Below, in pieces: positions 1 through 56,707 of a stretch of DNA of 56,707 nt (position 1 is the first letter of the stretch; each line of letters starts with the position of its first letter). The stretch spans positions 1-56,707 of the forward strand of contig NZ_JACJSV010000025.1 of the NCBI RefSeq assembly GCF_014698335.1. The letters run 5' to 3'. Position numbers and translations under genes: made by a program. A model generated the notes under the pieces. It saw nothing but the letters and a program-made list of their open reading frames with translations. It was not told the DNA's origin and did not search any database. Source of the stretch: Microcystis viridis FACHB-1342 (GTDB lineage: Bacteria; Cyanobacteriota; Cyanobacteriia; Cyanobacteriales; Microcystaceae).

Positions 1-545
1 CCGATGGCTTTATCTGTTACTGGTAAAGGCTTAATCGTTGGGTCATCAAATCTAATTGAAATATGCCAACGTCCAGAAGGATGTAATCTGACTGTTACTG
101 TACTTGGTTCACAGCTTTCTGGTATTTGTCTTGACCATCGAATAGGTAAAGGTTCTGTGCATTTAGCTAAATAGATTTGTTTGTCTTTAATTTTAAAAGC
201 AGACTTAGTAAATTCGGCACTTCCTCCCTGATGTTTTTTCTTAAAGTTGGGATACTTAGTACGACCAGCAAAGAAATTAGTGAAAGCTGTTTGTAAATGT
301 CTTAACCCTTGTTGTAAAGGTACACAGCTTACTTCATTGAGAAAGTTTAATTCTTCTTGCTTTTTCCAATCGGTTAGCATTGAAGAAGTTTGAGCGTAGC
401 CTACTCTTTCTTGCTTTTCGTACCAAGCTTGTGTTCGTTCGTGGAGAGCTTTGTTGTAAACTAATCTTACACAGCCCAATGTGCGCCGCAATAGCGACTC
501 TTGTTCGGGTGTGGGGTAAAATCGAAACGAATAGGCTTTTTCCAT
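1..545 (-). CDS. tnpB: TnpB-type IS200/IS605 accessory protein, 3' end cut by window edge
   Basis: The reverse strand reads from an ATG at 545 through position 1 without a stop, giving about 181 residues. It begins MEKAYSFRFYPTPEQ, then LGCVRLVYNKALHERTQAWYE and KYPNFKKKHQGGSAEF. These are the typical N-terminal segments of the OrfB/TnpB family of RNA-guided, transposon-encoded nucleases (family knowledge). The RuvC-like catalytic part and zinc ribbon would lie to the left of the window, so activity cannot be judged. No tnpA is visible on the right side. A perfect hairpin at 598-614, about 50 bases upstream of the start, is probably part of the element end. Confidence 0.9.
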   Translation of the reverse strand, partial: MEKAYSFRFYPTPEQESLLRRTLGCVRLVYNKALHERTQAWYEKQERVGYAQTSSMLTDWKKQEELNFLNEVSCVPLQQGLRHLQTAFTNFFAGRTKYPNFKKKHQGGSAEFTKSAFKIKDKQIYLAKCTEPLPIRWSRQIPESCEPSTVTVRLHPSGRWHISIRFDDPTIKPLPVTDKAI

Positions 546-597
546 ACCTCACATTTTAGCATATATTTCGTAAATGTTCTAATATTTAACAGTAAAG

Positions 598-614
598 CCG
601 TCGTAGAACGACGG
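598..614. repeat. Perfect hairpin at the end of the IS200/IS605-like element
   Basis: CCGTCGT and ACGACGG form a 7-bp perfect stem around a 3-base loop. IS200/IS605 transposases recognise subterminal hairpins of this kind, and the position upstream of tnpB fits an element end. The exact cleavage point cannot be read. Confidence 0.55.
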
Positions 615-693
615 GGTTTCAGACCCAAATTTTCGATGAATATGGAAGTTGGGTTTCCTTGCGTCAACCCAACCTACAGGCGATGCGATCGCA

Positions 694-1971
694 CTAGCTT
701 GCTGGTGCTGGTGGCGGATAGAAAGCTTGGGAAGACATTCCAAAGACTAACGGGGTTGCGGTCGGGTCGCTGAAGGAGTCAAATGTAATGATCTTGGTGT
801 CATTTGGTCCGTCTTGGACAAACTTCTCTTCACCACCCGCCAGCGAGAAATTTAGTCCAAAAATCGAGACGCTTGCCGAGGCATCGTAGTAACTCTTCAC
901 CGTTTCAGTGTATGTCTGTGTGCTGATAGTAAGTGTCACCTTTGGCTTGTAAATCACAAATACTGATACCGGCACCATGTGCAATGTGCCTTCTTCACCG
1001 AAGAAGTCTTTCATTGTAAATCGGCTACCTTGAGGAAACTCGACCTTTGATGCCATTAGCCAGTCTGCATTGTACCACTTCCCCCGACTGATCAGGAAAT
1101 TGTTTGCACCGATAGCCTGCACCTGTAGCTTATATTTTGTATCTTGAATCACGCGCTTCCAGTCAATCGTCACCGACGATGAAATTGAACAACAGTTTTG
1201 CTTCACACTCGACTGGATTGACTCCTGCCACTCCCCAGTTTCTAGGGTTTCCTGGTCGATGGTAATATCAAGCTCATACGCTCCCTCTGACTTGGATGTC
1301 CATTTGGTCAATATAGTGGAAAGATCCTCAATGGTGGTCAACAATTCCGTCTGGGTTACTCCACCAATGGTGAAGCTTTCCATATTGGCAGGTTCAGTTA
1401 CAGCTTGTTGTGCACTACCAAGATCCGTATCAACGGCTTTCACAAAGTCGGCGATTGTTTTCTTGACGTTGTTTTGTTGTTCCTGGTTATTTTGAATTTG
1501 TGCATTCCAACTAGGACCCTCCGTCCCCTCAGTGGTAAGCCATTGAAAATAGGTAGTATTTCCAGCAATCTCTGGGTATCGTTTTTTCCACTGAATGAAG
1601 GCATCCATTGCCTGGCCAGCCAGCGTGGCGTAGTCACTCTCCAGGGCAGAAAGATTAGTTTGATATCCCTGATATTGCGGGTTTGTCTGAAAACCGGTAG
1701 GGGCAATGGAACTAATATAGGTAGAATATGAACGTGCCACCAGACTCGTTGTTTCTCGATAAAAGCCGTCTAAATCACCAGGGACGATATTTGCGCGTGT
1801 CCAAGCGGGATAGTCTGTTCCTGATGTCCAATCGGCCTGTAAAGGCTGTCCAGCAAACTGGAAATACGTTTTCCCACGCTCCTGCGGAGCAGACGCATTC
1901 TGCAACGCACGATATTCCTTTATCAAAGCCATTGCTAGATAATCCCATTGGCTTTTGTCACCGAATGCCAT
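694..1971 (-). CDS. Hypothetical 425-residue protein, family not recognised
   Basis: The gene starts at ATG 1971 behind a clear AAGGAG site about 8 bases upstream. I do not recognise the protein. The first ~200 residues look helical and rich in Q, N, Y and W. The second half (from about residue 215) is predicted mostly beta, with alternating stretches such as KPKVTLTISTQTYTET and SASVSIFGLNFSLAGGEEKF, and it ends in a Pro-rich tail. A Cys-Cys pair sits near residue 259. There is no signal peptide or membrane segment. A helical front with a beta-sandwich back is a layout seen in many secreted toxins and structural proteins, but no motif supports either. It stands alone between an IS fragment and a toxin-antitoxin pair. 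Confidence 0.7.
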   Translation of the reverse strand: MAFGDKSQWDYLAMALIKEYRALQNASAPQERGKTYFQFAGQPLQADWTSGTDYPAWTRANIVPGDLDGFYRETTSLVARSYSTYISSIAPTGFQTNPQYQGYQTNLSALESDYATLAGQAMDAFIQWKKRYPEIAGNTTYFQWLTTEGTEGPSWNAQIQNNQEQQNNVKKTIADFVKAVDTDLGSAQQAVTEPANMESFTIGGVTQTELLTTIEDLSTILTKWTSKSEGAYELDITIDQETLETGEWQESIQSSVKQNCCSISSSVTIDWKRVIQDTKYKLQVQAIGANNFLISRGKWYNADWLMASKVEFPQGSRFTMKDFFGEEGTLHMVPVSVFVIYKPKVTLTISTQTYTETVKSYYDASASVSIFGLNFSLAGGEEKFVQDGPNDTKIITFDSFSDPTATPLVFGMSSQAFYPPPAPAS

Positions 1972-2240
1972 AATAAAACTCCTTGAGAAAAATGTCTTGT
2001 CTTTGGTTTGGGTTTAAAAGTGATTGGTTCAATCACCTTTGATACCAGTGCGATCTGTAGCTTGGGTCAAGCAACAGCCCCACCCGGGAGCATCTCATTT
2101 ATGCAAGTGAGTAATCATACTTATCCATAAAACTGGTTTCTAGCAAGGCTTTCAAAATAGCTTGACATAAAAACCTGATTTAGGGGTTACAAAGGTGAGA
2201 GGCTCCCCCCCACCCCCCACCCAACCCCAAAGGCGATTGA

Positions 2241-2330
2241 AAACAACAATACACACTACCCCCCCCGAAAAGTATCCTACGCTACAATTTAATAAATCTT
2301 TACATTCTTCTCCCTGACTAGGGATTCACA
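2241..2330. repeat. 90-bp direct repeat, copy 1 (upstream of toxin-antitoxin pair)
   Basis: This segment recurs at 3101-3188 with only a few mismatches, including the invariant core AGTATCCTACGCTACAATTT and the tail CCCTGACTAGGGATTCACA. Copy 1 ends about 76 bases before the antitoxin start and may carry its promoter. CCCTGACTAGGG contains an imperfect palindrome. Confidence 0.85.
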
Positions 2331-2406
2331 GGGGAAGGAGTCTCAGGTGGTTTCCCCTGTTTTAATCGGATAAACTAGGGATACCAGCTTTCATCAAGGC
2401 ATCAGC

Positions 2407-2706
2407 ATGACTACCAACGTAGCGAAAACTCAATGGCAGTATTTAGAGAAACGTCCTCATTCCTGGCGACAACAGCTTTGTTTTCAAGGCAGGAGGCTGA
2501 AAGCTTTTGATGTCTGGTCAGATATGATTGTCAATGACATGACTCCTCAAGAAGCAGCCCTTAATTGGGAGTTACCCCTGGCTGCCATCTATGAAGCAAT
2601 TGACTATTGCGAGACGAATCAGCAGCTACTCAAGCAAGAAGCAGAAGAAGAACGCCACCGTCTGGAAGCAAAGGGGATTAGTGTTGAGTCTAAGATTATT
2701 GCTTGA
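2407..2706 (+). CDS. DUF433-type antitoxin
   Basis: A 99-residue protein. The central segment VWSDMIVNDMTPQEAALNWELPLAAIYEAI has the layout of DUF433 proteins, a short helix-turn-helix family that usually acts as the antitoxin of DUF5615 PIN-like toxins (family knowledge). The charged C-terminal helix, rich in E and K, would be the toxin-binding part. Its end overlaps the toxin gene at 2681, which is typical of translational coupling in type II modules. It probably represses its own promoter, possibly within the repeat at 2241-2330. Confidence 0.75.
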   Translation: MTTNVAKTQWQYLEKRPHSWRQQLCFQGRRLKAFDVWSDMIVNDMTPQEAALNWELPLAAIYEAIDYCETNQQLLKQEAEEERHRLEAKGISVESKIIA

Positions 2707-3043
2707 TGAGGACTCGCAAGCCCAACTTCTGGTTAAGTTACTTACGGCTGCTGGTCATGACGTGCTGACGATCAATGAAATTGGTTTGGCTGGCTGCACA
2801 GATAATGTCGTACTTGACTATGCCATACAGGAAAATCGGATTCTGCTAACTCATAACTGCGATGACTTTGAAGAGTTGCACCAAGCCAATCCCAGCCATT
2901 CGCGGATATTCGCGGTTTACCGTAACGCTAACCTCTTAAAAAATATGGGCTTCAAGGCAATTGTCAAGGCAATCGCCAATCTCGAAACTGCTAACGTCCC
3001 CCTTGCTAATCAGTTCATCTCCCTGAACCACTGGAACTATTAA
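2681..3043 (+). CDS. DUF5615 PIN-like toxin
   Basis: The start is GTG 2681 (or TTG 2684), preceded by AAGGGG five bases upstream. The open frame runs further up to 2591, but only the part from 2681 resembles the family. It begins LSLRLLLDEDSQAQ and continues with LTHNCDDFEEL, which provide the acidic residues of the PIN-like fold (LLDED and the D pair). The product, about 120 residues, has the normal length for DUF5615 toxins, presumed RNases. The start lies inside the antitoxin gene (26-base overlap), so the two are co-translated. A second DUF433/DUF5615-type pair is present at 47139-47956. Confidence 0.75.
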   Translation: MLSLRLLLDEDSQAQLLVKLLTAAGHDVLTINEIGLAGCTDNVVLDYAIQENRILLTHNCDDFEELHQANPSHSRIFAVYRNANLLKNMGFKAIVKAIANLETANVPLANQFISLNHWNY

Positions 3044-3100
3044 TTCTGGTTTGTCTCGATCTTGTCACAAATCTTAACTTAATCTCTCCCCAACTATTCA

Positions 3101-3188
3101 AAACAAAAATACACTCTACCCCCCGCACAGTATCCTACGCTACAATTTAATAAATCTTTACATTATTCTCCCTGACTAGGGATTCACA
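3101..3188. repeat. 90-bp direct repeat, copy 2 (downstream of toxin-antitoxin pair)
   Basis: Partner of 2241-2330 in the same orientation, starting 57 bases after the toxin stop. No second antitoxin follows it, so either the module was inserted together with a duplicated flank or a tandem copy has been lost. Confidence 0.85.
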
Positions 3189-3245
3189 TCGGATTTACAC
3201 ATCCTCACCCAATATTTCGTCAAAACTTACCGAAAAATTGGGTTT

Positions 3246-3272
3246 AAAGCCTCGCCCTTTTAGGGCGACTTT
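3246..3272. repeat. Hairpin resembling an IS200/IS605 right end
   Basis: TCGCCCT and AGGGCGA pair over a three-base loop, with AAAG and CTTT as an outer stem. Such a hairpin followed by a structured G-rich stretch is usual at the right end of tnpB elements. No tnpB reading frame is left beside it, so this is at most a relic. Confidence 0.35.
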
Positions 3273-3387
3273 ATATGATGTATGCTCTTAAGAATAGGGG
3301 GCCGGGTAAGCAACCGCTTAAAAAACCCAGTCATCGCCGGATGAACGCACCGTTCAGACCTCGGCGCGAGCTTTTGTCGAACGCTGA

Positions 3388-3570
3388 GCTCAGGGCAGCG
3401 CGGTCAAAAACGACATCGGTAAGATTGCCAACGAAATTATGATGGCTGTCACCTTGCGTTGGGAAACCATTTTGATGCCAGAGGAAAGAAAAGAGGGTCA
3501 TCAGTTATCAGATTTGCGTTTTCAGTCCACTGATTACTGGAAAAGCTTCCCAACTCCCACTCTGCAATAA
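3388..3570 (+). pseudogene. Open frame of about 60 codons without a start, possible gene remnant
   Basis: An open frame between a TGA at 3385 and a TAA at 3568 contains KNDIGKIANEIMMAVTLRW and then LMPEERKEGHQLSDLRFQS. The composition is protein-like, but there is no start codon with a ribosome site and I recognise no family. The rest of 3189-4220 holds only a hairpin, A/T-rich sequence and short tandem repeats. Confidence 0.2.
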
Positions 3571-3972
3571 CTACTGGCAGCCAGAAATAGGTTGGGTACT
3601 TATCATACTTTGTGCTTTTTGTCAAAAAAACTTTTTTTTTGCAATAAAACTACACAAAAAAAAGATCATCGTTGTGGGTGAAATTGACTGATTTACCCGT
3701 CTTAATTAGGATTACCTTGTAGGTGTGGCAAGGGTTTCAACCATTGCTGTTCAAAAAAGCACACAACAACCCACTATGAAATTCTATCAAATCGCTGTAA
3801 CCATTGTAAAATCGTTGTTAAATAAAAATCTTTCTCAATTAATTCTTAAGAATTTATAAATATTGCGGAATGTTAATTTAAATATTCTCAAGTTTTTGGA
3901 GTTAGTAGATAATTTTTGCTTATCTTTGTTGAAAAATAGAACTCCTACAAAAATCCAACATCTACCATGGGG

Positions 3973-4040
3973 TTAGGAGATAGGATTCAGGAGACGGGAT
4001 TCAGGAGATAGGAGATAGGAGTCAGGAGTCAGTAGTCAGT
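3973..4040. repeat. Short tandem repeats, GGAGATA / GGAGTCA heptamers
   Basis: Degenerate heptamers (GGAGATA, GGAGTCA and related units) are arranged head to tail. Related heptamers recur in the window at 19014-19057 and 23095-23124. They belong to the short tandemly repeated sequences known in cyanobacterial genomes. Confidence 0.7.
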
Positions 4041-4220
4041 AAGAATTGCGGCAATTTACATTTCTCAAGATAGACAACAGAATTTATGTCCGACTACTTA
4101 TCAGTTATCAGTAATCAGCGAGGTTGAATTATCGCTTTTTTCTCAAAAATTTGGATAGTATCTCAGCATATTTTAGTGAGTTAGCCATAGCAAAGTAACC
4201 TACTTTTCAGAATTTAAAAG

Positions 4221-4415
4221 TTAGTAGCTGATGCTATCACCTGACATTAACTGCTGCCATTCAGAATCCTGCTGATAGTGGTCAAGCATAGACTCAGCCT
4301 GCCCTTCAAGGATACGCCTGCACTCAATCAATGGTAACTTGAGAAAAGCCAGACGTTGCTCTAGGGATAAAGCTTGTTCTTCAGGGGTTAAATAAGACGG
4401 ATTAGCCTCTTTCAC
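4221..4415 (-). CDS. Small antitoxin-like protein, toxin partner not seen
   Basis: The start is GTG 4415 and the product has 64 residues. LTPEEQALSLEQRLAFLKLP followed by LIECRRILEGQAESM and DSEWQQLMSGD matches the pattern of a small cyanobacterial protein family usually found as the antitoxin half of type II modules (from memory of the family, not searched). The toxin would be expected just downstream on the minus strand, but 4220-3571 has no such frame, so this is an orphan or a decayed module. No strong ribosome site precedes the GTG. Confidence 0.55.
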   Translation of the reverse strand: MKEANPSYLTPEEQALSLEQRLAFLKLPLIECRRILEGQAESMLDHYQQDSEWQQLMSGDSISY

Positions 4416-4608
4416 CAGTGGGAAAACCTTCAGTTTGTCAGAAAAATCCCATTCCTATCATATCTAGATTTTATAGGACATCCTCTCAAGCTAGGCGGAC
4501 TGATTAAAGAAACAAAGGAAAATGGAAATTTTGCCGATCTAGGGCTGGCCTTTGCTATAAGTGAGCTATATAGCGCCTCCTTGGCTAGTGAGGAAATTCT
4601 CAAACGCT
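4392..4608 (+). pseudogene. 72-codon frame without start codon, probable C-terminal remnant
   Basis: Between a TAA at 4389 and a TAA at 4606 the plus strand reads QWENLQFVRKIPFLSYLDF, then LKLGGLIKETKENG and LGLAFAISELYSASLASEEI. The composition is convincingly protein-like, yet there is no ATG, GTG or TTG early in the frame. It overlaps the start of the antitoxin-like gene on the other strand by 24 bases. It could be the tail of a gene whose front was removed by rearrangement. Family not recognised. Confidence 0.3.
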
Positions 4609-4667
4609 AAAGCTGAGAACTTACCGCTATAACTAAGCACACGAATCACCCAGACTGAGAAAATATC

Positions 4668-5627
4668 ATGCGTATCGCTCACGATGTCACCGAATTGGTT
4701 GGCCGCACACCTTTAGTACAATTGAATCGGATTCCCCAAGCGGAGGGCTGTCTTGGCCGAATTGTGATGAAATTAGAAGGGATGAATCCCGCTGCTTCCG
4801 TCAAAGACCGCATTGGCACTCACATGATTAATAGCGCCGAAAAAGCGGGTTTAATCAATCCAGAAACCACGGTTTTAGTGGAACCCACCTCTGGCAATAC
4901 GGGAATTGCCCTCGCGATGACTGCGGCAGCTAAGGGTTATCGCTTGATTTTAACTATGCCGGAAACGATGAGTTTAGAGCGCCGGGCGATGTTAAAAGCC
5001 TACGGTGCTACCCTAGAACTTACCCCCGGTTCCCAAGGCATGAAAGGGGCAATTTTACGCGCGCAGCAAATTGTCGATAGTATCCCCGGGGCTTATATGT
5101 TGCAACAATTTCGCAACCCTTCTAACCCAGAAATTCACCGTCTCACCACTGCTGAGGAAATTTGGCAAGACACCGACGGACAGGTAGATTTTATTGTTGC
5201 GGGTGTGGGTACTGGTGGCACGATTACGGGAGTCGCTGAAGTGATTAAATCTCGTAAACCTAGTTTTCAAGTAGTCGCGGTGGAACCTTTCAATAGTCCG
5301 GTGATTTCCGGGGGTAATCCCGGTCCCCATAAAATTCAGGGTATCGGTGCGGGTTTTATTCCAGAAGTTTTACGCACAGATCTGATTGATGAGGTAATTA
5401 CCGTCAGTGATGAGGAAGCTTTTCAATTTGGTCGTCGTTTGGCAAAAGAAGAGGGTTTACTTTCGGGGATTTCTTCCGGTGCCAATCTTTGTGCCGCAAT
5501 TCAACTGGCCCAACGACCGGAAAATGAGGGTAAATTAATTGTGGTGATTCAGCCTAGTTTTGGAGAACGTTATCTGAGTACGCTGATGTTCCAAAATATC
5601 GAGGAGCGCGAGTTAACTTTGGTGTAA
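4668..5627 (+). CDS. cysK: Cysteine synthase (O-acetylserine sulfhydrylase)
   Basis: This PLP enzyme of the cytosol makes cysteine from O-acetylserine and sulfide, the last step of sulfate assimilation. At 319 residues it has the full family length. The PLP lysine is K46 in PAASVKDR, the substrate loop TSGNTG lies at 74-79, and the phosphate-binding loop is VGTGGT near residue 180. The C-terminal [12 protein letters not shown] carries the usual serine that contacts the cofactor ring. ATG 4668 is the natural start of the family ([20 protein letters not shown]). It is a single gene, convergent with the membrane protein at 5697. Confidence 0.95.
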
Positions 5628-5649
5628 AAAAATATCCTCCTCAGCCTCT

Positions 5650-5680
5650 AGCAGTCAGCTTTAGTTGAGGGCTGATTGCT
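5650..5680. terminator. Stem-loop after cysK
   Basis: AGCAGTCAGC and GCTGATTGCT form a 10-bp stem with one G-U pair and an 11-base loop, 23 bases after the cysK stop. A run of five T follows only at 5694-5698, so it is not a textbook terminator. It sits between convergent genes. Confidence 0.4.
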
Positions 5681-5696
5681 AATAGCAGAGAGCTTT

Positions 5697-6413
5697 TTAA
5701 TCATATTTCAAGAGGGATTTTTTCACCTGTAGGGGTATTTGTAAAGGTTGCGGTTTGATTGCTTCTTTGCCAGAAAAATTATCAAGTAAAGCCGAGCGCA
5801 CTTGCGTGTCGGTTTCTCGCGAGAGAAGATAACGAAAGTATTCTTGACATTGTTCTCGACGACTAGGGGAAAGTTCCATTTCACTTAAACGTCGGACGGC
5901 CATTAAGCGCATTAAGGGATCATTGACTGTTAATTTTTCTAACCAGCGATCGAAGTTTTTTGACTCATTTTCACCGCGATGGTCGAGAAAATGCCATCCT
6001 AGCAGGATTAAAGTCAAAACCGTGCCAAATCCTTGCAAAATTGAGCCCAGGGCCAACCAGCGATTTTCGGCATAGGTCCAAATTGCCACAGCGAGATAGG
6101 TGGCTAAACTGCCTAAACCGCCACAGACTACCGCTAAAGTTAACTTACCGCTATCGGCGCTGAAAAAAGCACGCCACCACAGCCACAGCGATGGCCAGTT
6201 TTGCCCCTGGAGATGGTAAACTCCGATCATCGCCCCCACCCCGGTTAAAGTGGCCAAAACTAGCTGCCAATTCCACGCCCAGAGGATCAAAAAACTAGCA
6301 CAAGCTGCCGCCCATGTCAAGAATTGACGGGTTTTTTTTGCGGCGAGAGTTTTGATGACTCGACGCTGCAGAGCGGGAGAAAAATAGGGAGGAAGGCGGA
6401 ATACTGAAGACAC
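5697..6413 (-). CDS. Conserved-type membrane protein with helical C-terminal domain
   Basis: A 238-residue protein with about four hydrophobic segments (roughly residues 32-50, 50-66, 95-115 and 120-143), rich in Trp. A soluble helical tail follows, whose NDPLMRLMAVRRLSEMELS looks like one HEAT/armadillo-type repeat, with a second near RETDTQVRSALLDNF. I do not know a function. HEAT-like repeats suggest protein binding at the membrane. The gene stands alone, convergent with cysK. Confidence 0.7.
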   Translation of the reverse strand: MSSVFRLPPYFSPALQRRVIKTLAAKKTRQFLTWAAACASFLILWAWNWQLVLATLTGVGAMIGVYHLQGQNWPSLWLWWRAFFSADSGKLTLAVVCGGLGSLATYLAVAIWTYAENRWLALGSILQGFGTVLTLILLGWHFLDHRGENESKNFDRWLEKLTVNDPLMRLMAVRRLSEMELSPSRREQCQEYFRYLLSRETDTQVRSALLDNFSGKEAIKPQPLQIPLQVKKSLLKYD

Positions 6414-6933
6414 AGGAAGTTTTTCACTGAGGGTTTGATGATCACTATAGCCTGTTCTCAGGCAGACAGATCATTTTTCTCGGTAAAAATCCTTGTGGGA
6501 AAAGAGCGAAGTGCTAGGGTGGCCTAAAATTGCGATCGAGAATCGGCTAAAGTTCAGATTGGCGAGCTAAAGTGTTAGGATGGTTTTCAATCAAACTCAA
6601 CTTTTTTTATTAATAAATAGCTGAACAATATTCTGTAAACTTATATACAGAAACCTAAAGAAATATGTTAATTTGCCGTCTTTGGGGCAGTAAATTCTGA
6701 TAGACGATCTAGAGTAGTAAGTATAAGTACCGCACCTAATTTTACCTAGTCAAGCTGGCTATCTAACTCATCTATATCATTTCCGAACAGAGTTAGAACT
6801 TTCTTTGTCTCGGTTGGGTCTTGCGGGAATTTTACCTTAAGGAAAATCTCGATAATTTTGAGTCATGATTCACTAGAATCCTCAAATATTCCATAAACTG
6901 GCGAGTTTTAAGAAACCTAGGAGGTTCATCGCT
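6414..6933. other. 520-base gap without a gene
   Basis: No coding frame was seen. The stretch is A/T-rich and contains two similar short boxes, GTGCTAGGGTGG near 6511 and GTGTTAGGATGG near 6570. It should hold the promoter of the 6934-11760 gene run, but I cannot place it. A strong AGGAGG lies just before 6934. Confidence 0.5.
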
Positions 6934-8043
6934 ATGAAAAGCCGTCTTATTGTTTGTTGTGATGGAACTTGGCAAGATTTAGGACAAGCTTATCCTACCA
7001 ATGTCGTCAAAATGGTGCAAGCTATCACGCCACTTGATGATAGTAAGGGCAACCCCATCCGTCAAATCATCTACTATGACGAAGGCATTGGGACAAAACA
7101 ATCTAATGCCGAGATGACTGATACTTTAATTAAAATTACTGGAGGTGCTTTAGGCATTGGCATGGATCATAAGATTGAGGATGCCTATCGTTTTCTGTGC
7201 TTAAACTATCAACCTGAAGATGAAATTTATCTCTTTGGGTTTAGTCGGGGAGCTTACACTGTACGCTGTTTAGCTGGGTTAATTTATAATTGCGGTTTGT
7301 TGTATCGAGAATTTATCCGACAAATTCCCAAAGCCTACGAAATTTACCGAGACAAACAAGACCAAAATAACGCACCTAACGGTAAAAATGCCATTGATTT
7401 CCGTAATCAGTATGGACGACGAGTTCCCATTAAAGCCTTATGCTGTTGGGATACGGTTGCTTCTTTAGGTATCCCTGATATCGTTCATTCTCTGCACTTG
7501 GATGAAAAGTTCAACGAACGTTATCGCTTTTATGATTCGACCATCAATCCTACAATTGAAAAGGCGTTTCATGCAGTTGCCATTGATGAAATTCGTAAAG
7601 TCTTTGATGTAACGCTAATGCGTCCCCATTCTACCCAGATCAGACAACAAAAAGAACAAGTGGTTCAAGTTTGGTTTCCGGGGGGTCATGGTTGTGTTGG
7701 TGGAGGTTCTCAGGAAGAATCTGGCCTATCCGATGGAGCTTTATTGTGGATGATGGAACAAGTCGAAACCTTGGGTTTGGTCTTAGATAAAAGTTATATT
7801 CAACATGAAGTTCATCCCAATTGTAGTGCGCGTTTTGATAATACGTCAAAATGGCCATTTAATGTAGCGGGAACAGCACCTCGTCAGTTTGAAGGGGATG
7901 TTAGCAATTTGCATGAAAGTGTTAAAAATCGCTGGACAGACCTGAATCTTAATCCCCCTTATAAACCCGCTATTCCCGAAATTCAAATGATGCTTGAGCA
8001 AGAGCTTGGTGCTTTGAGAAAGAAAGAAATAGTCTCTGTTTAG
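6934..8043 (+). CDS. DUF2235 (Tle1-like) alpha/beta-hydrolase, probable phospholipase
   Basis: A 369-residue protein of the DUF2235 family. The N-terminus RLIVCCDGTWQDLG is the family signature, and the nucleophile elbow is LFGFSRGAYTVRC (GxSxG, Ser near 105). CCWDTVASLGIP supplies the conserved Asp, and VWFPGGHGCVGGG supplies the catalytic His. In most relatives that loop reads HxDVGGG, so Cys replaces an Asp there. Type VI lipase effectors Tle1 belong to this family and hydrolyse membrane phospholipids (family knowledge). There is no signal peptide. It is the first gene of a co-directional run with cell-wall hydrolases, 62 bases before the chitosanase-like gene, with a perfect AGGAGG ribosome site. 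Confidence 0.85.
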   Translation: MKSRLIVCCDGTWQDLGQAYPTNVVKMVQAITPLDDSKGNPIRQIIYYDEGIGTKQSNAEMTDTLIKITGGALGIGMDHKIEDAYRFLCLNYQPEDEIYLFGFSRGAYTVRCLAGLIYNCGLLYREFIRQIPKAYEIYRDKQDQNNAPNGKNAIDFRNQYGRRVPIKALCCWDTVASLGIPDIVHSLHLDEKFNERYRFYDSTINPTIEKAFHAVAIDEIRKVFDVTLMRPHSTQIRQQKEQVVQVWFPGGHGCVGGGSQEESGLSDGALLWMMEQVETLGLVLDKSYIQHEVHPNCSARFDNTSKWPFNVAGTAPRQFEGDVSNLHESVKNRWTDLNLNPPYKPAIPEIQMMLEQELGALRKKEIVSV

Positions 8044-8105
8044 CACTTCGCTGCCTCAAAAATGTCGCCTTCACTTTACTTTTTACTTAACTGAGGATCA
8101 AATTA

Positions 8106-9065
8106 ATGGTTATCAAAATTAATCAACCCAGTAATAATGCCACACTTGCCATAACAGATAACGTTAATTTTAAAGGCACTGCAAGTCATGAAATTGTTCG
8201 GATTGAGTTATGGGCAGAAAATAAGTGGCACTTCGGTAATAGCTCAGTTTCTAATGGCAATTGGTCAGTCTCTTATCGTTTTACTGACAACGGTAAACGT
8301 CAAATTGAAGCGAGAGGATTTGATCAAGATAATCATTCTGTTGCCAGTGAAAAAATTACTTTAGAAATTGAAGCTTCTTCCATAAGCTGTGAACCAAGAA
8401 CGAAACTCTTTGAAATTGGCGGTCATTCTGTTTGGCAAATTGCAGGACAAACCGCTTTTTTCTATCAATCAAAAATGAGTATTGATGCCGATGGTGCGCC
8501 TAATGCTTATCACCCCGACAATATTGGCTTAGATGATCTAAAAAATGCCGGTTATCCAAATACGTCTTGGTGGAAGAATATTCTTGTCCCTGACCCTCAA
8601 AATCCTAATCGAGCTTATGAGCAACCCTCTGGACCCTATCAAGGTTATTTTGTCTCTATGACAGCTTTACAGGATGGAACTAAGGCAAAAACTGATCCCA
8701 GTCGCTATGTTGATTCTACTCGGATACCCTATATTGTTCTCCCCGGTGGTGGCAGTGCCGGGGCAAAACTGGGGGATTTTGCCGTGGTTTTTAATGGTAA
8801 AAACGGCAAGATTGTCAATGGGATTTATGCAGATGTTGGTCCATCCAACAAAATTGGCGAGGGTTCAATTGCCCTTGCTGAAGCGTTGGGCATTCCTTCC
8901 AGTCCCCGAACAGGTGGTGTGAGTAGCGGTATTATGTATGTCGTTTTTCCTGGCTCGGGCAACGGTAAGCCGCGATCGCTTTCTGAGATTAACACCGAAG
9001 CCGAAAAACATTTCAACAATTGGGGGGGAATGGCCAGGTTAAACGCTTGTTTTAGCCCATCTTAA
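8106..9065 (+). CDS. GH75 chitosanase-like glycoside hydrolase with N-terminal Ig-like domain
   Basis: A 319-residue protein. Residues 1-95 form a short beta-sandwich of the bacterial Ig/fibronectin kind (INQPSNNATLAITDNVNFKG, later RQIEARGFDQDNHSVAS). Residues 100-319 match the GH75 chitosanase layout: SKMSIDADGAPNAYHPDN carries the Asp cluster, and YADVGPSNKIGEGSIALAEA carries the Asp/Glu pair. GH75 enzymes, first known from fungi, cut beta-1,4-linked glucosamine polymers (family knowledge). A de-N-acetylated peptidoglycan or fungal wall is a plausible target here (inference). No signal peptide, like the genes on both sides. The spacing of 62 and 46 bases suggests one transcript. Confidence 0.8.
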   Translation: MVIKINQPSNNATLAITDNVNFKGTASHEIVRIELWAENKWHFGNSSVSNGNWSVSYRFTDNGKRQIEARGFDQDNHSVASEKITLEIEASSISCEPRTKLFEIGGHSVWQIAGQTAFFYQSKMSIDADGAPNAYHPDNIGLDDLKNAGYPNTSWWKNILVPDPQNPNRAYEQPSGPYQGYFVSMTALQDGTKAKTDPSRYVDSTRIPYIVLPGGGSAGAKLGDFAVVFNGKNGKIVNGIYADVGPSNKIGEGSIALAEALGIPSSPRTGGVSSGIMYVVFPGSGNGKPRSLSEINTEAEKHFNNWGGMARLNACFSPS

Positions 9066-9111
9066 CCTAGAAAACTGCCAATTTACCTTTACTTTATCGA
9101 GGAATATCACT

Positions 9112-9834
9112 ATGACTACCGCACAACAAGTTCTTCAAATTGCAGCCCGGGAAATTGGCTACAAAGAAAACCCAAAAAATTCTAACCATAATAAATTTGG
9201 TATTTGGTATGGTATGGATTATCAGCCTTGGTGTGCCATGTTTGTTTCCTATTGCTTTTACAATGCGGGCTTACCTTTACCCATTACTACACCTAAAGGG
9301 TTTGCTTATTGTCCTTATGGAGTGAAATGGTTTAGAAATAAAGGATGGTGGCATACAGATCCTCAAGTGGGTGATGTTGTTTTTTATGATTGGGGAGGTG
9401 ATGGTGTATCCGATCATGTCGGTATAGTTGAAAAAGTTAATTCTGACGGTTCAATTGTTGCTATTGAAGGGAATACCTCTGATGATTTTGGTGACTCTAA
9501 CGGTGGCGAAGTTTGCCGTAAAACTCAGAAAAAAGGGATTTTAGGTTATGGTCGTCCTCCTTATCATGGTCTAGTCCCCCCTGATCAAGAGGAACATCCA
9601 GTTTGGGAACGTTTCATTGCTCTAACTAGCCCTTATATGCGAGGAGATGATGTCTTGCAGTGGCAACGAAAAATGATTCACCGAGGTTGGAATCTTGAGG
9701 CTGATGGTGTCTTCAAGGAGCGAGATGAGAATGTCCTAAAACAATTCCAAAAACAAAAAGGTCTAACAGTTGATGGCATTATTGGACCGATCTCGTGGGA
9801 TGCGGCATGGGAAGCACCCATCACAACCGACTAA
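9112..9834 (+). CDS. CHAP peptidoglycan hydrolase with PG_binding_1 domain
   Basis: A 240-residue protein. Residues 1-155 are a CHAP (NlpC/P60-like) domain with the catalytic pair intact: Cys41 in PWCAMFVSYCF and His102 in SDHVGIVEKVN, followed by the polar residue in EGN (119-121). CHAP enzymes cleave peptidoglycan as amidases or endopeptidases. Residues 166-236 form a PG_binding_1 domain (MRGDDVLQWQRKMI, then LEADGVFKERDENVLKQFQ and LTVDGIIGPISWDAAW). The missing signal peptide means export by a dedicated system, lysis, or phage-like delivery. The gene is directly followed by a catalytically dead paralogue at 9950. Confidence 0.9.
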   Translation: MTTAQQVLQIAAREIGYKENPKNSNHNKFGIWYGMDYQPWCAMFVSYCFYNAGLPLPITTPKGFAYCPYGVKWFRNKGWWHTDPQVGDVVFYDWGGDGVSDHVGIVEKVNSDGSIVAIEGNTSDDFGDSNGGEVCRKTQKKGILGYGRPPYHGLVPPDQEEHPVWERFIALTSPYMRGDDVLQWQRKMIHRGWNLEADGVFKERDENVLKQFQKQKGLTVDGIIGPISWDAAWEAPITTD

Positions 9835-9850
9835 ATGATTACTAGATGTG

Positions 9851-9894
9851 GATGAGGTATGGGATTAAACAGAAAAATTAAGCCATACCTCATC
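9851..9894. terminator. Strong stem-loop between the two CHAP genes
   Basis: GATGAGGTATGG (9851-9862) and CCATACCTCATC (9883-9894) form a perfect 12-bp stem with a 20-base loop. Only a short T run follows (TTTAAAA). It may attenuate transcription or stabilise the 3' end of the active CHAP message. Confidence 0.5.
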
Positions 9895-9900
9895 TTTAAA

Positions 9901-9928
9901 AGCTTGAATTAACCTCAAAATTCAAGCT
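9901..9928. repeat. Second stem-loop between the two CHAP genes
   Basis: AGCTTGAATT (9901-9910) and AATTCAAGCT (9919-9928) form a perfect 10-bp stem with an 8-base loop, ending 21 bases before the start of the dead paralogue. Together with the hairpin before it, it may set the ratio of the two products. Confidence 0.5.
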
Positions 9929-9949
9929 ATTTAGGAAGAAACTAAAATT

Positions 9950-10432
9950 ATGACGACTCCACAAGACGTTTTACAAATTGCCATTGATCAAATAGGTACA
10001 AAAGAAACCCCTTCAGGTTCTAACCAAACTAAATACAATGATTGGTATGGTATGAATCATGTTCCTTGGGCAGCAATGTTTGTTTCTTATTGCTTTTATC
10101 ATGCGGGTTTACCGTTAGAAATTACCACAGATAAAGGGTTTGCCTATCATCCCCACGCAAAAAAATGGTTTGAAGAACATGGATGGTGGCATACAACTCC
10201 TCAAATTGGGGATATCGTCTTCTTTGACTGGGGAAATGATCGGTCGCCTGATAGCGTTGGCATTGTCGAAAAAGTGAATTCTGATGGTTCAATTGTTGCG
10301 ATTCGAGGGAATGTTGATAATCAGGTTAAACGAGTAAACCATCAGGGAAGCACGATTATGGGTTATGGTCGTCCACCTTATCAAACTAGCAAACTAGATT
10401 CTGAACTTGATCAGGTATTGCTCAACTCCTAA
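9950..10432 (+). CDS. Catalytically dead CHAP paralogue (pseudoenzyme)
   Basis: A 160-residue protein that aligns without gaps to the CHAP domain at 9112 over the first ~120 residues (for example WYGM, FVSYCFY, AGLPL, TTxKGFAY and VGIVEKVNSDGSIVAI are shared). Cys41 is Ala (PWAAMF), His102 is Ser (PDSVGIVE), and Glu119 is Arg (AIRGN). The wall-binding domain is missing, and the protein stops soon after MGYGRPPY. Reading frame and ribosome site (AGGAAG) are intact, so this is not a decaying gene. Likely roles are binding the same wall ligand as a decoy, binding the active enzyme, or acting as its immunity protein (inference). It overlaps the open frame of the next gene. Confidence 0.85.
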   Translation: MTTPQDVLQIAIDQIGTKETPSGSNQTKYNDWYGMNHVPWAAMFVSYCFYHAGLPLEITTDKGFAYHPHAKKWFEEHGWWHTTPQIGDIVFFDWGNDRSPDSVGIVEKVNSDGSIVAIRGNVDNQVKRVNHQGSTIMGYGRPPYQTSKLDSELDQVLLNS

Positions 10433-10445
10433 CAACATTAGTAAC

Positions 10446-10892
10446 ATGATTGAAACTCTAACAAATCAAGTTAGCATCCCTGTCTGTTTATCTTTGAGCG
10501 CCTGTGTCATAAGCGTCCTATCCAGTGAACTTAACGCTCAAAATCCCCCTAGCTTTGTGATGCCAAGTGGTAACATTTATTGCGCTCTAATTGGGAAAGA
10601 TAATAATATGCTACGGTGCGAGATCCAAAGTATGTTAAATCCTCTACCCCCTCAACCTTATCCTAATTATTGTCAATTTGATTGGGGAGCTGGTTTTCTG
10701 CTCCCTCAACAAGGTAAACCAGAAGTTCTTTGTATAAGTGATACCATTGCCGGTACTAATAACATCCTTTCTTATGGAAAAACTTGGCAACATTCAGGCT
10801 TTAAATGTATCTCACAAAGAACGGGATTAATGTGTGGTAATCCCGGTGGACACGGTTTCTTTCTGAGTCGTCAGCAGTGGCAGGCTTTTTGA
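10446..10892 (+). CDS. Exported small protein, DUF6636-like
   Basis: From ATG 10446 the product has 148 residues. A hydrophobic segment with small residues (VCLSLSACVISVLSSELNAQ) looks like a signal peptide with cleavage after LNA. The mature part contains six or more Cys and reads PSFVMPSGNIYCAL, LRCEIQS, WGAGFLL and SGFKCISQRTGLMCGNPGGHGFFLS. The pattern 'SGNIYC ... LRCEI ... GLxCxNxxGHGFFLSR' recalls the DUF6636 family of exported proteins of unknown function (from memory). An upstream ATG at 10407 is in frame but lies within the previous gene. Export to the periplasm next to wall hydrolases would suit a protective or wall-associated role (inference). Confidence 0.65.
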   Translation: MIETLTNQVSIPVCLSLSACVISVLSSELNAQNPPSFVMPSGNIYCALIGKDNNMLRCEIQSMLNPLPPQPYPNYCQFDWGAGFLLPQQGKPEVLCISDTIAGTNNILSYGKTWQHSGFKCISQRTGLMCGNPGGHGFFLSRQQWQAF

Positions 10893-10929
10893 AATAAAAA
10901 ATTCCCAATCTCCTAGGAGACAATAAATT

Positions 10930-11760
10930 ATGAAAACCTACACCGTTGATCACCTTTTTCAACTATTATTAGGACTCAGCTTGACTCTTTTTCTCAGCTT
11001 GATTTTCCCAATCGCCCAAATTAAGGCTGAGAATCTATCAACACTCGCAGTAGTTAAAGTCCCCTGTCCAAAATTAGAAGTAACTCGCCTTTTAGTGGCA
11101 GATAATGAGCCAAAAGATGTCCTCTTTCTCTATCCTGTCAGTTCTAGGCAATTAGACTCGACTCGTCAAAGTCAGTTAATCTTAGAGAAAAAAATAAAAG
11201 TAAGTGATCTGGAAGCGATCACTAAATTAGCTGATCAATCATTAGCAGATAAAGATACCTGTGAACAAGCCAATGCTTTTAATACTGATAATACTGAAGG
11301 TGCAGTGACGATTCCTGATTCTTTATCTCTGGAAAAAAAATTTAAGATTTGGCTTGGGTTACGTTCCCTGCTTGCAATGCAAAACACAAATCTCCCTATA
11401 ACCATAGACTCAAAACTAATCTGGAACGATACGGGAATTAATCTTGTCGCTGGACAAGAATATCATTTTCAAGCAACAGGTCAATGGACAGACTGGACAA
11501 TTACCTCTAATGCTGATGGTTATGAAAGTCCTAATTTCTTGCTGAAACTATGTGAAGGACTACGACGAATGCCTAATTCACCTTGGTTTTCACTGATTGG
11601 TTCAATTGATAAAGCTCAAGATAGTTTCTTCCTCATCGGCACAAATAAACAGTTTATAGCCCCAAAAACAGGACGGCTTTACTGCTTTGCTAACGATGTG
11701 ATCATCGCCTATGGCAATAATCGAGATAGCATCCAACTCACTGTAACTTCCTTAACTTGA
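10930..11760 (+). CDS. Exported protein with C-terminal PA-IL/LecA-like lectin domain
   Basis: A 276-residue protein. Residues 1-34 are a signal peptide (LFQLLLGLSLTLFLSLIF, cleavage near IKA-EN). The middle part is helical with two Cys (KVPCPKLEV, KDTCEQAN). Residues 155-276 show the LecA-like beta-sandwich pattern: WNDTGINLVAGQEYHFQATG, then SPWFSLIGSI, FLIGTNKQFIAPKTGRLYC and FANDVIIAYGNNRDSIQLTV. In PA-IL lectins the loops ending in the final strands bind calcium and galactose (family knowledge); binding here is untested. AGGAGA precedes the ATG. It is the last intact gene of the run and may anchor to surface glycans. Confidence 0.7.
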   Translation: MKTYTVDHLFQLLLGLSLTLFLSLIFPIAQIKAENLSTLAVVKVPCPKLEVTRLLVADNEPKDVLFLYPVSSRQLDSTRQSQLILEKKIKVSDLEAITKLADQSLADKDTCEQANAFNTDNTEGAVTIPDSLSLEKKFKIWLGLRSLLAMQNTNLPITIDSKLIWNDTGINLVAGQEYHFQATGQWTDWTITSNADGYESPNFLLKLCEGLRRMPNSPWFSLIGSIDKAQDSFFLIGTNKQFIAPKTGRLYCFANDVIIAYGNNRDSIQLTVTSLT

Positions 11761-11840
11761 CAAAGGGAAAATATCCTATTTGTTAACTGTCTGCTGTTGT
11801 TAAAGTAACCTGTCCAGAATCAGGCAAAAAAGGAGCAAAA

Positions 11841-11942
11841 ATGATGACTACCCAAAAACTGAAAGCTCTAGTCAATACTGTTATCAAACAATCGCAGTGG
11901 CAATTGTGGCACCTGTATTGCCTGTCCTGTGGCTCAAGTGAC
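11841..11942 (+). pseudogene. Frameshifted signal-peptide gene remnant
   Basis: A strong AAGGAG precedes ATGATG at 11841. The frame starts MMTTQKLKALVNTVIKQ, but the hydrophobic stretch expected next (IAVAIVAPVLPVLWLK, then TGA at 11940) is readable only in another frame. The uncorrected frame continues to 12071 but turns into low-quality sequence overlapping a gene on the other strand. I read it as the broken front of a seventh gene of the preceding run. A sequencing error could give the same picture. Confidence 0.35.
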
Positions 11943-11960
11943 TATGCTAAAATCGGTCAA

Positions 11961-12146
11961 CTAGAAATGACGAGAAACGATTTTTTCAATAGTCGCCTGG
12001 GTATCCTGCAGCAGTTTCTCGCGACTATCTCTAGTATTAGTCAGACTAGGCACGAGATTACGAGCTTGTAAAGCCATGTGAAGTTGTAGTTGAGCCACAT
12101 ACTCACGGATATCTTCGCGGGTTTCCGATTGGTTAGGATGAAACAT
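11961..12146 (-). CDS. Small hypothetical helical protein
   Basis: A 61-residue frame from ATG 12146. It is charged and helical (NQSETREDIREYVAQLQLHM, then TRDSREKLLQDTQATIEKIV). The composition is protein-like, unlike the overlapping plus-strand frame. No good ribosome site precedes the ATG and I recognise no family, so it may be a fragment. Confidence 0.4.
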   Translation of the reverse strand: MFHPNQSETREDIREYVAQLQLHMALQARNLVPSLTNTRDSREKLLQDTQATIEKIVSRHF

Positions 12147-12307
12147 AGAGAAACTGGAAGGGTCTGTCTAGCTGATGGGGTCTTGTCGATAACTCCTATA
12201 CAAGTTATCACAAGACCTTAGGTTCCCGTCAAGGATTTGCTCCAACTCTACACATTTCTCAACATAACTTATAACAGTCATCTCAAGGGCGAGGTATAAA
12301 GTTTTCG

Positions 12308-12495
12308 GGCTCTTCGGTTTGTGTTATGCAATGGATGGGGGTTATAAGGAATGAAACCCTTATAGAGACAGACATTACCGCGATTTTTGTCAATTGTTTG
12401 CGATCTAGAGCGAACTAATCAATTAAATCCCTTGCCAGATAAGGATTTAGTCGATTTATGCCCCCATATCGAACCATACCAAGTCCCGAAGAGCC
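12308..12495. mobile_element. ISL3-type MITE with 8-bp target duplication
   Basis: The 188-bp element starts GGCTCTTCGG and ends CCGAAGAGCC. The inverted ends continue imperfectly (GTTATGCAATGGATGGGGG against the complement of CCCCCATATCGAACCATACC). AGTTTTCG flanks it on both sides (12300-12307 and 12496-12503), an exact 8-bp duplication as made by ISL3-family transposases, whose ends also begin GGCTCTTC (family knowledge). There is no coding frame inside, so it depends on a transposase elsewhere. Confidence 0.85.
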
Positions 12496-12602
12496 AGTTT
12501 TCGTTTTGGGGAGCCAGTCGCCAGTCGTCGATACCAAATTCTAGACAGTAATTCCCAATTCAAACGGTAGCACAGAATACAGAATCAGTCTTACTCTTGA
12601 TC

Positions 12603-12656
12603 GGTGGTGATTCGGTAGTAGTGATGGAGGCTTAATCCTTTGCTTTACTGTGCATT
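12603..12656. repeat. 54-bp dispersed repeat, copy 1
   Basis: It is nearly identical to 43740-43793 (two mismatches near the end) and contains GGTAGTAGTGATGGAGGCTT. The second copy lies next to a dead IS5-type transposase gene, so the repeat may be a transposon end. The rest of 12657-12885 shows nothing else. Confidence 0.75.
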
Positions 12657-12885
12657 GTAGTCATGGATAAAAACGTGATTCTCCATTTTTTTAGAGGAAA
12701 TGATCTGTTAGTAGTGCCGTAGCCTCTTGCTTACCCAGTATCAAGTGTGTAAAATATTTATTAATAAAAATAATTGGAACCCGATCAGTCTTTAAACCTC
12801 ATCCCCAGACCACCAGCCAAGCCGCCACTTAACCTGACAGTATATATTAAGAAAAGCAACAAATACTTTACAGACACAACAAAGT

Positions 12886-13776
12886 ATGCAGCAAATTCTA
12901 GGATTAGAGACACAAGCAAAAATCTGGCATTGGCGGGGATTCAAAATCACCTATCAAAGTGCGGGGGAGACAGGACCCGCGATCGTGCTTGTGCATGGAT
13001 TTGGGGCATCTTGGGGACATTGGCGGAAAAATATCCCTGTTTTAGGCGAAAAATGTCGCTGTTTTGCCCTAGATTTAATTGGTTTTGGCGGTTCCGACAA
13101 ACCCGAACCGAAAAACGAGATCGATTACACTTTCGAGACTTGGGGGGCGCAAATTGCCGATTTTTGTCGGGAAGTGGTGGGGGGTGCTGCTTTTTTGGCG
13201 GGGAATTCCATCGGTTGCATCGCCATTATGCAGGCTGCCGTCGATCATCCCGATTTTGTCCTTGGGGTGGCGGCGATTAATTGTTCCCTCAGACTACTTC
13301 ACGAAAGAAAACGGGGGGAATTACCCTGGTATCGTCGTTTAGGAGCGGATTTTGCCCAAATAATTCTCAAAAATAAAGCAATTGGGGCTTTTTTCTTCCA
13401 ACAGATCGCTAAACCCCAGACAGTGCGTAAAATTCTCCTGCAAGCTTATCGGCGATCAGAAGCGGTAACGGAGGAATTAGTGGAAATAATCTTAAAACCC
13501 GCCAGAGATCCAGGAGCGATCGAGGTTTTCCTCGCTTTTACCGGTTATTCTGGTGGCCCACTCCCGGAAGATCTACTGCCGATTCTCCCCTGTCCAGCCA
13601 TTCTGCTTTGGGGTAGCGAGGATCCCTGGGAACCCTTGCCCTTGGGCCAAGAATTAGCACGATTCCCGACAGTAAAAAAGTTTATCCCCTTAGCTGGCTT
13701 AGGCCACTGTCCCCAGGACGAGGCCCCAGAAATAGTTAATCCGATTTTATTAGACTTCCTGCAAGCTCCTATCTAG
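12886..13776 (+). CDS. Alpha/beta-fold hydrolase
   Basis: A 296-residue protein with a complete catalytic triad: the oxyanion motif LVHGFGASWGHW, nucleophile Ser in LAGNSIGCIAIM (GxSxG), acid Asp in LWGSEDPWEP and His in LAGLGHCPQDE. It belongs to the family that includes haloalkane-dehalogenase-like and pheophytinase/MenH-like enzymes; cyanobacteria have several. The substrate cannot be told. There is no signal peptide or membrane segment. The stop codon TAG at 13774-13776 is completed by the first base of a MITE. Confidence 0.85.
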   Translation: MQQILGLETQAKIWHWRGFKITYQSAGETGPAIVLVHGFGASWGHWRKNIPVLGEKCRCFALDLIGFGGSDKPEPKNEIDYTFETWGAQIADFCREVVGGAAFLAGNSIGCIAIMQAAVDHPDFVLGVAAINCSLRLLHERKRGELPWYRRLGADFAQIILKNKAIGAFFFQQIAKPQTVRKILLQAYRRSEAVTEELVEIILKPARDPGAIEVFLAFTGYSGGPLPEDLLPILPCPAILLWGSEDPWEPLPLGQELARFPTVKKFIPLAGLGHCPQDEAPEIVNPILLDFLQAPI

Positions 13777-13990
13777 GGTTTGCGGCAAAAAGTTTGTTGG
13801 TGGGGGTAGGGTGTGGGGTGTGGGGTGTGGGGTGTAGGGTTTTACCCATTTTCAGGCGGTCAATTACCTAATTTTCAGGGAAAAAGTCCCTGAATTTTCC
13901 CCCCAATCACTCCAATCGCTGGTACTTTTTGATTTCAAAAAAGTCTAAAAATATTATCCAACAAGGTTTTTAGATTTATTCAGCAATCCC
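13776..13990. mobile_element. MITE, subfamily 1, copy A (GGGTTTGC ends)
   Basis: The 215-bp element starts GGGTTTGCGGCAAAAAG and ends TTTATTCAGCAATCCC. TATCTA flanks it on both sides (13770-13775 and 13991-13996). It shares its core (GGTCAATTACCTAATTTTCAGGG, CAACAAGGTTTTTAGATTTA) with 28305-28510 and 54393-54605. GGGGTGT heptamers lie inside. No coding capacity. Confidence 0.85.
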
Positions 13991-14003
13991 TATCTAAGTC
14001 CTT

Positions 14004-14834
14004 CTAGTAACCAGAAGACCGGGTATTAATCGGTTGTTGGATGGAGAAACCCCGGTTAATACTTTGAGGGGGAACTTGATTGGGGATGCCATTATTGTTG
14101 GGCGGTATTCCCTGATTGGGATAACCAGTGACGTTGGGTTGATTGCCGTAAACGGGGGCCTGATATATGGGGGGTTGATAATAGTTGGATTGGTTGCTAG
14201 AGCCAGGGACGGGGTTAGGGTTGGCATTATTCCGGGAGGGTAGGGTCCGAACATTTTGTTGATAAGGGGAATAATTTCCCTGGGGGGCGACTTGATTCGG
14301 GTTGCCCCCAGGGTTGAGATTAGAATAATTATTCAAGTTAGCAGTCCGCGAGCGATTTTCGATTTCTCTCTGTAAAGGATAATTGCTAGTGTTGCCACTA
14401 ATCGGTTGCACTTGAATCGGTTGCAGACCTTTACTAGCATTCGGTACTGGATTTGGCTTGACTGGCGGCATTAACGGAGCGAATAAAGAGGGTTTCTGGT
14501 TGTCATTGGGATTAGTATTTAAAGGATCAAAAGGCTGCGTCGAGGCCGGTCTCCCCGGGCGAGCGGTATTATTATTGGCAGGAATGGCCGGCAGTGGTAC
14601 GGCAGTGGGGAGAGGAGTATCGGTAATCTTGTTGCTCTCGATTTCGCGTTCCTCCAAGGACTTTCCTGGGGTATCGAATACCGAACCCAACCATTCAGGA
14701 TTCTGTTGATATATCGAGAAAGCAATGAGAGCTAAGGAAAATATTCCTAGGGGCAGCCAAAATAAAGGTTGGGCAAAGGGTTTTAATCCTGCCAAGAAAT
14801 AGCGCATGGAAGAAGAATCTTTATAGTTACTCAT
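14004..14834 (-). CDS. Membrane-anchored Asn/Pro-rich protein
   Basis: A 276-residue protein. Residues 20-42 form one transmembrane segment (PLFWLPLGIFSLALIAF) after a short cytoplasmic start. The remaining ~230 residues are low-complexity and rich in N, P, Q, S and Y (NQSNYYQPPIYQAPVYGNQP), with no Cys and no enzyme motif. This is typical of a disordered extracytoplasmic region of a cyanobacterial envelope protein. The function is unknown. Confidence 0.7.
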   Translation of the reverse strand: MSNYKDSSSMRYFLAGLKPFAQPLFWLPLGIFSLALIAFSIYQQNPEWLGSVFDTPGKSLEEREIESNKITDTPLPTAVPLPAIPANNNTARPGRPASTQPFDPLNTNPNDNQKPSLFAPLMPPVKPNPVPNASKGLQPIQVQPISGNTSNYPLQREIENRSRTANLNNYSNLNPGGNPNQVAPQGNYSPYQQNVRTLPSRNNANPNPVPGSSNQSNYYQPPIYQAPVYGNQPNVTGYPNQGIPPNNNGIPNQVPPQSINRGFSIQQPINTRSSGY

Positions 14835-14883
14835 ACCGCTTCACCCTCTATAGGTTTTCCTCCATGCTATCAAATCATTAAGC

Positions 14884-14970
14884 AGTGATCAGTGATCACT
14901 GATCACTGATCAGTTATCAGTTCACTGAGAAAACTCCCCACACCCCACACCCTACACCCCACACCCCACA
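14884..14970. repeat. Tandem repeats (TGATCAC/CAGTTAT and CACCCCA heptamers)
   Basis: Tandem GATCAGTGATCACTGATCAC, then TTATCAG units, followed by ACACCCC-type heptamers. They fill the gap between divergent genes. Confidence 0.7.
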
Positions 14971-15008
14971 CTGTTCACCGACTAGGTACTGATACTATTT
15001 GCGAGCAA

Positions 15009-15038
15009 TTGTCAAACAATTGTAAAACTTCGTTATAT
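15009..15038 (+). promoter_or_regulatory. Sigma-70-type promoter of the deaminase-like gene
   Basis: TTGTCA at 15009-15014 and TTATAT at 15033-15038 are 18 bases apart. The -35 region overlaps a CAATTG...CAATTG double palindrome that could be an operator. The transcript would start about 30 bases before the GTG at 15076. Confidence 0.5.
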
Positions 15039-15075
15039 TTAAGGAACATTTGAGAGACTAAGGAGCAGCGGAGTT

Positions 15076-16116
15076 GTGGCTTTATACGCGGATTTGCATC
15101 GGCATTTAGGGGGATCGGTAGTACCGAGAATTCTCTGGCGCTACTTTCACAGACATGAGCGGGATTTAGCGGATAAATTCCCAGAATATCCCGCTTTTGA
15201 GGAATTTTACACCCGCGAACGCAATAGTTTAGATGAGTATTTAGAATTACACACCCTTGTCGAAAGTGTCCAAACCGCCCAAACTTTGCCCTATTTTATC
15301 TATCGTCTGATTCGCGGTGCTTATATCTTCGAGAATCTTGCCTATTTAGAATTGCGCTATACTCCCTACTATCGCACCGACGAACATTTGAACCAGACAG
15401 AGCGAATCGAGCAAATGCGATCAATTGTCGAGATCGTTGGTCAAGCCTCGAAAATGAGCGAATATCCGATTATTACCAGTCAAATTCTCTGTATGCACTC
15501 GCGACTTCCCTACGAAGTCAACAAAGCGATCGTTGATCTGGCCCTAGAGATGAGAGAATACGTCTGTGCGATCGATATTGCTGGAGGTGATTCCTACTAC
15601 CAAACTCGACTAGAGGAATTTGCTGGTTTATACAGTCATGCCAGGGAAGAGGGTTTAAATACCACCGGTCATCTTTATGAAACAAAGAACGGTTGTTATC
15701 CCCAATTACTGCCCTATCTGCAAAGAATTGGTCACGGTATTCAAATTCCCCTACAATACCCAGAATTGCTGCCGGAAGTTGCCCGTCGTCATCAATGTTT
15801 AGAAGTCTGTCCCACCACCTATTTAAAAACTGGCACCCTCGAAAGTTTATCGCAATTAAAGATAGTCTTTGATCGCTGTTTTGAAGCGGGGGTTGATATT
15901 GCTATCTGTACCGATAATGCTGGTTTACACAATGTCCGGCTGCCCTTCGAGTACGAGAATTTACTCACCCTAGATGTGATCGATTTCCGACAATTACAAG
16001 CTTGTCAAGATGCGGCTTTTCGCCATGCTTTTGCCTGGCCCTATAGTCAAAAACCCGCCTCACTTTTAACCGGTTTGTTATCAGTAGATAATCCCAAATT
16101 ACCGGTTTATCAGTAA
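15076..16116 (+). CDS. Adenosine-deaminase-like amidohydrolase
   Basis: A 346-residue protein of the metal-dependent ADA family. Zinc ligands are His8 and His10 in ADLHRHLGGS, His220 in RIGHGI, and Asp280 in CTDNAG. The catalytic Glu is E202 in TTGHLYETK. In true adenosine deaminases the last motif is TDDP; here the second Asp, which contacts the purine ring, is Asn281. The usual CPxSN motif is CPTTY. The substrate may therefore not be adenosine. Start is GTG 15076, with AAGGAG about 12 bases upstream. Residue roles are family knowledge; the substitutions are seen directly. Confidence 0.8.
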   Translation: MALYADLHRHLGGSVVPRILWRYFHRHERDLADKFPEYPAFEEFYTRERNSLDEYLELHTLVESVQTAQTLPYFIYRLIRGAYIFENLAYLELRYTPYYRTDEHLNQTERIEQMRSIVEIVGQASKMSEYPIITSQILCMHSRLPYEVNKAIVDLALEMREYVCAIDIAGGDSYYQTRLEEFAGLYSHAREEGLNTTGHLYETKNGCYPQLLPYLQRIGHGIQIPLQYPELLPEVARRHQCLEVCPTTYLKTGTLESLSQLKIVFDRCFEAGVDIAICTDNAGLHNVRLPFEYENLLTLDVIDFRQLQACQDAAFRHAFAWPYSQKPASLLTGLLSVDNPKLPVYQ

Positions 16117-16206
16117 CACAATTAACTATAGTTTGGGTTAAGCAAATTCTTTACCGCTCCCGAACTATAGCGTTTTTCCACTCTCCTGCATCTGGTTTGG
16201 GTAATT

Positions 16207-16614
16207 CTACTGAATCTTGATTAAACTTAACCCAAAGAGAGTATAAGTACAGAGAGAACCGAGACCGAACATCAGGGAACGAGCGATCGGGATATTAATG
16301 ATATAAAAAAGGGAAAATAGAAGCCGGAGGATCACAAAAGCGATCGCACAGTTAGCAGCTAGGGATGAGGAGACTCCTGTGACGTAGGCCATGAGAGCGG
16401 CGGCACTATAGATCATAAAGGTTTCAAAACCATTTTGATGGGCCCAAGTTGCTCGTTTGGCGTAGTATGGGAGTTGATCGAACATGGCCCGGGGAGCGGA
16501 GGTATTGTAACCCACCTTAGCTCTAGCGTAGGCCACCAGCAGAAAAGGTAGATAGACAGAGATAGCGGCAGCCACTATCGAATAGAGAAGAATGGCACTG
16601 ACGGAGAGATTCAT
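16207..16614 (-). CDS. MAPEG family membrane protein
   Basis: A 135-residue protein with four hydrophobic helices (about 8-30, 62-85, 84-103 and 113-133). The loop after the first helix, with RAMFDQLPYYAKRATWAHQNGFE, and the later FVILRLLFSLFYIINIP fit the MAPEG family of small membrane proteins (glutathione transferases and relatives). The catalytic role is unclear for cyanobacterial members. It lies 8 bases downstream of the SLOG gene at 16623 and is probably co-transcribed. Confidence 0.8.
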   Translation of the reverse strand: MNLSVSAILLYSIVAAAISVYLPFLLVAYARAKVGYNTSAPRAMFDQLPYYAKRATWAHQNGFETFMIYSAAALMAYVTGVSSSLAANCAIAFVILRLLFSLFYIINIPIARSLMFGLGSLCTYTLFGLSLIKIQ

Positions 16615-16622
16615 CGCTGAAT

Positions 16623-17129
16623 TTAGTCAAAATAAAATAGGGTAACTAGCTTGCGTTGATCTTCTGCTTCCGCGCAGGTTTGCAAAAGAGTCTGACTGTC
16701 GTGGAAAGCAAAACAGATTAACTGTTGACAACGATTGATAATCTCGCGATTACAGAGGCTGCTGGCTTCCCCTAGGGATAGATGGTCATTTTCGGGACAT
16801 TCCACCAGATGGATAACCTGCTGAAGTTGTTCTTGGGATTCCAGGGGCTGGCGATCGAGACTTTGGGGTAAGATCACGGTTAACAGATTAGGATCTGCCC
16901 GCATTGCCCCCTTAATGACGGCGGAATTGGTTCCCGCCGCCCCGGAGGTCATAATCCGATTGCCCGCCAGCACGAGGGCATAGGCCATCATTTCGATCAA
17001 TTGCTGGTGGGTGATGGGAACGTGACGGGAACCCAATAAAGCGACGCGCTTAGAACCGGTCTGCTGAATGGCGGCCAGTTCTTGAGCTAGAGTGTCTAGG
17101 GTGTTAGTGGTATCTACAGATTGACTCAA
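16623..17129 (-). CDS. SLOG/DprA-like nucleotide-binding protein
   Basis: A 168-residue Rossmann-like protein. RVALLGSRHVPITHQQLIE and IMTSGAAGTNSAVIKGAM match the nucleotide-binding loops of the SLOG superfamily (DprA, LOG and relatives). True DprA is about twice as long and also has a DNA-binding domain, so this is a short stand-alone version common in cyanobacteria. The function is unknown; ligand binding of a nucleotide is the likely activity. It is the first gene of a pair with the MAPEG gene. Confidence 0.7.
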   Translation of the reverse strand: MSQSVDTTNTLDTLAQELAAIQQTGSKRVALLGSRHVPITHQQLIEMMAYALVLAGNRIMTSGAAGTNSAVIKGAMRADPNLLTVILPQSLDRQPLESQEQLQQVIHLVECPENDHLSLGEASSLCNREIINRCQQLICFAFHDSQTLLQTCAEAEDQRKLVTLFYFD

Positions 17130-17340
17130 AGACTTTTACTGCAAATTCGGACTGATTAACCGTCCGTTATTGTAGCATCGAATTCTCATGATTGGAAATT
17201 TGGACTAAAAAACCCCAGATGCTCATCGAGGTGTCCTTTCTGTGGCAGTCTCCTTGAGCCGTCAGAAATTGTTATTGGTGGGGAAGTGCCTCTAGATTCT
17301 GCGGTAAGATAGGTGCATAGACGATATTTACCCCAGAGCC

Positions 17341-18581
17341 ATGACCACTTCTCCTGTTCCCCAAGGGGACGATTTCAGCGATCGCCCAATCCGTCCCGTA
17401 CAGTATCGGGATTTGGAAGACATTGAAGCTTTAACCCTGGATGACTTCGATGAGGATATTGATCGTCGCGCCCAAAATTTCCGCACCCAGGTGCAGCAGG
17501 TGCGGCCTTGGTTTGGGTTGTTTAAAATTCTCAGTTTTTTTCCCAATCCTCTCCAACACCGTTTTCATGTCTATGTGGCCGAGTCCTTGGCTAATCAGGG
17601 AGAAGAAGGGAAAATTCGCGGGGCTATCCAAGTCACTCCTTTTAATAGTAGTCGCAGCACTTGGCGGGTGGAACAGGTGCGGGTGCATCCAGGGGAGTCT
17701 TTAGGCGAACCCAAGGGCATCGGGGCGCAATTACTGCGTTATTGTCTAGAAACGGTTTGGGAAGCCCGCACCTGGGTGTTAGAGGTTAATATCAATCAAA
17801 AGGACAGTTTGGCACTTTTCCGGCAACACGGTTTTCAGCCTTTGGCAGAATTAACCTATTGGTCTTTACCGCCGCAATTATTACAGGAATTGAGCAAACA
17901 AGAGGCAGATTTACCGAATTTACTGCCTGTGAGCAATGCTGACGCTCAATTGCTTTATCAGTTAGATTGTGTGTCTATGCCGCCGCTACTGCGTCAGGTA
18001 TTTGATCGCCATATCCAGGATTTTAAAATCAGTTTAGTTGATAGTTTGTTCGGTCGCTGTCAGAGTTGGTGCGGCGGTCCGCAAATTAGTCGCGGTTACG
18101 TTTTTGAACCGCAACGAAAAGCGGCGATCGGTTATTTTGAATTAATTCTATCTAATCGGGATGAGCGACCCCATCAAGCGAAATTAATTGTCCATCCCGC
18201 CTACACTTGGCTCTATCCTAAGTTATTAATCCAGATGGCCCAGATCACTCGCAAGTATCCCCCTCGCTCGCTAGAGTTGATATCTGCCGATTATCAGCAC
18301 GAAAGACGGGAATATCTGGAACAATTGGGAGCAATCCGCAGTTCCCACACCCTGATGATGTCGCGCTCGGTATGGCACAAAATCCGCGAAACTAAGCCGG
18401 AAAATTCCGCCTTAGCAGAAATGCTCCAGGGTTTACAATCGGTGCCACGAACTCCCATCCCTAGTCGGATGTCTTGGTTAAAATGGCCCAATAATCCCCC
18501 CCTAGACTCCCTCGACAGTCCGGGAGAACTTCCCCCCGCTAAACCCCCCTCGGAACCCCCGGATCAGGGGCATCCAGTGTA

Positions 18582-18582
<1 letters not shown>
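17341..18582 (+). CDS. GNAT family N-acetyltransferase (two-lobed, cyanobacterial type)
   Basis: A 413-residue protein. Residues 15-175 form a GNAT domain: VEQVRVHPG is beta-4, then PKGIGAQLLRYCLETV is the acetyl-CoA pyrophosphate loop, and EVNINQKDSLALFRQHGFQPL is the C-terminal part. Residues 190-350 look like a second, degenerate GNAT lobe. The tail from 375 is Pro/Ser-rich and disordered. The substrate is unknown. Its last base pair overlaps the start of yqgF (TAATG), indicating translational coupling. Confidence 0.8.
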
Positions 18583-19061
<479 letters not shown>

Positions 19062-19124
19062 TAAATACTCTTGCCTCTTGCCTGTTGCCTCTTGCCTTTC
19101 CTAACTGATAACCGATAACTGAAT

Positions 19125-19634
19125 TTAAATAGACACTTCGCTTAATTCGCGAGTGAGATGATCAAAGGGTTCAGCGATCAAAGAGGTGTCGGCAATACCC
19201 GCCTCAACAGCCATGGCTTGAATCATTTCGCTCATGATTTGGATACCGCGCACCGTCGGACCGATGGGGACACCGAGGGAATTATAGGTTTCCCGCAGTC
19301 CTTGCAGTACCCGCTCATCTAGAACATTAGTATCAGCAGCTACTAGGGCATAACTGGCATAGCGGAGATAGTAATCCATATCCCGCAGACAGGCAGAATA
19401 ACGACGGGTGGTGTAGGCATTACCCCCAGCGCGGATCAATTCGGGAACTTCTTCAAATAGACGAATCGCCGCCCCACGCACGAGCGCCGCCGAATTAGCG
19501 TTAATGAGGGCGGCGGCAGCTAGACGGGCAGTTCCCGAGGCAAAATATTGTTTAAGATTATCGATCGCATCTCGATCGAGATAACGTCCGGTGACATCGT
19601 ATTTTCTAATCAGGCTAGTTACCGCGTCTCGCAT
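19125..19634 (-). CDS. apcF: Allophycocyanin beta-18 subunit of the phycobilisome core
   Basis: A 169-residue phycobiliprotein when started at ATG 19634, which has GGGAGAAA upstream and gives the standard N-terminus MRDAVTSLIRKYDVTGRYLD. An upstream in-frame ATG at 19718 would add 28 unrelated residues and is rejected. Cys82 (SACLRDMDYYLRYA) binds phycocyanobilin. Asn72 (RAGGNAYTTRRY) is at the position methylated in beta-type subunits. ApcF replaces one beta subunit in the basal core cylinders and helps pass energy to the terminal emitter (family knowledge). Single gene, as usual for apcF. Confidence 0.95.
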   Translation of the reverse strand: MRDAVTSLIRKYDVTGRYLDRDAIDNLKQYFASGTARLAAAALINANSAALVRGAAIRLFEEVPELIRAGGNAYTTRRYSACLRDMDYYLRYASYALVAADTNVLDERVLQGLRETYNSLGVPIGPTVRGIQIMSEMIQAMAVEAGIADTSLIAEPFDHLTRELSEVSI

Positions 19635-19816
19635 TATTAAGTTTCTCCCAACAGCAATAAAGACATTTTTGAGTTTCGCTTTATTTATAATCTCACAGGG
19701 TTGAACTTCGGGGGACATCCCTAGTCTAACTCTCTTGCTTGTCTAACAATTTGTTGTTTTTTTGAGACATTTCTTTACATTTAAGGCATTGGCTGGACTT
19801 GCTCAGGGTGGCGGAA

Positions 19817-20956
19817 TTATCCCTTATTAGTCGAGTTGGTGGACGAGGCACTCAAAATGACGAGATTATCGCGATGAATGATGGTTTCCGCCGCCCTATA
19901 ACCCAATAAACTGGCAATACGCTCGGAATGTTGACCTTTAACTCGATCGATCTCCTCACTACTATAGTTAACAATTCCCCTGGCCACTTCCCGGCCCTCT
20001 TGATCGCACAATTGCACCGATTCCGAGGCACTAAATTCCCCTGCCACTTTGGTGATCCCGGCCGCTAGGAGAGATTTTCCCCCCTGACAAATGGCTTGAA
20101 TCGCCCCAGCATCGAGATAGATTTTACCCATGGGCATTAGTCCGTAGGCGATCCAGCGTTTGCGGGCGTTATCACTGCGTTTTTGTGCTTCAAAACGGGT
20201 TCCGATCGCCTCTCCTGCCATAATTTTTAAGATATTGCTGGGCTGCCGTCCCCTAGTAATCGCCATTTCTACCCCGGCACTGGTGGCAATCCGGGCCGCG
20301 GCCAATTTAGTCGCCATACCCCCGGTCCCCCACTGACTGCCACTACTACCGGCATCGATCGATAGTTGCGCTAATTGCGCGGGACTAACTCGGGCAATGG
20401 CCTGTGCTTCGGGAAATAGCCGCGGATCGGCACTGTAGAGGCGATCCACATCGGTGAGGATAAATAACCAGTCAGCCTCGATTAAACTGGCTACAAGGGC
20501 TGATAAAGTGTCATTATCGCCGAATTTTAACTCATCGATCGCCACTGTATCATTTTCGTTGACAATGGCAATCACCCCTAATTCAAACAAAGCCTGAAAA
20601 GTATTATAGGCGTTGACATAACAGGTGCGTTCCATCAATTCGGGACGGGTGAGCAAAATTTGGGCGATCGGTTGACCAAGACTGGTAAAGAGGTCATCAT
20701 AGATCCGCATCAGACGACCTTGACCGACGGCGGCGATCGCTTGTTTGAGGGCGATTTTTTTCGGTCTTTCCTGTATTCCCAGACGACGGCAGCCCACCCC
20801 CACGGCCCCGGAAGATACTAATACCACCCGATGACCGGCAGCGCGCAACCGAGTGAGGACTTCCACTAAAGCGGCGATCGTGGAGAGGGATAATTGGCCG
20901 GTTTGATTATCGGTCAAACTGGAAGTACCGATTTTGATCACTATGGTTTGGTTCAT
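19817..20956 (-). CDS. proB: Glutamate 5-kinase
   Basis: First enzyme of proline synthesis, phosphorylating glutamate. From ATG 20956 the protein has 379 residues: an amino-acid kinase domain ([11 protein letters not shown] at the start, [27 protein letters not shown] for glutamate binding, [15 protein letters not shown] for ATP) and a C-terminal PUA domain from about residue 285 ([17 protein letters not shown]). The open frame runs 34 codons further upstream, but those codons are only translated heptamer repeat ([12 protein letters not shown] type), so they are excluded. Confidence 0.95.
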
Positions 20957-20965
20957 CGTCAAAGG

Positions 20966-21047
20966 GTGTGGGGTGTAGGGTGTAGGGTGTAGGGTGTGGG
21001 GTGTGGGGTGTGGGGTGTGGGGTGTGGGGTGTAGGGTGTAGGGTGTA
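20966..21047. repeat. GGGGTGT/GGGTGTA heptamer array upstream of proB
   Basis: About eleven heptamer copies lie directly before the proB start, between proB and recJ. On the minus strand they read as an artificial Thr/Pro/His extension of the proB frame. Confidence 0.85.
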
Positions 21048-21123
21048 GGGAGAAACAATTCATAACTTGAGAGTTAATCACACTATTAAAAACGGATTTG
21101 GTATTATCTCTATTCAGCCAGCC

Positions 21124-23088
21124 CTAGATAGCCAAAGCTTTGATGGCAACTTTAATTAAAGTATAAAAACGGGGTTCAGTCACGTTGACTTCTCTAGCTT
21201 GTTGCCGATTTTTCCCTAATAAACCAATGCGCTGCCCTTTCTGCACGACTAAAATCTCGCCCTGTTCATTTTTGATGCGAATCTCGTTTAAATCACCCCA
21301 AAAACTACATTGATAGATTTTATCGGCGTGCATAAAAATTGCTTTTTTAATATTATCATTTTCTTGGGGTAATCGCACTCCCACTAATTCAATTTCTATG
21401 GTTGTATTACCATTCCAAGTATTTTCTTTGAGTTTATAGGCAATATCTAAACGAGTTGGTAAAGGACAATATTCGCCCCAACGCCATGCTAGGGCTTTAA
21501 TTCTGGTATTATCGCTTTGAGCCAGCAATAATTTTAAATGATTTTTTCCGATAGTTTTCTGTTCCACTACTCGCACGTTAGGAGTCCAAAAAACGGGTAA
21601 TTCATTGCCAATTCCCCAGGGTTGTAAACTATCAATTTGTTGAAAAAGTTCCAGGGTAATTTGTTTAAAATCAATGATAGTATCAATTTTAATTAAAGGT
21701 TTTAATTGTTCTATTTGTAAAATTTTGTGAGAAAATTGACTTAATCTTTGTTTAAATGCTAGTAAATTAGCTGTGGGTAAACTAAAACCCCCCGCCATTT
21801 TATGACCGCCAAATTTTCCTAGTAAATCTTGGCAAAATTGCAGGGCTTCAAAAACGTGAAATTCTTCAATTCCTCTGGCAGATCCGCGAATTTTATCCGT
21901 ATCTTCTTCCTCGTAAGTACCAATAAAAACCGGCACTCCGTAGCGTTCCACTAAACGGGATGCCACAATACCAATTACCCCATGATGCCAATCTTTTTCC
22001 ACTAAGACTAAAACTCGATCTTGTTGCCAAAGAATCGGTGTTTCTTCTACTAATTTAATCGCTTCTTCTTCAATTTTTTCGCACAATTCTTGACGAGTAC
22101 GATTAATTTGTTCGCACTGCATTGCTCTTTCTAAGGCAATTCCTGCGTCATCGGTGGTTAATAATTCAATAACTATCTGGGGATCGCCAATTCTGCCAAT
22201 TGCATTAATTCTCGGTCCCAATTTAAAGCCAATATCATCCGGTTGTAATTGCTTTTGTTCCTCGCTAATTCCCGCTATTTGCATCAGGGATTGAATCCCG
22301 ACTAATTGGGATTTGGGTAATTTTCTTAAACCCCGTTTTAACCAGCGACGATTTACCCCGATTAATGGAGCTAAATCTGCTATAGTGCCTAGGGTAAATA
22401 ATGCTAATAATGACTCGGTTAATCCCTGTAATTTACCCATTTTTTGGGCAGTTGTCACCGCTAAAATATAGGCGACTCCCACCCCTGCTAATCCCTGATA
22501 GGGAGAGTTAGGGGTTAATAATTTCGGGTTGAGAATAGCGGAGGCATTTGGTAAAATTGGCGGTAGATCGTGATGATCGGTGATAATAACTTTTAATCCT
22601 AATTCTATCGCTAGGGCGATCGGTTCGTGAGCGGAAATGCCATTATCAACGGTGAGAATCAATCCGACTCCAGATTCGGCAAATTCTTCGACAATGCGCT
22701 GATTAATTCCGTATCCCTCTTTCATGCGACTGGGTATGGCATGATTTACCCTAGCGCCGAGATGTCTTAAGGCTCTTAGTAGTAAAGATGTACTGGTCAT
22801 GCCATCGGCATCGTAGTCTCCACAGATAGCAATTTTATCGCCCCTAGCGATCGCTTTTACTAATAAATTGACACTTTTTTCTAAGTCGGGAAATTCCCCC
22901 AGGGGAGAGGGTAAGGTATCCGCTTCAGGATCAATATAAGTTTTAGCTAATTCGGGGGTATCAATACCGCGATTAATTAAGATAGTTGCTAATAAGGATG
23001 ATAATCCCATTTCCCGCGCTAACCCCGCGATTTTTTCGGGATTAGTTGCGGCAATATACCAGCGCTGGATGGGATATTTGTAGGGCAT
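21124..23088 (-). CDS. recJ: Single-stranded-DNA-specific exonuclease RecJ
   Basis: A 654-residue 5'-3' exonuclease of recombination and repair. DHH motifs are present: ICGDYDADGMTSTSLLLRAL, LTVDNGISAHEP and IITDHHDLPP, and the DHHA1 domain contains GGHKMAGGFSLP. LGPRINAIGRIGDP is also typical. A C-terminal OB-like domain follows (about residues 450-640). All metal-binding motifs are intact. Length is slightly above the usual 570-600 residues because of this extended tail, which cyanobacterial RecJ proteins often have. Probably transcribed alone; short repeats separate it from proB. Confidence 0.92.
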   Translation of the reverse strand: MPYKYPIQRWYIAATNPEKIAGLAREMGLSSLLATILINRGIDTPELAKTYIDPEADTLPSPLGEFPDLEKSVNLLVKAIARGDKIAICGDYDADGMTSTSLLLRALRHLGARVNHAIPSRMKEGYGINQRIVEEFAESGVGLILTVDNGISAHEPIALAIELGLKVIITDHHDLPPILPNASAILNPKLLTPNSPYQGLAGVGVAYILAVTTAQKMGKLQGLTESLLALFTLGTIADLAPLIGVNRRWLKRGLRKLPKSQLVGIQSLMQIAGISEEQKQLQPDDIGFKLGPRINAIGRIGDPQIVIELLTTDDAGIALERAMQCEQINRTRQELCEKIEEEAIKLVEETPILWQQDRVLVLVEKDWHHGVIGIVASRLVERYGVPVFIGTYEEEDTDKIRGSARGIEEFHVFEALQFCQDLLGKFGGHKMAGGFSLPTANLLAFKQRLSQFSHKILQIEQLKPLIKIDTIIDFKQITLELFQQIDSLQPWGIGNELPVFWTPNVRVVEQKTIGKNHLKLLLAQSDNTRIKALAWRWGEYCPLPTRLDIAYKLKENTWNGNTTIEIELVGVRLPQENDNIKKAIFMHADKIYQCSFWGDLNEIRIKNEQGEILVVQKGQRIGLLGKNRQQAREVNVTEPRFYTLIKVAIKALAI

Positions 23089-23094
23089 TTTTTA

Positions 23095-23124
23095 TCAGGA
23101 GTCAGGAGTCAGGAGTCAGGAGAG
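23095..23124. repeat. GGAGTCA tandem repeat
   Basis: Four consecutive GGAGTCA-type units directly upstream of the recJ start. Confidence 0.8.
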
Positions 23125-23362
23125 TTGCCTTTAGGAATTATCAGTGACTCTTAGACTGGTACAAATATATCAACAAATGCGTCTAAGCATTTCACCGAAA
23201 AACTAATGCACAGGAGGATCGGGGGATAGAACCCCCCAAGAGTCTGAATTATAAGACAAAAAACCCAGAAAGCACAGTTTTAAAAAAAAGATTATCAGGG
23301 AATCCCAACTGAGTAGATTCACAAATAGGAGATGTACCCAGCGTAACGCACTAAAAACAAGG

Positions 23363-24013
23363 TTAAAAGCGAATTTGGATGGCCCCAGCAGGAGGTTGAA
23401 AGGGGAGATTACTATTATTAATTCTCAGGGGAGAACCGGGTATTACCTGCACATTTGGGGTGGTGGGTTGACTTTCGTTGGTACTCAGTAAAGTCAATTG
23501 ATTAATACTAGGATTAATCGCAAATTGTTGGGTGATAACTCCCGACGGACAACAGGAAGGATCCCGGGGGAGAAATCTTCTCATGTTGACGGTGATCGTA
23601 CCATCTTTAGCACTAAGATTATCGACAACTACTCGATCGGCTAACAGGACAGTATCGGTGTTAGTGGCAGTACCATTATTATCAATCACTAGGGCTAAAT
23701 AATGTAATTGCTGTTGCTCTCTAGTAATCACTCTTAATACGACAATACCATCAGTCCTTTGATCATTATTATAGTCCCCCATCAAAGCTTCTCGACTGAC
23801 TTGCACTCCTAAAATTTGTCCCTCATTGGATTGAAAAATACCATCGCTGACAATTACGGAACCCCGATTAGGAATGTTATAGACGGTGTTTCTTAAATTA
23901 TCCACGCTCAGGGGTGCAGATTGGGCAAGTAAGGGCAGAGAATTGTTTAATAATAAACTGATACCCAGGAGGATAGATTGAGGCAAAACTGCTAATTTAA
24001 TCATGGTTGTCAT
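23363..24013 (-). CDS. Exported hypothetical protein
   Basis: A 216-residue protein with an N-terminal signal peptide (LPQSILLGISLLLNNSLPLLAQ, cleavage after LAQ). The mature part is beta-rich with VSDGIFQSNEGQILGVQV, DYNNDQRTDGIVVLRVI (an EF-hand-like Asp/Asn loop that could bind calcium) and LPRDPSCCPSGV with adjacent Cys. Its layout resembles periplasmic proteins of unknown function. The start overlaps the stop of the gene at 24010-24462 by four bases (ATGA), so the two are coupled and may act together outside the membrane. Confidence 0.7.
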   Translation of the reverse strand: MTTMIKLAVLPQSILLGISLLLNNSLPLLAQSAPLSVDNLRNTVYNIPNRGSVIVSDGIFQSNEGQILGVQVSREALMGDYNNDQRTDGIVVLRVITREQQQLHYLALVIDNNGTATNTDTVLLADRVVVDNLSAKDGTITVNMRRFLPRDPSCCPSGVITQQFAINPSINQLTLLSTNESQPTTPNVQVIPGSPLRINNSNLPFQPPAGAIQIRF

Positions 24014-24462
24014 GGATTGGGTATATTTTCTTGAGTATCGAATAACTGCACGTTATTAATGGTACAAACCATCCCCTGTTGTGCCGCTAATTTATCTCGC
24101 CATTGACTTAATTGTTGTTGACCATTACTACCATTTAACCAGTAAACTGTCAAGATGCCGATGGCTTGTTCTGGTTCACAGGAAAAGCTGAGAGTTTGAT
24201 CGGGTATATCGGTATTTCCTTCACGACATTGCCAACCTTGTTTTTCAATTAATTCTTTCCAACCTTTCTCTTCTTTAGCAGCCACGGCAATGCGTTGATC
24301 TTCTTGGTTACAAACCCAATTTTTCTGCTGGGTGGGATCATTCGGTAGATCACCAAGATTGGGGGAATTTTGCTTGATTGGGGGAAGCGAGGGTACTTGA
24401 GCATGAACGAAAAAAATCGGTAGTATTAGGAAAGTACCGATGAGCATTTTTAACAGTTTCAT
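24010..24462 (-). CDS. Exported hypothetical protein, first of a coupled pair
   Basis: A 150-residue protein with a signal peptide (LLKMLIGTFLILPIFFVHAQ, cleavage near HAQ). The mature region has four Cys spaced as two likely disulfides (NWVCNQEDQ, GWQCREGN, SFSCEPEQA, GMVCTINNV). No family recognised. ATGA overlap with the following gene suggests translational coupling. Confidence 0.7.
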   Translation of the reverse strand: MKLLKMLIGTFLILPIFFVHAQVPSLPPIKQNSPNLGDLPNDPTQQKNWVCNQEDQRIAVAAKEEKGWKELIEKQGWQCREGNTDIPDQTLSFSCEPEQAIGILTVYWLNGSNGQQQLSQWRDKLAAQQGMVCTINNVQLFDTQENIPNP

Positions 24463-24536
24463 CCTTTAAAATTGCCATATTTAGGGATTTATGCCTTTAG
24501 AATATCACGTTTTTGAGATCTAGATAAAATACTCTC

Positions 24537-26546
24537 TTAAGATATGTTTAAATCTTTAATTATGGTTTCGATCGCATCAAAGGAAAATTCTCTGGCTAAC
24601 TGTTGTAAACCTTGGGCAAGGGTAGCATAATCGGGGGGAATTTCTGCGGTTAGGGCGATAATTTTTTCATCATCACATTCTCGCGCCGCTTGTTGCAATT
24701 GTCCAATCCAAGCGGGACTAATTAATTTTAATAGGGATTGCAGGGAATCGAGGAAAACTGGCGAATAATTGGGCTGATTTGGCTCATTATCGGCATAAAT
24801 ATATTTTAATCCTAAATATTCGCCCATTTTTTGCCAAATAACTTCCTCTCGGAAAGGTTTACGCACGAAATCATCACAACCGGCGGCAATAACCAAGGCG
24901 CGATCTTCTTCAAAAGCACTGGCAGTTAGGGCAATTATCACCGTTTTTCCGCGATTATCAGCCTCTAACCGCCGAATTTCCCTGGTTGCTTCGTAACCGT
25001 CCTTCACTGGCATTCTCATATCCATCCAGATAAGATGAGGTTGCCATGCTTGCCAAATTGCGATCGCTTCTTGACCATTAGCGGCCTCTTGCACGGACAA
25101 TCCTAGGGTAGTCAGGAGTTTCAGCAACAGTAAACGGCTTTCCGGTCGATCATCGACGACTAATATGCGATATTTAGGCTGATTTTCGGCTAAAGCGATA
25201 ACTTTTGCCCTATTGGTTTCGGTTTTAATCTCATTTTCCCCCACCAAACCCACCTGAATATCAAAACTAAAAATACTTCCTTGACCCAGAATACTACTAA
25301 CTCCGATCGCACCCCCCATCAACTCAACAAATTTTTTACTGATAGGTAAACCCAATCCTGTCCCCTGTTGGGATTTTCGTCCCGTTTCCGTTTGGTTAAA
25401 GGGTTGAAATAGCTTATAAATCTCCTCTGGGGCGATTCCTGCGCCTGTATCTTCAATTTCCCAGAGCAATCGCTGATAATCTCCTCTTTTCTCTCCTACT
25501 TTTCCCCGGAGAGTCACCCCTCCCGACTCAGTAAACTTCAATCCGTTACCCAAGAGATTGATTAACACCTGTCGCAATTTACTTTCATCAGTACATATAT
25601 ATTGAGGCAGATCGGAGCTGCGATCAAAAATTAAGCTTAAAGCTTTTGCTTGCGCTTGTGAGCGTAGCATTTCGGCAATATTATCTAAAAGAGCGTATAA
25701 ATCGAAATTACTAGGGTTAAAAACCGTTCTTCCCGCTTCTATCTTCGACATTTCTAGAATATCGTTGATTAACTCTAATAAATGTTCCCCGCTACGATTG
25801 ACAATTTCCAAATATTGCCGATATTCACTGCTGATGCTGCTATCCCGGGATATTAAGCGAGTAAAACCCAAGATAGCATTAAGAGGAGTGCGTAATTCGT
25901 GGCTCATGTTAGCTAGAAACTCACTTTTAGCTTTATTTGCTTTAACTGCCGCTTCTTTAGCCTCTTTTAATCCTTTTTCCGCTTCATATCTACTTTGTGC
26001 GATCGCAATTAATTCTCCCACCAACCGCACAAAGGTGACATCTTCCTTTGTCCATTGCTTTTCTGCACTGGCATCCAATCCCAGATAACCCACCGTTACC
26101 CCACAACTATCCCACATGGGAACGATTAAGAGACAGGGAGTAGAACTATTAGCGAGAATAGCTCTTTCAGGGATAGCAGTAGCGGGTAAATCGTCTAAAG
26201 AGTTCAGTTTAACTGGAATACCGTTTAATAATTGTTCAGAAAACCAGGGAAAGGTTTCCGTCGAGAGATTTTGTGATTGTTCCCTAATCGGGATAACTTG
26301 GGGATAGTCGGGGTGACAGTATTCATAAACCATACTCCACTGCTGACGACAGGTGGAATATTGAATAATGTAACAGCGCGCACTCTGGGTAAATTGACAG
26401 AGCAGTTCTAGGGTATGATCAATCGCCAAGTGGATATCTTGAGAAATTAGTAATCTTGTCACCCGTGAGAGCAAATTATCGCGATAGGCCTGCATTTCTA
26501 GAGCTTTTTCCCGTTTTTTAGACTCTAGTTCCTCAAAATCACTCAT
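24537..26546 (-). CDS. Hybrid sensor histidine kinase, GAF-HisKA-HATPase-REC
   Basis: A 669-residue soluble kinase. Residues 30-190 form a GAF-type sensor domain. A coiled linker leads to the H-box LANMSHELRTPLNAILGF (His216), then the N-box RQVLINLLGNGLKFTESGG and G-boxes WEIEDTGAGI and GTGLGLPIS. A receiver domain follows at about 450-580 (RILVVDDRPESR, then the phospho-acceptor in LIWMDMRMPVKDGYEAT). The ~90-residue tail has no HPt histidine that I can see. No transmembrane segment and no phytochrome-type chromophore Cys is evident. The target regulator is unknown, and no response-regulator gene is next to it. Confidence 0.9.
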   Translation of the reverse strand: MSDFEELESKKREKALEMQAYRDNLLSRVTRLLISQDIHLAIDHTLELLCQFTQSARCYIIQYSTCRQQWSMVYEYCHPDYPQVIPIREQSQNLSTETFPWFSEQLLNGIPVKLNSLDDLPATAIPERAILANSSTPCLLIVPMWDSCGVTVGYLGLDASAEKQWTKEDVTFVRLVGELIAIAQSRYEAEKGLKEAKEAAVKANKAKSEFLANMSHELRTPLNAILGFTRLISRDSSISSEYRQYLEIVNRSGEHLLELINDILEMSKIEAGRTVFNPSNFDLYALLDNIAEMLRSQAQAKALSLIFDRSSDLPQYICTDESKLRQVLINLLGNGLKFTESGGVTLRGKVGEKRGDYQRLLWEIEDTGAGIAPEEIYKLFQPFNQTETGRKSQQGTGLGLPISKKFVELMGGAIGVSSILGQGSIFSFDIQVGLVGENEIKTETNRAKVIALAENQPKYRILVVDDRPESRLLLLKLLTTLGLSVQEAANGQEAIAIWQAWQPHLIWMDMRMPVKDGYEATREIRRLEADNRGKTVIIALTASAFEEDRALVIAAGCDDFVRKPFREEVIWQKMGEYLGLKYIYADNEPNQPNYSPVFLDSLQSLLKLISPAWIGQLQQAARECDDEKIIALTAEIPPDYATLAQGLQQLAREFSFDAIETIIKDLNIS

Positions 26547-26549
26547 AAT

Positions 26550-26603
26550 CAGTTATCAGTTATCAGTTATCAGTTATCAGTTATCAGTTATCAGTTATCA
26601 GTT
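26550..26603. repeat. CAGTTAT heptamer array
   Basis: About seven perfect CAGTTAT units directly upstream of the hybrid kinase start, between divergent genes. Confidence 0.9.
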
Positions 26604-26740
26604 AAAAGGGTTTGGGTGTTGGGGTTTTAGGGTTTGAGGGTATTAGTTGAATTTCCCCATCACCCCGTCTCCCGTCTCCCTAATCAAAAAACAGTAAACT
26701 TTTCCCCTATTATGTTCTATAGGAATTTTACCGAATCAAT

Positions 26741-27424
26741 ATGCTCAAATTATTAGCTTCTCTCCTTCTCTCCTGCTGTGTAGTCTTGGGTGTTTCTCTG
26801 TCACCGGCTGCTGCCATGGGAGTCTATGACCTCCCCATTTTAAGCTCTGGAGCGCCCACTTATGTGGTCGATCCCGTTTCGGCCATTAGTGCCGCTAACG
26901 AAGGAAAATTAAATAAAGATCTGAAAAACCTCGCCGAAAAAACCGGACAAGAAGTAAGAATGGTGGTAGTCCGACGCTTGGATTACGGTCAAAAAATTGA
27001 CAATTTAGCCGATGATATCCTGAGAGAATGGTATCCTAACTCCGAAGATCGTGCCAATCAAACTATCATCGTCCTTGATACTTTAACCAATAAAACTGCT
27101 ATCCGGGTTGGGGAGGAAGCAAAACCCCTATTAACCGATGCTATTGCTGATAGTATCCTCTCGGAAACTATGGCAGTTCCCCTCAAAGATGGGGGAAAAT
27201 ATAATCAAGCTTTACTCGATGCTAGTCGTCGTCTAACGGCGGTACTTTCTGGAGAAGCGGATCCCGGACCGCCGGAAGTAGCGACAATTAATATCGAAAG
27301 TACCTTTACTACCGCAGAAGAAACTGACGATAAAAATGCCACAATTTGGGTGATAGTTTTACTGGTTTTAGCCACAGTAATTCCCATGGTTACCTATTTT
27401 TGGTACGCTGGTTTTGGTCGCTAA
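26741..27424 (+). CDS. TPM-domain (Psb32/TLP18.3-like) protein
   Basis: A 227-residue protein. A signal peptide covers residues 1-25 (LASLLLSCCVVLGVSLSPAAAM). Residues 40-170 form the TPM domain (VVDPVSAISAANEGKLNKDL, then EVRMVVVRRL, DRANQTIIVLDT and NKTAIRVGEEAKPLLTD). One transmembrane helix lies near the C-terminus (WVIVLLVLATVIPMVTYFW). In cyanobacteria and plants such proteins (Psb32, TLP18.3) associate with photosystem II repair and accumulate under light stress (family knowledge). Orientation: domain in the lumen or periplasm. Confidence 0.85.
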   Translation: MLKLLASLLLSCCVVLGVSLSPAAAMGVYDLPILSSGAPTYVVDPVSAISAANEGKLNKDLKNLAEKTGQEVRMVVVRRLDYGQKIDNLADDILREWYPNSEDRANQTIIVLDTLTNKTAIRVGEEAKPLLTDAIADSILSETMAVPLKDGGKYNQALLDASRRLTAVLSGEADPGPPEVATINIESTFTTAEETDDKNATIWVIVLLVLATVIPMVTYFWYAGFGR

Positions 27425-27568
27425 ATTAAATTAATGATCTGGGACTGATACAGCTAAAATACTCTCAGAGATAGCTCAATCCTTAGCCTGTATGAGCAAG
27501 ATGAAGTAACTTCTAGTAGTAGATTTTAGTTGTGTCAGTTCACCCCATTTGCTTAACATTAATAACTA

Positions 27569-28168
27569 ATGCCTAAAATGGTAAATAAATTACAATCCTA
27601 TTATCGACAGGAGGAAGGAGCTTACTTAATTGAAATTAAACTTAATCAGTTACAGCAAGTCTTTAATTCTTTGGATCCTTCGCCATTTTTAGATAGAGAT
27701 TTAGACGATAACGCCGAAAATTATATTATTAACTCTGTGGATGAATTTCCCCTCAATACCACCCTTAAATTAGTCTTTTATCTCCCCAGTCAAGAACAGA
27801 ATAACGCCCGAAATCTGTTACCCTCAGCTTTACATAATTATTTTGACTATCGCCAACAGGGAGAACAAAGAAAATTACGCACAATTTGGCGACAGGGACG
27901 CATATCTTTAATAATTGGTCTCTCCTTTCTTTTTGTTTGTTTGAGTCTCAGCGAATTAATTAGTCGTTTTGGCACCGATACATTTATTCACTTCTTAGAA
28001 GAAGGATTATTAATTAGTGGTTGGGTAGCCCTCTGGCGACCTTTAGAAATTTTTCTTTACGAATGGTGGCCCGTCAGTTATCAACAAAAGATTTTTGCTA
28101 AACTAGCCTACATCCCCATTGAAATCCGTCCATTAGAGGAACCATCCACCCCAGACTCTTTTCGATAG
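27569..28168 (+). CDS. Hypothetical membrane protein
   Basis: A 199-residue protein. The first ~115 residues are soluble (EEGAYLIEIKLNQLQQVFNS, then NYIINSVDEFPLNTTLKL). Two hydrophobic segments follow at about 115-132 (ISLIIGLSFLFVCLSL) and 140-158. An amphipathic tail with WWPVSYQQKIFAKLAYIPIE ends the protein. No family recognised. No convincing ribosome site was seen. It follows the Psb32-like gene by 144 bases in the same direction. Confidence 0.65.
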   Translation: MPKMVNKLQSYYRQEEGAYLIEIKLNQLQQVFNSLDPSPFLDRDLDDNAENYIINSVDEFPLNTTLKLVFYLPSQEQNNARNLLPSALHNYFDYRQQGEQRKLRTIWRQGRISLIIGLSFLFVCLSLSELISRFGTDTFIHFLEEGLLISGWVALWRPLEIFLYEWWPVSYQQKIFAKLAYIPIEIRPLEEPSTPDSFR

Positions 28169-28304
28169 ATATAATCCTGCCGATGGCTTGTCTTCAAAGT
28201 TACAAAGCTTTTAGTTGAGGCGGTTTATAATAAAAGTAACTCTGTACAAAGCTTATCGGTTTTCAGCTTGGCTATTACTTTATCCTCAAACTTTTAACTA
28301 AGTA

Positions 28305-28510
28305 GGGTTTGCTGAATAAATCTAAAAACCTTGTTGGATAAGGCTTTTAGACTTTTTTTCCCTGAAAAAGTCCCTACCATTGGAGTGATTGGGGGGAAAA
28401 TTTAGGGATTTTTTCCCTGAAAATTAGGTAATTGACCACCTGAAAATGGGTAAAACCCCACACCCCACACCCCACACCCTGCCCCCACGAAAAACTTTTT
28501 CAGCAGCCCC
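28305..28510. mobile_element. MITE, subfamily 1, copy B (inverted orientation)
   Basis: The 206-bp element begins GGGTTTGCTGAATAAATC and ends TTTTTCAGCAGCCCC. TAAGTA flanks both sides (28299-28304 and 28511-28516). Its core is the reverse complement of copies A and C. It contains about four ACACCCC heptamers. The right flank (TAAGTAGTCG) resembles the repeat around copy C. Confidence 0.85.
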
Positions 28511-28602
28511 TAAGTAGTCGGGCCTAAATTTTTTCAGTCTGGCGATTATTGGCGTTTCATCTCTACCAATCCTGACAAAATTTCATCTAGATAGGAGGAA
28601 TA

Positions 28603-29415
28603 ATGTTAATCCATGTTGGTTATGAATTTGGCTTTGATGCCCCTTTACCCCTAGTCATGTTGTTAAAACTTTATCTACACCCCTCAATTTTAGATCAAGT
28701 TAGACAATCGGAGAAGTTGCAGGTGCAACCAGCAACAAAAATAGAAGAATTTTTAGATAGCTTCGGTAATCGAACCAGTCGTCTAATTTTACCCGCCGGA
28801 CAGATCCGCGTTCACAATGAAGCGGTTATCGAAAATGAATGGAAACCCGATATTGTTAATTGGAATGCCCAAGAAATTCCCTTAACAGAGTTACCAACCC
28901 AAGTTTTTCCCTACCTAATGAGTAGCCGTTATTGTGAAGTGGATTTGCTTTCGGAAATTGCCTGGGAACTTTTCGGACAAACTCCTCCCGGTTGGGCAAG
29001 GGTACAAGCGGTTTGTGATTGGGTTCATAGTCACATTCGTTTTGGTTACGAATACGCACGGGTGACAAAAACCGCCTATGATGTCTATCGGGAAAGAAAG
29101 GGGGTTTGTCGCGATTTTAACCATCTAGCTTTGACTTTTTGCCGTTGCCTAAATATTCCTGCTCGTTATGCCTCTGGCTATCTCGGAGATATCGGTATTT
29201 CTCCCCAACCTCTACCGATGGATTTTAGTGCTTGGTTTGAAGTCTATTTAGACCATCAATGGTACACTTTCGATGCTCGTCATAACACCCCCAGAATCGG
29301 GCGAATTTTAATGACTCGCGGCTTAGATGCCGTCGATGCTGCCCTAACAACTTCTTTTGGTCAAGTAAATTTAACAAAATTTAAGGTATGGACGAGCGAT
29401 GTTTCCCATCTCTAG
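28603..29415 (+). CDS. Transglutaminase-like superfamily protein
   Basis: A 270-residue protein. The core contains the nucleophile Cys169 in RKGVCRDFNHLALTFCR and the acid Asp224 in WYTFDARHNTPRIGR. Between them the usual HAW motif reads FSAWFEVYL, so the catalytic His is Ser209 here. The N-terminal ~110 residues form the beta-rich domain common in this family (GYEFGFDAPLPLVMLLKL). Members mostly act as proteases or amidases rather than cross-linkers (family knowledge). Whether this branch is active without the His is open. There is no signal peptide. AGGAGGA precedes the ATG. Confidence 0.85.
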   Translation: MLIHVGYEFGFDAPLPLVMLLKLYLHPSILDQVRQSEKLQVQPATKIEEFLDSFGNRTSRLILPAGQIRVHNEAVIENEWKPDIVNWNAQEIPLTELPTQVFPYLMSSRYCEVDLLSEIAWELFGQTPPGWARVQAVCDWVHSHIRFGYEYARVTKTAYDVYRERKGVCRDFNHLALTFCRCLNIPARYASGYLGDIGISPQPLPMDFSAWFEVYLDHQWYTFDARHNTPRIGRILMTRGLDAVDAALTTSFGQVNLTKFKVWTSDVSHL

Positions 29416-29498
29416 GTTTAATCAGAGTATTTATTACAGCCTTTTTGATCAAATCGGGGCTAAATAATTCCTCCCTCGGTTCCTCTGATAAATCACAA

Positions 29499-30179
29499 TT
29501 AAGCATAATCTCTTAAAACGTAGCCTACTCCTCGCACTGTCTGGATCAAACGTTTAGGATTAGCAGACTCCAACTTAACCCGTAAGGCACGAATATACAC
29601 TTCAATAATATTAGAATCGCCCATAAAATCGTAACCCCAAACGGTTTCGAGAATTTGCTCGCGAGTGAGTACCTGCCGGGGATGACGTAAGATAAACTCT
29701 AATAAGTCAAACTCTTTAGCCGTTAATTCAATCAATTGACTATCTCGATACACTTCCCGAGCAAGACAATTCAAGGTCAAATCTTCAAAAGTAAATATAT
29801 TTAAATCTTGGGCATGGGTGCGACGTAAACGAGCTTTCACCCGAGCTAAGAGTTCTTCCATGCTAAAAGGTTTAGTAACATAATCATCGGCTCCGGCATT
29901 TAAGCCCGTCACTCGATCGGGGATTTCATCTTTAGCTGTTAAAATAATAATCGGTGCTTCCATCCCGGTTTTTCGCAGTCGTAAACATAAATCTAATCCA
30001 GAAATAACCGGCAGCATCCAATCTAAAATTAACAAATCTGGTGAAGAATCCCTAGCGATTTTCAGTCCATCCATGCCATTAGAAGCAATAGTAACTTGAT
30101 AGCCTTCCAAATGAAGTTCTGTGGCGATAAATTCGGCGAGCTTGGGATCATCTTCCACGAGAAGAATATGGTCGTTCAT
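29499..30179 (-). CDS. OmpR-family response regulator
   Basis: A 226-residue DNA-binding regulator. The receiver domain (1-120) has acidic pocket ED at 9-11, phospho-acceptor Asp53 in LLILDWMLP and the Lys in DYVTKPFSMEEL. The winged-helix domain (130-226) has LTAKEFDLLEFILRHPRQVL and VEVYIRALRVKL-type recognition helices, ending GVGYVLRDYA. Its start overlaps the stop of the kinase gene by four bases (30176-30179), so the two form one two-component system. Resemblance to ManR/NblR-type cyanobacterial regulators is noted, but I cannot fix the orthologue. Targets are not visible. Confidence 0.92.
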   Translation of the reverse strand: MNDHILLVEDDPKLAEFIATELHLEGYQVTIASNGMDGLKIARDSSPDLLILDWMLPVISGLDLCLRLRKTGMEAPIIILTAKDEIPDRVTGLNAGADDYVTKPFSMEELLARVKARLRRTHAQDLNIFTFEDLTLNCLAREVYRDSQLIELTAKEFDLLEFILRHPRQVLTREQILETVWGYDFMGDSNIIEVYIRALRVKLESANPKRLIQTVRGVGYVLRDYA

Positions 30180-31651
30180 AACTGCGGTTGCCAGAGAGGT
30201 AGAATGATAGTAAAGGTACTGCCTTGACCGGGTTGAGAGCGGAGAGTGATGCGACCCTCCATTCCTTCAATTAGACTTTTAGCGATCGCTAAACCCAAAC
30301 CCGTACCGTCTCGCGAGCGAGTCATCGACTCATCAACCCGATAAAACCGTTCAAAAATGCGATTTTGATGGGAGAGAGAGATACCGATTCCCCGATCGCG
30401 TACATGGATAAGAGCCGAATTAGCCTGCTTTTCTAAGATCAGATCGACCGGTTGCTCGGGGGTAGAATACTTGATCGCATTATCGAGCAAATTGATTAAA
30501 ACTTGCTGTAATCGATCTTGGTCGCCACAAATTACCACATCTTCATTGGTTAATAATAAAGTCATCTTGCGATCGCTAACTTTTTGACTCATCGCCGCCA
30601 CTTCTGTCAGCAAAGTATTGAGAATAATAGGATGGGAGCGAAAATGGAGATGACCGCTATCGGCACGGGCGAGATCGAGCAAATCTTGTAACATCCGGAT
30701 AATTCTCTCGGTTTCTGACGTGGCTGTTTCCAGAGCTTGCTGTTGGTAGGGATTTAAATTAGTGCTGCGTCGCTGGAGACTTTGTAAATAACCGATCACG
30801 ACTGTTAGAGGGGTACGCAGTTCATGGGAAACATTGCCGACAAACTGACGTTGCTGTTCCCAAGCTCCCGATAATCGCCACAACATCTGATTAAAAGCGG
30901 TAGCTAGTCCTAAAATTTCATCTGGCGCTTGTTCGAGTTGCAATTTCGCCCCGCTTAAATCATCGGCAGAAACGGCACTAGCAATTTGACTCATGCGGGT
31001 CAGCGGCAACATAGCCTGACGAATCCGTTGGGAAATTAAGACAATTAAGCTCAATAGGACGAGAATACTCAGCCAAAATAAGCCCCATAACCCCGCCTGA
31101 TATTTCTGGTGATCGGCCGTGATATCTTGGGATAGATACAATTTCCCCGACAGTTGACCCTTGATAGTCAGAGGAGTGCCACATAAAACAATATCGCGTC
31201 CATCAAAGTGAATAATTTGGGGTGCATCGGGTACTCTGGTTAGGGATGCCGCCGCACGCATCTCGGTGACATTGCCATCGACTCCAGGAGACTGTCCCAA
31301 CAGTTGTCCATCGGAGTTTTTAACCCAGATGACTAACCCCGCAGTGGAGACTCGATCAATGGTTTTTTCTAATCCCGTAGTCAGGGTTCCCATCTGAGCG
31401 TACATTTCCAACTGTTCAGGAAAACGCTTGGCGATATATTCTAGAGTTTGTTTATGGGCAGCGACTAAATTCTGCTCCATTTGCCAACCGGCCCAAATGG
31501 CTACGCTACCAAGTCCGATAATCGAGATGGTCAATAGTTCTAAGGTTAAGCGAAACTGAAGCGAGCTAGTAGAAACAGGTTTACTGGGCAAAAATTGCCC
31601 AAAAATGCCGACAAGGCGAGGTAGCTTCATGGGTGTATGGTTAGTGATCAA
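30176..31651 (-). CDS. Membrane sensor histidine kinase
   Basis: A 491-residue kinase. Transmembrane helices lie at about 38-58 and 188-208, enclosing a periplasmic sensor of ~130 residues. A HAMP domain follows (to ~262), then the H-box VGNVSHELRTPLTVVIGYLQ (His276), N-box LQQVLINLLDNAIKYS, and G-boxes VRDRGIGIS and GTGLGLAIAKSL. The signal is unknown. It lies 12 bases behind the cupin gene and overlaps the response regulator by four bases, so all three are likely co-transcribed. That link suggests a thiol, sulfur or redox cue (inference). Confidence 0.92.
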   Translation of the reverse strand: MITNHTPMKLPRLVGIFGQFLPSKPVSTSSLQFRLTLELLTISIIGLGSVAIWAGWQMEQNLVAAHKQTLEYIAKRFPEQLEMYAQMGTLTTGLEKTIDRVSTAGLVIWVKNSDGQLLGQSPGVDGNVTEMRAAASLTRVPDAPQIIHFDGRDIVLCGTPLTIKGQLSGKLYLSQDITADHQKYQAGLWGLFWLSILVLLSLIVLISQRIRQAMLPLTRMSQIASAVSADDLSGAKLQLEQAPDEILGLATAFNQMLWRLSGAWEQQRQFVGNVSHELRTPLTVVIGYLQSLQRRSTNLNPYQQQALETATSETERIIRMLQDLLDLARADSGHLHFRSHPIILNTLLTEVAAMSQKVSDRKMTLLLTNEDVVICGDQDRLQQVLINLLDNAIKYSTPEQPVDLILEKQANSALIHVRDRGIGISLSHQNRIFERFYRVDESMTRSRDGTGLGLAIAKSLIEGMEGRITLRSQPGQGSTFTIILPLWQPQL

Positions 31652-31663
31652 AAATAGGGAGAT

Positions 31664-32275
31664 TTAAAAATTTTTCGCCGTACCTTGTCCTGGATCGAAC
31701 TCGAAACGCTGACTATAGTTAGTTTCACCGTACAGGTTAAAGCTCAGGGTTGGCTCATCTCCGATCGCTTCTACATGGTGAATAGCAGCTGGCATTAAGC
31801 AGAGAATATCACCCGGGACGAGTAGGCGATCGCCGACTTTTCTGATCTGATCCGGTAATTCGGGGGTGGGGGAACGTTGCCAGAAGCTGTTTTTTTCCTG
31901 TCCCTTTAACAAAGCTACTACCCCCCAACAACCATGATTATGAATCGGGGAAGTGCTACCCACAGACCAAGCGACCAGTTGTACTGTCAGGGGAAAAAAT
32001 GGCTCATCGTAGAGGGTTAATACCTCCCAACCGGTTTCGGGATTGGGTTCTAGACTAAGAATATCTAACCAGGGTGAATTGTTTAAGAGTTGGCGAACTA
32101 GAATCCGAATTGCTTCTAATCGTGAGCGATCATCGCTAATCTGGGTTAAGGTATCTTCGAGATCGGATAAAAAGCGATAGAGCCAGTAGGGATGGGATAA
32201 TTCGGAGTTTGTGGGGGTTATTTCGTAGGCCGAGCATTGCCCATGATTATCCACCAACCAGTCGTTTCCTGTCAT
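31664..32275 (-). CDS. Cysteine-dioxygenase-type cupin protein
   Basis: A 203-residue cupin. SPIHNHGCWGVVALLKGQE carries the two His iron ligands and the Cys that is cross-linked to Tyr in mammalian enzymes, and AAIHHVEAIGDEP carries the third His. The spacing fits type I cysteine dioxygenases and related thiol dioxygenases, which oxidise cysteine or mercaptopropionate to sulfinates (family knowledge). The thiol substrate is not fixed by sequence. It is the first gene of a likely operon with a two-component system (12-base gap to the kinase). Confidence 0.8.
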   Translation of the reverse strand: MTGNDWLVDNHGQCSAYEITPTNSELSHPYWLYRFLSDLEDTLTQISDDRSRLEAIRILVRQLLNNSPWLDILSLEPNPETGWEVLTLYDEPFFPLTVQLVAWSVGSTSPIHNHGCWGVVALLKGQEKNSFWQRSPTPELPDQIRKVGDRLLVPGDILCLMPAAIHHVEAIGDEPTLSFNLYGETNYSQRFEFDPGQGTAKNF

Positions 32276-32638
32276 AGTTGCGAAATAATGGTTTAAATTA
32301 GCATATTAGGGCGAAAAGTTGTCTTTTAGCCGCAATTAACGGGTTTCTTCTTGATTTTATCAGCAAGATTTCGGGAAAAGATGATCCCTTCGTGATCGGT
32401 AGATGAATTTTTGCTGAAAAGATGGAAGGACGATTCTCCTGGATGGATGAGGGCAATTGCCAGTTAAAGTCAGATTTTTTATCTATTATCTATCTGGTCT
32501 TCATCTGAGACTCAGGTTTCTAGAATTTAATCTTAACTGTCAGCTACACTGGTTTCCTCCGGTGGCAAGCTGGATTCTTCCGGGGTAATACCCTTGACTT
32601 ACCAAAAAATCTCTAATCTTAATTGGAAAATTTAACTC
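32276..32638. other. 363-base divergent intergenic region
   Basis: No gene was seen. TTGACT near 32594 followed by TCTTAA about 17 bases later could be the promoter of the thioredoxin-like gene. No repeats of the dispersed families occur here. Confidence 0.35.
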
Positions 32639-33220
32639 ATGCGTAAACCATCAGCGTTATTATGGCTCGGTCTTTGTCTTAGTAGTTTAGCGGTTACGGT
32701 TTCCCTGGTGGCCGGAACATCGGCGAAAACCTTGACTAATTCTGATTCAGTGGTCAGTAAAGGTACTTTTAGTATTGCCCAAGCTAATCCCTGTGCCTCG
32801 AAAAATCCCTGCGCTGGCACTGATCCCTGTGCCTCGAAAAATCCCTGCGCTGCTAAACAGGGTAATGTGGGCGGTCCCTTAGCGCGACAATTGCAAGGAA
32901 AACCAGTGGTTGTCGATATCTATGCTAGTTGGTGTCCTGCCTGTAAAAATGTTGCACCCACTCTTTCCCAACTTAAAAAAGATTACGCGGGTAAAGCTAA
33001 TTTTATCGTCTTAGATGTCAGCGATCGCTCGAAAGCGGCCCAATCGGCCCGCAAAGCCCAAGAATTGGGTCTAGGTCGTTTTTTTGAGGCGAATAAGTCC
33101 CAAACTGGCATGATTGCGATTATTGATCCCGCTACGGGCAGTATTTTGGCACAATACCGGAATAATGCCGATAAATCCGCCTATTCCTCCGTACTGAACT
33201 CGGCTATTAATAAAAAATAG
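32639..33220 (+). CDS. Exported thioredoxin-like protein with NPCA repeats
   Basis: A 193-residue protein. A signal peptide covers residues 1-30 (LLWLGLCLSSLAVTVSLVAG). A linker then holds four Cys in ANPCASKNPCAGTDPCASKN-type repeats, two near-identical units. A thioredoxin fold follows with active site YASWCPACKN. Such a protein would act in the periplasm or thylakoid lumen as a disulfide reductant. It is followed 87 bases later by a CcdA-like membrane protein that would feed it electrons from the cytosol (family knowledge). The Cys-rich linker could bind metal; no homologue can be named. Confidence 0.85.
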   Translation: MRKPSALLWLGLCLSSLAVTVSLVAGTSAKTLTNSDSVVSKGTFSIAQANPCASKNPCAGTDPCASKNPCAAKQGNVGGPLARQLQGKPVVVDIYASWCPACKNVAPTLSQLKKDYAGKANFIVLDVSDRSKAAQSARKAQELGLGRFFEANKSQTGMIAIIDPATGSILAQYRNNADKSAYSSVLNSAINKK

Positions 33221-33307
33221 TCGAAGATTGCCCAGCTTGGGGAGTACCAGCGATCGCCAAGGACTCCCAGGGCAACTTTATTTTTTGGATCATCTCAGGA
33301 GAATTTT

Positions 33308-34159
33308 ATGCGACGAGTATCGGAATCAGTCAAGGGTTTGAAACCCGACAAAAAAGCGAAAATATCGAAAAAATTATTATTTTATCTGGTTTTAGGGCTT
33401 CTAGCTCTTATTTTAGTCCTTACTATCGGACCAATTATCGGCCATCCTCTGGAAAGAGCAATCTCGATCATCGAAAATAGCTATCAGCAATGGTTAGATC
33501 GACAAGATACAAACAATCCTCTAGTTTTACTGCCCCTAGCTTTTTTGGGTGGCGTAATTGCCAGCATATCTCCCTGTATTCTGGCACTATTGCCCGTTAA
33601 CCTCAGCTATATCGGCACCCTGAAAATAGAATCTCGTTGGGATGCCTTCAGCAAAGCAGGTTTATTTGTCCTAGGAGCGGTGACAATTTTAAGTCTTTTT
33701 GGTTTAGTTTCTTCCTTTGCCGGGACGGTAATGGTGGAGTACCGAGGTTATATTAATATTGTTGTCGGTTTGATTATGGCGGTCATGGGTCTGTGGTTAT
33801 TGGGAGTAATTAAGCTACCTTTACCGCAAATGAACTTAAATCTCCCCCAAGCAGGCCCCTACGGAGTCGGATTAACTTTTGCTCTTGTTAGCTCTCCCTG
33901 TGCTAGTCCTGTCCTCTTTGCTGTTTTGGCCGCCGCTGCCGCTACTGGTTCTCAAGTCCTCGGCACCCTGACCATGGTTAGTTATGCTCTTGGTTATACG
34001 ATTCTCATTTTCTTGGCCAGTTTATTTACTGGTCTAGCCAAACAAAGCCGGAATTTATTGCAACATTCCGAGACGATTATCCGTTTAGGTAGCGTGGCAC
34101 TGATGGCGACGGGAGCCTATTATTTAGTTACTGGTACTCAGTGGTTTATGGGCAGCTAA
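33308..34159 (+). CDS. CcdA/DsbD-like thiol-disulfide transport protein
   Basis: A 283-residue membrane protein with about seven helices. The two conserved Cys-Pro motifs lie in ASISPCILALLPVNLSYIG and LVSSPCASPVLFAVLAAAAA. These Cys residues shuttle electrons across the membrane from cytosolic thioredoxin (family knowledge). An extra N-terminal helix with a basic tail (residues 1-50) precedes the usual start. Gene order with the exported thioredoxin-like protein indicates one redox relay, possibly for c-type cytochrome or lumen protein maturation. Confidence 0.88.
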   Translation: MRRVSESVKGLKPDKKAKISKKLLFYLVLGLLALILVLTIGPIIGHPLERAISIIENSYQQWLDRQDTNNPLVLLPLAFLGGVIASISPCILALLPVNLSYIGTLKIESRWDAFSKAGLFVLGAVTILSLFGLVSSFAGTVMVEYRGYINIVVGLIMAVMGLWLLGVIKLPLPQMNLNLPQAGPYGVGLTFALVSSPCASPVLFAVLAAAAATGSQVLGTLTMVSYALGYTILIFLASLFTGLAKQSRNLLQHSETIIRLGSVALMATGAYYLVTGTQWFMGS

Positions 34160-34206
34160 GATGGTAACTCTAGAGGGGGAATGCCAAAAAAGCCGCCAGA
34201 TAAAAT

Positions 34207-35013
34207 TTATTTTTCTACCTTAACCCGTTGAGTAACGACAACAATCCCATCTCCTTGAATTAAAATCGCCGATAACCAACGATTTTCTGGTGTTGCCGGC
34301 GCTTTTACCCGCTTAAATAAACCGCCGGACTGTAATAATTCCAATTCTAGGGGATTTGTATTAATATAGCGCTCAATATCTACTTTCTCATCGATCGCCG
34401 CTCCAGCCAATAAATCATCCCCTAAAGGTTCGCGAACAATCACATCAAAATCAAATTCTTCACCCACTTTCACCCTTTCGGGAATTCTCACTTGAATACT
34501 GGGGGGATTTTTGCCAGTATTTAACTCAACTCTCTCGCTTAAAATCTCCTGATAAACCAGTTTATTACCCTGAAATTGTTGACGAGAACGAATCGTGGCA
34601 TTCATTCCCACCACTCGTCCCTGCACCTTTCCCGTCCCAGTAATTTTAGTAATTGTATTGGCCGTTAACTTGTCCCCGGAACGACTCCAAGATTCGAGGG
34701 TTGTGGTGTATTGTAGATTGTTATAACGTTCCCAAAAATGAGTTAAAGCTTTTTGAGTTTTTTCGTAGGTCAAACCATCGGAATTAGTAAATTTCGGACT
34801 ATAAAACTCCATCAATTGCTTGAGATCCCGCTCATTAGCGGCCGTTTCGATTTTGGAGATAAGGGTTTTTAAATTAGCCGGAGCAGTTTCTGGCTTTTCG
34901 GCCCGCAGACCGGTGGCAAGGGTCAAAGTTAACCCCAAACCTAACAGCAACGATAGGGAAAAATTGAGGGATTGACGAAAAAATTTATTGGGAATCGTGT
35001 TCAAGTTACGCAT
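34207..35013 (-). CDS. Exported NTF2-like protein
   Basis: A 268-residue protein. The N-terminus has a signal peptide (LNFSLSLLLGLGLTLTLATG, cleavage near LRA-EK). Residues 45-160 look like an NTF2/SnoaL-type fold (LISKIETAANERDLKQLMEF, then TYEKTQKALTHFWERYNNLQ). Residues 170-268 form a second beta domain (IQVRIPERVKVGEEFDFDVI). The function is unknown. It is divergent from murG, whose start lies only 78 bases away. Confidence 0.7.
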   Translation of the reverse strand: MRNLNTIPNKFFRQSLNFSLSLLLGLGLTLTLATGLRAEKPETAPANLKTLISKIETAANERDLKQLMEFYSPKFTNSDGLTYEKTQKALTHFWERYNNLQYTTTLESWSRSGDKLTANTITKITGTGKVQGRVVGMNATIRSRQQFQGNKLVYQEILSERVELNTGKNPPSIQVRIPERVKVGEEFDFDVIVREPLGDDLLAGAAIDEKVDIERYINTNPLELELLQSGGLFKRVKAPATPENRWLSAILIQGDGIVVVTQRVKVEK

Positions 35014-35090
35014 TAGTGATAGTTTGTGTAAGGATCGATAACTATGGTAGATTATTTCATTCTAGGGCTGAATTTACCCTCTCTCGAATT

Positions 35091-36164
35091 ATGGCACGCA
35101 CTCCAACCCGTCTCCTGATTGCCGCTAGTGGTACTGGTGGTCATTTATTTCCCGCTTTGGCCCTGGCCGAGCGTTTGCCGGATTACGAGATTGAATGGTT
35201 AGGAGTTCCAGACCGTCTGGAACAGTCCTTAGTTCCAAAAACCTATCCCCTGCACAGCATCCCGATTGAGGGATTTCAAACCCGTTTCGGGTTAAAAACT
35301 CTCAAGATTCTGTTCGGTCAACTGCGGGCCATTTGGCAAGTGCGTAATTTAATCAAAAAACGTCAGATAGCGGCAGTTTTTACCACCGGGGGTTATATTG
35401 CAGGCCCGACCATTTTAGCGGCTCGTTTAGCCAATATTCCTGTCATCCTACACGAATCTAACTACATACCGGGCAAAGTCACGAAAGTTCTCGGTCGCTG
35501 GTGCGATACGGTTGCCCTCGGTTTTCAGGGAACCGCCAGCTATTTACCCGGCACTCGCACCACTTGGGTTAGTACGCCTGTACGAGAGCAGTTTCTCATT
35601 CCCCAGTCCCTAGATTTACCGATTCCAGAGGATGCTTTTTTAATTGTCGTTGCCGGTGGTTCTCAAGGGGCCGTGGCTCTTAATCAAATTGTCCGGCAAA
35701 GCGCTCCCCAATGGTTAGAAAAAGGCATTTATATCGTGCATCTCACGGGAGAAAACGACCCCGAAGCGGATAGTTTGCGCCATTCTAACTATTTTTCCCG
35801 GCCTTTTTACGACAATATGGCGGGATTATGGCAAAGAGCTAATCTGGCTATCAGTCGCTCCGGTGCCGGCACTTTAACAGAATTAGCGATCACTTGTACG
35901 CCTTCGATTTTAATTCCCTATCCTTTTGCTGCCGAAGACCATCAGTTCTACAATGCCAAAGTTTTCGCCGAAGCTCAAGCCGCTTATCTTTATCGTCAAA
36001 ATGAGTTAACTGCTCAGTTTTTAGGCGAATTAGTCCTCGATTTATGGTCTAATCCCGAAAAATTGGCCGCCATGGCTCAACAAGCTTCTCATCTAGCTAT
36101 TAGTGATAGTGCCGATTTATTAGCCGATTTGTTGAGAAGAAAGAGTCAAAAAGATAGTTTTTGA
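35091..36164 (+). CDS. murG: Lipid II synthase MurG (N-acetylglucosaminyltransferase)
   Basis: This GT-B enzyme adds GlcNAc to lipid I on the inner face of the membrane, the last cytoplasmic step of peptidoglycan synthesis. Started at ATG 35091 it has 357 residues, the family length; an in-frame ATG 75 bases upstream adds a non-homologous tail. Signatures are LLIAASGTGGHLFPALALAE near the N-terminus, VFTTGGYIAGPTILAA, ILHESNYIPG, and the UDP-binding part AISRSGAGTLTELAITCTPS and PYPFAAEDHQFYNA. The end overlaps the convergent Uma2 gene by 19 bases. Confidence 0.95.
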   Translation: MARTPTRLLIAASGTGGHLFPALALAERLPDYEIEWLGVPDRLEQSLVPKTYPLHSIPIEGFQTRFGLKTLKILFGQLRAIWQVRNLIKKRQIAAVFTTGGYIAGPTILAARLANIPVILHESNYIPGKVTKVLGRWCDTVALGFQGTASYLPGTRTTWVSTPVREQFLIPQSLDLPIPEDAFLIVVAGGSQGAVALNQIVRQSAPQWLEKGIYIVHLTGENDPEADSLRHSNYFSRPFYDNMAGLWQRANLAISRSGAGTLTELAITCTPSILIPYPFAAEDHQFYNAKVFAEAQAAYLYRQNELTAQFLGELVLDLWSNPEKLAAMAQQASHLAISDSADLLADLLRRKSQKDSF

Positions 36165-36736
36165 AACAAATCAGCCACGGGAAAAGTGAACCCCGGAACC
36201 ACATCTTCCCCCTCCAAAAAATCTCCTGATGTTAATAATCCCTGCGGTTCGTACCCGCAACGATAAACTAAAACATAGTGTTGACCTGGACTGATAACCC
36301 AGAGCAAACGAGTCCCATTGGCAAAATATTCGGCAATTTTGTCCTCGATTTCTGCCACTGTATTCCCTGGAGAGAGAATTTCTACCACTAAATCTGGCCC
36401 ACCTTCTAAAAAACCCGTCGGCAATTCTTCCAATTCTTGCAGACGTTCCTTGGCAAAAAAGGCTATATCAGGAGAACGTTTATTGCCATTTTTCATGGTA
36501 AAAGCAGTGCTGGAGTCTAATAATACCCCTAGTTTTCGAGATGTTACTAAAGCGAATAAAGCAGCACTTAAAATAATGGCAATATAACCGTGTAAAGCAC
36601 CAGAATTACCCAGATTAATTAACTCTCCCTTGACCAATTCGTAACGATTACCATCGTCAGGTAACGCCATAAACTCTGCATCAGTCCATACTTTTGTCTC
36701 TGGATTTTTAATCACATTAGTTTCTCGAATAGACAT
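36146..36736 (-). CDS. Uma2-family putative restriction-like nuclease
   Basis: A 196-residue protein of the DUF820/Uma2 family, greatly expanded in cyanobacteria. The PD-(D/E)xK-type core is visible: RYELVKGELINL, KRSPDIAFFAKERL, GPDLVVEILSPGN and EDKIAEYFANGTRLLWVI. The role is unknown; many copies sit near mobile DNA. Its 3' end overlaps murG on the other strand by 19 bases. Confidence 0.88.
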   Translation of the reverse strand: MSIRETNVIKNPETKVWTDAEFMALPDDGNRYELVKGELINLGNSGALHGYIAIILSAALFALVTSRKLGVLLDSSTAFTMKNGNKRSPDIAFFAKERLQELEELPTGFLEGGPDLVVEILSPGNTVAEIEDKIAEYFANGTRLLWVISPGQHYVLVYRCGYEPQGLLTSGDFLEGEDVVPGFTFPVADLFQKLSF

Positions 36737-36771
36737 AACTTATCCTCGGTAAATATTCACAAGTAAAACCC

Positions 36772-37632
36772 TTAAAGAATTTCCTGTAACATCCGATTGG
36801 CCTGGGAAGCGTAACCACCACCAAATAAATTAAAGTGATTGAGAATGTGGTAGAGATTGTAAAGAGTTTTGCGCTTTTGATAACCGGCATCGAGGGGGAA
36901 AACATCGTTATAACCCCGATAAAAAGCCGCCGGAAAACCGCCAAAAAGTTCCGTCATGGCTAAATCTACCTCCCGGTCTCCCCAATAGGTGGCAGGGTCT
37001 AAAATTACTGGTTCCCCATCGACGGTAATTGCCGCATTTCCCGACCACAAATCACCGTGGACGAGGGAGGGATGGGGTTGATGCTGACTCAAAATCTCGC
37101 TAATAGCGGGAATAACTTGATCCTCGTCGGGAAAATTGCCGCCGCGCTCCTTTGCAAGTCTTAATTGATAGCCAATACGCTGATGAGCGAAAAAATCCGC
37201 CCAATTGTTACTAATGGTATTAATCTGGGGAGTAGAACCAATGGTATTATTACAATGCCAACCAAAGCGATCGGATAAAGAAACTTGATGTAAATGAGCT
37301 AAATTTTGCCCCATTTTTTCCCAGCTTTGACTATCGCCACCACCGAATTCTAGCCACTCTAGCACTAAATAACTAGATTTATCGGCAATTCCCCAACAAA
37401 TTGGCTCTGGAACCCTGATAGTCTTGGTGGCGTGAATTTGCTTTAATCCTAAAGCTTCGGCTGCAAACATGGCCTCTTGGTTCGCTTGGTTAATCTTAAC
37501 GAAATAAATTAAACCATTGCCACTAACGGCATAACCCTGATTGATACAGCCACCACTAACGGGACGACTTTTCTCGATTTCAAAGGGTTTTTCCGTGGTT
37601 TGGGCAATATGTCGAGCAATTTGAGTCCACAT
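36772..37632 (-). CDS. Fructosamine-3-kinase family protein
   Basis: A 286-residue kinase of the aminoglycoside-phosphotransferase fold. RPVSGGCINQGYAVSG is the family N-terminal loop, FVKINQANQEAMFAAEALGL carries the ATP-binding Lys, SLVHGDLWSGNAAI the catalytic Asp, and VILDPATYWGDREVDLAMTE the metal site. These enzymes phosphorylate ketoamine (glycated) residues so that the adduct falls off, a repair reaction (family knowledge). It lies 35 bases upstream of the Uma2 gene on the same strand. The repeat array at 37634 follows its start. Confidence 0.9.
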   Translation of the reverse strand: MWTQIARHIAQTTEKPFEIEKSRPVSGGCINQGYAVSGNGLIYFVKINQANQEAMFAAEALGLKQIHATKTIRVPEPICWGIADKSSYLVLEWLEFGGGDSQSWEKMGQNLAHLHQVSLSDRFGWHCNNTIGSTPQINTISNNWADFFAHQRIGYQLRLAKERGGNFPDEDQVIPAISEILSQHQPHPSLVHGDLWSGNAAITVDGEPVILDPATYWGDREVDLAMTELFGGFPAAFYRGYNDVFPLDAGYQKRKTLYNLYHILNHFNLFGGGYASQANRMLQEIL

Positions 37633-37633
37633 A

Positions 37634-37736
37634 GGTTATCAGTTATCAGTTATCAGTTATCAGTTGTAAGTTATCAGTTGTAAGTTTTAAGTTATCAGTT
37701 ATCAGATGTAAGTTATCAGATGTAAGTTTTAAGTTA
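37634..37736. repeat. CAGTTAT / TAAGTTT heptamer array
   Basis: Interleaved GTTATCA, GTTGTAA, GATGTAA and GTTTTAA units, a degenerate version of the array at 26550. It fills the gap upstream of the fructosamine kinase gene. Confidence 0.8.
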
Positions 37737-37821
37737 ATTAGTTATTGATTTATTTATTTATCTTCATCTTTATCCCTGATTACTGTTCACTGATTACTGT
37801 TCACTGATTACTGATTACTGA

Positions 37822-39111
37822 TTACTGAATTGGTCTCACCACCACCACACCGTAAGCGTGGGGATTTAAATACTCTTGACAGGCATTTTGAATATCCTCT
37901 AAAGTGAGGGCTTCAATGTGTTGGGGATAACAAAAAGCTGGTTGTAAATCACCGATCTGAGTATGATAATAACCGTAAAGGTTGGCCCGATCGCTCGGTC
38001 TTTCATTGCTAAAAATAAACCGATTGGCCACTTGGGTTTTAACTCGTTCCAGTTCAGAAACTGTCACAGCTTCCTGTTGAATTCGTCCAATCTGTGCTAC
38101 CACCTCTCTCTCCACTTGCTCGATATTTTCCGAGGCTAATTGGGCCGACACGGAAAACACCCCTTGCACTGCTTGGGACATATTACTGGCAGTTATTTGG
38201 GAAACTAAGGCCTTTTCTTGGCGCAGAGACTGAAATAATCGCGATACCTTGCCCTGACCGAGAATAGCCGCTAAAACATCGAGAGGATAGGTTTTTTCTA
38301 AGTCTCTCAACCCCGGCACTTTCCAAAATAGGATTAAGCGGGCCTGCTGCAAATTTTCATCCTCGTATTCTTGACGGATAATCTCGTTAAAGGGAGCTTC
38401 GGGCTGTAGATTAGCGATAGGATGGGAAATAAGCCCAGAATTGCCCTTACTGCCTAAAGTATCTAGAGAATCGCTCACAATAGCCATTAAATCATCTACA
38501 GGTAAATTACCCACCACCGCCACCGTCATCCATTCGGGACGATACCAAGTCCGATGAAAATCGCGCATTTGTTGAGCAGTAAGATTTTCAATCACTGCCA
38601 TCGGACCCAACACCGGACGACGATAGGGTAAAACTTGAAAACAAGTCTCCATGGTGCGATAAAAAGTGCGACGACGGGGATTATCCTGAGAACGACGAAT
38701 TTCCTCTAAAATAACCTGTCTTTCCCGCTCAAAAGCTTCATCAGGGATTAAAGCGTCTAAAACCACTTCTAGCTGCAGCGGGGCCAGATGGGCGAAGTCC
38801 TGCGGGGCAGTGGTAATGTAATAATGGGTGTATTCTTGGCTAGTAGCGGCATTAGTCACCGCTCCCCTCGATTCGATCGCCCGTTCAAATTCACCACTGT
38901 CTAAGTTACGGGTTCCCTTAAAAACCATGTGTTCAAGAAAATGAGCCATCCCATTGATCTGATCCGATTCTAAGGCCGAGCCGACCTGCAGCCAAACATT
39001 GAGGTTAACCGCTTCTACCGGTTGACTTTCGGCAATAATCGTTAAACCATTAGCAAGACGGTGCAGAATCGGAGTGTTAAGTGTGGCAGGTTTCCCTAGG
39101 ATAGCCGTCAT
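37822..39111 (-). CDS. M16-family zinc metallopeptidase
   Basis: A 429-residue processing-peptidase-like enzyme. The inverted zinc motif HxxEH is in MAHFLEHMVFKGTRNL, and the third ligand Glu lies in the segment GAVTNAATSQEYTHYYI or just downstream (QLEVVLDALI). PRRRTFYRTMETCFQVLPYR follows the catalytic half. The C-terminal half is the non-catalytic M16 lobe (LRDLEKTYPLDVLAAILGQG). Full length, cytoplasmic. Cyanobacteria usually carry two adjacent M16 genes; here only one is present. Confidence 0.92.
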   Translation of the reverse strand: MTAILGKPATLNTPILHRLANGLTIIAESQPVEAVNLNVWLQVGSALESDQINGMAHFLEHMVFKGTRNLDSGEFERAIESRGAVTNAATSQEYTHYYITTAPQDFAHLAPLQLEVVLDALIPDEAFERERQVILEEIRRSQDNPRRRTFYRTMETCFQVLPYRRPVLGPMAVIENLTAQQMRDFHRTWYRPEWMTVAVVGNLPVDDLMAIVSDSLDTLGSKGNSGLISHPIANLQPEAPFNEIIRQEYEDENLQQARLILFWKVPGLRDLEKTYPLDVLAAILGQGKVSRLFQSLRQEKALVSQITASNMSQAVQGVFSVSAQLASENIEQVEREVVAQIGRIQQEAVTVSELERVKTQVANRFIFSNERPSDRANLYGYYHTQIGDLQPAFCYPQHIEALTLEDIQNACQEYLNPHAYGVVVVRPIQ

Positions 39112-39226
39112 TCTTTATTAGTCCTCGGTAATCACTCTGGCAAAGATTGTCCCTTTTCTCTATTGTAGTCCCAGACTTTCAGAGCGCAAACAAGATCAGG
39201 TGTTGGGTGTTAGGATTCAGGAGGCA

Positions 39227-39312
39227 ATAGGCAATAGGCAATGGGCAATGGGCCGCTTTATCCTCCCCACACCCCACACCCCACACCCCACACCCCACAC
39301 CCCACACCCCAC
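39227..39312. repeat. CAATAGG and CACCCCA heptamer arrays
   Basis: GCAATAGGCAATAGGCAATG units followed by about six ACACCCC units, upstream of the 6S RNA promoter. Confidence 0.8.
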
Positions 39313-39350
39313 TTCCCACTTCCCCTCTTGCCTCTGAGAAAAAAAAATGC

Positions 39351-39356
39351 TACGAT
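39351..39356 (+). promoter_or_regulatory. -10 box of the 6S RNA gene
   Basis: TACGAT lies about ten bases before the proposed RNA start. No clear -35 box; the upstream sequence is a heptamer array. Confidence 0.4.
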
Positions 39357-39366
39357 AAAACTAAAT

Positions 39367-39550
39367 CGGGCTTCTACGTTGGTGACTGCCTTTCAAGTTT
39401 TTTGATCTATGCTTGATTGTGATAAGGGAGCAAATAACCAATCCGTGTGGTAGTAAACCGAGCTTGTACTCGGAAACAGAAACGCGGAATATAAGTTCCC
39501 ACCTGGTTAACCCAGGTCATAAACTTAGGTAAAACGGCGTAGCGGTCTTT
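39367..39550 (+). ncRNA. ssaA: Probable 6S RNA
   Basis: A ~184-nt stretch can fold into the 6S architecture. There is an apical hairpin CCGAG/CTCGG (39459-39473), a stem CCGTGT/ACGCGG, a stem GGGAGC/GTTCCC, then an open central bubble whose 3' strand carries its own hairpin ACCTGG/CCAGGT (39501-39516), and a closing stem formed by CTACGTT...GACTGCC with AACGGCGTAGCGGTC. The size agrees with the ~185 nt of cyanobacterial 6S RNA. 6S RNA mimics an open promoter and holds the sigma-70 RNA polymerase (family knowledge). I identified it by structure, not alignment. The rest of 39112-39751 has no coding frame. Confidence 0.6.
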
Positions 39551-39751
39551 TCAAGTTTTTCGAGCATATATAGGCCAAATTATGGGGAGATTTCCTGTAC
39601 TTCCTTAGTTTTGCCCTCTTGGTTGGTCAAAAAAGCCAGTATCTATATTTTTTTCTAGGGTAAAGACTGCTATTTTCGGTAACGCTTGTCACCGCTAAAT
39701 TGTGACAATCCGGACTACACTAGGGAGAAATTTATGAATTATTGTTAAGCA

Positions 39752-41131
39752 ATGACTGAAAAACAGCCAAGAGTTGTTATCATAGGCGGCGGATTTGCGG
39801 GTTTATACACGGCCAAAGCCCTAAAAAACGCCCCCGTTCATGTTACCCTCATCGATAAGCGAAATTTCCATCTTTTTCAGCCCCTCCTCTATCAAGTCGC
39901 TACTGGGGCGCTATCTCCGGCCGATATCTCCTCACCTTTGCGCTTAATCCTACGGGGTCATGACAATACAGATATTCTCCTCGATCATGCCATAGATATA
40001 GATCCAGTCAAGGGAGAAGTGATCTTGGAAGATCACCCACCGATCGCCTACGATCAATTAGTTATTGCCACGGGAGTCAGTCATCACTATTTTGGCAATG
40101 AACAATGGCAGCCCTACGCTCCAGGGTTAAAAACCATTGAAGATGCAGTAGAAATGCGTCGTCGCATCTATCTTGCTTTCGAGAAGGCCGAGAAAGAAAT
40201 CGATGCCGAAAAGCGGCAAGCTTTATTAACTTTTGTTATTGTCGGTGGTGGACCGACGGGGGTAGAATTAGCAGGAGCGATCGCAGAAATTGCCCACGGT
40301 GCGCTTAGGTCTGATTTTCACCAGATTAACCCCACAGAAGCGAAAATTTTGCTTTTAGAAGGGATGGAGCGGGTATTACCTCCCTATGCGCCCGATTTAT
40401 CCGCTAAAGCTGCCGCTTCTCTCATAAAATTAGGGGTGACAGTGCAAACTAACAGCATCGTTACCAATATTGTTGAAGGTTGTGTCACCGTCCGTCAGGG
40501 AGAAAAAACCACAGAAATCGCGGCCGAGACAATTTTATGGGCAGCGGGGGTAAAAGCATCGAGAATGGGGCGAATTTTGGCCGAAAGAACCGGGGTAAAT
40601 CTCGATCGCGTCGGACGGGTAATCGTTGAACCCGATTTAAGTATCGCCGGTTATGCCAATATTTTTGTGATCGGGGATCTGGCTAATTTTGCCCATCAGG
40701 GAGATAAACCTTTACCCGGAATTGCCCCCGTGGCCATGCAGGAGGGCGAATATCTGGCTAATTTATTAATTTCTCGCCTAAAAGGGCAAAGTATTAAACC
40801 TTTTCATTATATCGATCGAGGTAGTCTGGCAGTGATCGGCCAAAATGCGGCCGTGGTTGATTTGGGATTTGTCAAGTTTTCTGGGTTTATCGCTTGGTTA
40901 GTCTGGGTTTGGGCTCATATTTACTATCTGATCGAATTTGATAATAAATTAGTGGTGATGGTGCAATGGGGTTGGAATTATTTTACCCGCGGTCGTGGTG
41001 CTCGTTTGATTACGGGAGAGGGGCAGAATTTAGCCTCGGGACAATTGCCGCAAAATAACAGCCAAAATAATAATAATCTGGCCGTTTCTAACCAGACGGA
41101 AACTCTCTCTCCACCGATTGTGAAAGTGTGA
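39752..41131 (+). CDS. Type II NAD(P)H dehydrogenase (NDH-2)
   Basis: A 459-residue flavoprotein. The first dinucleotide fold is VVIIGGGFAGLYTAKAL (FAD), then RNFHLFQPLLYQVATGALSP, a hallmark of NDH-2, and a second fold FVIVGGGPTGVELAGAIAE (NADH). VIGDLANFAHQGDKPLPGIA binds the flavin end, and AMQEGEYLANLL follows. The C-terminus (FIAWLVWVWAHIYYLIEF) would sit on the membrane. It passes electrons from NAD(P)H to quinone without pumping protons. Cyanobacteria have up to three (ndbA, ndbB, ndbC); I cannot say which this is. Confidence 0.92.
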   Translation: MTEKQPRVVIIGGGFAGLYTAKALKNAPVHVTLIDKRNFHLFQPLLYQVATGALSPADISSPLRLILRGHDNTDILLDHAIDIDPVKGEVILEDHPPIAYDQLVIATGVSHHYFGNEQWQPYAPGLKTIEDAVEMRRRIYLAFEKAEKEIDAEKRQALLTFVIVGGGPTGVELAGAIAEIAHGALRSDFHQINPTEAKILLLEGMERVLPPYAPDLSAKAAASLIKLGVTVQTNSIVTNIVEGCVTVRQGEKTTEIAAETILWAAGVKASRMGRILAERTGVNLDRVGRVIVEPDLSIAGYANIFVIGDLANFAHQGDKPLPGIAPVAMQEGEYLANLLISRLKGQSIKPFHYIDRGSLAVIGQNAAVVDLGFVKFSGFIAWLVWVWAHIYYLIEFDNKLVVMVQWGWNYFTRGRGARLITGEGQNLASGQLPQNNSQNNNNLAVSNQTETLSPPIVKV

Positions 41132-41183
41132 AAAAATAGCCGTGATTATCTAGTTATCAGTTAGCAGGTAAGAACAATCGATC

Positions 41184-41438
41184 ATGAAAATAGAACATCC
41201 TAACAGTCTAGAAATTACCCCAGAGGAAAGCCAAGAATTAGAATATTTACGAGTTACAATTGAACGAGCGATCCAAGATGGTGTGATCACAAGAATAGAA
41301 TTTGAATCGATTAAAACAATCATGTTTTCTAATAAGAAAAATAATCCCGACCAAATCCTCCGGCAAGTGACACTCTATCGCCATTTAGTCGTTGAAAAAA
41401 TGAATAATGGCGAACTAATTTTTGAATCTCCCCAATAG
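41184..41438 (+). CDS. Small hypothetical protein
   Basis: An 84-residue protein from ATG 41184, helical and charged (EITPEESQELEYLRVTIERA, then RQVTLYRHLVVEKMNNGELI). No family recognised. It follows NDH-2 by 52 bases in the same direction, and may be co-transcribed. Confidence 0.65.
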   Translation: MKIEHPNSLEITPEESQELEYLRVTIERAIQDGVITRIEFESIKTIMFSNKKNNPDQILRQVTLYRHLVVEKMNNGELIFESPQ

Positions 41439-41559
41439 GGCGAAATTCCTTTTTTAGCTATTTAGTACAAATGCTCAAACTTTCTTTCCCTTCTTCCCAC
41501 TCCCCACTATCCTATACCTTTTAAACGGGATTTAGTAAGTAGCTAGACACAATTAATTA

Positions 41560-41771
41560 GGGCTTGCGGCAAAAAGTACGGGCGAAGCATTCGGATAGAA
41601 AATCTACGATTTCACCGATAGGTTATGCCCAAATGCTTCGCCCCTACAGGACTCGGGCTGATGAAGACGCAAGGTTTTTAACGACAATTCTCTCAAAATC
41701 TTGCACCTGTTTCGCGAGAAAAGCCATAAAACTCTTACGTTGCCTACATTTCACATTTATTCAGCAAGCCC
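41560..41771. mobile_element. MITE, subfamily 2, copy D
   Basis: The 212-bp element starts GGGCTTGCGGCAAAAAG and ends TTTATTCAGCAAGCCC. TAATTA flanks both sides (41554-41559 and 41772-41777). The core carries GCGAAGCATTCGGATAGAAA and is shared with 48240-48453 and 50052-50260. It is inserted into a copy of a second repeat (flanks AAGTAGCTAGACACAATTAATTA and ACATATCTAAAC match the end of the element at 56366-56486). Confidence 0.85.
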
Positions 41772-41823
41772 TAATTATACATATCTAAACACCTCTTGCC
41801 TTTTGCCTCCGGCCTTTATTAGC

Positions 41824-42465
41824 TTATTCTTTTTTGTCGCTACCCGGAAAAGCTCGACCTTGAATATTTTCTAAAGCTGAAACTGCCGCCCTGGAACCGG
41901 CGATAATATCCCGTTCTTCTCCCCCTAAATATAAGCGGCCAAAACTGCCCACGGAAGTAACGTGTAGGATATTAATTAAAGCAGCTTTTTCGGCCTGATT
42001 AGCGGCTAGGGAAGCGTAGGCGGCCGGTTGCACTTCTAAAACGTATAAAGTCTGTCCTGCCATTAACATCATACCCCGAGAACTACGGTTAATTAATTGG
42101 GCTTGGTAAGCGTCAATGTTGCGAATAATTTGGCTAGAGACAATTTGCGGTTTCAGACAATCGCGCTGACTAACGCCTAAATACTGCAAAATTGCCTGGC
42201 CGGCCGCCCTGACCTCTCCCTGACTGCTAGAATGGAGTTCTAAGAGTCCGTAGAGTCGTTCTACGAATAGAACCCCCGGACGAACCACGGCGGATTTGAG
42301 GGCAATATCGGTGATGCGATTAATCTCGATGCCGGGGGAAATTTCAATCCAGAGGGAAGCATCCCCGGGTAAGGGTAAAAATCCTTGGGCGACTGTACCG
42401 ATGTAAGCGGCGTGTTGAAGCTGTAAATTGTCAAGATAAACGTAACTGCGAAGTTCTACACCCAA
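41824..42465 (-). CDS. ccmP: Carboxysome tandem-BMC shell protein
   Basis: Started at TTG 42465 the protein has 213 residues and begins (M)[20 protein letters not shown], the usual CcmP start; GGGAGA lies about ten bases upstream. Another TTG 33 bases further up would add 11 residues. It contains two BMC domains (about 1-100 and 105-200), with [20 protein letters not shown] and [20 protein letters not shown]. CcmP forms a double-layered trimer with a gated pore in the beta-carboxysome shell, thought to pass larger metabolites such as RuBP and 3-PGA (family knowledge). It is a satellite gene, away from the main ccm operon. Confidence 0.93.
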
Positions 42466-42655
42466 GCTAATTTCTCCCTCTTTCTGTCCTCTAGCCAATC
42501 CCCATGCAAACCCCGGAGCGACGATTAATCAATCCTTAATTAGGGCTTAGGCATTACCATCTTTCACTATAGTATAGAATTGGTGGCCTTTAAATTTGCC
42601 TGATAGAAAGGGTAAAAAACTATAATTATGGGGACAAACTCAGGGAAAAACCAGC

Positions 42656-43702
42656 ATGACGATTCTTTTAGGGGGAGATATCGGGGGAACTAAAACAATC
42701 CTGCGTTTAGTGGATTGCCAAAACTCATCGGATAGTCCCCAACCCCTGCTAACTACTCTCGATCAAGAAATTTATCCCAGTGAACAATACCCCGATCTGG
42801 TGCCGATCGTCCGGCAGTTTTTGGCCCGACAAACCACTATTCCCCCAGTGACAAAAGCTTGTTTCGGTATTGCAGGTCCGGTGGTTAACAATAGTTCCGA
42901 ATTGACTAATTTAAGTTGGTCTCTAACTGGCGATCGCCTAAGCCGTGAGCTGCAGATTGAGCGAGTAAAATTGATTAATGATTTTGCGGCGATCGGTTAT
43001 GGGGTGTTAGGATTAGCCCCAGAGGAGCTGCACAATCTACAGTCGGCCCCGACGGTACCGGATGCCCCGATTGCGGTTATCGGTGCGGGGACGGGGTTAG
43101 GAGAGGGTTTTTTGATTCCCGTCTCGAAGGGTAAATATCGGGTCTTTGCTACTGAGGGATCCCACGCCGATTTTGCCCCTCGATCGAGTTTAGAATATCA
43201 ACTATTAAATTATCTCTTGGAACTCTATAATATCGAGCGAATTTCGGTGGAGCGAGTGGTTTCTGGTCCTGGAATCACTTCTATCTATCGATTTCTCCAC
43301 GATAGTAACTATAGTCAGTCATCACCGGCCATGGCGGAAATTTACCGCACTTGGTTAGCAGAAATGGATAAACCGCAAAAAACCGTCGATTTAGCGGCTG
43401 AAATCGCCAGTTTTGCCCAAGATAACTCGGATCATCTCTGTTATCAAACCATGAAAATCTTTGTCGAGGCCTACGGTGCGGAAGCGGGCAATTTAGCCCT
43501 GAAGTTGCTTCCCTACGGAGGATTATACATCGCGGGAGGGATTGCGGCCAAAAATCTTCCCCTAATGACCGAGGGTAGCTTTATGAAGGCTTTTCGGGCT
43601 AAAGGTCGGATGACGGAGCTATTAAGCAATATTCCCGTCCATATCGTTCTTAATGCTCAAGTGGGACTGATGGGGGCGGTTTACTGTGCTAGTCAGCTAT
43701 GA
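42656..43702 (+). CDS. glk: Glucokinase
   Basis: A 348-residue ATP-dependent sugar kinase of the hexokinase/actin fold. GGDIGGTKTILRLVD is the phosphate-1 loop, ACFGIAGPVVNN and LINDFAAIGYGVLGL the glucose-binding region, AVIGAGTGLGEGFLIP the phosphate-2 loop, and ATEGSHADFAPRSSLEYQLL the motif with the glucose-contacting His/Asp. GGLYIAGGIAAKNLP is the adenosine motif. It provides glucose-6-phosphate in the cytosol. Single gene, divergent from ccmP. Confidence 0.93.
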   Translation: MTILLGGDIGGTKTILRLVDCQNSSDSPQPLLTTLDQEIYPSEQYPDLVPIVRQFLARQTTIPPVTKACFGIAGPVVNNSSELTNLSWSLTGDRLSRELQIERVKLINDFAAIGYGVLGLAPEELHNLQSAPTVPDAPIAVIGAGTGLGEGFLIPVSKGKYRVFATEGSHADFAPRSSLEYQLLNYLLELYNIERISVERVVSGPGITSIYRFLHDSNYSQSSPAMAEIYRTWLAEMDKPQKTVDLAAEIASFAQDNSDHLCYQTMKIFVEAYGAEAGNLALKLLPYGGLYIAGGIAAKNLPLMTEGSFMKAFRAKGRMTELLSNIPVHIVLNAQVGLMGAVYCASQL

Positions 43703-43739
43703 GGGAGGGTTTAGTGGAGATGGCTAGGGATTATTTTCA

Positions 43740-43793
43740 GGTGGTGATTCGGTAGTAGTGATGGAGGCTTAATCCTTTCCTTTGCTGTGCATT
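43740..43793. repeat. 54-bp dispersed repeat, copy 2
   Basis: Matches 12603-12656 with two mismatches. It lies 37 bases after the glk stop and about 240 bases from a dead transposase gene. 43794-44028 is A/T-rich with no gene. Confidence 0.75.
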
Positions 43794-44028
43794 AGAACTC
43801 TTGCAAATTAATTATATGTTATGATGGTAGGCTAACTAATTTTTTGGGAAAATTAGCCAATTAGTGCATTTTTTCTGAATGAAAACCTGAAGTTTTACTT
43901 TTAACTCAAAACTCTTTATATATGCTTTAATTTGGTTATCAAAACCTCTTTATTTAAGCTGCAGAAACCATCTCAATTTTTATTATTGAGAATAAATTAT
44001 CCTTGACTGGATTAATGTTTGGCAACTT

Positions 44029-44635
44029 TTAAGAAGTTGCTATAACTATTCCTAACTCATAGTTATAAATAGTCGTCAAAAAGTTAATTTTTAAACTATA
44101 TCTTCGACGACAATTCCGATATTTACGCGATAATATTTTCAAAATTTTGAGTTTACTATTTATAGGTTAAATGATAATCCTTTCTTTGGTTAAAGCATTG
44201 TTATACTCCTTTTATAACTCTGTTAATTTTCTATTTTTCGGTTTCTTTTTCAGTGCATAACTATTACTATGTTATGCATCTATTCCCTGATAATCATTGT
44301 CTTCTCTGCTGGGAGTTAAAGGATGAAACCGAACTCGACTTTTTTAAAATAAACTAAAATCGTGACCTCTAGCTTTCCCACAACAGACACAGATAATTTC
44401 CTCGGTATTTTTATCAGCTACTAATTGAGATTTTAAAGTATGATAACCTCTTTTACCACCAAAAAAAATTTTCTGTTTCTTTTTGGGGAGTTCCCTGGGA
44501 GTTTCCGTTACATCCATTACCGTTATGACCGGTATCTCTGCTTGATTTAGTAGAGCTTTTTTTCCTTTTAAACGGAAGTTTCCCGATTGTAAAAGCATTT
44601 TTTCCGTCTTATTTACAATCCTAACTTTATACCAA
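44029..44635 (-). pseudogene. Degraded IS5-type (DDE_Tnp_4) transposase
   Basis: On the minus strand, reading from about 44635, the sequence gives RIVNKTEKMLLQSGNFRL, VMDVTETPRELPKKKQK, KRGYHTLKSQLVADK and KARGHDFSLF. The frame then continues through several in-frame stops as KSRVRFHPL, DNDYQGIDA, HSNSYALKKKPKNRKL, NNALTKERIII and KLKILKILSRKYRNCRRRYS, ending near GIVIATS before TAA at 44029. This is the usual order of an IS5-related DDE transposase C-terminal two thirds. The first ~100 residues are missing upstream of 44635. At least four stops break it, so it is dead. 44636-44870 has only a non-homologous open frame. Confidence 0.85.
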
Positions 44636-44930
44636 ATAGGAACTGGAGATACTGCCTAGGTCGGGGATGTAAGACCAAAAACTGGGTGTAAGTCGGTTTT
44701 GAGGCAATCCCCCGTGACATAGGAAGTAGTTCACCTTGACTGGAATGTATAACACCCATTTCCTCCTACAGATACCTAGAGAGCGTTTCTGCTCAAATCG
44801 ACGATCGACTCCTCCCTGACCATTAAGATAGCTGTTATCAGTAATTATCGGAAAATAAATTTCCATACCTTATTTCCTCGTGGCACAATAGAGACAAAGT
44901 ATAAAAAACTTAACAATAAGGAGGGGTTCG

Positions 44931-46655
44931 ATGGTTGCTACACCAGTCAAAACAAAACGTCTCACTGTGCAGGTGGCCGATCTCACCGCAGACATCACCG
45001 CTATTCGTTCCCTCGATTGGGATCGCGATCGCTTCGATATTGAATTCGGATTACAAAACGGTACGACTTATAACTCCTATCTGATTCGTGGGGAAAAAAT
45101 CGCCCTTGTGGATACCTCTCACGAAAAATTCCGTCAACTATATTTTGATAGTCTCAACGGATTAATTAACCCCCAAGAAATCGATTATTTAATTATCAGT
45201 CATACTGAACCTGATCACAGTGGTTTAGTCAAAGATCTGCTGCAACTCGCTCCCAATATTACCGTCGTTGGGTCGAAAGTGGCAATTCAGTTTTTAGAGA
45301 ATTTAGTTCATCATCCCTTTCAACGTCAACTGGTCAAAAATGGCGATCAGTTAGACCTAGGCAATGGTCACATTCTCGAATTTGTTAACGCTCCTAATTT
45401 ACACTGGCCCGATACTATTTTTACCTACGATCACGGTTCGGGAATTTTATTTACCTGTGATGCCTTCGGAATGCACTATTGTTCCGATGATCTTTACGAT
45501 GAGCAATTAAGTGCTATTGAACCAGATTATCGCTTCTATTATGAATGTTTAATGGCTCCTAATGCTCGCTCGGTACTAGCGGCGATGAAACGGATGGAAC
45601 CTCTAGGTAATATTAATCTCGTGGCTAATGGTCACGGACCAGTATTAAAATATAATGTTACTGAATTATTGACCCATTATCGTGATTGGAGTCAGGCACA
45701 AACAAAGGCAGAAAAAACCGTCGCTGTTTTCTACATTGCCGATTATGGTTATAGCGATCGCCTCTGTCAATCGATTGCCAAAGGTATTACTAAAACTGGT
45801 TTGGTTGTAGAAACTTTAGACCTGAAATCCGCCGATCCCCAAGAGGTAAAAGAATTAGCTTCTTCTGCGGTGGGAATCGTCATCGGTACTCCCCCCGTTT
45901 CTGGTATTCATGCCCAAGAAATTACGGGTAATCTAGGCACAATTCTCGCCTCGGTTAACCCCAAACAATACCTCGGAATGTTTGAATCTAAAGGGGATGA
46001 TGATGAATCAATTTTACCTCTATTTAATAAGTTTCGTGAAGTTGGCTTAACCAAAGCTTTTGATCCCATTCGTAGCGCAGAAACTCCTAACGAGAGTCTC
46101 TATCAACGCTGTGAAGAAGCGGGTACAGACATGGGACAACTATTAACCCAAGAGGTAAAAGTTAAACAAAGAAAATCCCTCGATACTGACCTTGATAAAG
46201 CCATCGGACGGATTAGCGGAGGTTTATATATTATTACCACCAAGAAAGGAGACAGAAGCGGTGCAATGGTCGCTTCTTGGGTGACGCAAGCAAGTTTTGA
46301 TCCTCCCGGTTTTACCGTTGCTGTGGCCAAAGATCGGGCGATCGAGTCTTTAATGCAAGTGGGGGATCAATTCATTTTAAATATTCTGGAAGAAGGCAAT
46401 TATCAAACCCTGATGAAACACTTTTTAAAACGTTTCGGACCTGGGGAAGATCGTTTCGCAGGAGTCAATACTCACACCGCTAATAATGGTTCCCCAATTT
46501 TAGCCGATGCTCTCGCTTATTTAGAATGTGAGGTCGCTAGTCGCATGGAATGTGCTGACCACTGGATTGTTTACAATAAAGTCACCGATGGTCGCGTTTC
46601 TAAACCTGATAGTTTAACGGCTGTTCACCATCGCAAAGTCGGTAATTATTATTAG
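44931..46655 (+). CDS. flv3: Flavodiiron protein Flv3
   Basis: A 574-residue A-type flavodiiron protein. The metallo-beta-lactamase-like domain (about 30-265) has the full diiron set: His91, Glu93, Asp95 and His96 in SHTEPDHSGL, then His in APNLHWPDT, Asp in LFTCDAFGM and His in ANGHGPV. A flavodoxin domain follows (270-410, VAVFYIADYGYSDRL), then a flavin-reductase-like domain (425-574, GAMVASWVTQASFDPP). A canonical ligand set fits Flv3 rather than Flv1, which has substituted ligands. Flv1/Flv3 move photosystem I electrons to O2 without making superoxide, protecting cells in fluctuating light (family knowledge). A perfect AAGGAGG precedes the ATG. Confidence 0.92.
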   Translation: MVATPVKTKRLTVQVADLTADITAIRSLDWDRDRFDIEFGLQNGTTYNSYLIRGEKIALVDTSHEKFRQLYFDSLNGLINPQEIDYLIISHTEPDHSGLVKDLLQLAPNITVVGSKVAIQFLENLVHHPFQRQLVKNGDQLDLGNGHILEFVNAPNLHWPDTIFTYDHGSGILFTCDAFGMHYCSDDLYDEQLSAIEPDYRFYYECLMAPNARSVLAAMKRMEPLGNINLVANGHGPVLKYNVTELLTHYRDWSQAQTKAEKTVAVFYIADYGYSDRLCQSIAKGITKTGLVVETLDLKSADPQEVKELASSAVGIVIGTPPVSGIHAQEITGNLGTILASVNPKQYLGMFESKGDDDESILPLFNKFREVGLTKAFDPIRSAETPNESLYQRCEEAGTDMGQLLTQEVKVKQRKSLDTDLDKAIGRISGGLYIITTKKGDRSGAMVASWVTQASFDPPGFTVAVAKDRAIESLMQVGDQFILNILEEGNYQTLMKHFLKRFGPGEDRFAGVNTHTANNGSPILADALAYLECEVASRMECADHWIVYNKVTDGRVSKPDSLTAVHHRKVGNYY

Positions 46656-46672
46656 GATTTTTGCTTGATTTG

Positions 46673-46741
46673 ACTGGTTGAGAAAATACAGATCAAGATG
46701 TTTGCTCTCAGCTTTTGAGATGGTTTAACCTCTCAACCAGT
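46673..46741. terminator. Inverted repeat after flv3
   Basis: ACTGGTTGAGA (46673-46683) and TCTCAACCAGT (46731-46741) are perfect 11-bp inverted copies with a 47-base spacer that can form smaller hairpins. Placed 17 bases after the flv3 stop, it could protect the 3' end. It lacks a T run. Confidence 0.35.
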
Positions 46742-46747
46742 TGGTCA

Positions 46748-47039
46748 TACTAAATCCGTTAAGTATAGGCTACATATCAGGATAGGCAATAGACAAAAGA
46801 AGTACAAGGGCATCCGAGGGGGTCAACGAGAGAATAAGGATTTTAGGGATTGTCTTACCCCCTCAGATGCTTATAGATTGTCACAACAATATAAATTTAT
46901 CTTATGGTAATACTCAAAGAAAAGGTTTTTCTCCGCGCCACTACCTTGTACTAAATCTGGTTATTAAAAACTGATTATTTATTCCCCCTTTTGCCTCTTG
47001 CCTCTCCTCATAACTAGCCTGTACTCAACGGATTTAGTA
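46748..47039. mobile_element. 292-bp MITE with 25-bp inverted ends
   Basis: TACTAAATCCGTTAAGTATA... at the left and the complement of ...TACTCAACGGATTTAGTA at the right pair over 25 bases with two mismatches. There is no coding frame inside. Dinucleotide TA lies at each end, as expected for an IS630/Tc1-type TA target (inference). It is unrelated to the GGGTTTGC family. Confidence 0.8.
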
Positions 47040-47099
47040 TTAGTCCTAATTTTTCGGTGAACGGTCAATTCTTTAATGGCATTGGCAGAATGAGTTGAG

Positions 47100-47119
47100 T
47101 TACACTGTTTACAGTGTAA
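47100..47119 (+). promoter_or_regulatory. Palindromic operator of the RHH/DUF433 antitoxin operon
   Basis: TTACACTG and CAGTGTAA are perfect 8-bp inverted copies around four bases, 19 bases before the antitoxin ATG. An autorepressing ribbon-helix-helix antitoxin would bind such a site. Confidence 0.6.
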
Positions 47120-47138
47120 TTAAAAGTTAAAAAAATTG

Positions 47139-47573
47139 ATGTCCCAAGTTGTTAGCACCAGACTGCCCGACCACACAGCAGAAAGACTGAAAAGGTTAGC
47201 CCGCCGATTAGGAAAAACCCCTAGCGAAACCGGCGCGATTTTAATCGAGGAATCCCTCCGAGAAAGCGAGTTCCCCTATATTGAATTTCGCCATTCTCCT
47301 TTGGGGCGGCAGCCCTACCTAAAAAACTCCAGTTTGGCTCTGTGGGAAGTAATTCAAATCGCTCAAAGCTACGGACTAGATGAAGAAAAAACGGCGGCAC
47401 ATTTTCATCGACCCCTGGAATGGGTACGCTCTGCCCTGCTCTATGCCGAAGCCTATCGGTCCGAAGTCCAAACTGCGATTTCCGATGCTCAAGCGATGAA
47501 TGAAACGACGATAAAGCGGCTCTTACCGCAATTGGAAACAATGACGGTTTCTGCTGATTTGAGCGGGGAATAG
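47139..47573 (+). CDS. Antitoxin with ribbon-helix-helix and DUF433 domains
   Basis: A 144-residue protein from ATG 47139 (a TTG lies three bases upstream). Residues 1-45 form a ribbon-helix-helix domain (QVVSTRLPDHTAERLKRLAR, then TPSETGAILIEESL). Residues 50-115 are DUF433-like (IEFRHSPLGRQPYLKNSSLA, then YGLDEEKTAAHFHRPLEWVR). The gene is five bases from the toxin gene at 47579. Self-repression through the palindrome at 47100-47119 is likely. Confidence 0.8.
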   Translation: MSQVVSTRLPDHTAERLKRLARRLGKTPSETGAILIEESLRESEFPYIEFRHSPLGRQPYLKNSSLALWEVIQIAQSYGLDEEKTAAHFHRPLEWVRSALLYAEAYRSEVQTAISDAQAMNETTIKRLLPQLETMTVSADLSGE

Positions 47574-47578
47574 CTAAA

Positions 47579-47956
47579 ATGCTATCTTTTTTATTGGATG
47601 AACATATTTTTCCGACGGTTGCCGAACAAATTATTTATAAACGTCCAGAAATCTCGATTTTTCCCCTAATAACTTGGCAAAAAGGTAGATATTTGGGCTA
47701 TTCGGATGAAATCGTCTTAAAAGCGGCGGCTGAAGCCCGATTAACTCTAGTAACCTACGACCAGAACAGTATTCCCTCGCTTTTGTGGGAATGGGGAGAA
47801 GCTTGGAAAAGTCATAGCGGCGTTATTTTTATCGATTATGAGTCTATTCCCCCTAGCAATTTCGGTCTTTTGATCCGTTCGCTTTTAGCCTTGTGGGAAC
47901 TGCAAGGAAAGCAGGATTGGACTAACCGACTTGTTTATTTGAAGCCAAAAGTCTAA
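47579..47956 (+). CDS. DUF5615-type PIN-like toxin
   Basis: A 125-residue protein. It starts MLSFLLDEHIFPTVAEQ, the family signature with the acidic pair, and has LTLVTYDQNSIPSLLWEW as the second acidic motif. Predicted RNase toxin. Placed directly behind its antitoxin. It borders the CRISPR module and forms the edge of the defence island. Confidence 0.78.
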   Translation: MLSFLLDEHIFPTVAEQIIYKRPEISIFPLITWQKGRYLGYSDEIVLKAAAEARLTLVTYDQNSIPSLLWEWGEAWKSHSGVIFIDYESIPPSNFGLLIRSLLALWELQGKQDWTNRLVYLKPKV

Positions 47957-48071
47957 TTCTTTTGGACAGATTGCGATCTGATGTGTTATATTAGTCAAAG
48001 GTGTGGCAGAAATGACTACAATTATCCATCGCGAAAAGACCTGATTTTTGTCTACGCATGGAGACGTAGTA

Positions 48072-48236
48072 ATGAAAATCACCAAAATCGCCGCCATTAA
48101 GGTTTCCGCGTTAGTTGTCTGTAATGTAGTCTCGGTAGTTGCACCGCACGATGCGATCGCACCTGCGCTAAACGTTCTGGTCTGGGGATCGATCGAAATC
48201 TGCATCAACAACAGAAAGCCAAAAGATGAAAAATAA
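48072..48236 (+). CDS. Small hydrophobic protein of 54 residues
   Basis: ATG 48072 has GGAG eight bases upstream. The product KITKIAAIKVSALVVCNVVS continues with one hydrophobic stretch and ends in a basic tail (NNRKPKDEK), so it could be a single-span membrane peptide. No family recognised. Its stop lies 3 bases before the MITE at 48240. Confidence 0.4.
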   Translation: MKITKIAAIKVSALVVCNVVSVVAPHDAIAPALNVLVWGSIEICINNRKPKDEK

Positions 48237-48239
48237 GTA

Positions 48240-48453
48240 GGGTCTGCTGAAAAAGTACGGGCGAAGCATTCGGATAGAAAATCTACGGTTTCACCGATAG
48301 GTTATTGTCCGAATGCTTCGCCCCTACAGGACGCGGGCCGATGAAGACGCAAGGTTTTGAAGCACGATTCTCTCAAAATCTTGCACCTGTGAGAGCAAAA
48401 CAGAACCCTAAAACCCTTACCTCGTCTATATTTTACATTTATTCAGCAAGCCC
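48240..48453. mobile_element. MITE, subfamily 2, copy E
   Basis: The 214-bp element starts GGGTCTGCTGAAAAAGTAC and ends TTTATTCAGCAAGCCC. TAAGTA flanks both sides (48234-48239 and 48454-48459). Inside, GGGCGAAGCATTCGGA and TCCGAATGCTTCGCCC form a 16-bp perfect stem. With copy F in opposite orientation it brackets the CARF-HEPN gene. Confidence 0.87.
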
Positions 48454-48503
48454 TAAGTAATCAATATCCCCTAGTTTAACTAAAAACTAGGGGAACGTAT
48501 TTT

Positions 48504-50033
48504 TTATAGGGATTTGGCTAATTCTTCGAGATGATGCTTTAAAGGGGTATAATCATTTTCCGTCCATCCACATAGGGTTTCCAATGCAGAAATAAATTTA
48601 CCTTTAATCTCGTTTCTATAAACCTCATCTACCTTATTGGGGAGATTGCTATCGTTTTGATTTAGATCGATTAACTTTTTGGGATCGGTGAGATAAAGAA
48701 TCACTTCTTCTTTTTTTACTCCCCGTAAATTGTGCATTAGTTGGTTACGGCGATCGAATTCATGCTCTCTGTCTCTTATGGATGACCAAATTAATAATTG
48801 CCAATAATCATTATCTACAGTTTTCGTAAATTCTTTGAGTAAAGGAAAAAGTTCATGAGGACTCTGAAATTTATAATTTCTCTGGTTAGATGATTGAAGT
48901 TGCTTAATCACTTCCTGGATTTTTGTTTCTTTTAAGTTAAGTGATAATCCTTTCTCGTTCCATTCTTTAAAACCTCCGGGTATATGTTTTTGTAAATAGA
49001 GTGAAATAGAAGCTTTTAAAAACGTTTCTTGAGCGGCAGATAATAGAATAATTGCTTGAAGATAGTTTTCTTGTTTCAAGAAATATTCGATTAAATCTAA
49101 GGTTTCACGAACTCTCTTGATCGCTTGTGTCGGATCAAATTCATCGCCAGTGTCTATGGTTTTCATATTAAAAAGATCGATGTATCTTTCTAGCTCCTTA
49201 ATTTTTTCTTTTTCTGAGTTATTGTATCCTACCTCTTTTAATAATGCTAATGCCGACCCCGGAAAACCATCTGTGATTAATTTTTTAGCCTTCTGTATTT
49301 GTAATTGTTTCCAATAGCTAGAACTCGGAATAATTTCGGGGCTTGTTTTAATATTATTTTCTTCATAATATCGATTAACTATCAAGAACTTGACGTTAGA
49401 GAAGTAACCAATACTGACAAATTGAACGGCCGAGGAAATAGCGGGGGTACTAGCTTGATGACTGATGTAAAAAACATCATCTTGCTGTATTTTTGTTAAC
49501 TTTTTGGTGACAAGAGTTAACACTTGATCCCAGTGATCTAGCCCCTTATCCTTATCCTTATCCTTATCAGAAGGCTGTAAAGTGATAAAATCTGGTTTTA
49601 GCTTAAGTTTGGTCTGGAAGTACCATTCAAAAAGCGGTTTTAAGGTACAGGTATCTTGCCAGAAAGGACAGGAAGAATTTTTGATGTCCGATGTTTTAAA
49701 AAGCTTTTCTTGATCGGTTAGGATGATATAAACTCGATCGGGAAATTCTTGATCTTGAAATGCTTGAATTAAAACATCAAGCAAAGGGAATACTAAATCT
49801 GAATAACAATGTTCATGATCTTGATAAACTAATCCCAAAACTCTAGCGGCAACCGGAAAACGCTTAGTATCGTTTTCTCGTTTAAGATTGGCAAAATCTG
49901 CACCTTCTCCCTGGCAATTACAGAGAGGTTCGTTGTTTTTAGCCTTCTTAAATAATCCCTTCCCTCTCGTCCAATTGGCATCGGTATTTAATTGAATATC
50001 GCTGTTTCCCGTTGTGATAATCCAAGTAGTCAT
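48504..50033 (-). CDS. CARF-HEPN ribonuclease of the type III CRISPR system (Csm6/Csx1-like)
   Basis: A 509-residue protein. The N-terminal ~240 residues form a Rossmann-like CARF domain: WIITTGNSDIQL (first strand and loop), VYIILTDQEKLF, and the ligand loop DDVFYISHQASTPAISSAVQ (195-200). The C-terminal region (300-509) is helical and contains the HEPN RNase motif Rx4H in RNQLMHN (429-434). In Csm6/Csx1 proteins, cyclic oligoadenylate binds CARF and turns on the HEPN dimer to cut RNA (family knowledge). A linker at 156-163 is DKDKDKDK, encoded by four GATAAG hexamers. It follows the cmr genes in the same direction but is separated by a MITE. Confidence 0.78.
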   Translation of the reverse strand: MTTWIITTGNSDIQLNTDANWTRGKGLFKKAKNNEPLCNCQGEGADFANLKRENDTKRFPVAARVLGLVYQDHEHCYSDLVFPLLDVLIQAFQDQEFPDRVYIILTDQEKLFKTSDIKNSSCPFWQDTCTLKPLFEWYFQTKLKLKPDFITLQPSDKDKDKDKGLDHWDQVLTLVTKKLTKIQQDDVFYISHQASTPAISSAVQFVSIGYFSNVKFLIVNRYYEENNIKTSPEIIPSSSYWKQLQIQKAKKLITDGFPGSALALLKEVGYNNSEKEKIKELERYIDLFNMKTIDTGDEFDPTQAIKRVRETLDLIEYFLKQENYLQAIILLSAAQETFLKASISLYLQKHIPGGFKEWNEKGLSLNLKETKIQEVIKQLQSSNQRNYKFQSPHELFPLLKEFTKTVDNDYWQLLIWSSIRDREHEFDRRNQLMHNLRGVKKEEVILYLTDPKKLIDLNQNDSNLPNKVDEVYRNEIKGKFISALETLCGWTENDYTPLKHHLEELAKSL

Positions 50034-50051
50034 GGTTTTACCCGATAAATA

Positions 50052-50260
50052 GGGTTTGCTGAATAAATGGGCAATATGGACGAGGTAAGGGTTTTAGGGT
50101 TCTGTTTTGCTCTCACAGGTGCAAGATTTTGATCGTCGTTCAAAACCTTGCGTCTTTATCGGCCCGCGTCCTGTAGGGGCGAAGCATTCGGGCAATAACC
50201 TATCGGTGAAACTGTAGATTTTCTATCCGAATGCTTCGCCCGTACTTTTTCAGCATACCC
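50052..50260. mobile_element. MITE, subfamily 2, copy F (inverted)
   Basis: The 209-bp element starts GGGTTTGCTGAATAAATG and ends TTTTTCAGCATACCC. GATAAATA flanks both sides (50044-50051 and 50261-50268), an 8-bp duplication. It is the reverse complement of copies D and E. It sits 18 bases before the CARF-HEPN start and 17 bases after the cmr6-cmr1 stop, separating these genes. Confidence 0.87.
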
Positions 50261-50277
50261 GATAAATATGACAAATA

Positions 50278-52029
50278 TTACCAAATTTGTACAAAGTCCG
50301 ATCGCTCGTTGAGAAAAGCGATAAAATGAGCGCTATCCTCGGTTGTTTCGGGAAAGAAAGTCAATAGTTCGATCGGTGGTTTCTGTCGTTGCAGTTTACC
50401 TTCAGAATTCAAGTGATAATAAGGGTAAATTCGATGCCAAAGTCTTCCAGTTTGCGAGTCCCGTCCGATGCTTCCTTGTAAGTTCCGCAGGGTGTGGGTT
50501 CCCTCGTAAGGTTGATGGAACCATTTGATAGCTTTAATCCGATCCTCGACAATTCTTCCCCAGACTTGCACCCCACCTTGATTATCATAAGGATACCAAG
50601 CTTCTCGCCAATCACAGTGTACAGGATTATCAGGATGAATCGTATAGCCTTGTTTAGCGGCGTAATTCTGGAATCGTATCCGAAGGCGATCGATAAATTG
50701 CGATAGATCTTGTTGTAAATCGGTGATAGGAAGATAAAGAGATTCTGAAGAGTCTATAAATTTCCAATGACACCCGATCATCGGTTTATTGCCTTTTTCT
50801 AAATAGGGACGGAAAAACTGCCAGTGATCCGCTCTTCGCCATGATTTGCCGAATCCCCCGAGTAAAAGAGCAAATTGCACTATTGCCTTGGCTAATTCCG
50901 CGAGTTCTTGCCGATCTTCCGAGGAAGTGCGACGATTCATACAGGAAATTTGTAAAGTTCCCCGTTTGAGATTGTATAGAGGCATAATTTGCTCGCTTTT
51001 ACCCGGGGGAGTGTAGGGATGTTTGTCAAATTTTAAATCATCATCATGGTAGGTGAAGCTGATGCCGAGTTGTCCCAGAGTAGCGGCTCCGTCGATACCC
51101 CCCCAGAGGATTTGGGTCAGATGTTTAGCGGTCTTTTCATCGGTCATTCCTCCTAGTAAACGTAGGGTATGACCTCGAAGGGCTGCTTTAAACATATTGG
51201 GACGGAATTCGGAGGTTTTGTCGAGTAATGTAGCGGTGATTCCCTGTCCTTTGAGATGAACTTGTAAGAGGGTTTCTGGTGAGGGTACATCTTTAAAGCG
51301 ACCGTATCCGGCGCTAACTCTGGAACCGAGTCCATTGCCGATCGCTTTCTCCCAAATTTGCCAGATCGTTCGCCATTCTTGTTCGTCGAGGGGAATGGTA
51401 CTGGAAATCCCGAAGTTGAGAGTTACCTCGTGAAAAGATAATAGTACATTAGCGTTAGTTTTTCCGTCTTGAATAACTTGTTTTTCCTGCTGGGGATGAG
51501 CGATATCGACTAAGTTTCGAGTCCAGTTATTATCCGTAGGATAGCCTCCTAGAAAGCGCAGAATACCTGGTTCAGAACCCTGATCGCCTTGGGAGGGTTT
51601 GCCGCAATACTTTAGAGCTTGTTCGGTAGTACAGGCACAGGCACGACGGAAAGCCCCTTTCATCGATGATCCGGGGTAGTAGGGATAGCCTCGCGCACCG
51701 ATAGCCGGTCGGATAATGCCATCATCTTGACCTCCATTGGTGACGAGTCGCCAAGTCATAGTATAGGGTCGCGTCTTGGCTTCCCCGCTAAATTGCGGTG
51801 GTTCGGAAAGGTTATTTTTTTTGACAGGAGACGGACGTTGTTGCGATTTGGGAGTTTTATCGGGTTGCCCGGATCGACCACCGCTATCGTCAGTGGAATG
51901 ATAAAGTTTAGTCCACTGATCGACCCAATCGTAGGCTCGCGATTTTTGTTTATTTTCTTGTCTTTGTAATTGACATCTTCCCTCGATCTGTGCTTGATAG
52001 AGGAGGGGTACATCTGACCAGTCCGGCAT
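50278..52029 (-). CDS. Cmr6-Cmr1 fusion RAMP protein
   Basis: From ATG 52029, one base after the cmr5 stop and behind GAGGAGGAA, the protein has 583 residues. Residues 1-250 match Cmr6: RPAIGARGYPYYPGSSMKGA, LSFHEVTLNFGISS and LGSRVSAGYGRFKDV. Residues 255-583 match Cmr1: SEFRPNMFKAALRGHTLRLL, TQILWGGIDGAATLGQLGIS and VQFALLLGGFGKSWRRADH. Both are RNA-binding subunits at the 3' end of the type III-B complex (family knowledge), normally made as separate proteins. A start at 52113 would overlap cmr5 and is less likely. Confidence 0.82.
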   Translation of the reverse strand: MPDWSDVPLLYQAQIEGRCQLQRQENKQKSRAYDWVDQWTKLYHSTDDSGGRSGQPDKTPKSQQRPSPVKKNNLSEPPQFSGEAKTRPYTMTWRLVTNGGQDDGIIRPAIGARGYPYYPGSSMKGAFRRACACTTEQALKYCGKPSQGDQGSEPGILRFLGGYPTDNNWTRNLVDIAHPQQEKQVIQDGKTNANVLLSFHEVTLNFGISSTIPLDEQEWRTIWQIWEKAIGNGLGSRVSAGYGRFKDVPSPETLLQVHLKGQGITATLLDKTSEFRPNMFKAALRGHTLRLLGGMTDEKTAKHLTQILWGGIDGAATLGQLGISFTYHDDDLKFDKHPYTPPGKSEQIMPLYNLKRGTLQISCMNRRTSSEDRQELAELAKAIVQFALLLGGFGKSWRRADHWQFFRPYLEKGNKPMIGCHWKFIDSSESLYLPITDLQQDLSQFIDRLRIRFQNYAAKQGYTIHPDNPVHCDWREAWYPYDNQGGVQVWGRIVEDRIKAIKWFHQPYEGTHTLRNLQGSIGRDSQTGRLWHRIYPYYHLNSEGKLQRQKPPIELLTFFPETTEDSAHFIAFLNERSDFVQIW

Positions 52030-52030
52030 T

Positions 52031-52501
52031 TTATTCTTCCTCCTCGATGTTCGGATTTTGGGGATTAGAGCTAGGTTGTTTGTATCGTTGCGTCCACCAG
52101 ACCAAGCTATCACAAAGTTGGGTGAGGACGTAGAGAGCGATTCTCTGATCTTCTAGGGGAAAAGTTTCTTGATTCCAGAACTCTCTGGCGATCGCTTGGA
52201 TAGCTTTGGTTTGAGCTTCCGGTTTATCTTGAGGATTAATCTTGCCACGGGGAACCCGTAATCCCGCCTCTTCTAAGATATCGACGAATTTCTGCCAGAC
52301 ATCTCGCCAGTATTGTCCTTTTTGTCGATCAGTAGCGTCATTTTTGTCGATCAATCTCAGGTGTTCACCCCAAAAACGTTCTAAACCGTAGGCGACGGTG
52401 GTTCTCATTTTGTGGGATTCATTTAACACTTTCTCGCTGTCTCGGTATTTTAAGACCAATTCCTGGGCAGCCCGATCGAGGTTATAAGGATTCCATGTCA
52501 T
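52031..52501 (-). CDS. cmr5: Cmr5-type small subunit of the type III-B complex
   Basis: A 156-residue helical protein (LDRAAQELVLKYRDSEKVLN, then MRTTVAYGLERFWGEHLRL). Small-subunit proteins line the inner face of the crRNA-target duplex. The assignment rests on size, helical composition and position between cmr4 and the cmr6 fusion; sequence conservation in this subunit is weak. The start overlaps the cmr4 stop by four bases (ATGA), and an acidic EEEE tail ends it. Confidence 0.7.
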   Translation of the reverse strand: MTWNPYNLDRAAQELVLKYRDSEKVLNESHKMRTTVAYGLERFWGEHLRLIDKNDATDRQKGQYWRDVWQKFVDILEEAGLRVPRGKINPQDKPEAQTKAIQAIAREFWNQETFPLEDQRIALYVLTQLCDSLVWWTQRYKQPSSNPQNPNIEEEE

Positions 52502-53382
52502 GAAGCACCTCCCGATGGTTTTTTCAAGGTCATCATGCAGTGGCCGAAGCCGACCGATTCGAGTCCCCCTAGATAAATATCCCCCGTTTTATCTTGTTCC
52601 AGTGGTTTCCAGTTGTCCCAAACGTTATCATCGATCGGTTTAAGGGCAAGGGGAAAAGCGAGGACTGTTCCTTCTGGTATTGCCTCGACATTAAAAAAAG
52701 CTTTATTAGCCGCCACTTTCCGATCTTCTTCTAACTGCACGCGACTCTGACGATAGAGAGCCATATCGTGGATCATACCCATATCATTGTCATCGACCAC
52801 CACGGCGGGCAGGTTTTTGAGGGGAAACCAGGGTGTTAGATCCCAATTGGGGTAACTCACCGTGATAAACCCCAAGTTGAAGAAAAGTACGGGGTCAGAG
52901 TTGTTTTTGGAACGGGTTTTTAGAGTTTGCGAGCCGGTGTACGCGGGGGGGATGTCTGCCTTGACGTCGGCAATGCGTTGGTAGCGTCGCAGTAAACTCG
53001 GACAACTAACCCAAACGATCGGTTGTCCGGGGCAGAAAACCGGCAGCCAGACGATCGAGGCGTGTTCTGGTTTGATAATCGATTCATAATCGTAGTTTTC
53101 CTGTCGGTTTTTTTCCGCACCGCGGCCGTACCAGCGTTCCACTTCTTGTAACGCGCTCGTTTTGGCCTGTTCTGGGGATTGCCCTCGCTTCTTGTATTGG
53201 CTTGTTAAACGGGCTAACATATCGGAGCGGAGACGACCGCGTAGGGAACTACTGGGGATTATGCCTGTTTGGGTGAACTGATCGCGAAAGATTAGGTTAA
53301 GGTTGCCGCTTTCTTCCCCGGCGGCGGCTCCCAGATGGAGTGGGGCAAGGGTTTCAATGATGCCGTAGGCTTTTAGATACAT
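52498..53382 (-). CDS. cmr4: Cmr4-type RAMP backbone subunit
   Basis: A 294-residue RAMP protein. It begins MYLKAYGIIETLAPLHLGAA, followed by GNLNLIFRDQFTQTGIIPSSSLRGRLR and ends DIYLGGLESVGFGHCMMTLK, all typical of Cmr4/Csm3-type subunits. Cmr4 forms the backbone and cuts target RNA at 6-nt steps using an Asp just before the P/I-x-R of this first loop. That Asp is not visible; the loop reads GNLNLIFR. Target cleavage may be lost (inference). The start follows the cmr3 stop directly. Confidence 0.85.
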   Translation of the reverse strand: MYLKAYGIIETLAPLHLGAAAGEESGNLNLIFRDQFTQTGIIPSSSLRGRLRSDMLARLTSQYKKRGQSPEQAKTSALQEVERWYGRGAEKNRQENYDYESIIKPEHASIVWLPVFCPGQPIVWVSCPSLLRRYQRIADVKADIPPAYTGSQTLKTRSKNNSDPVLFFNLGFITVSYPNWDLTPWFPLKNLPAVVVDDNDMGMIHDMALYRQSRVQLEEDRKVAANKAFFNVEAIPEGTVLAFPLALKPIDDNVWDNWKPLEQDKTGDIYLGGLESVGFGHCMMTLKKPSGGAS

Positions 53383-54387
53383 TCAATTCAATCCTTTTAT
53401 TGTTAGCGGTAGAGATAGTCCACAGCCGATATGTTTGAGGGGAAACCCCTCTCTAGGAAACCAGTCTTCCGGCCAGTCCCACCACGATCGCCCGATCGGT
53501 TCTTCCAGCACATACACGCTTCCCGAAGGAACGGAATACCTACCCCGTCCCAAGCGTCCACCTAAACCGTAACGGTAGGGGATGGGTTTGTCGGTGAGCA
53601 GCAGTTGAACTGAGGGGAAATCGGGTTGTTCGGGAATTCGGGAGGAAAATCGTTTCGATCCCCAGATGGCCGGAGTGATCGTCGCAAAGGCCTGTTCGAT
53701 TGGCTGTCTCAGCAATTGATAGATGGCCCAATCGGGTTTAATCTCAACGCTCTCGATCTCGACTAGATGATTTTCTCCGCCGAATTTATACCATCCCGGA
53801 TCGAGGGGATGGGTGGCTAGATAGATCAAACAGGTTCCCTCCTTCATCTGCACGGCGTATTCTAAAAACAGACCGTCCTTCTCGACGGTACAGCGTCGAT
53901 CGATCTCTAGCTTGGGATGTAGGATCGGGGTAAATTCCCACGGTGAGAGTTCCGCAAATCCGTTGTCGGCGATGTATTGCGCCGATTCTGTCCAATCTTC
54001 ACTAGAAATCCAGGAAAATTCGGGTTCTATTGAGTCCTTGTCGCAATCTCGCTCCCAGACGACTTGTCGATCGGGTGCAGCTATGATTCGCCATTCGTCG
54101 GATTTGTCGGTGGCGATTATTTTCGTGCGGGGAATCGGGATATAGACGTTACGAAGACTATTGGTTTTGGCCCAGAAAGGGCCAGCGATGAAGAGGTTGT
54201 CTCTTAATTCCCGATGGCTATACTGATGGGTCGTTTTATTGGCGCTGAAAAATAGTCCAGATAAGGTGGCGGCATCGGGGGGAAATTTAGAGCCAGAACG
54301 TCCGACAAGGTTTTCTGGGGAGAGGAACGCGCCGGAACTGCCGTACATCATGCCGAGGGGTTTAATGATGATGAGATGGGAAAACAT
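53383..54387 (-). CDS. cmr3: Cmr3-type RAMP subunit
   Basis: A 334-residue protein. LIIIKPLGMMYGSSGAFLSP is the Cmr3 N-terminus, FPPDAATLSGLFFSAN follows, and the Gly-rich loop GGRLGRGRYSVPSGSVYVL lies near the C-terminus. Cmr3 caps the 5' end of the crRNA and contacts Cas10. Its ATG (54385-54387) lies only five bases from a MITE, so no ribosome site from the original leader remains (see the MITE at 54393-54605). One base separates it from cmr4. Confidence 0.88.
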   Translation of the reverse strand: MFSHLIIIKPLGMMYGSSGAFLSPENLVGRSGSKFPPDAATLSGLFFSANKTTHQYSHRELRDNLFIAGPFWAKTNSLRNVYIPIPRTKIIATDKSDEWRIIAAPDRQVVWERDCDKDSIEPEFSWISSEDWTESAQYIADNGFAELSPWEFTPILHPKLEIDRRCTVEKDGLFLEYAVQMKEGTCLIYLATHPLDPGWYKFGGENHLVEIESVEIKPDWAIYQLLRQPIEQAFATITPAIWGSKRFSSRIPEQPDFPSVQLLLTDKPIPYRYGLGGRLGRGRYSVPSGSVYVLEEPIGRSWWDWPEDWFPREGFPLKHIGCGLSLPLTIKGLN

Positions 54388-54392
54388 AAGTA

Positions 54393-54605
54393 GGGTCTGC
54401 TGAAAAAGGTTTTCCTGGGGGCAGGGTGTGGGGTGTGGGGTGTAGGGTGTGGGGTTTTAGCGATTTTCATCTGGTCAATTACCTAATTTTCAGGGAAAAA
54501 GTTCAGGGATTTTACCCCCGATCACTCCAATGGTTGGCACTTTTTGAGGGAAAAAAAGTCTAAAAGGTTTACCCAACAAGGTTTTTAGATTTATTCAGCA
54601 AACCC
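54393..54605. mobile_element. MITE, subfamily 1, copy C, inserted at the cmr3 start
   Basis: The 213-bp element starts GGGTCTGCTGAAAAAGG and ends TTTATTCAGCAAACCC. TAAGTA flanks both sides (54387-54392 and 54606-54611); the left copy includes one base of the cmr3 start codon. Core and heptamers match copies A and B. The original leader of cmr3 continues at 54606 and resembles the leader of cas10. Confidence 0.87.
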
Positions 54606-54653
54606 TAAGTAGTCGTGCAAAATTAATTTCTTGGTTAGGATAGGCAATAGGCA
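54606..54653. repeat. Copy of the AAGTAGTCG repeat, former cmr3 leader
   Basis: TAAGTAGTCGTGCAAAATTA and the bases after it recur at 56369-56415, upstream of cas10, with about 85% identity over 45 bases. Before the MITE came in, both genes had this sequence directly before their start codons. Confidence 0.75.
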
Positions 54654-54671
54654 ATAGATTCAGATTTAGGA

Positions 54672-56363
54672 TTATTTTTTGATCGTTTCCCCGATCGAGA
54701 GATGCCAACCGATCGCGATCAGTTCGTCTATCCAGCGAACGATCGCCCTAGCGTAGTCCTTCGATGGCGCGTCCTTTGGGAGGGAGACGATCTGATCATC
54801 TTCTTTTTCTAAAATTTCTTTATAGCCGCTAAAGTATAGATCGAAAAACTGTAGGAGTGTGGAGAGGTTATCGAGGATTTTCGAGTCTGCGCCATCGGAA
54901 TGGCTTCTAGGGTTATCGAGATAGCCCAGACCGAAAGCGTGACGGGCTTTTAGTCGGGCAAAGTCGCTATAGATATGACCCCAGTTTTTCCCGCCGTCCC
55001 GATCTCGATAGTGGTTTAGCGTGTTCAAGTATTTCCACTTGGTTGTCCATTGAACATATTGCCCGTTGTTAAATAAAACGCGGATGGTGAGGCGATCGCG
55101 TCCTAGTTTTTTCGAGCGCTGTTCTGCTTCCCGACAGTGCTGTAAAACGTCTCTCTGGGGAATGCTGTGGGCTGCCCAAACGAAGCCGAGACTTAGAGTC
55201 ACCCGTTGATTGATTTCTTCAGTTTTTCCAGTTTTCCACTGTTGATCGAGGGTTTGTAGCCAGTGAAAAACTCGATCGATCTCGATCGAGTCGAGTTGTG
55301 GATCGGGAAATTGGCTATTATAAACGATGCCTAAAAAATCATCTCCTCCGGCGTAAATTATTCTGCCGAGTTCGGTCTGGTTAAAGTCCCTCTGAAATTG
55401 TTGTCCCCACTGACGCATAATCTTGCTGAAATCTCGGATTTTTTGGTCTGAGCCGAGGTCTTTCAGGTAATCGCCCACTTTATCGCCATCTCCCATGAAC
55501 CAGCCCGTTTTTTGTCCCACTGAGGCGGGGTTATCTTGCGGTCTCCTGATCAGGTCTCGAAATCCTCGCTGGCGAAGTTCTTCGGGAAGTTCGATTACTA
55601 GAGAGCGGGCGATATGTGGGAGAGTGATCAACCGTTTGGTTAATTCGGGAATATTCAATCTTTCGTTTCCATCGATGTATTTGCCTTCCGGTTGTCTATC
55701 TTTGGGTTGGCCGTCAGGATCGTTAACTCCATCGAGAAGGAAGGCTAATCTTCGGTAGAATAGGGCGATATGTCGGTTTTCTTCGCTCCAGTCAAGCGTT
55801 TTCATGTCTTGGTTTTCCCGATCCATCCCGTACCAAGCGATCGCGTCAGTCCCGGACAGACTAGAGCTTTCCCCGACCCAATTCACCCCTTGCCAATTGC
55901 GGGCGAGTTTACGATTTTCTAGATCGACCATGGCGGACTCTAGATTGTCCCCCATGCCCCAGAAAAATTCCCAGGTGCGTTTTTCCCACTTTTTCCAGCT
56001 TTTTTGCCAATTCCATTCTGAGGATCGATAGTAAGGCGCGAGGGCGTTTTCGACCCATTTTCTACAGGTTGCGAGAATATTTTTCCAACGATTTAAAAAG
56101 GCTCGTTGCAGTTCCGCAATGATTTCCTCGGAGGAGGAGGACTGTATTTCGCTATCGATTTTCAGGAGAACACGGTTGGGCATTCCCTGTTGGGAGTATA
56201 GCAGTCCGGGGCTAATTAGGTGGTACTGCTCGGGCCGGTGGGTGACGATTGTACTGGTCAGATCCGAGAGAATCTGAGAGGCTCCGTACAGGTCCCTCAA
56301 TTTGCGGGATTTTTCAATAAAGCTTTGGACGGGGGAGAAGGTGATGGCTATATATTTGGACAT
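54672..56363 (-). CDS. cmr2: Cas10/Cmr2 without HD domain, GGDD cyclase motif intact
   Basis: A 563-residue large subunit. It starts straight at the palm-like domain (YIAITFSPVQSFIEKSRKLR, then LYGASQILSDL), so the N-terminal HD nuclease domain of typical Cas10 is missing. The first palm has GWFMGDGDKVGDYLKDL (290-294 MGDGD), the second RIIYAGGDDFLGIV (GGDD 339-342). These two motifs make cyclic oligoadenylate from ATP when target RNA is bound (family knowledge). No zinc-ribbon Cys cluster is visible. With no HD, single-strand DNA cleavage is unlikely, and defence would depend on signalling to the CARF-HEPN nuclease. First gene of the leftward module. Confidence 0.9.
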   Translation of the reverse strand: MSKYIAITFSPVQSFIEKSRKLRDLYGASQILSDLTSTIVTHRPEQYHLISPGLLYSQQGMPNRVLLKIDSEIQSSSSEEIIAELQRAFLNRWKNILATCRKWVENALAPYYRSSEWNWQKSWKKWEKRTWEFFWGMGDNLESAMVDLENRKLARNWQGVNWVGESSSLSGTDAIAWYGMDRENQDMKTLDWSEENRHIALFYRRLAFLLDGVNDPDGQPKDRQPEGKYIDGNERLNIPELTKRLITLPHIARSLVIELPEELRQRGFRDLIRRPQDNPASVGQKTGWFMGDGDKVGDYLKDLGSDQKIRDFSKIMRQWGQQFQRDFNQTELGRIIYAGGDDFLGIVYNSQFPDPQLDSIEIDRVFHWLQTLDQQWKTGKTEEINQRVTLSLGFVWAAHSIPQRDVLQHCREAEQRSKKLGRDRLTIRVLFNNGQYVQWTTKWKYLNTLNHYRDRDGGKNWGHIYSDFARLKARHAFGLGYLDNPRSHSDGADSKILDNLSTLLQFFDLYFSGYKEILEKEDDQIVSLPKDAPSKDYARAIVRWIDELIAIGWHLSIGETIKK

Positions 56364-56365
56364 AA

Positions 56366-56486
56366 AGCTAAGTAGTCGTGCAAAATTAATTTCCTAGTGA
56401 AGATAGGCAAGAGGCAAGAGGCAAGAGGCAAGGGGCAAGGGGCTAGGGGTGGTTAGATATGTGTAATTAATTTTGCTTAGGTAGCT
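56366..56486. mobile_element. Small non-autonomous element upstream of cas10
   Basis: AGCTAAGTAGTCGTGCAAAA at the left and TTTTGCTTAGGTAGCT at the right are imperfect inverted ends, sharing GCAAAATTAATT. GAGGCAA heptamers lie between. Related copies occur at 54606-54653 and on both sides of the MITE at 41560-41771. It starts two bases before the cas10 ATG and so provides its leader. Confidence 0.6.
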
Positions 56487-56643
56487 ATAGAAAACTCGAT
56501 TGTTTAAGAGGTATATTCAACAGCCTTGAAAAGACCTAGAAAAGACTTATCTCTGGCTAAAAAAATAGGATTGTTAGATTAATTGGCTCTTTTGTACTTT
56601 TATATCTCGCCAATTCAAAAATGAAACGCATCAACCTCAAGAG

Positions 56644-56672
56644 TTGACAAAGAAAGGCTCATCAGGTACTGT
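56644..56672 (+). promoter_or_regulatory. Sigma-70-like promoter pointing out of the window
   Basis: TTGACA (56644-56649) and TACTGT (56667-56672) are 17 bases apart. A short hairpin GTCTGAT/ATCAGAC (56671-56699) follows. It would transcribe rightward, beyond the window, perhaps into a gene starting at the ATG at 56705. 56487-56643 shows nothing else; no CRISPR repeat was seen. Confidence 0.35.
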
Positions 56673-56707
56673 CTGATCATTAACAAAAACAAATCAGACC
56701 CAAAATG

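Follow-up and report, generated by a model that had tools for sequence, protein, structure and literature searches.

By sequence comparison, the six-gene run described here, on a stretch of 56,707 nucleotides from Microcystis viridis FACHB-1342 (analysed as a whole and called the window below), belongs to a hypervariable island, of which it is one allele, eroded in part. There is about an even chance that this island would be a store of antagonistic effectors that differs, with swappable content, from strain to strain, and the run a single version of it. We infer the toxicity, target, release and protection of the island enzymes as follows. The leaderless lipase, amidase/endopeptidase, muramidase, chitosanase and proteases would find their targets in the envelope of another cell. 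As the allele comparison shows, they are exchanged among strains at a single chromosomal site, in this reading by recombination, with several catalytic domains swapped behind an Ig-like Big_7-type or a DUF4127 N-terminal module. The enzymes would be harmless in the cytoplasm of their maker and would become active outside it, where they would hit rivals or those kin without the matching genes. Cell lysis, vesicles or some export system are candidates for the release, and the leader-bearing proteins encoded between the enzymes are candidate protectors.

Gene content and edges of the island

The genome collection used for comparison held one genome per species, with Microcystis sp. LSC13-02 and G003 counted as a single genome, and the genus label Microcystis of the comparison genomes was inferred via a 97% match to Microcystis sp. 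LSC13-02. The phylum samples were subsamples of 386, 291 and 319 genomes. ORFs of the compared loci were called mechanically, and those neighbours that matched no family, among them glpX, hemA and the surroundings of DUF6636, were named by eye.

The island was present in 11 of the 12 Microcystis genomes, and its left side occurred with seven gene contents. The remaining genome (G002) had no island genes at the site, no Tle1 orthologue and no Big_7-type module. Different enzyme sets occupy the site, adjoining the left flank directly in 10 Microcystis genomes, which speaks for an effector store, as does the lack of wall hydrolases among the ten other window genes scanned. Genes for a lysozyme, an amidase, a glucosaminidase, a SleB-type protein, a weakly Tlde1-like protein (25.8 bits, below the cut-off of 30.1) and a metalloprotease were found in other alleles. 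The six co-directional ORFs listed in the initial annotation (6934-8043, 8106-9065, 9112-9834, 9950-10432, 10407-10892 and 10930-11760) were confirmed. That annotation had made its reading depend on the gene order recurring in relatives, and the order of the first five genes is indeed kept in a second Microcystis genome and in another genus (G016, 55-74% identity).

The left edge of the variable island lies at 6808..6833 (no strand), where the flank identity in blastn ends for two genomes without this Tle1 gene (G009 at 6808 and G002 at 6833); the match to G011 ends earlier, at 6776. At the eroded right side, a DNA match revealed a remnant of the 5' end of a DUF4127 gene, a gene of other alleles, at 11826..11893 (+ strand). 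Its 68 bases match G003, G004, G005, G009 and G011 at 92.6-95.6% and fall inside longer matches of 96.9-98.8% in G001, G006, G007 and G008, and the gene is present whole or in part in all ten other island genomes. A repeated short element with imperfect inverted ends (arms of 21 nt, 76% complementary) follows at 12308..12495 (no strand), and five full or partial copies of it were found in the loci of four other Microcystis genomes. The erosion of the window allele counts against an effector store. Thus far, the description of the run as a six-gene cassette is correct in that envelope-attacking enzymes stand together in one run, but the run is not a fixed unit: its content varies by strain and it is incomplete, as the DUF4127 remnant indicates. 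Among the papers listed in searches of the open-licence PMC literature on cyanobacteria, Microcystis or DUF4127 (8 of 34 in one search), no title or abstract dealt with such an island.

Enzymes of the run

Pfam and the active-site motifs bore out the earlier naming of the Tle1-like lipase, the GH75 enzyme, the CHAP hydrolase with a wall-binding domain and the dead CHAP. The first gene (6934..8043, + strand) encodes a Tle1-like (DUF2235) lipase of 369 aa without a leader (PF09994, E 5.9e-85) that retains the motifs GFSRG, WDTV and GGH. The gene occurs at 95-97% in seven of the 11 other Microcystis genomes. It is missing from G009 and G011, and of the G010 copy just the two ends are visible, at contig ends; these three genomes retain wall hydrolases and carry a Tle1-like paralogue (43-49%) elsewhere in the genome. 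Lectin-type domains are fused to two of the scanned Tle1 paralogues.

The second gene (8106..9065, + strand) encodes a GH75 chitosanase of 319 aa, also leaderless (Pfam: GH75, E 8.7e-11, plus Big_7), with the Ig-like N-terminal Big_7 domain at residues 2-69 and the catalytic domain at about 101-314. The catalytic domain matches the viral chitosanase V-Csn (PDB 7tvl, E 6.4e-43), whose active-site acids D34, D36, D148 and E157 are all identical in the aligned protein, and the motifs IDADG and ADVG....IGEG are retained. The roles of the active-site residues in V-Csn, a soil viral GH75 chitosanase, are given in PMC9485262; the two enzymes are alike in catalytic domain and four acids. Unlike V-Csn, the enzyme found here is placed behind an Ig-like module and in a bacterial island. 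The GH75 gene of G018 has a leader-like N-terminus, an observation that counts against an effector store.

The two following genes form a pair of active and inactive CHAP proteins. CHAP1 (9112..9834, + strand; 240 aa, no leader; PF05257, E 1.9e-16) is of the endolysin type, carries a PG_binding_1 domain (PF01471), matches a PHROG endolysin family (E 1.5e-37) and keeps the catalytic Cys and His. CHAP2 (9950..10432, + strand; 160 aa, CHAP E 1.1e-10) has neither a leader nor a wall-binding domain. It has Ala for Cys and Arg for Glu in all four copies, that of the other genus included, and Ser for His in three of the four; at the catalytic positions the window copy reads PWAA and DSVG, so the catalytic Cys and His are absent. 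Between genera (against G016) the omega of CHAP2 was 0.29-0.34, which indicates that the dead CHAP is kept under purifying selection. Against G000, omega was 0.12-0.36 for Tle1, GH75 and CHAP1, and these values speak for an effector store. A point against it is that omega within the genus is based on a small number of changes and goes up to 0.53 in CHAP2.

Leader-bearing proteins and candidate protectors

A hydrophobic N-terminus was seen in none of the 17 enzyme-side proteins and in seven of the nine other island proteins, in a crude hydropathy scan rather than with a trained predictor. The division between leaderless enzymes and two leader-bearing last proteins proposed earlier for this run was borne out in the scan, and it recurs in other alleles; against an effector store, the one leader-bearing partner in the stretch read of G006 and G008 was ambiguous.

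The first leader-bearing protein of the run (10446..10892, + strand) is a DUF6636 protein of 148 aa with a hydrophobic N-terminus by hydropathy (PF20341, E 1.1e-16 for the ORF from 10407). Its start is probably ATG 10446, 13 bases past the CHAP2 stop, rather than TTG 10407. By eye, ribosome-binding sites precede most genes of the run, and none is evident in the sequence upstream of ATG 10446. A structure predicted from the single sequence was of no use (mean pLDDT 43). Dedicated immunity as the role of DUF6636 is weakened by its loci in other cyanobacteria: in ten out of ten that were read, relatives of the island enzymes were missing from the surrounding 3 kb or so. In one of them, that of G148, a CHAP relative (49%) lies approximately 13 kb from the DUF6636 gene.

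The last gene (10930..11760, + strand) encodes a leader-bearing protein of 276 aa which, in protein and DNA alignments, consists of the shortened leader half of a 352-aa protein and a 127-aa domain that elsewhere is a stand-alone, leaderless gene. The DNA matches G003 and G004 in pieces up to 11366, and positions 11376-11893 match G006 at 98.5%. These alignments show the sixth gene to be a deletion chimera, a fusion scar, which does not support the earlier view of it as an evolved, exported partner. The label lectin-like has no sequence support either, as no Pfam family matched and the sequence search of the PDB returned nothing below E 0.5.

Protective partners had also been proposed for the run. 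The purifying selection on the dead CHAP supports this proposal, whereas DUF6636 as a dedicated protector does not fit its loci elsewhere. Furthermore, G001 has the active CHAP1 and lacks both CHAP2 and DUF6636, which speaks against either of them as an obligatory protector.

Module swapping

The Big_7-type N-terminal module was joined to three unrelated C-terminal domains, in one example with 81% across residues 1-96 and nothing matching beyond, and the DUF4127 N-terminal module to four, one of them via a weaker match of 32-38%. One catalytic domain occurs behind both modules. A common N-terminus with an exchangeable C-terminal domain, the criterion of polymorphic toxin systems, is therefore present in the island, with the C-termini as putative toxins. 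It counts against an effector store that the fusions other than GH75 score 14.9-18.2 bits for Big_7 in Pfam, under the cut-off of 24.1; BLAST ties their modules to that of GH75 at 33-42%. Two catalytic domains behind the Big_7-type module gave no useful PDB match, and one of the two matches a PHROG without assigned function. The labels papain-like and goose-lysozyme-like for these domains were dropped as a motif impression and not a result.

Delivery and alternative explanations

Contractile delivery from the own genome was rejected for sheath-based systems. The phage-type sheath (PF04984, PF17482) was not found in the producing genome (G000), with three control genomes positive for each model, and the T6SS sheath VipB was found in none of 59 genomes, the own included, with the E. 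coli control positive. An absence of delivery genes had been noted before, and for phage-type and T6SS sheaths it now extends to the whole genome, the search beyond the window having covered sheaths only. Sheath genes occur in two of the nine genomes with this Tle1 gene and in none of the other seven. This counts against an effector store, as does the lack of a delivery machine linked to the run, in which Pfam matched neither VgrG nor PAAR.

The enzymes could instead act on their own maker. In self-lysis or altruistic death, which we consider improbable, the phospholipase would open the inner membrane from inside and endolysins would dissolve the wall, so that the contents are released or a phage infection is ended. 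CHAP1, LYZ504 and the glucosaminidase/amidase, Amidase_2 and SleB-type proteins do match phage endolysin or amidase families in PHROG, none with a hydrophobic start, and the lipase could stand in for a holin. However, no PHROG holin or spanin was matched among the six proteins, and ten island proteins matched no PADLOC model, which indicates that this is not a known anti-phage system. The retention of wall hydrolases in the three genomes with the lipase gene missing or reduced to its ends also disagrees with self-lysis, although all three have the paralogue, and self-lysis needs neither allele diversity nor shared modules.

Just as improbable is a landing site for lysin genes from phages that would at present do little or nothing and would be kept for a short while and then lost. 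The phage-type lysin families, the chimeric sixth gene, the DUF4127 remnant and the right-edge repeat element are in line with it, as is the G+C of the run (0.38-0.42 vs 0.48-0.49 in two flanking genes), and 143 phage records, including two from phages of Microcystis, contain CHAP relatives, every one under 60% identity. Against it stand the omega values of Tle1, GH75 and CHAP1, the five-gene order kept between genera, the intact active-site motifs and the ribosome-binding sites. With exact-peptide seeding, 18 relatives of CHAP1 were found in viral contigs, at 31-50%, and none of Tle1, DUF6636, GH75 or the C-terminal 127-aa domain. With these four proteins lacking viral relatives and CHAP1 having only distant ones in phages, a whole-phage origin of the run was rejected. 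In plasmid records the only matches were distant relatives of Tle1, none of which reached 60%, and Pfam found no phage families among 13 other window genes.

A still lower probability is given to released digestive or anti-parasite enzymes, with which a lysed colony cell would attack fungal parasites (through their chitosan), slime bacteria or grazers. V-Csn, the relative in GH75 that has been characterised, is a chitosanase and two scanned Tle1 paralogues carry lectin-type domains, but GH75 is present in only two of the 11 island genomes, all of which have peptidoglycan-hydrolase-type genes, and in 2 of 386 sampled genomes (G003 and G016 being outside the sample). Ordinary wall turnover or nutrient scavenging by the producer itself is very unlikely: wall hydrolases are common housekeeping enzymes, yet those of the island are leaderless, vary in content by strain and, in G002, are missing from the site together with the Tle1 orthologue and the Big_7-type module.

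For the effector store speaks, in addition, that Tle1-like lipases, endolysin-type lysozymes, CHAP proteins, amidases and glucosaminidases are families recurring in antibacterial effectors; the module swapping, the hydropathy split between enzymes and neighbours and the five-gene order kept in another genus point the same way. It is conceivable, if doubtful, that the island would be a new polymorphic antagonism system of colonial cyanobacteria, in which the two modules, as hitherto undescribed sorting modules, direct interchangeable wall- and membrane-degrading domains to non-contractile export or release and the dead CHAP serves as protector. Several strains mix in Microcystis blooms, and a strain-specific anti-envelope store at a fixed site would offer a possible and testable basis of strain exclusion. 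If true, bacteria would maintain effector-type repertoires although the searches found no contractile injection machine in them, and the module swapping could provide a handle on the delivery route.

Comparison with known systems

The run shares endolysin-type enzymes with phage lysis cassettes and differs from them in its lipase and chitosanase and in that holin, spanin and phage genes were not found. A contractile system of Anabaena has reportedly been described in a thylakoid-anchored or eCIS context. An eCIS-associated toxin is reported from cyanobacteria in PMC8213781; unlike eCIS or tCIS cargo, the island belongs to a genome in which no sheath was found. The resemblance to T6SS anti-envelope effectors lies in the Tle1-like lipase, the amidase and muramidase classes and the sub-threshold Tlde1 match, whereas no T6SS (VipB) was found in the producing genome and no VgrG or PAAR in the run. 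Many polymorphic systems are defined by large stalked toxins, and the small size of the island proteins counts against such an assignment. The island differs from polymorphic toxin systems also in the dominance of wall hydrolases, in an immunity gene that is only a candidate, and in that no recognised trafficking domain or linked secretion genes were seen. It is like these systems, as presented by Zhang et al. 2012 (PMC3482391), in its common N-terminal modules with exchangeable catalytic domains and in allele replacement between strains, and the same source lists DUF2235 as the toxin domain Tox-AB hydrolase1, cyanobacteria included.

Enzymes of the run and their relatives

The six open reading frames at 6934..11760 were all called in the same direction on the forward strand, and the enzyme labels of the initial annotation were matched by Pfam families: a Tle1-like catalytic domain (DUF2235) in the lipase (E 5.9e-85), GH75 (E 8.7e-11) behind an N-terminal Big_7 Ig-like module (E 1.8e-5), and CHAP (E 1.9e-16) with PG_binding_1 in the third protein, CHAP1, which resembles a phage endolysin family (E 1.5e-37). 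A second CHAP domain (CHAP2, E 1.1e-10) and DUF6636 (E 1.1e-16) follow. The motifs GFSRG, WDTV and GGH, which would supply the Ser, Asp and His typical of the lipase family, are intact. For the GH75 domain there is a match (E 6.4e-43) to V-Csn, a viral chitosanase of solved structure, for which D34, D36, D148 and E157 are given as active-site acids (PMC9485262), and all four are present in the alignment when a chain numbering offset of three is allowed for. CHAP1 relatives are frequent (76/386 cyanobacteria sampled) and GH75 occurs in 2/386, with G003 (Microcystis) and G016 (another genus) carrying it outside that sample; in named genomes a single relative of the GH75 gene turned up, 97% identical, in Microcystis sp. 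LSC13-02. Pfam scans of ten further genes of the window, which is contig C57 in a 138-contig genome of 4.7 Mb, gave no wall hydrolase or lipase, and the next gene to the right of the run (12886-13776) is an alpha/beta hydrolase by the same search.

Seven of the 11 other Microcystis genomes have the Tle1 gene at 95-97% identity, and G016 has it at 67%. The earlier reading had staked the cassette on its gene order recurring in some relative, and it does so. The first five genes recur in G003 together with an intact sixth, G004 lacks just GH75 from the run, and G016 repeats the order with the Tle1 gene, the GH75 catalytic part without its Big_7 module, CHAP1, CHAP2 and DUF6636 (55-74% identical).

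Elsewhere, three genomes belonging to the same family (L035:7592-12555, L038:6982-11952, L036:6729-13174) have a shorter Tle1-like lipase with two gene families behind it, immediately in the first two and after intervening genes in L036; in L035 these match P450 and lipoxygenase, making a lipase-P450-lipoxygenase oxylipin operon possible. A 1889-aa open frame in G010 (L040:4281-9950) has a Tle1-like domain near its end and LamG-type, tectonin and jacalin-type lectin matches, and the genome of the window encodes a 675-aa LamG-Tle1 fusion (L043).

A strain-variable island

Up to 6776-6833 the left flank is also present in genomes without the Tle1 gene, and rightward the content differs between genomes. 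Seven left-side gene contents precede DUF4127 (whole, truncated or remnant) in 11 of the 12 Microcystis genomes, the protein families being assigned by scans of representatives. The genome of the window (G000) and G003 have Tle1-GH75-CHAP1-CHAP2-DUF6636-exported protein, G004 has Tle1-CHAP1-CHAP2-DUF6636-exported protein and G001 Tle1-CHAP1. G006, G007 and G008 carry Tle1, a 504-aa lysozyme and a 155-aa protein, and G005 carries Tle1, lysozyme and proteins of 223, 302 and 127 aa, its DUF4127 gene being on a different contig, preceded by one for an M8 protease. The content of G009 and G011 is a 227-aa and a 351-aa protein, a glucosaminidase/amidase (759 or 769 aa), an M8 protease and a 360-aa exported protein. 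That of G010 is a 221-aa, a Tlde1-like and a 268-aa protein, Amidase_2, a LysM/SleB-type, a lipoprotein-like and a 105-aa protein; its contig opens with a 150-base left-flank match (88.7%), and two further contigs have, respectively, the cysK flank plus the start of Tle1 and the end of Tle1. The Tlde1-like protein (L130:1115-1897, 260 aa, leaderless) matches this T6SS effector domain below threshold (25.8 bits, cut-off 30.1). G002 has none of the island content at the site, no Tle1 orthologue and no Big_7-type module.

To the right of DUF4127, a Big_7-type fusion protein is found in 8/11 genomes (G001, G004, G005, G007-G011). In G001, G007, G009 and G011 a DUF2272 protein with a leader comes next, truncated in G009, and G001, G004, G007, G009 and G011 then have a gene named glpX-like by eye. 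G007 and G009 share 98.8% identity in their right-hand fusion proteins, yet have entirely different left-hand sets, the signature of recombination between strains.

The swapping extends to modules. The Big_7-type module, present in 10/12 Microcystis genomes (own included) and 14/59 genomes searched (two by weak matches only), precedes GH75 and two other unrelated C-terminal domains, and one pair of fusions is 81% identical across residues 1-96 with nothing alignable beyond. BLAST ties the GH75 module to the others at 33-42%, and for three scanned fusions the Pfam Big_7 match was below cut-off. DUF4127's N-terminal module also precedes an M8 metalloprotease (56-59%) and, by a weaker match (32-38%), a C39-like domain; in G020 it is joined to the same domain that follows the Big_7-type module in Microcystis.

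The last protein of the run had no Pfam match, and its lectin-like label found no sequence support. A 127-aa protein has a gene of its own and no leader in G005; in G006-G008 it is joined to the opening residues of the 223-aa protein, and in the window to the shortened leader half of a 352-aa protein; the sixth gene is thus a fusion scar. With this chimera, and with DUF4127 reduced to a remnant followed by a short repeat with inverted ends, the window allele is partly eroded. Short sequences at 12308-12495 (21-nt imperfect inverted ends) and 13770-13992 recur at loci in several further Microcystis genomes and are MITE-like elements. The 127-aa domain occurs in 5/291 cyanobacteria sampled; a 46% leaderless relative lies directly before a Tle1-like gene in G049 (L037:5351-6872), linking the two outside Microcystis as well.

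Leaders and candidate protectors

In a hydropathy scan covering residues 1-45, none of 17 enzyme-side proteins (several without an assigned enzyme family) had a strongly hydrophobic stretch, whereas seven of nine other island proteins did: DUF6636 and the 276-, 352-, 223-, 249-, 302- and 389-aa proteins, the 302-aa one at a deeper position resembling a membrane segment. The 155-aa protein was ambiguous and the 281-aa protein had none. This agrees with the division first proposed for the run, leaderless enzymes and two leader-bearing last proteins. In the stretches read, a clear partner with a leader or membrane segment is present, directly or by homology, in 9/11 island genomes, and G006 and G008 have only the ambiguous 155-aa one. 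A counter-example outside the genus is the GH75 protein of G018, which has a leader-like start and is located after a leader-bearing DUF2272 gene (L091:6585-8543), whose product is 53% identical to that of the Microcystis island.

The candidate protective partners of the initial annotation fared unequally. DUF6636 occurs in 19/319 cyanobacteria sampled, and in the ten of these genomes read outside Microcystis, across about 3 kb to either side of the gene, no neighbour matches an island enzyme (in G148, one of the ten, a CHAP relative lies about 13 kb away). G001 has CHAP1 without CHAP2 or DUF6636. These lone loci and G001 speak against a role of DUF6636 as dedicated antidote; CHAP2 remains a candidate.

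CHAP2 is indeed a dead copy in the window, its catalytic Cys replaced by Ala, His by Ser and the Glu of the IEGN motif, which presumably has a role in CHAP, by Arg. The Cys and Glu changes are in 4/4 copies (G000, G003, G004, G016) and the His change in 3/4. Omega between genera is 0.29-0.34 for CHAP2 and 0.14-0.16 for CHAP1; within Microcystis, with few changes to go by, it is 0.32-0.53 and 0.27-0.45, and at most 0.05 for the flanking cysK-like gene. The shared substitutions and the omega values indicate that inactive CHAP2 is old and under purifying selection, more relaxed than that on CHAP1. Since only 13 bases in the window (9 in G016) separate the CHAP2 stop from the DUF6636 start, with no evident ribosome-binding site in either, translational coupling of the two is suggested.

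Delivery and comparison with known systems

Linked contractile-injection genes had been considered earlier, but in the genome of the window two models found no phage-type sheath and VipB was not found either, with control genomes positive. The sheath model was positive in nine of 59 genomes, including G001, G004 and G011, and negative in G000, G003, G005-G008 and G016, so sheath presence does not track the island. The matches, two adjoining in G004 (G004:C1:2888315-2889759) and single in G001 and G011, would represent contractile systems or prophages of some Microcystis. Ten island proteins had no PADLOC match.

Swapping, missing leaders, enzyme classes and selection fit an island of polymorphic effectors, an explanation to which we give about an even chance; no delivery route for it was found, and its protectors are candidates. 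This kind of system is already known, as PMC3482391 lists DUF2235 among toxin domains, also for cyanobacteria. No description of the island or of the use of its two modules, Big_7-type and DUF4127, was found in the open-licence literature searched.
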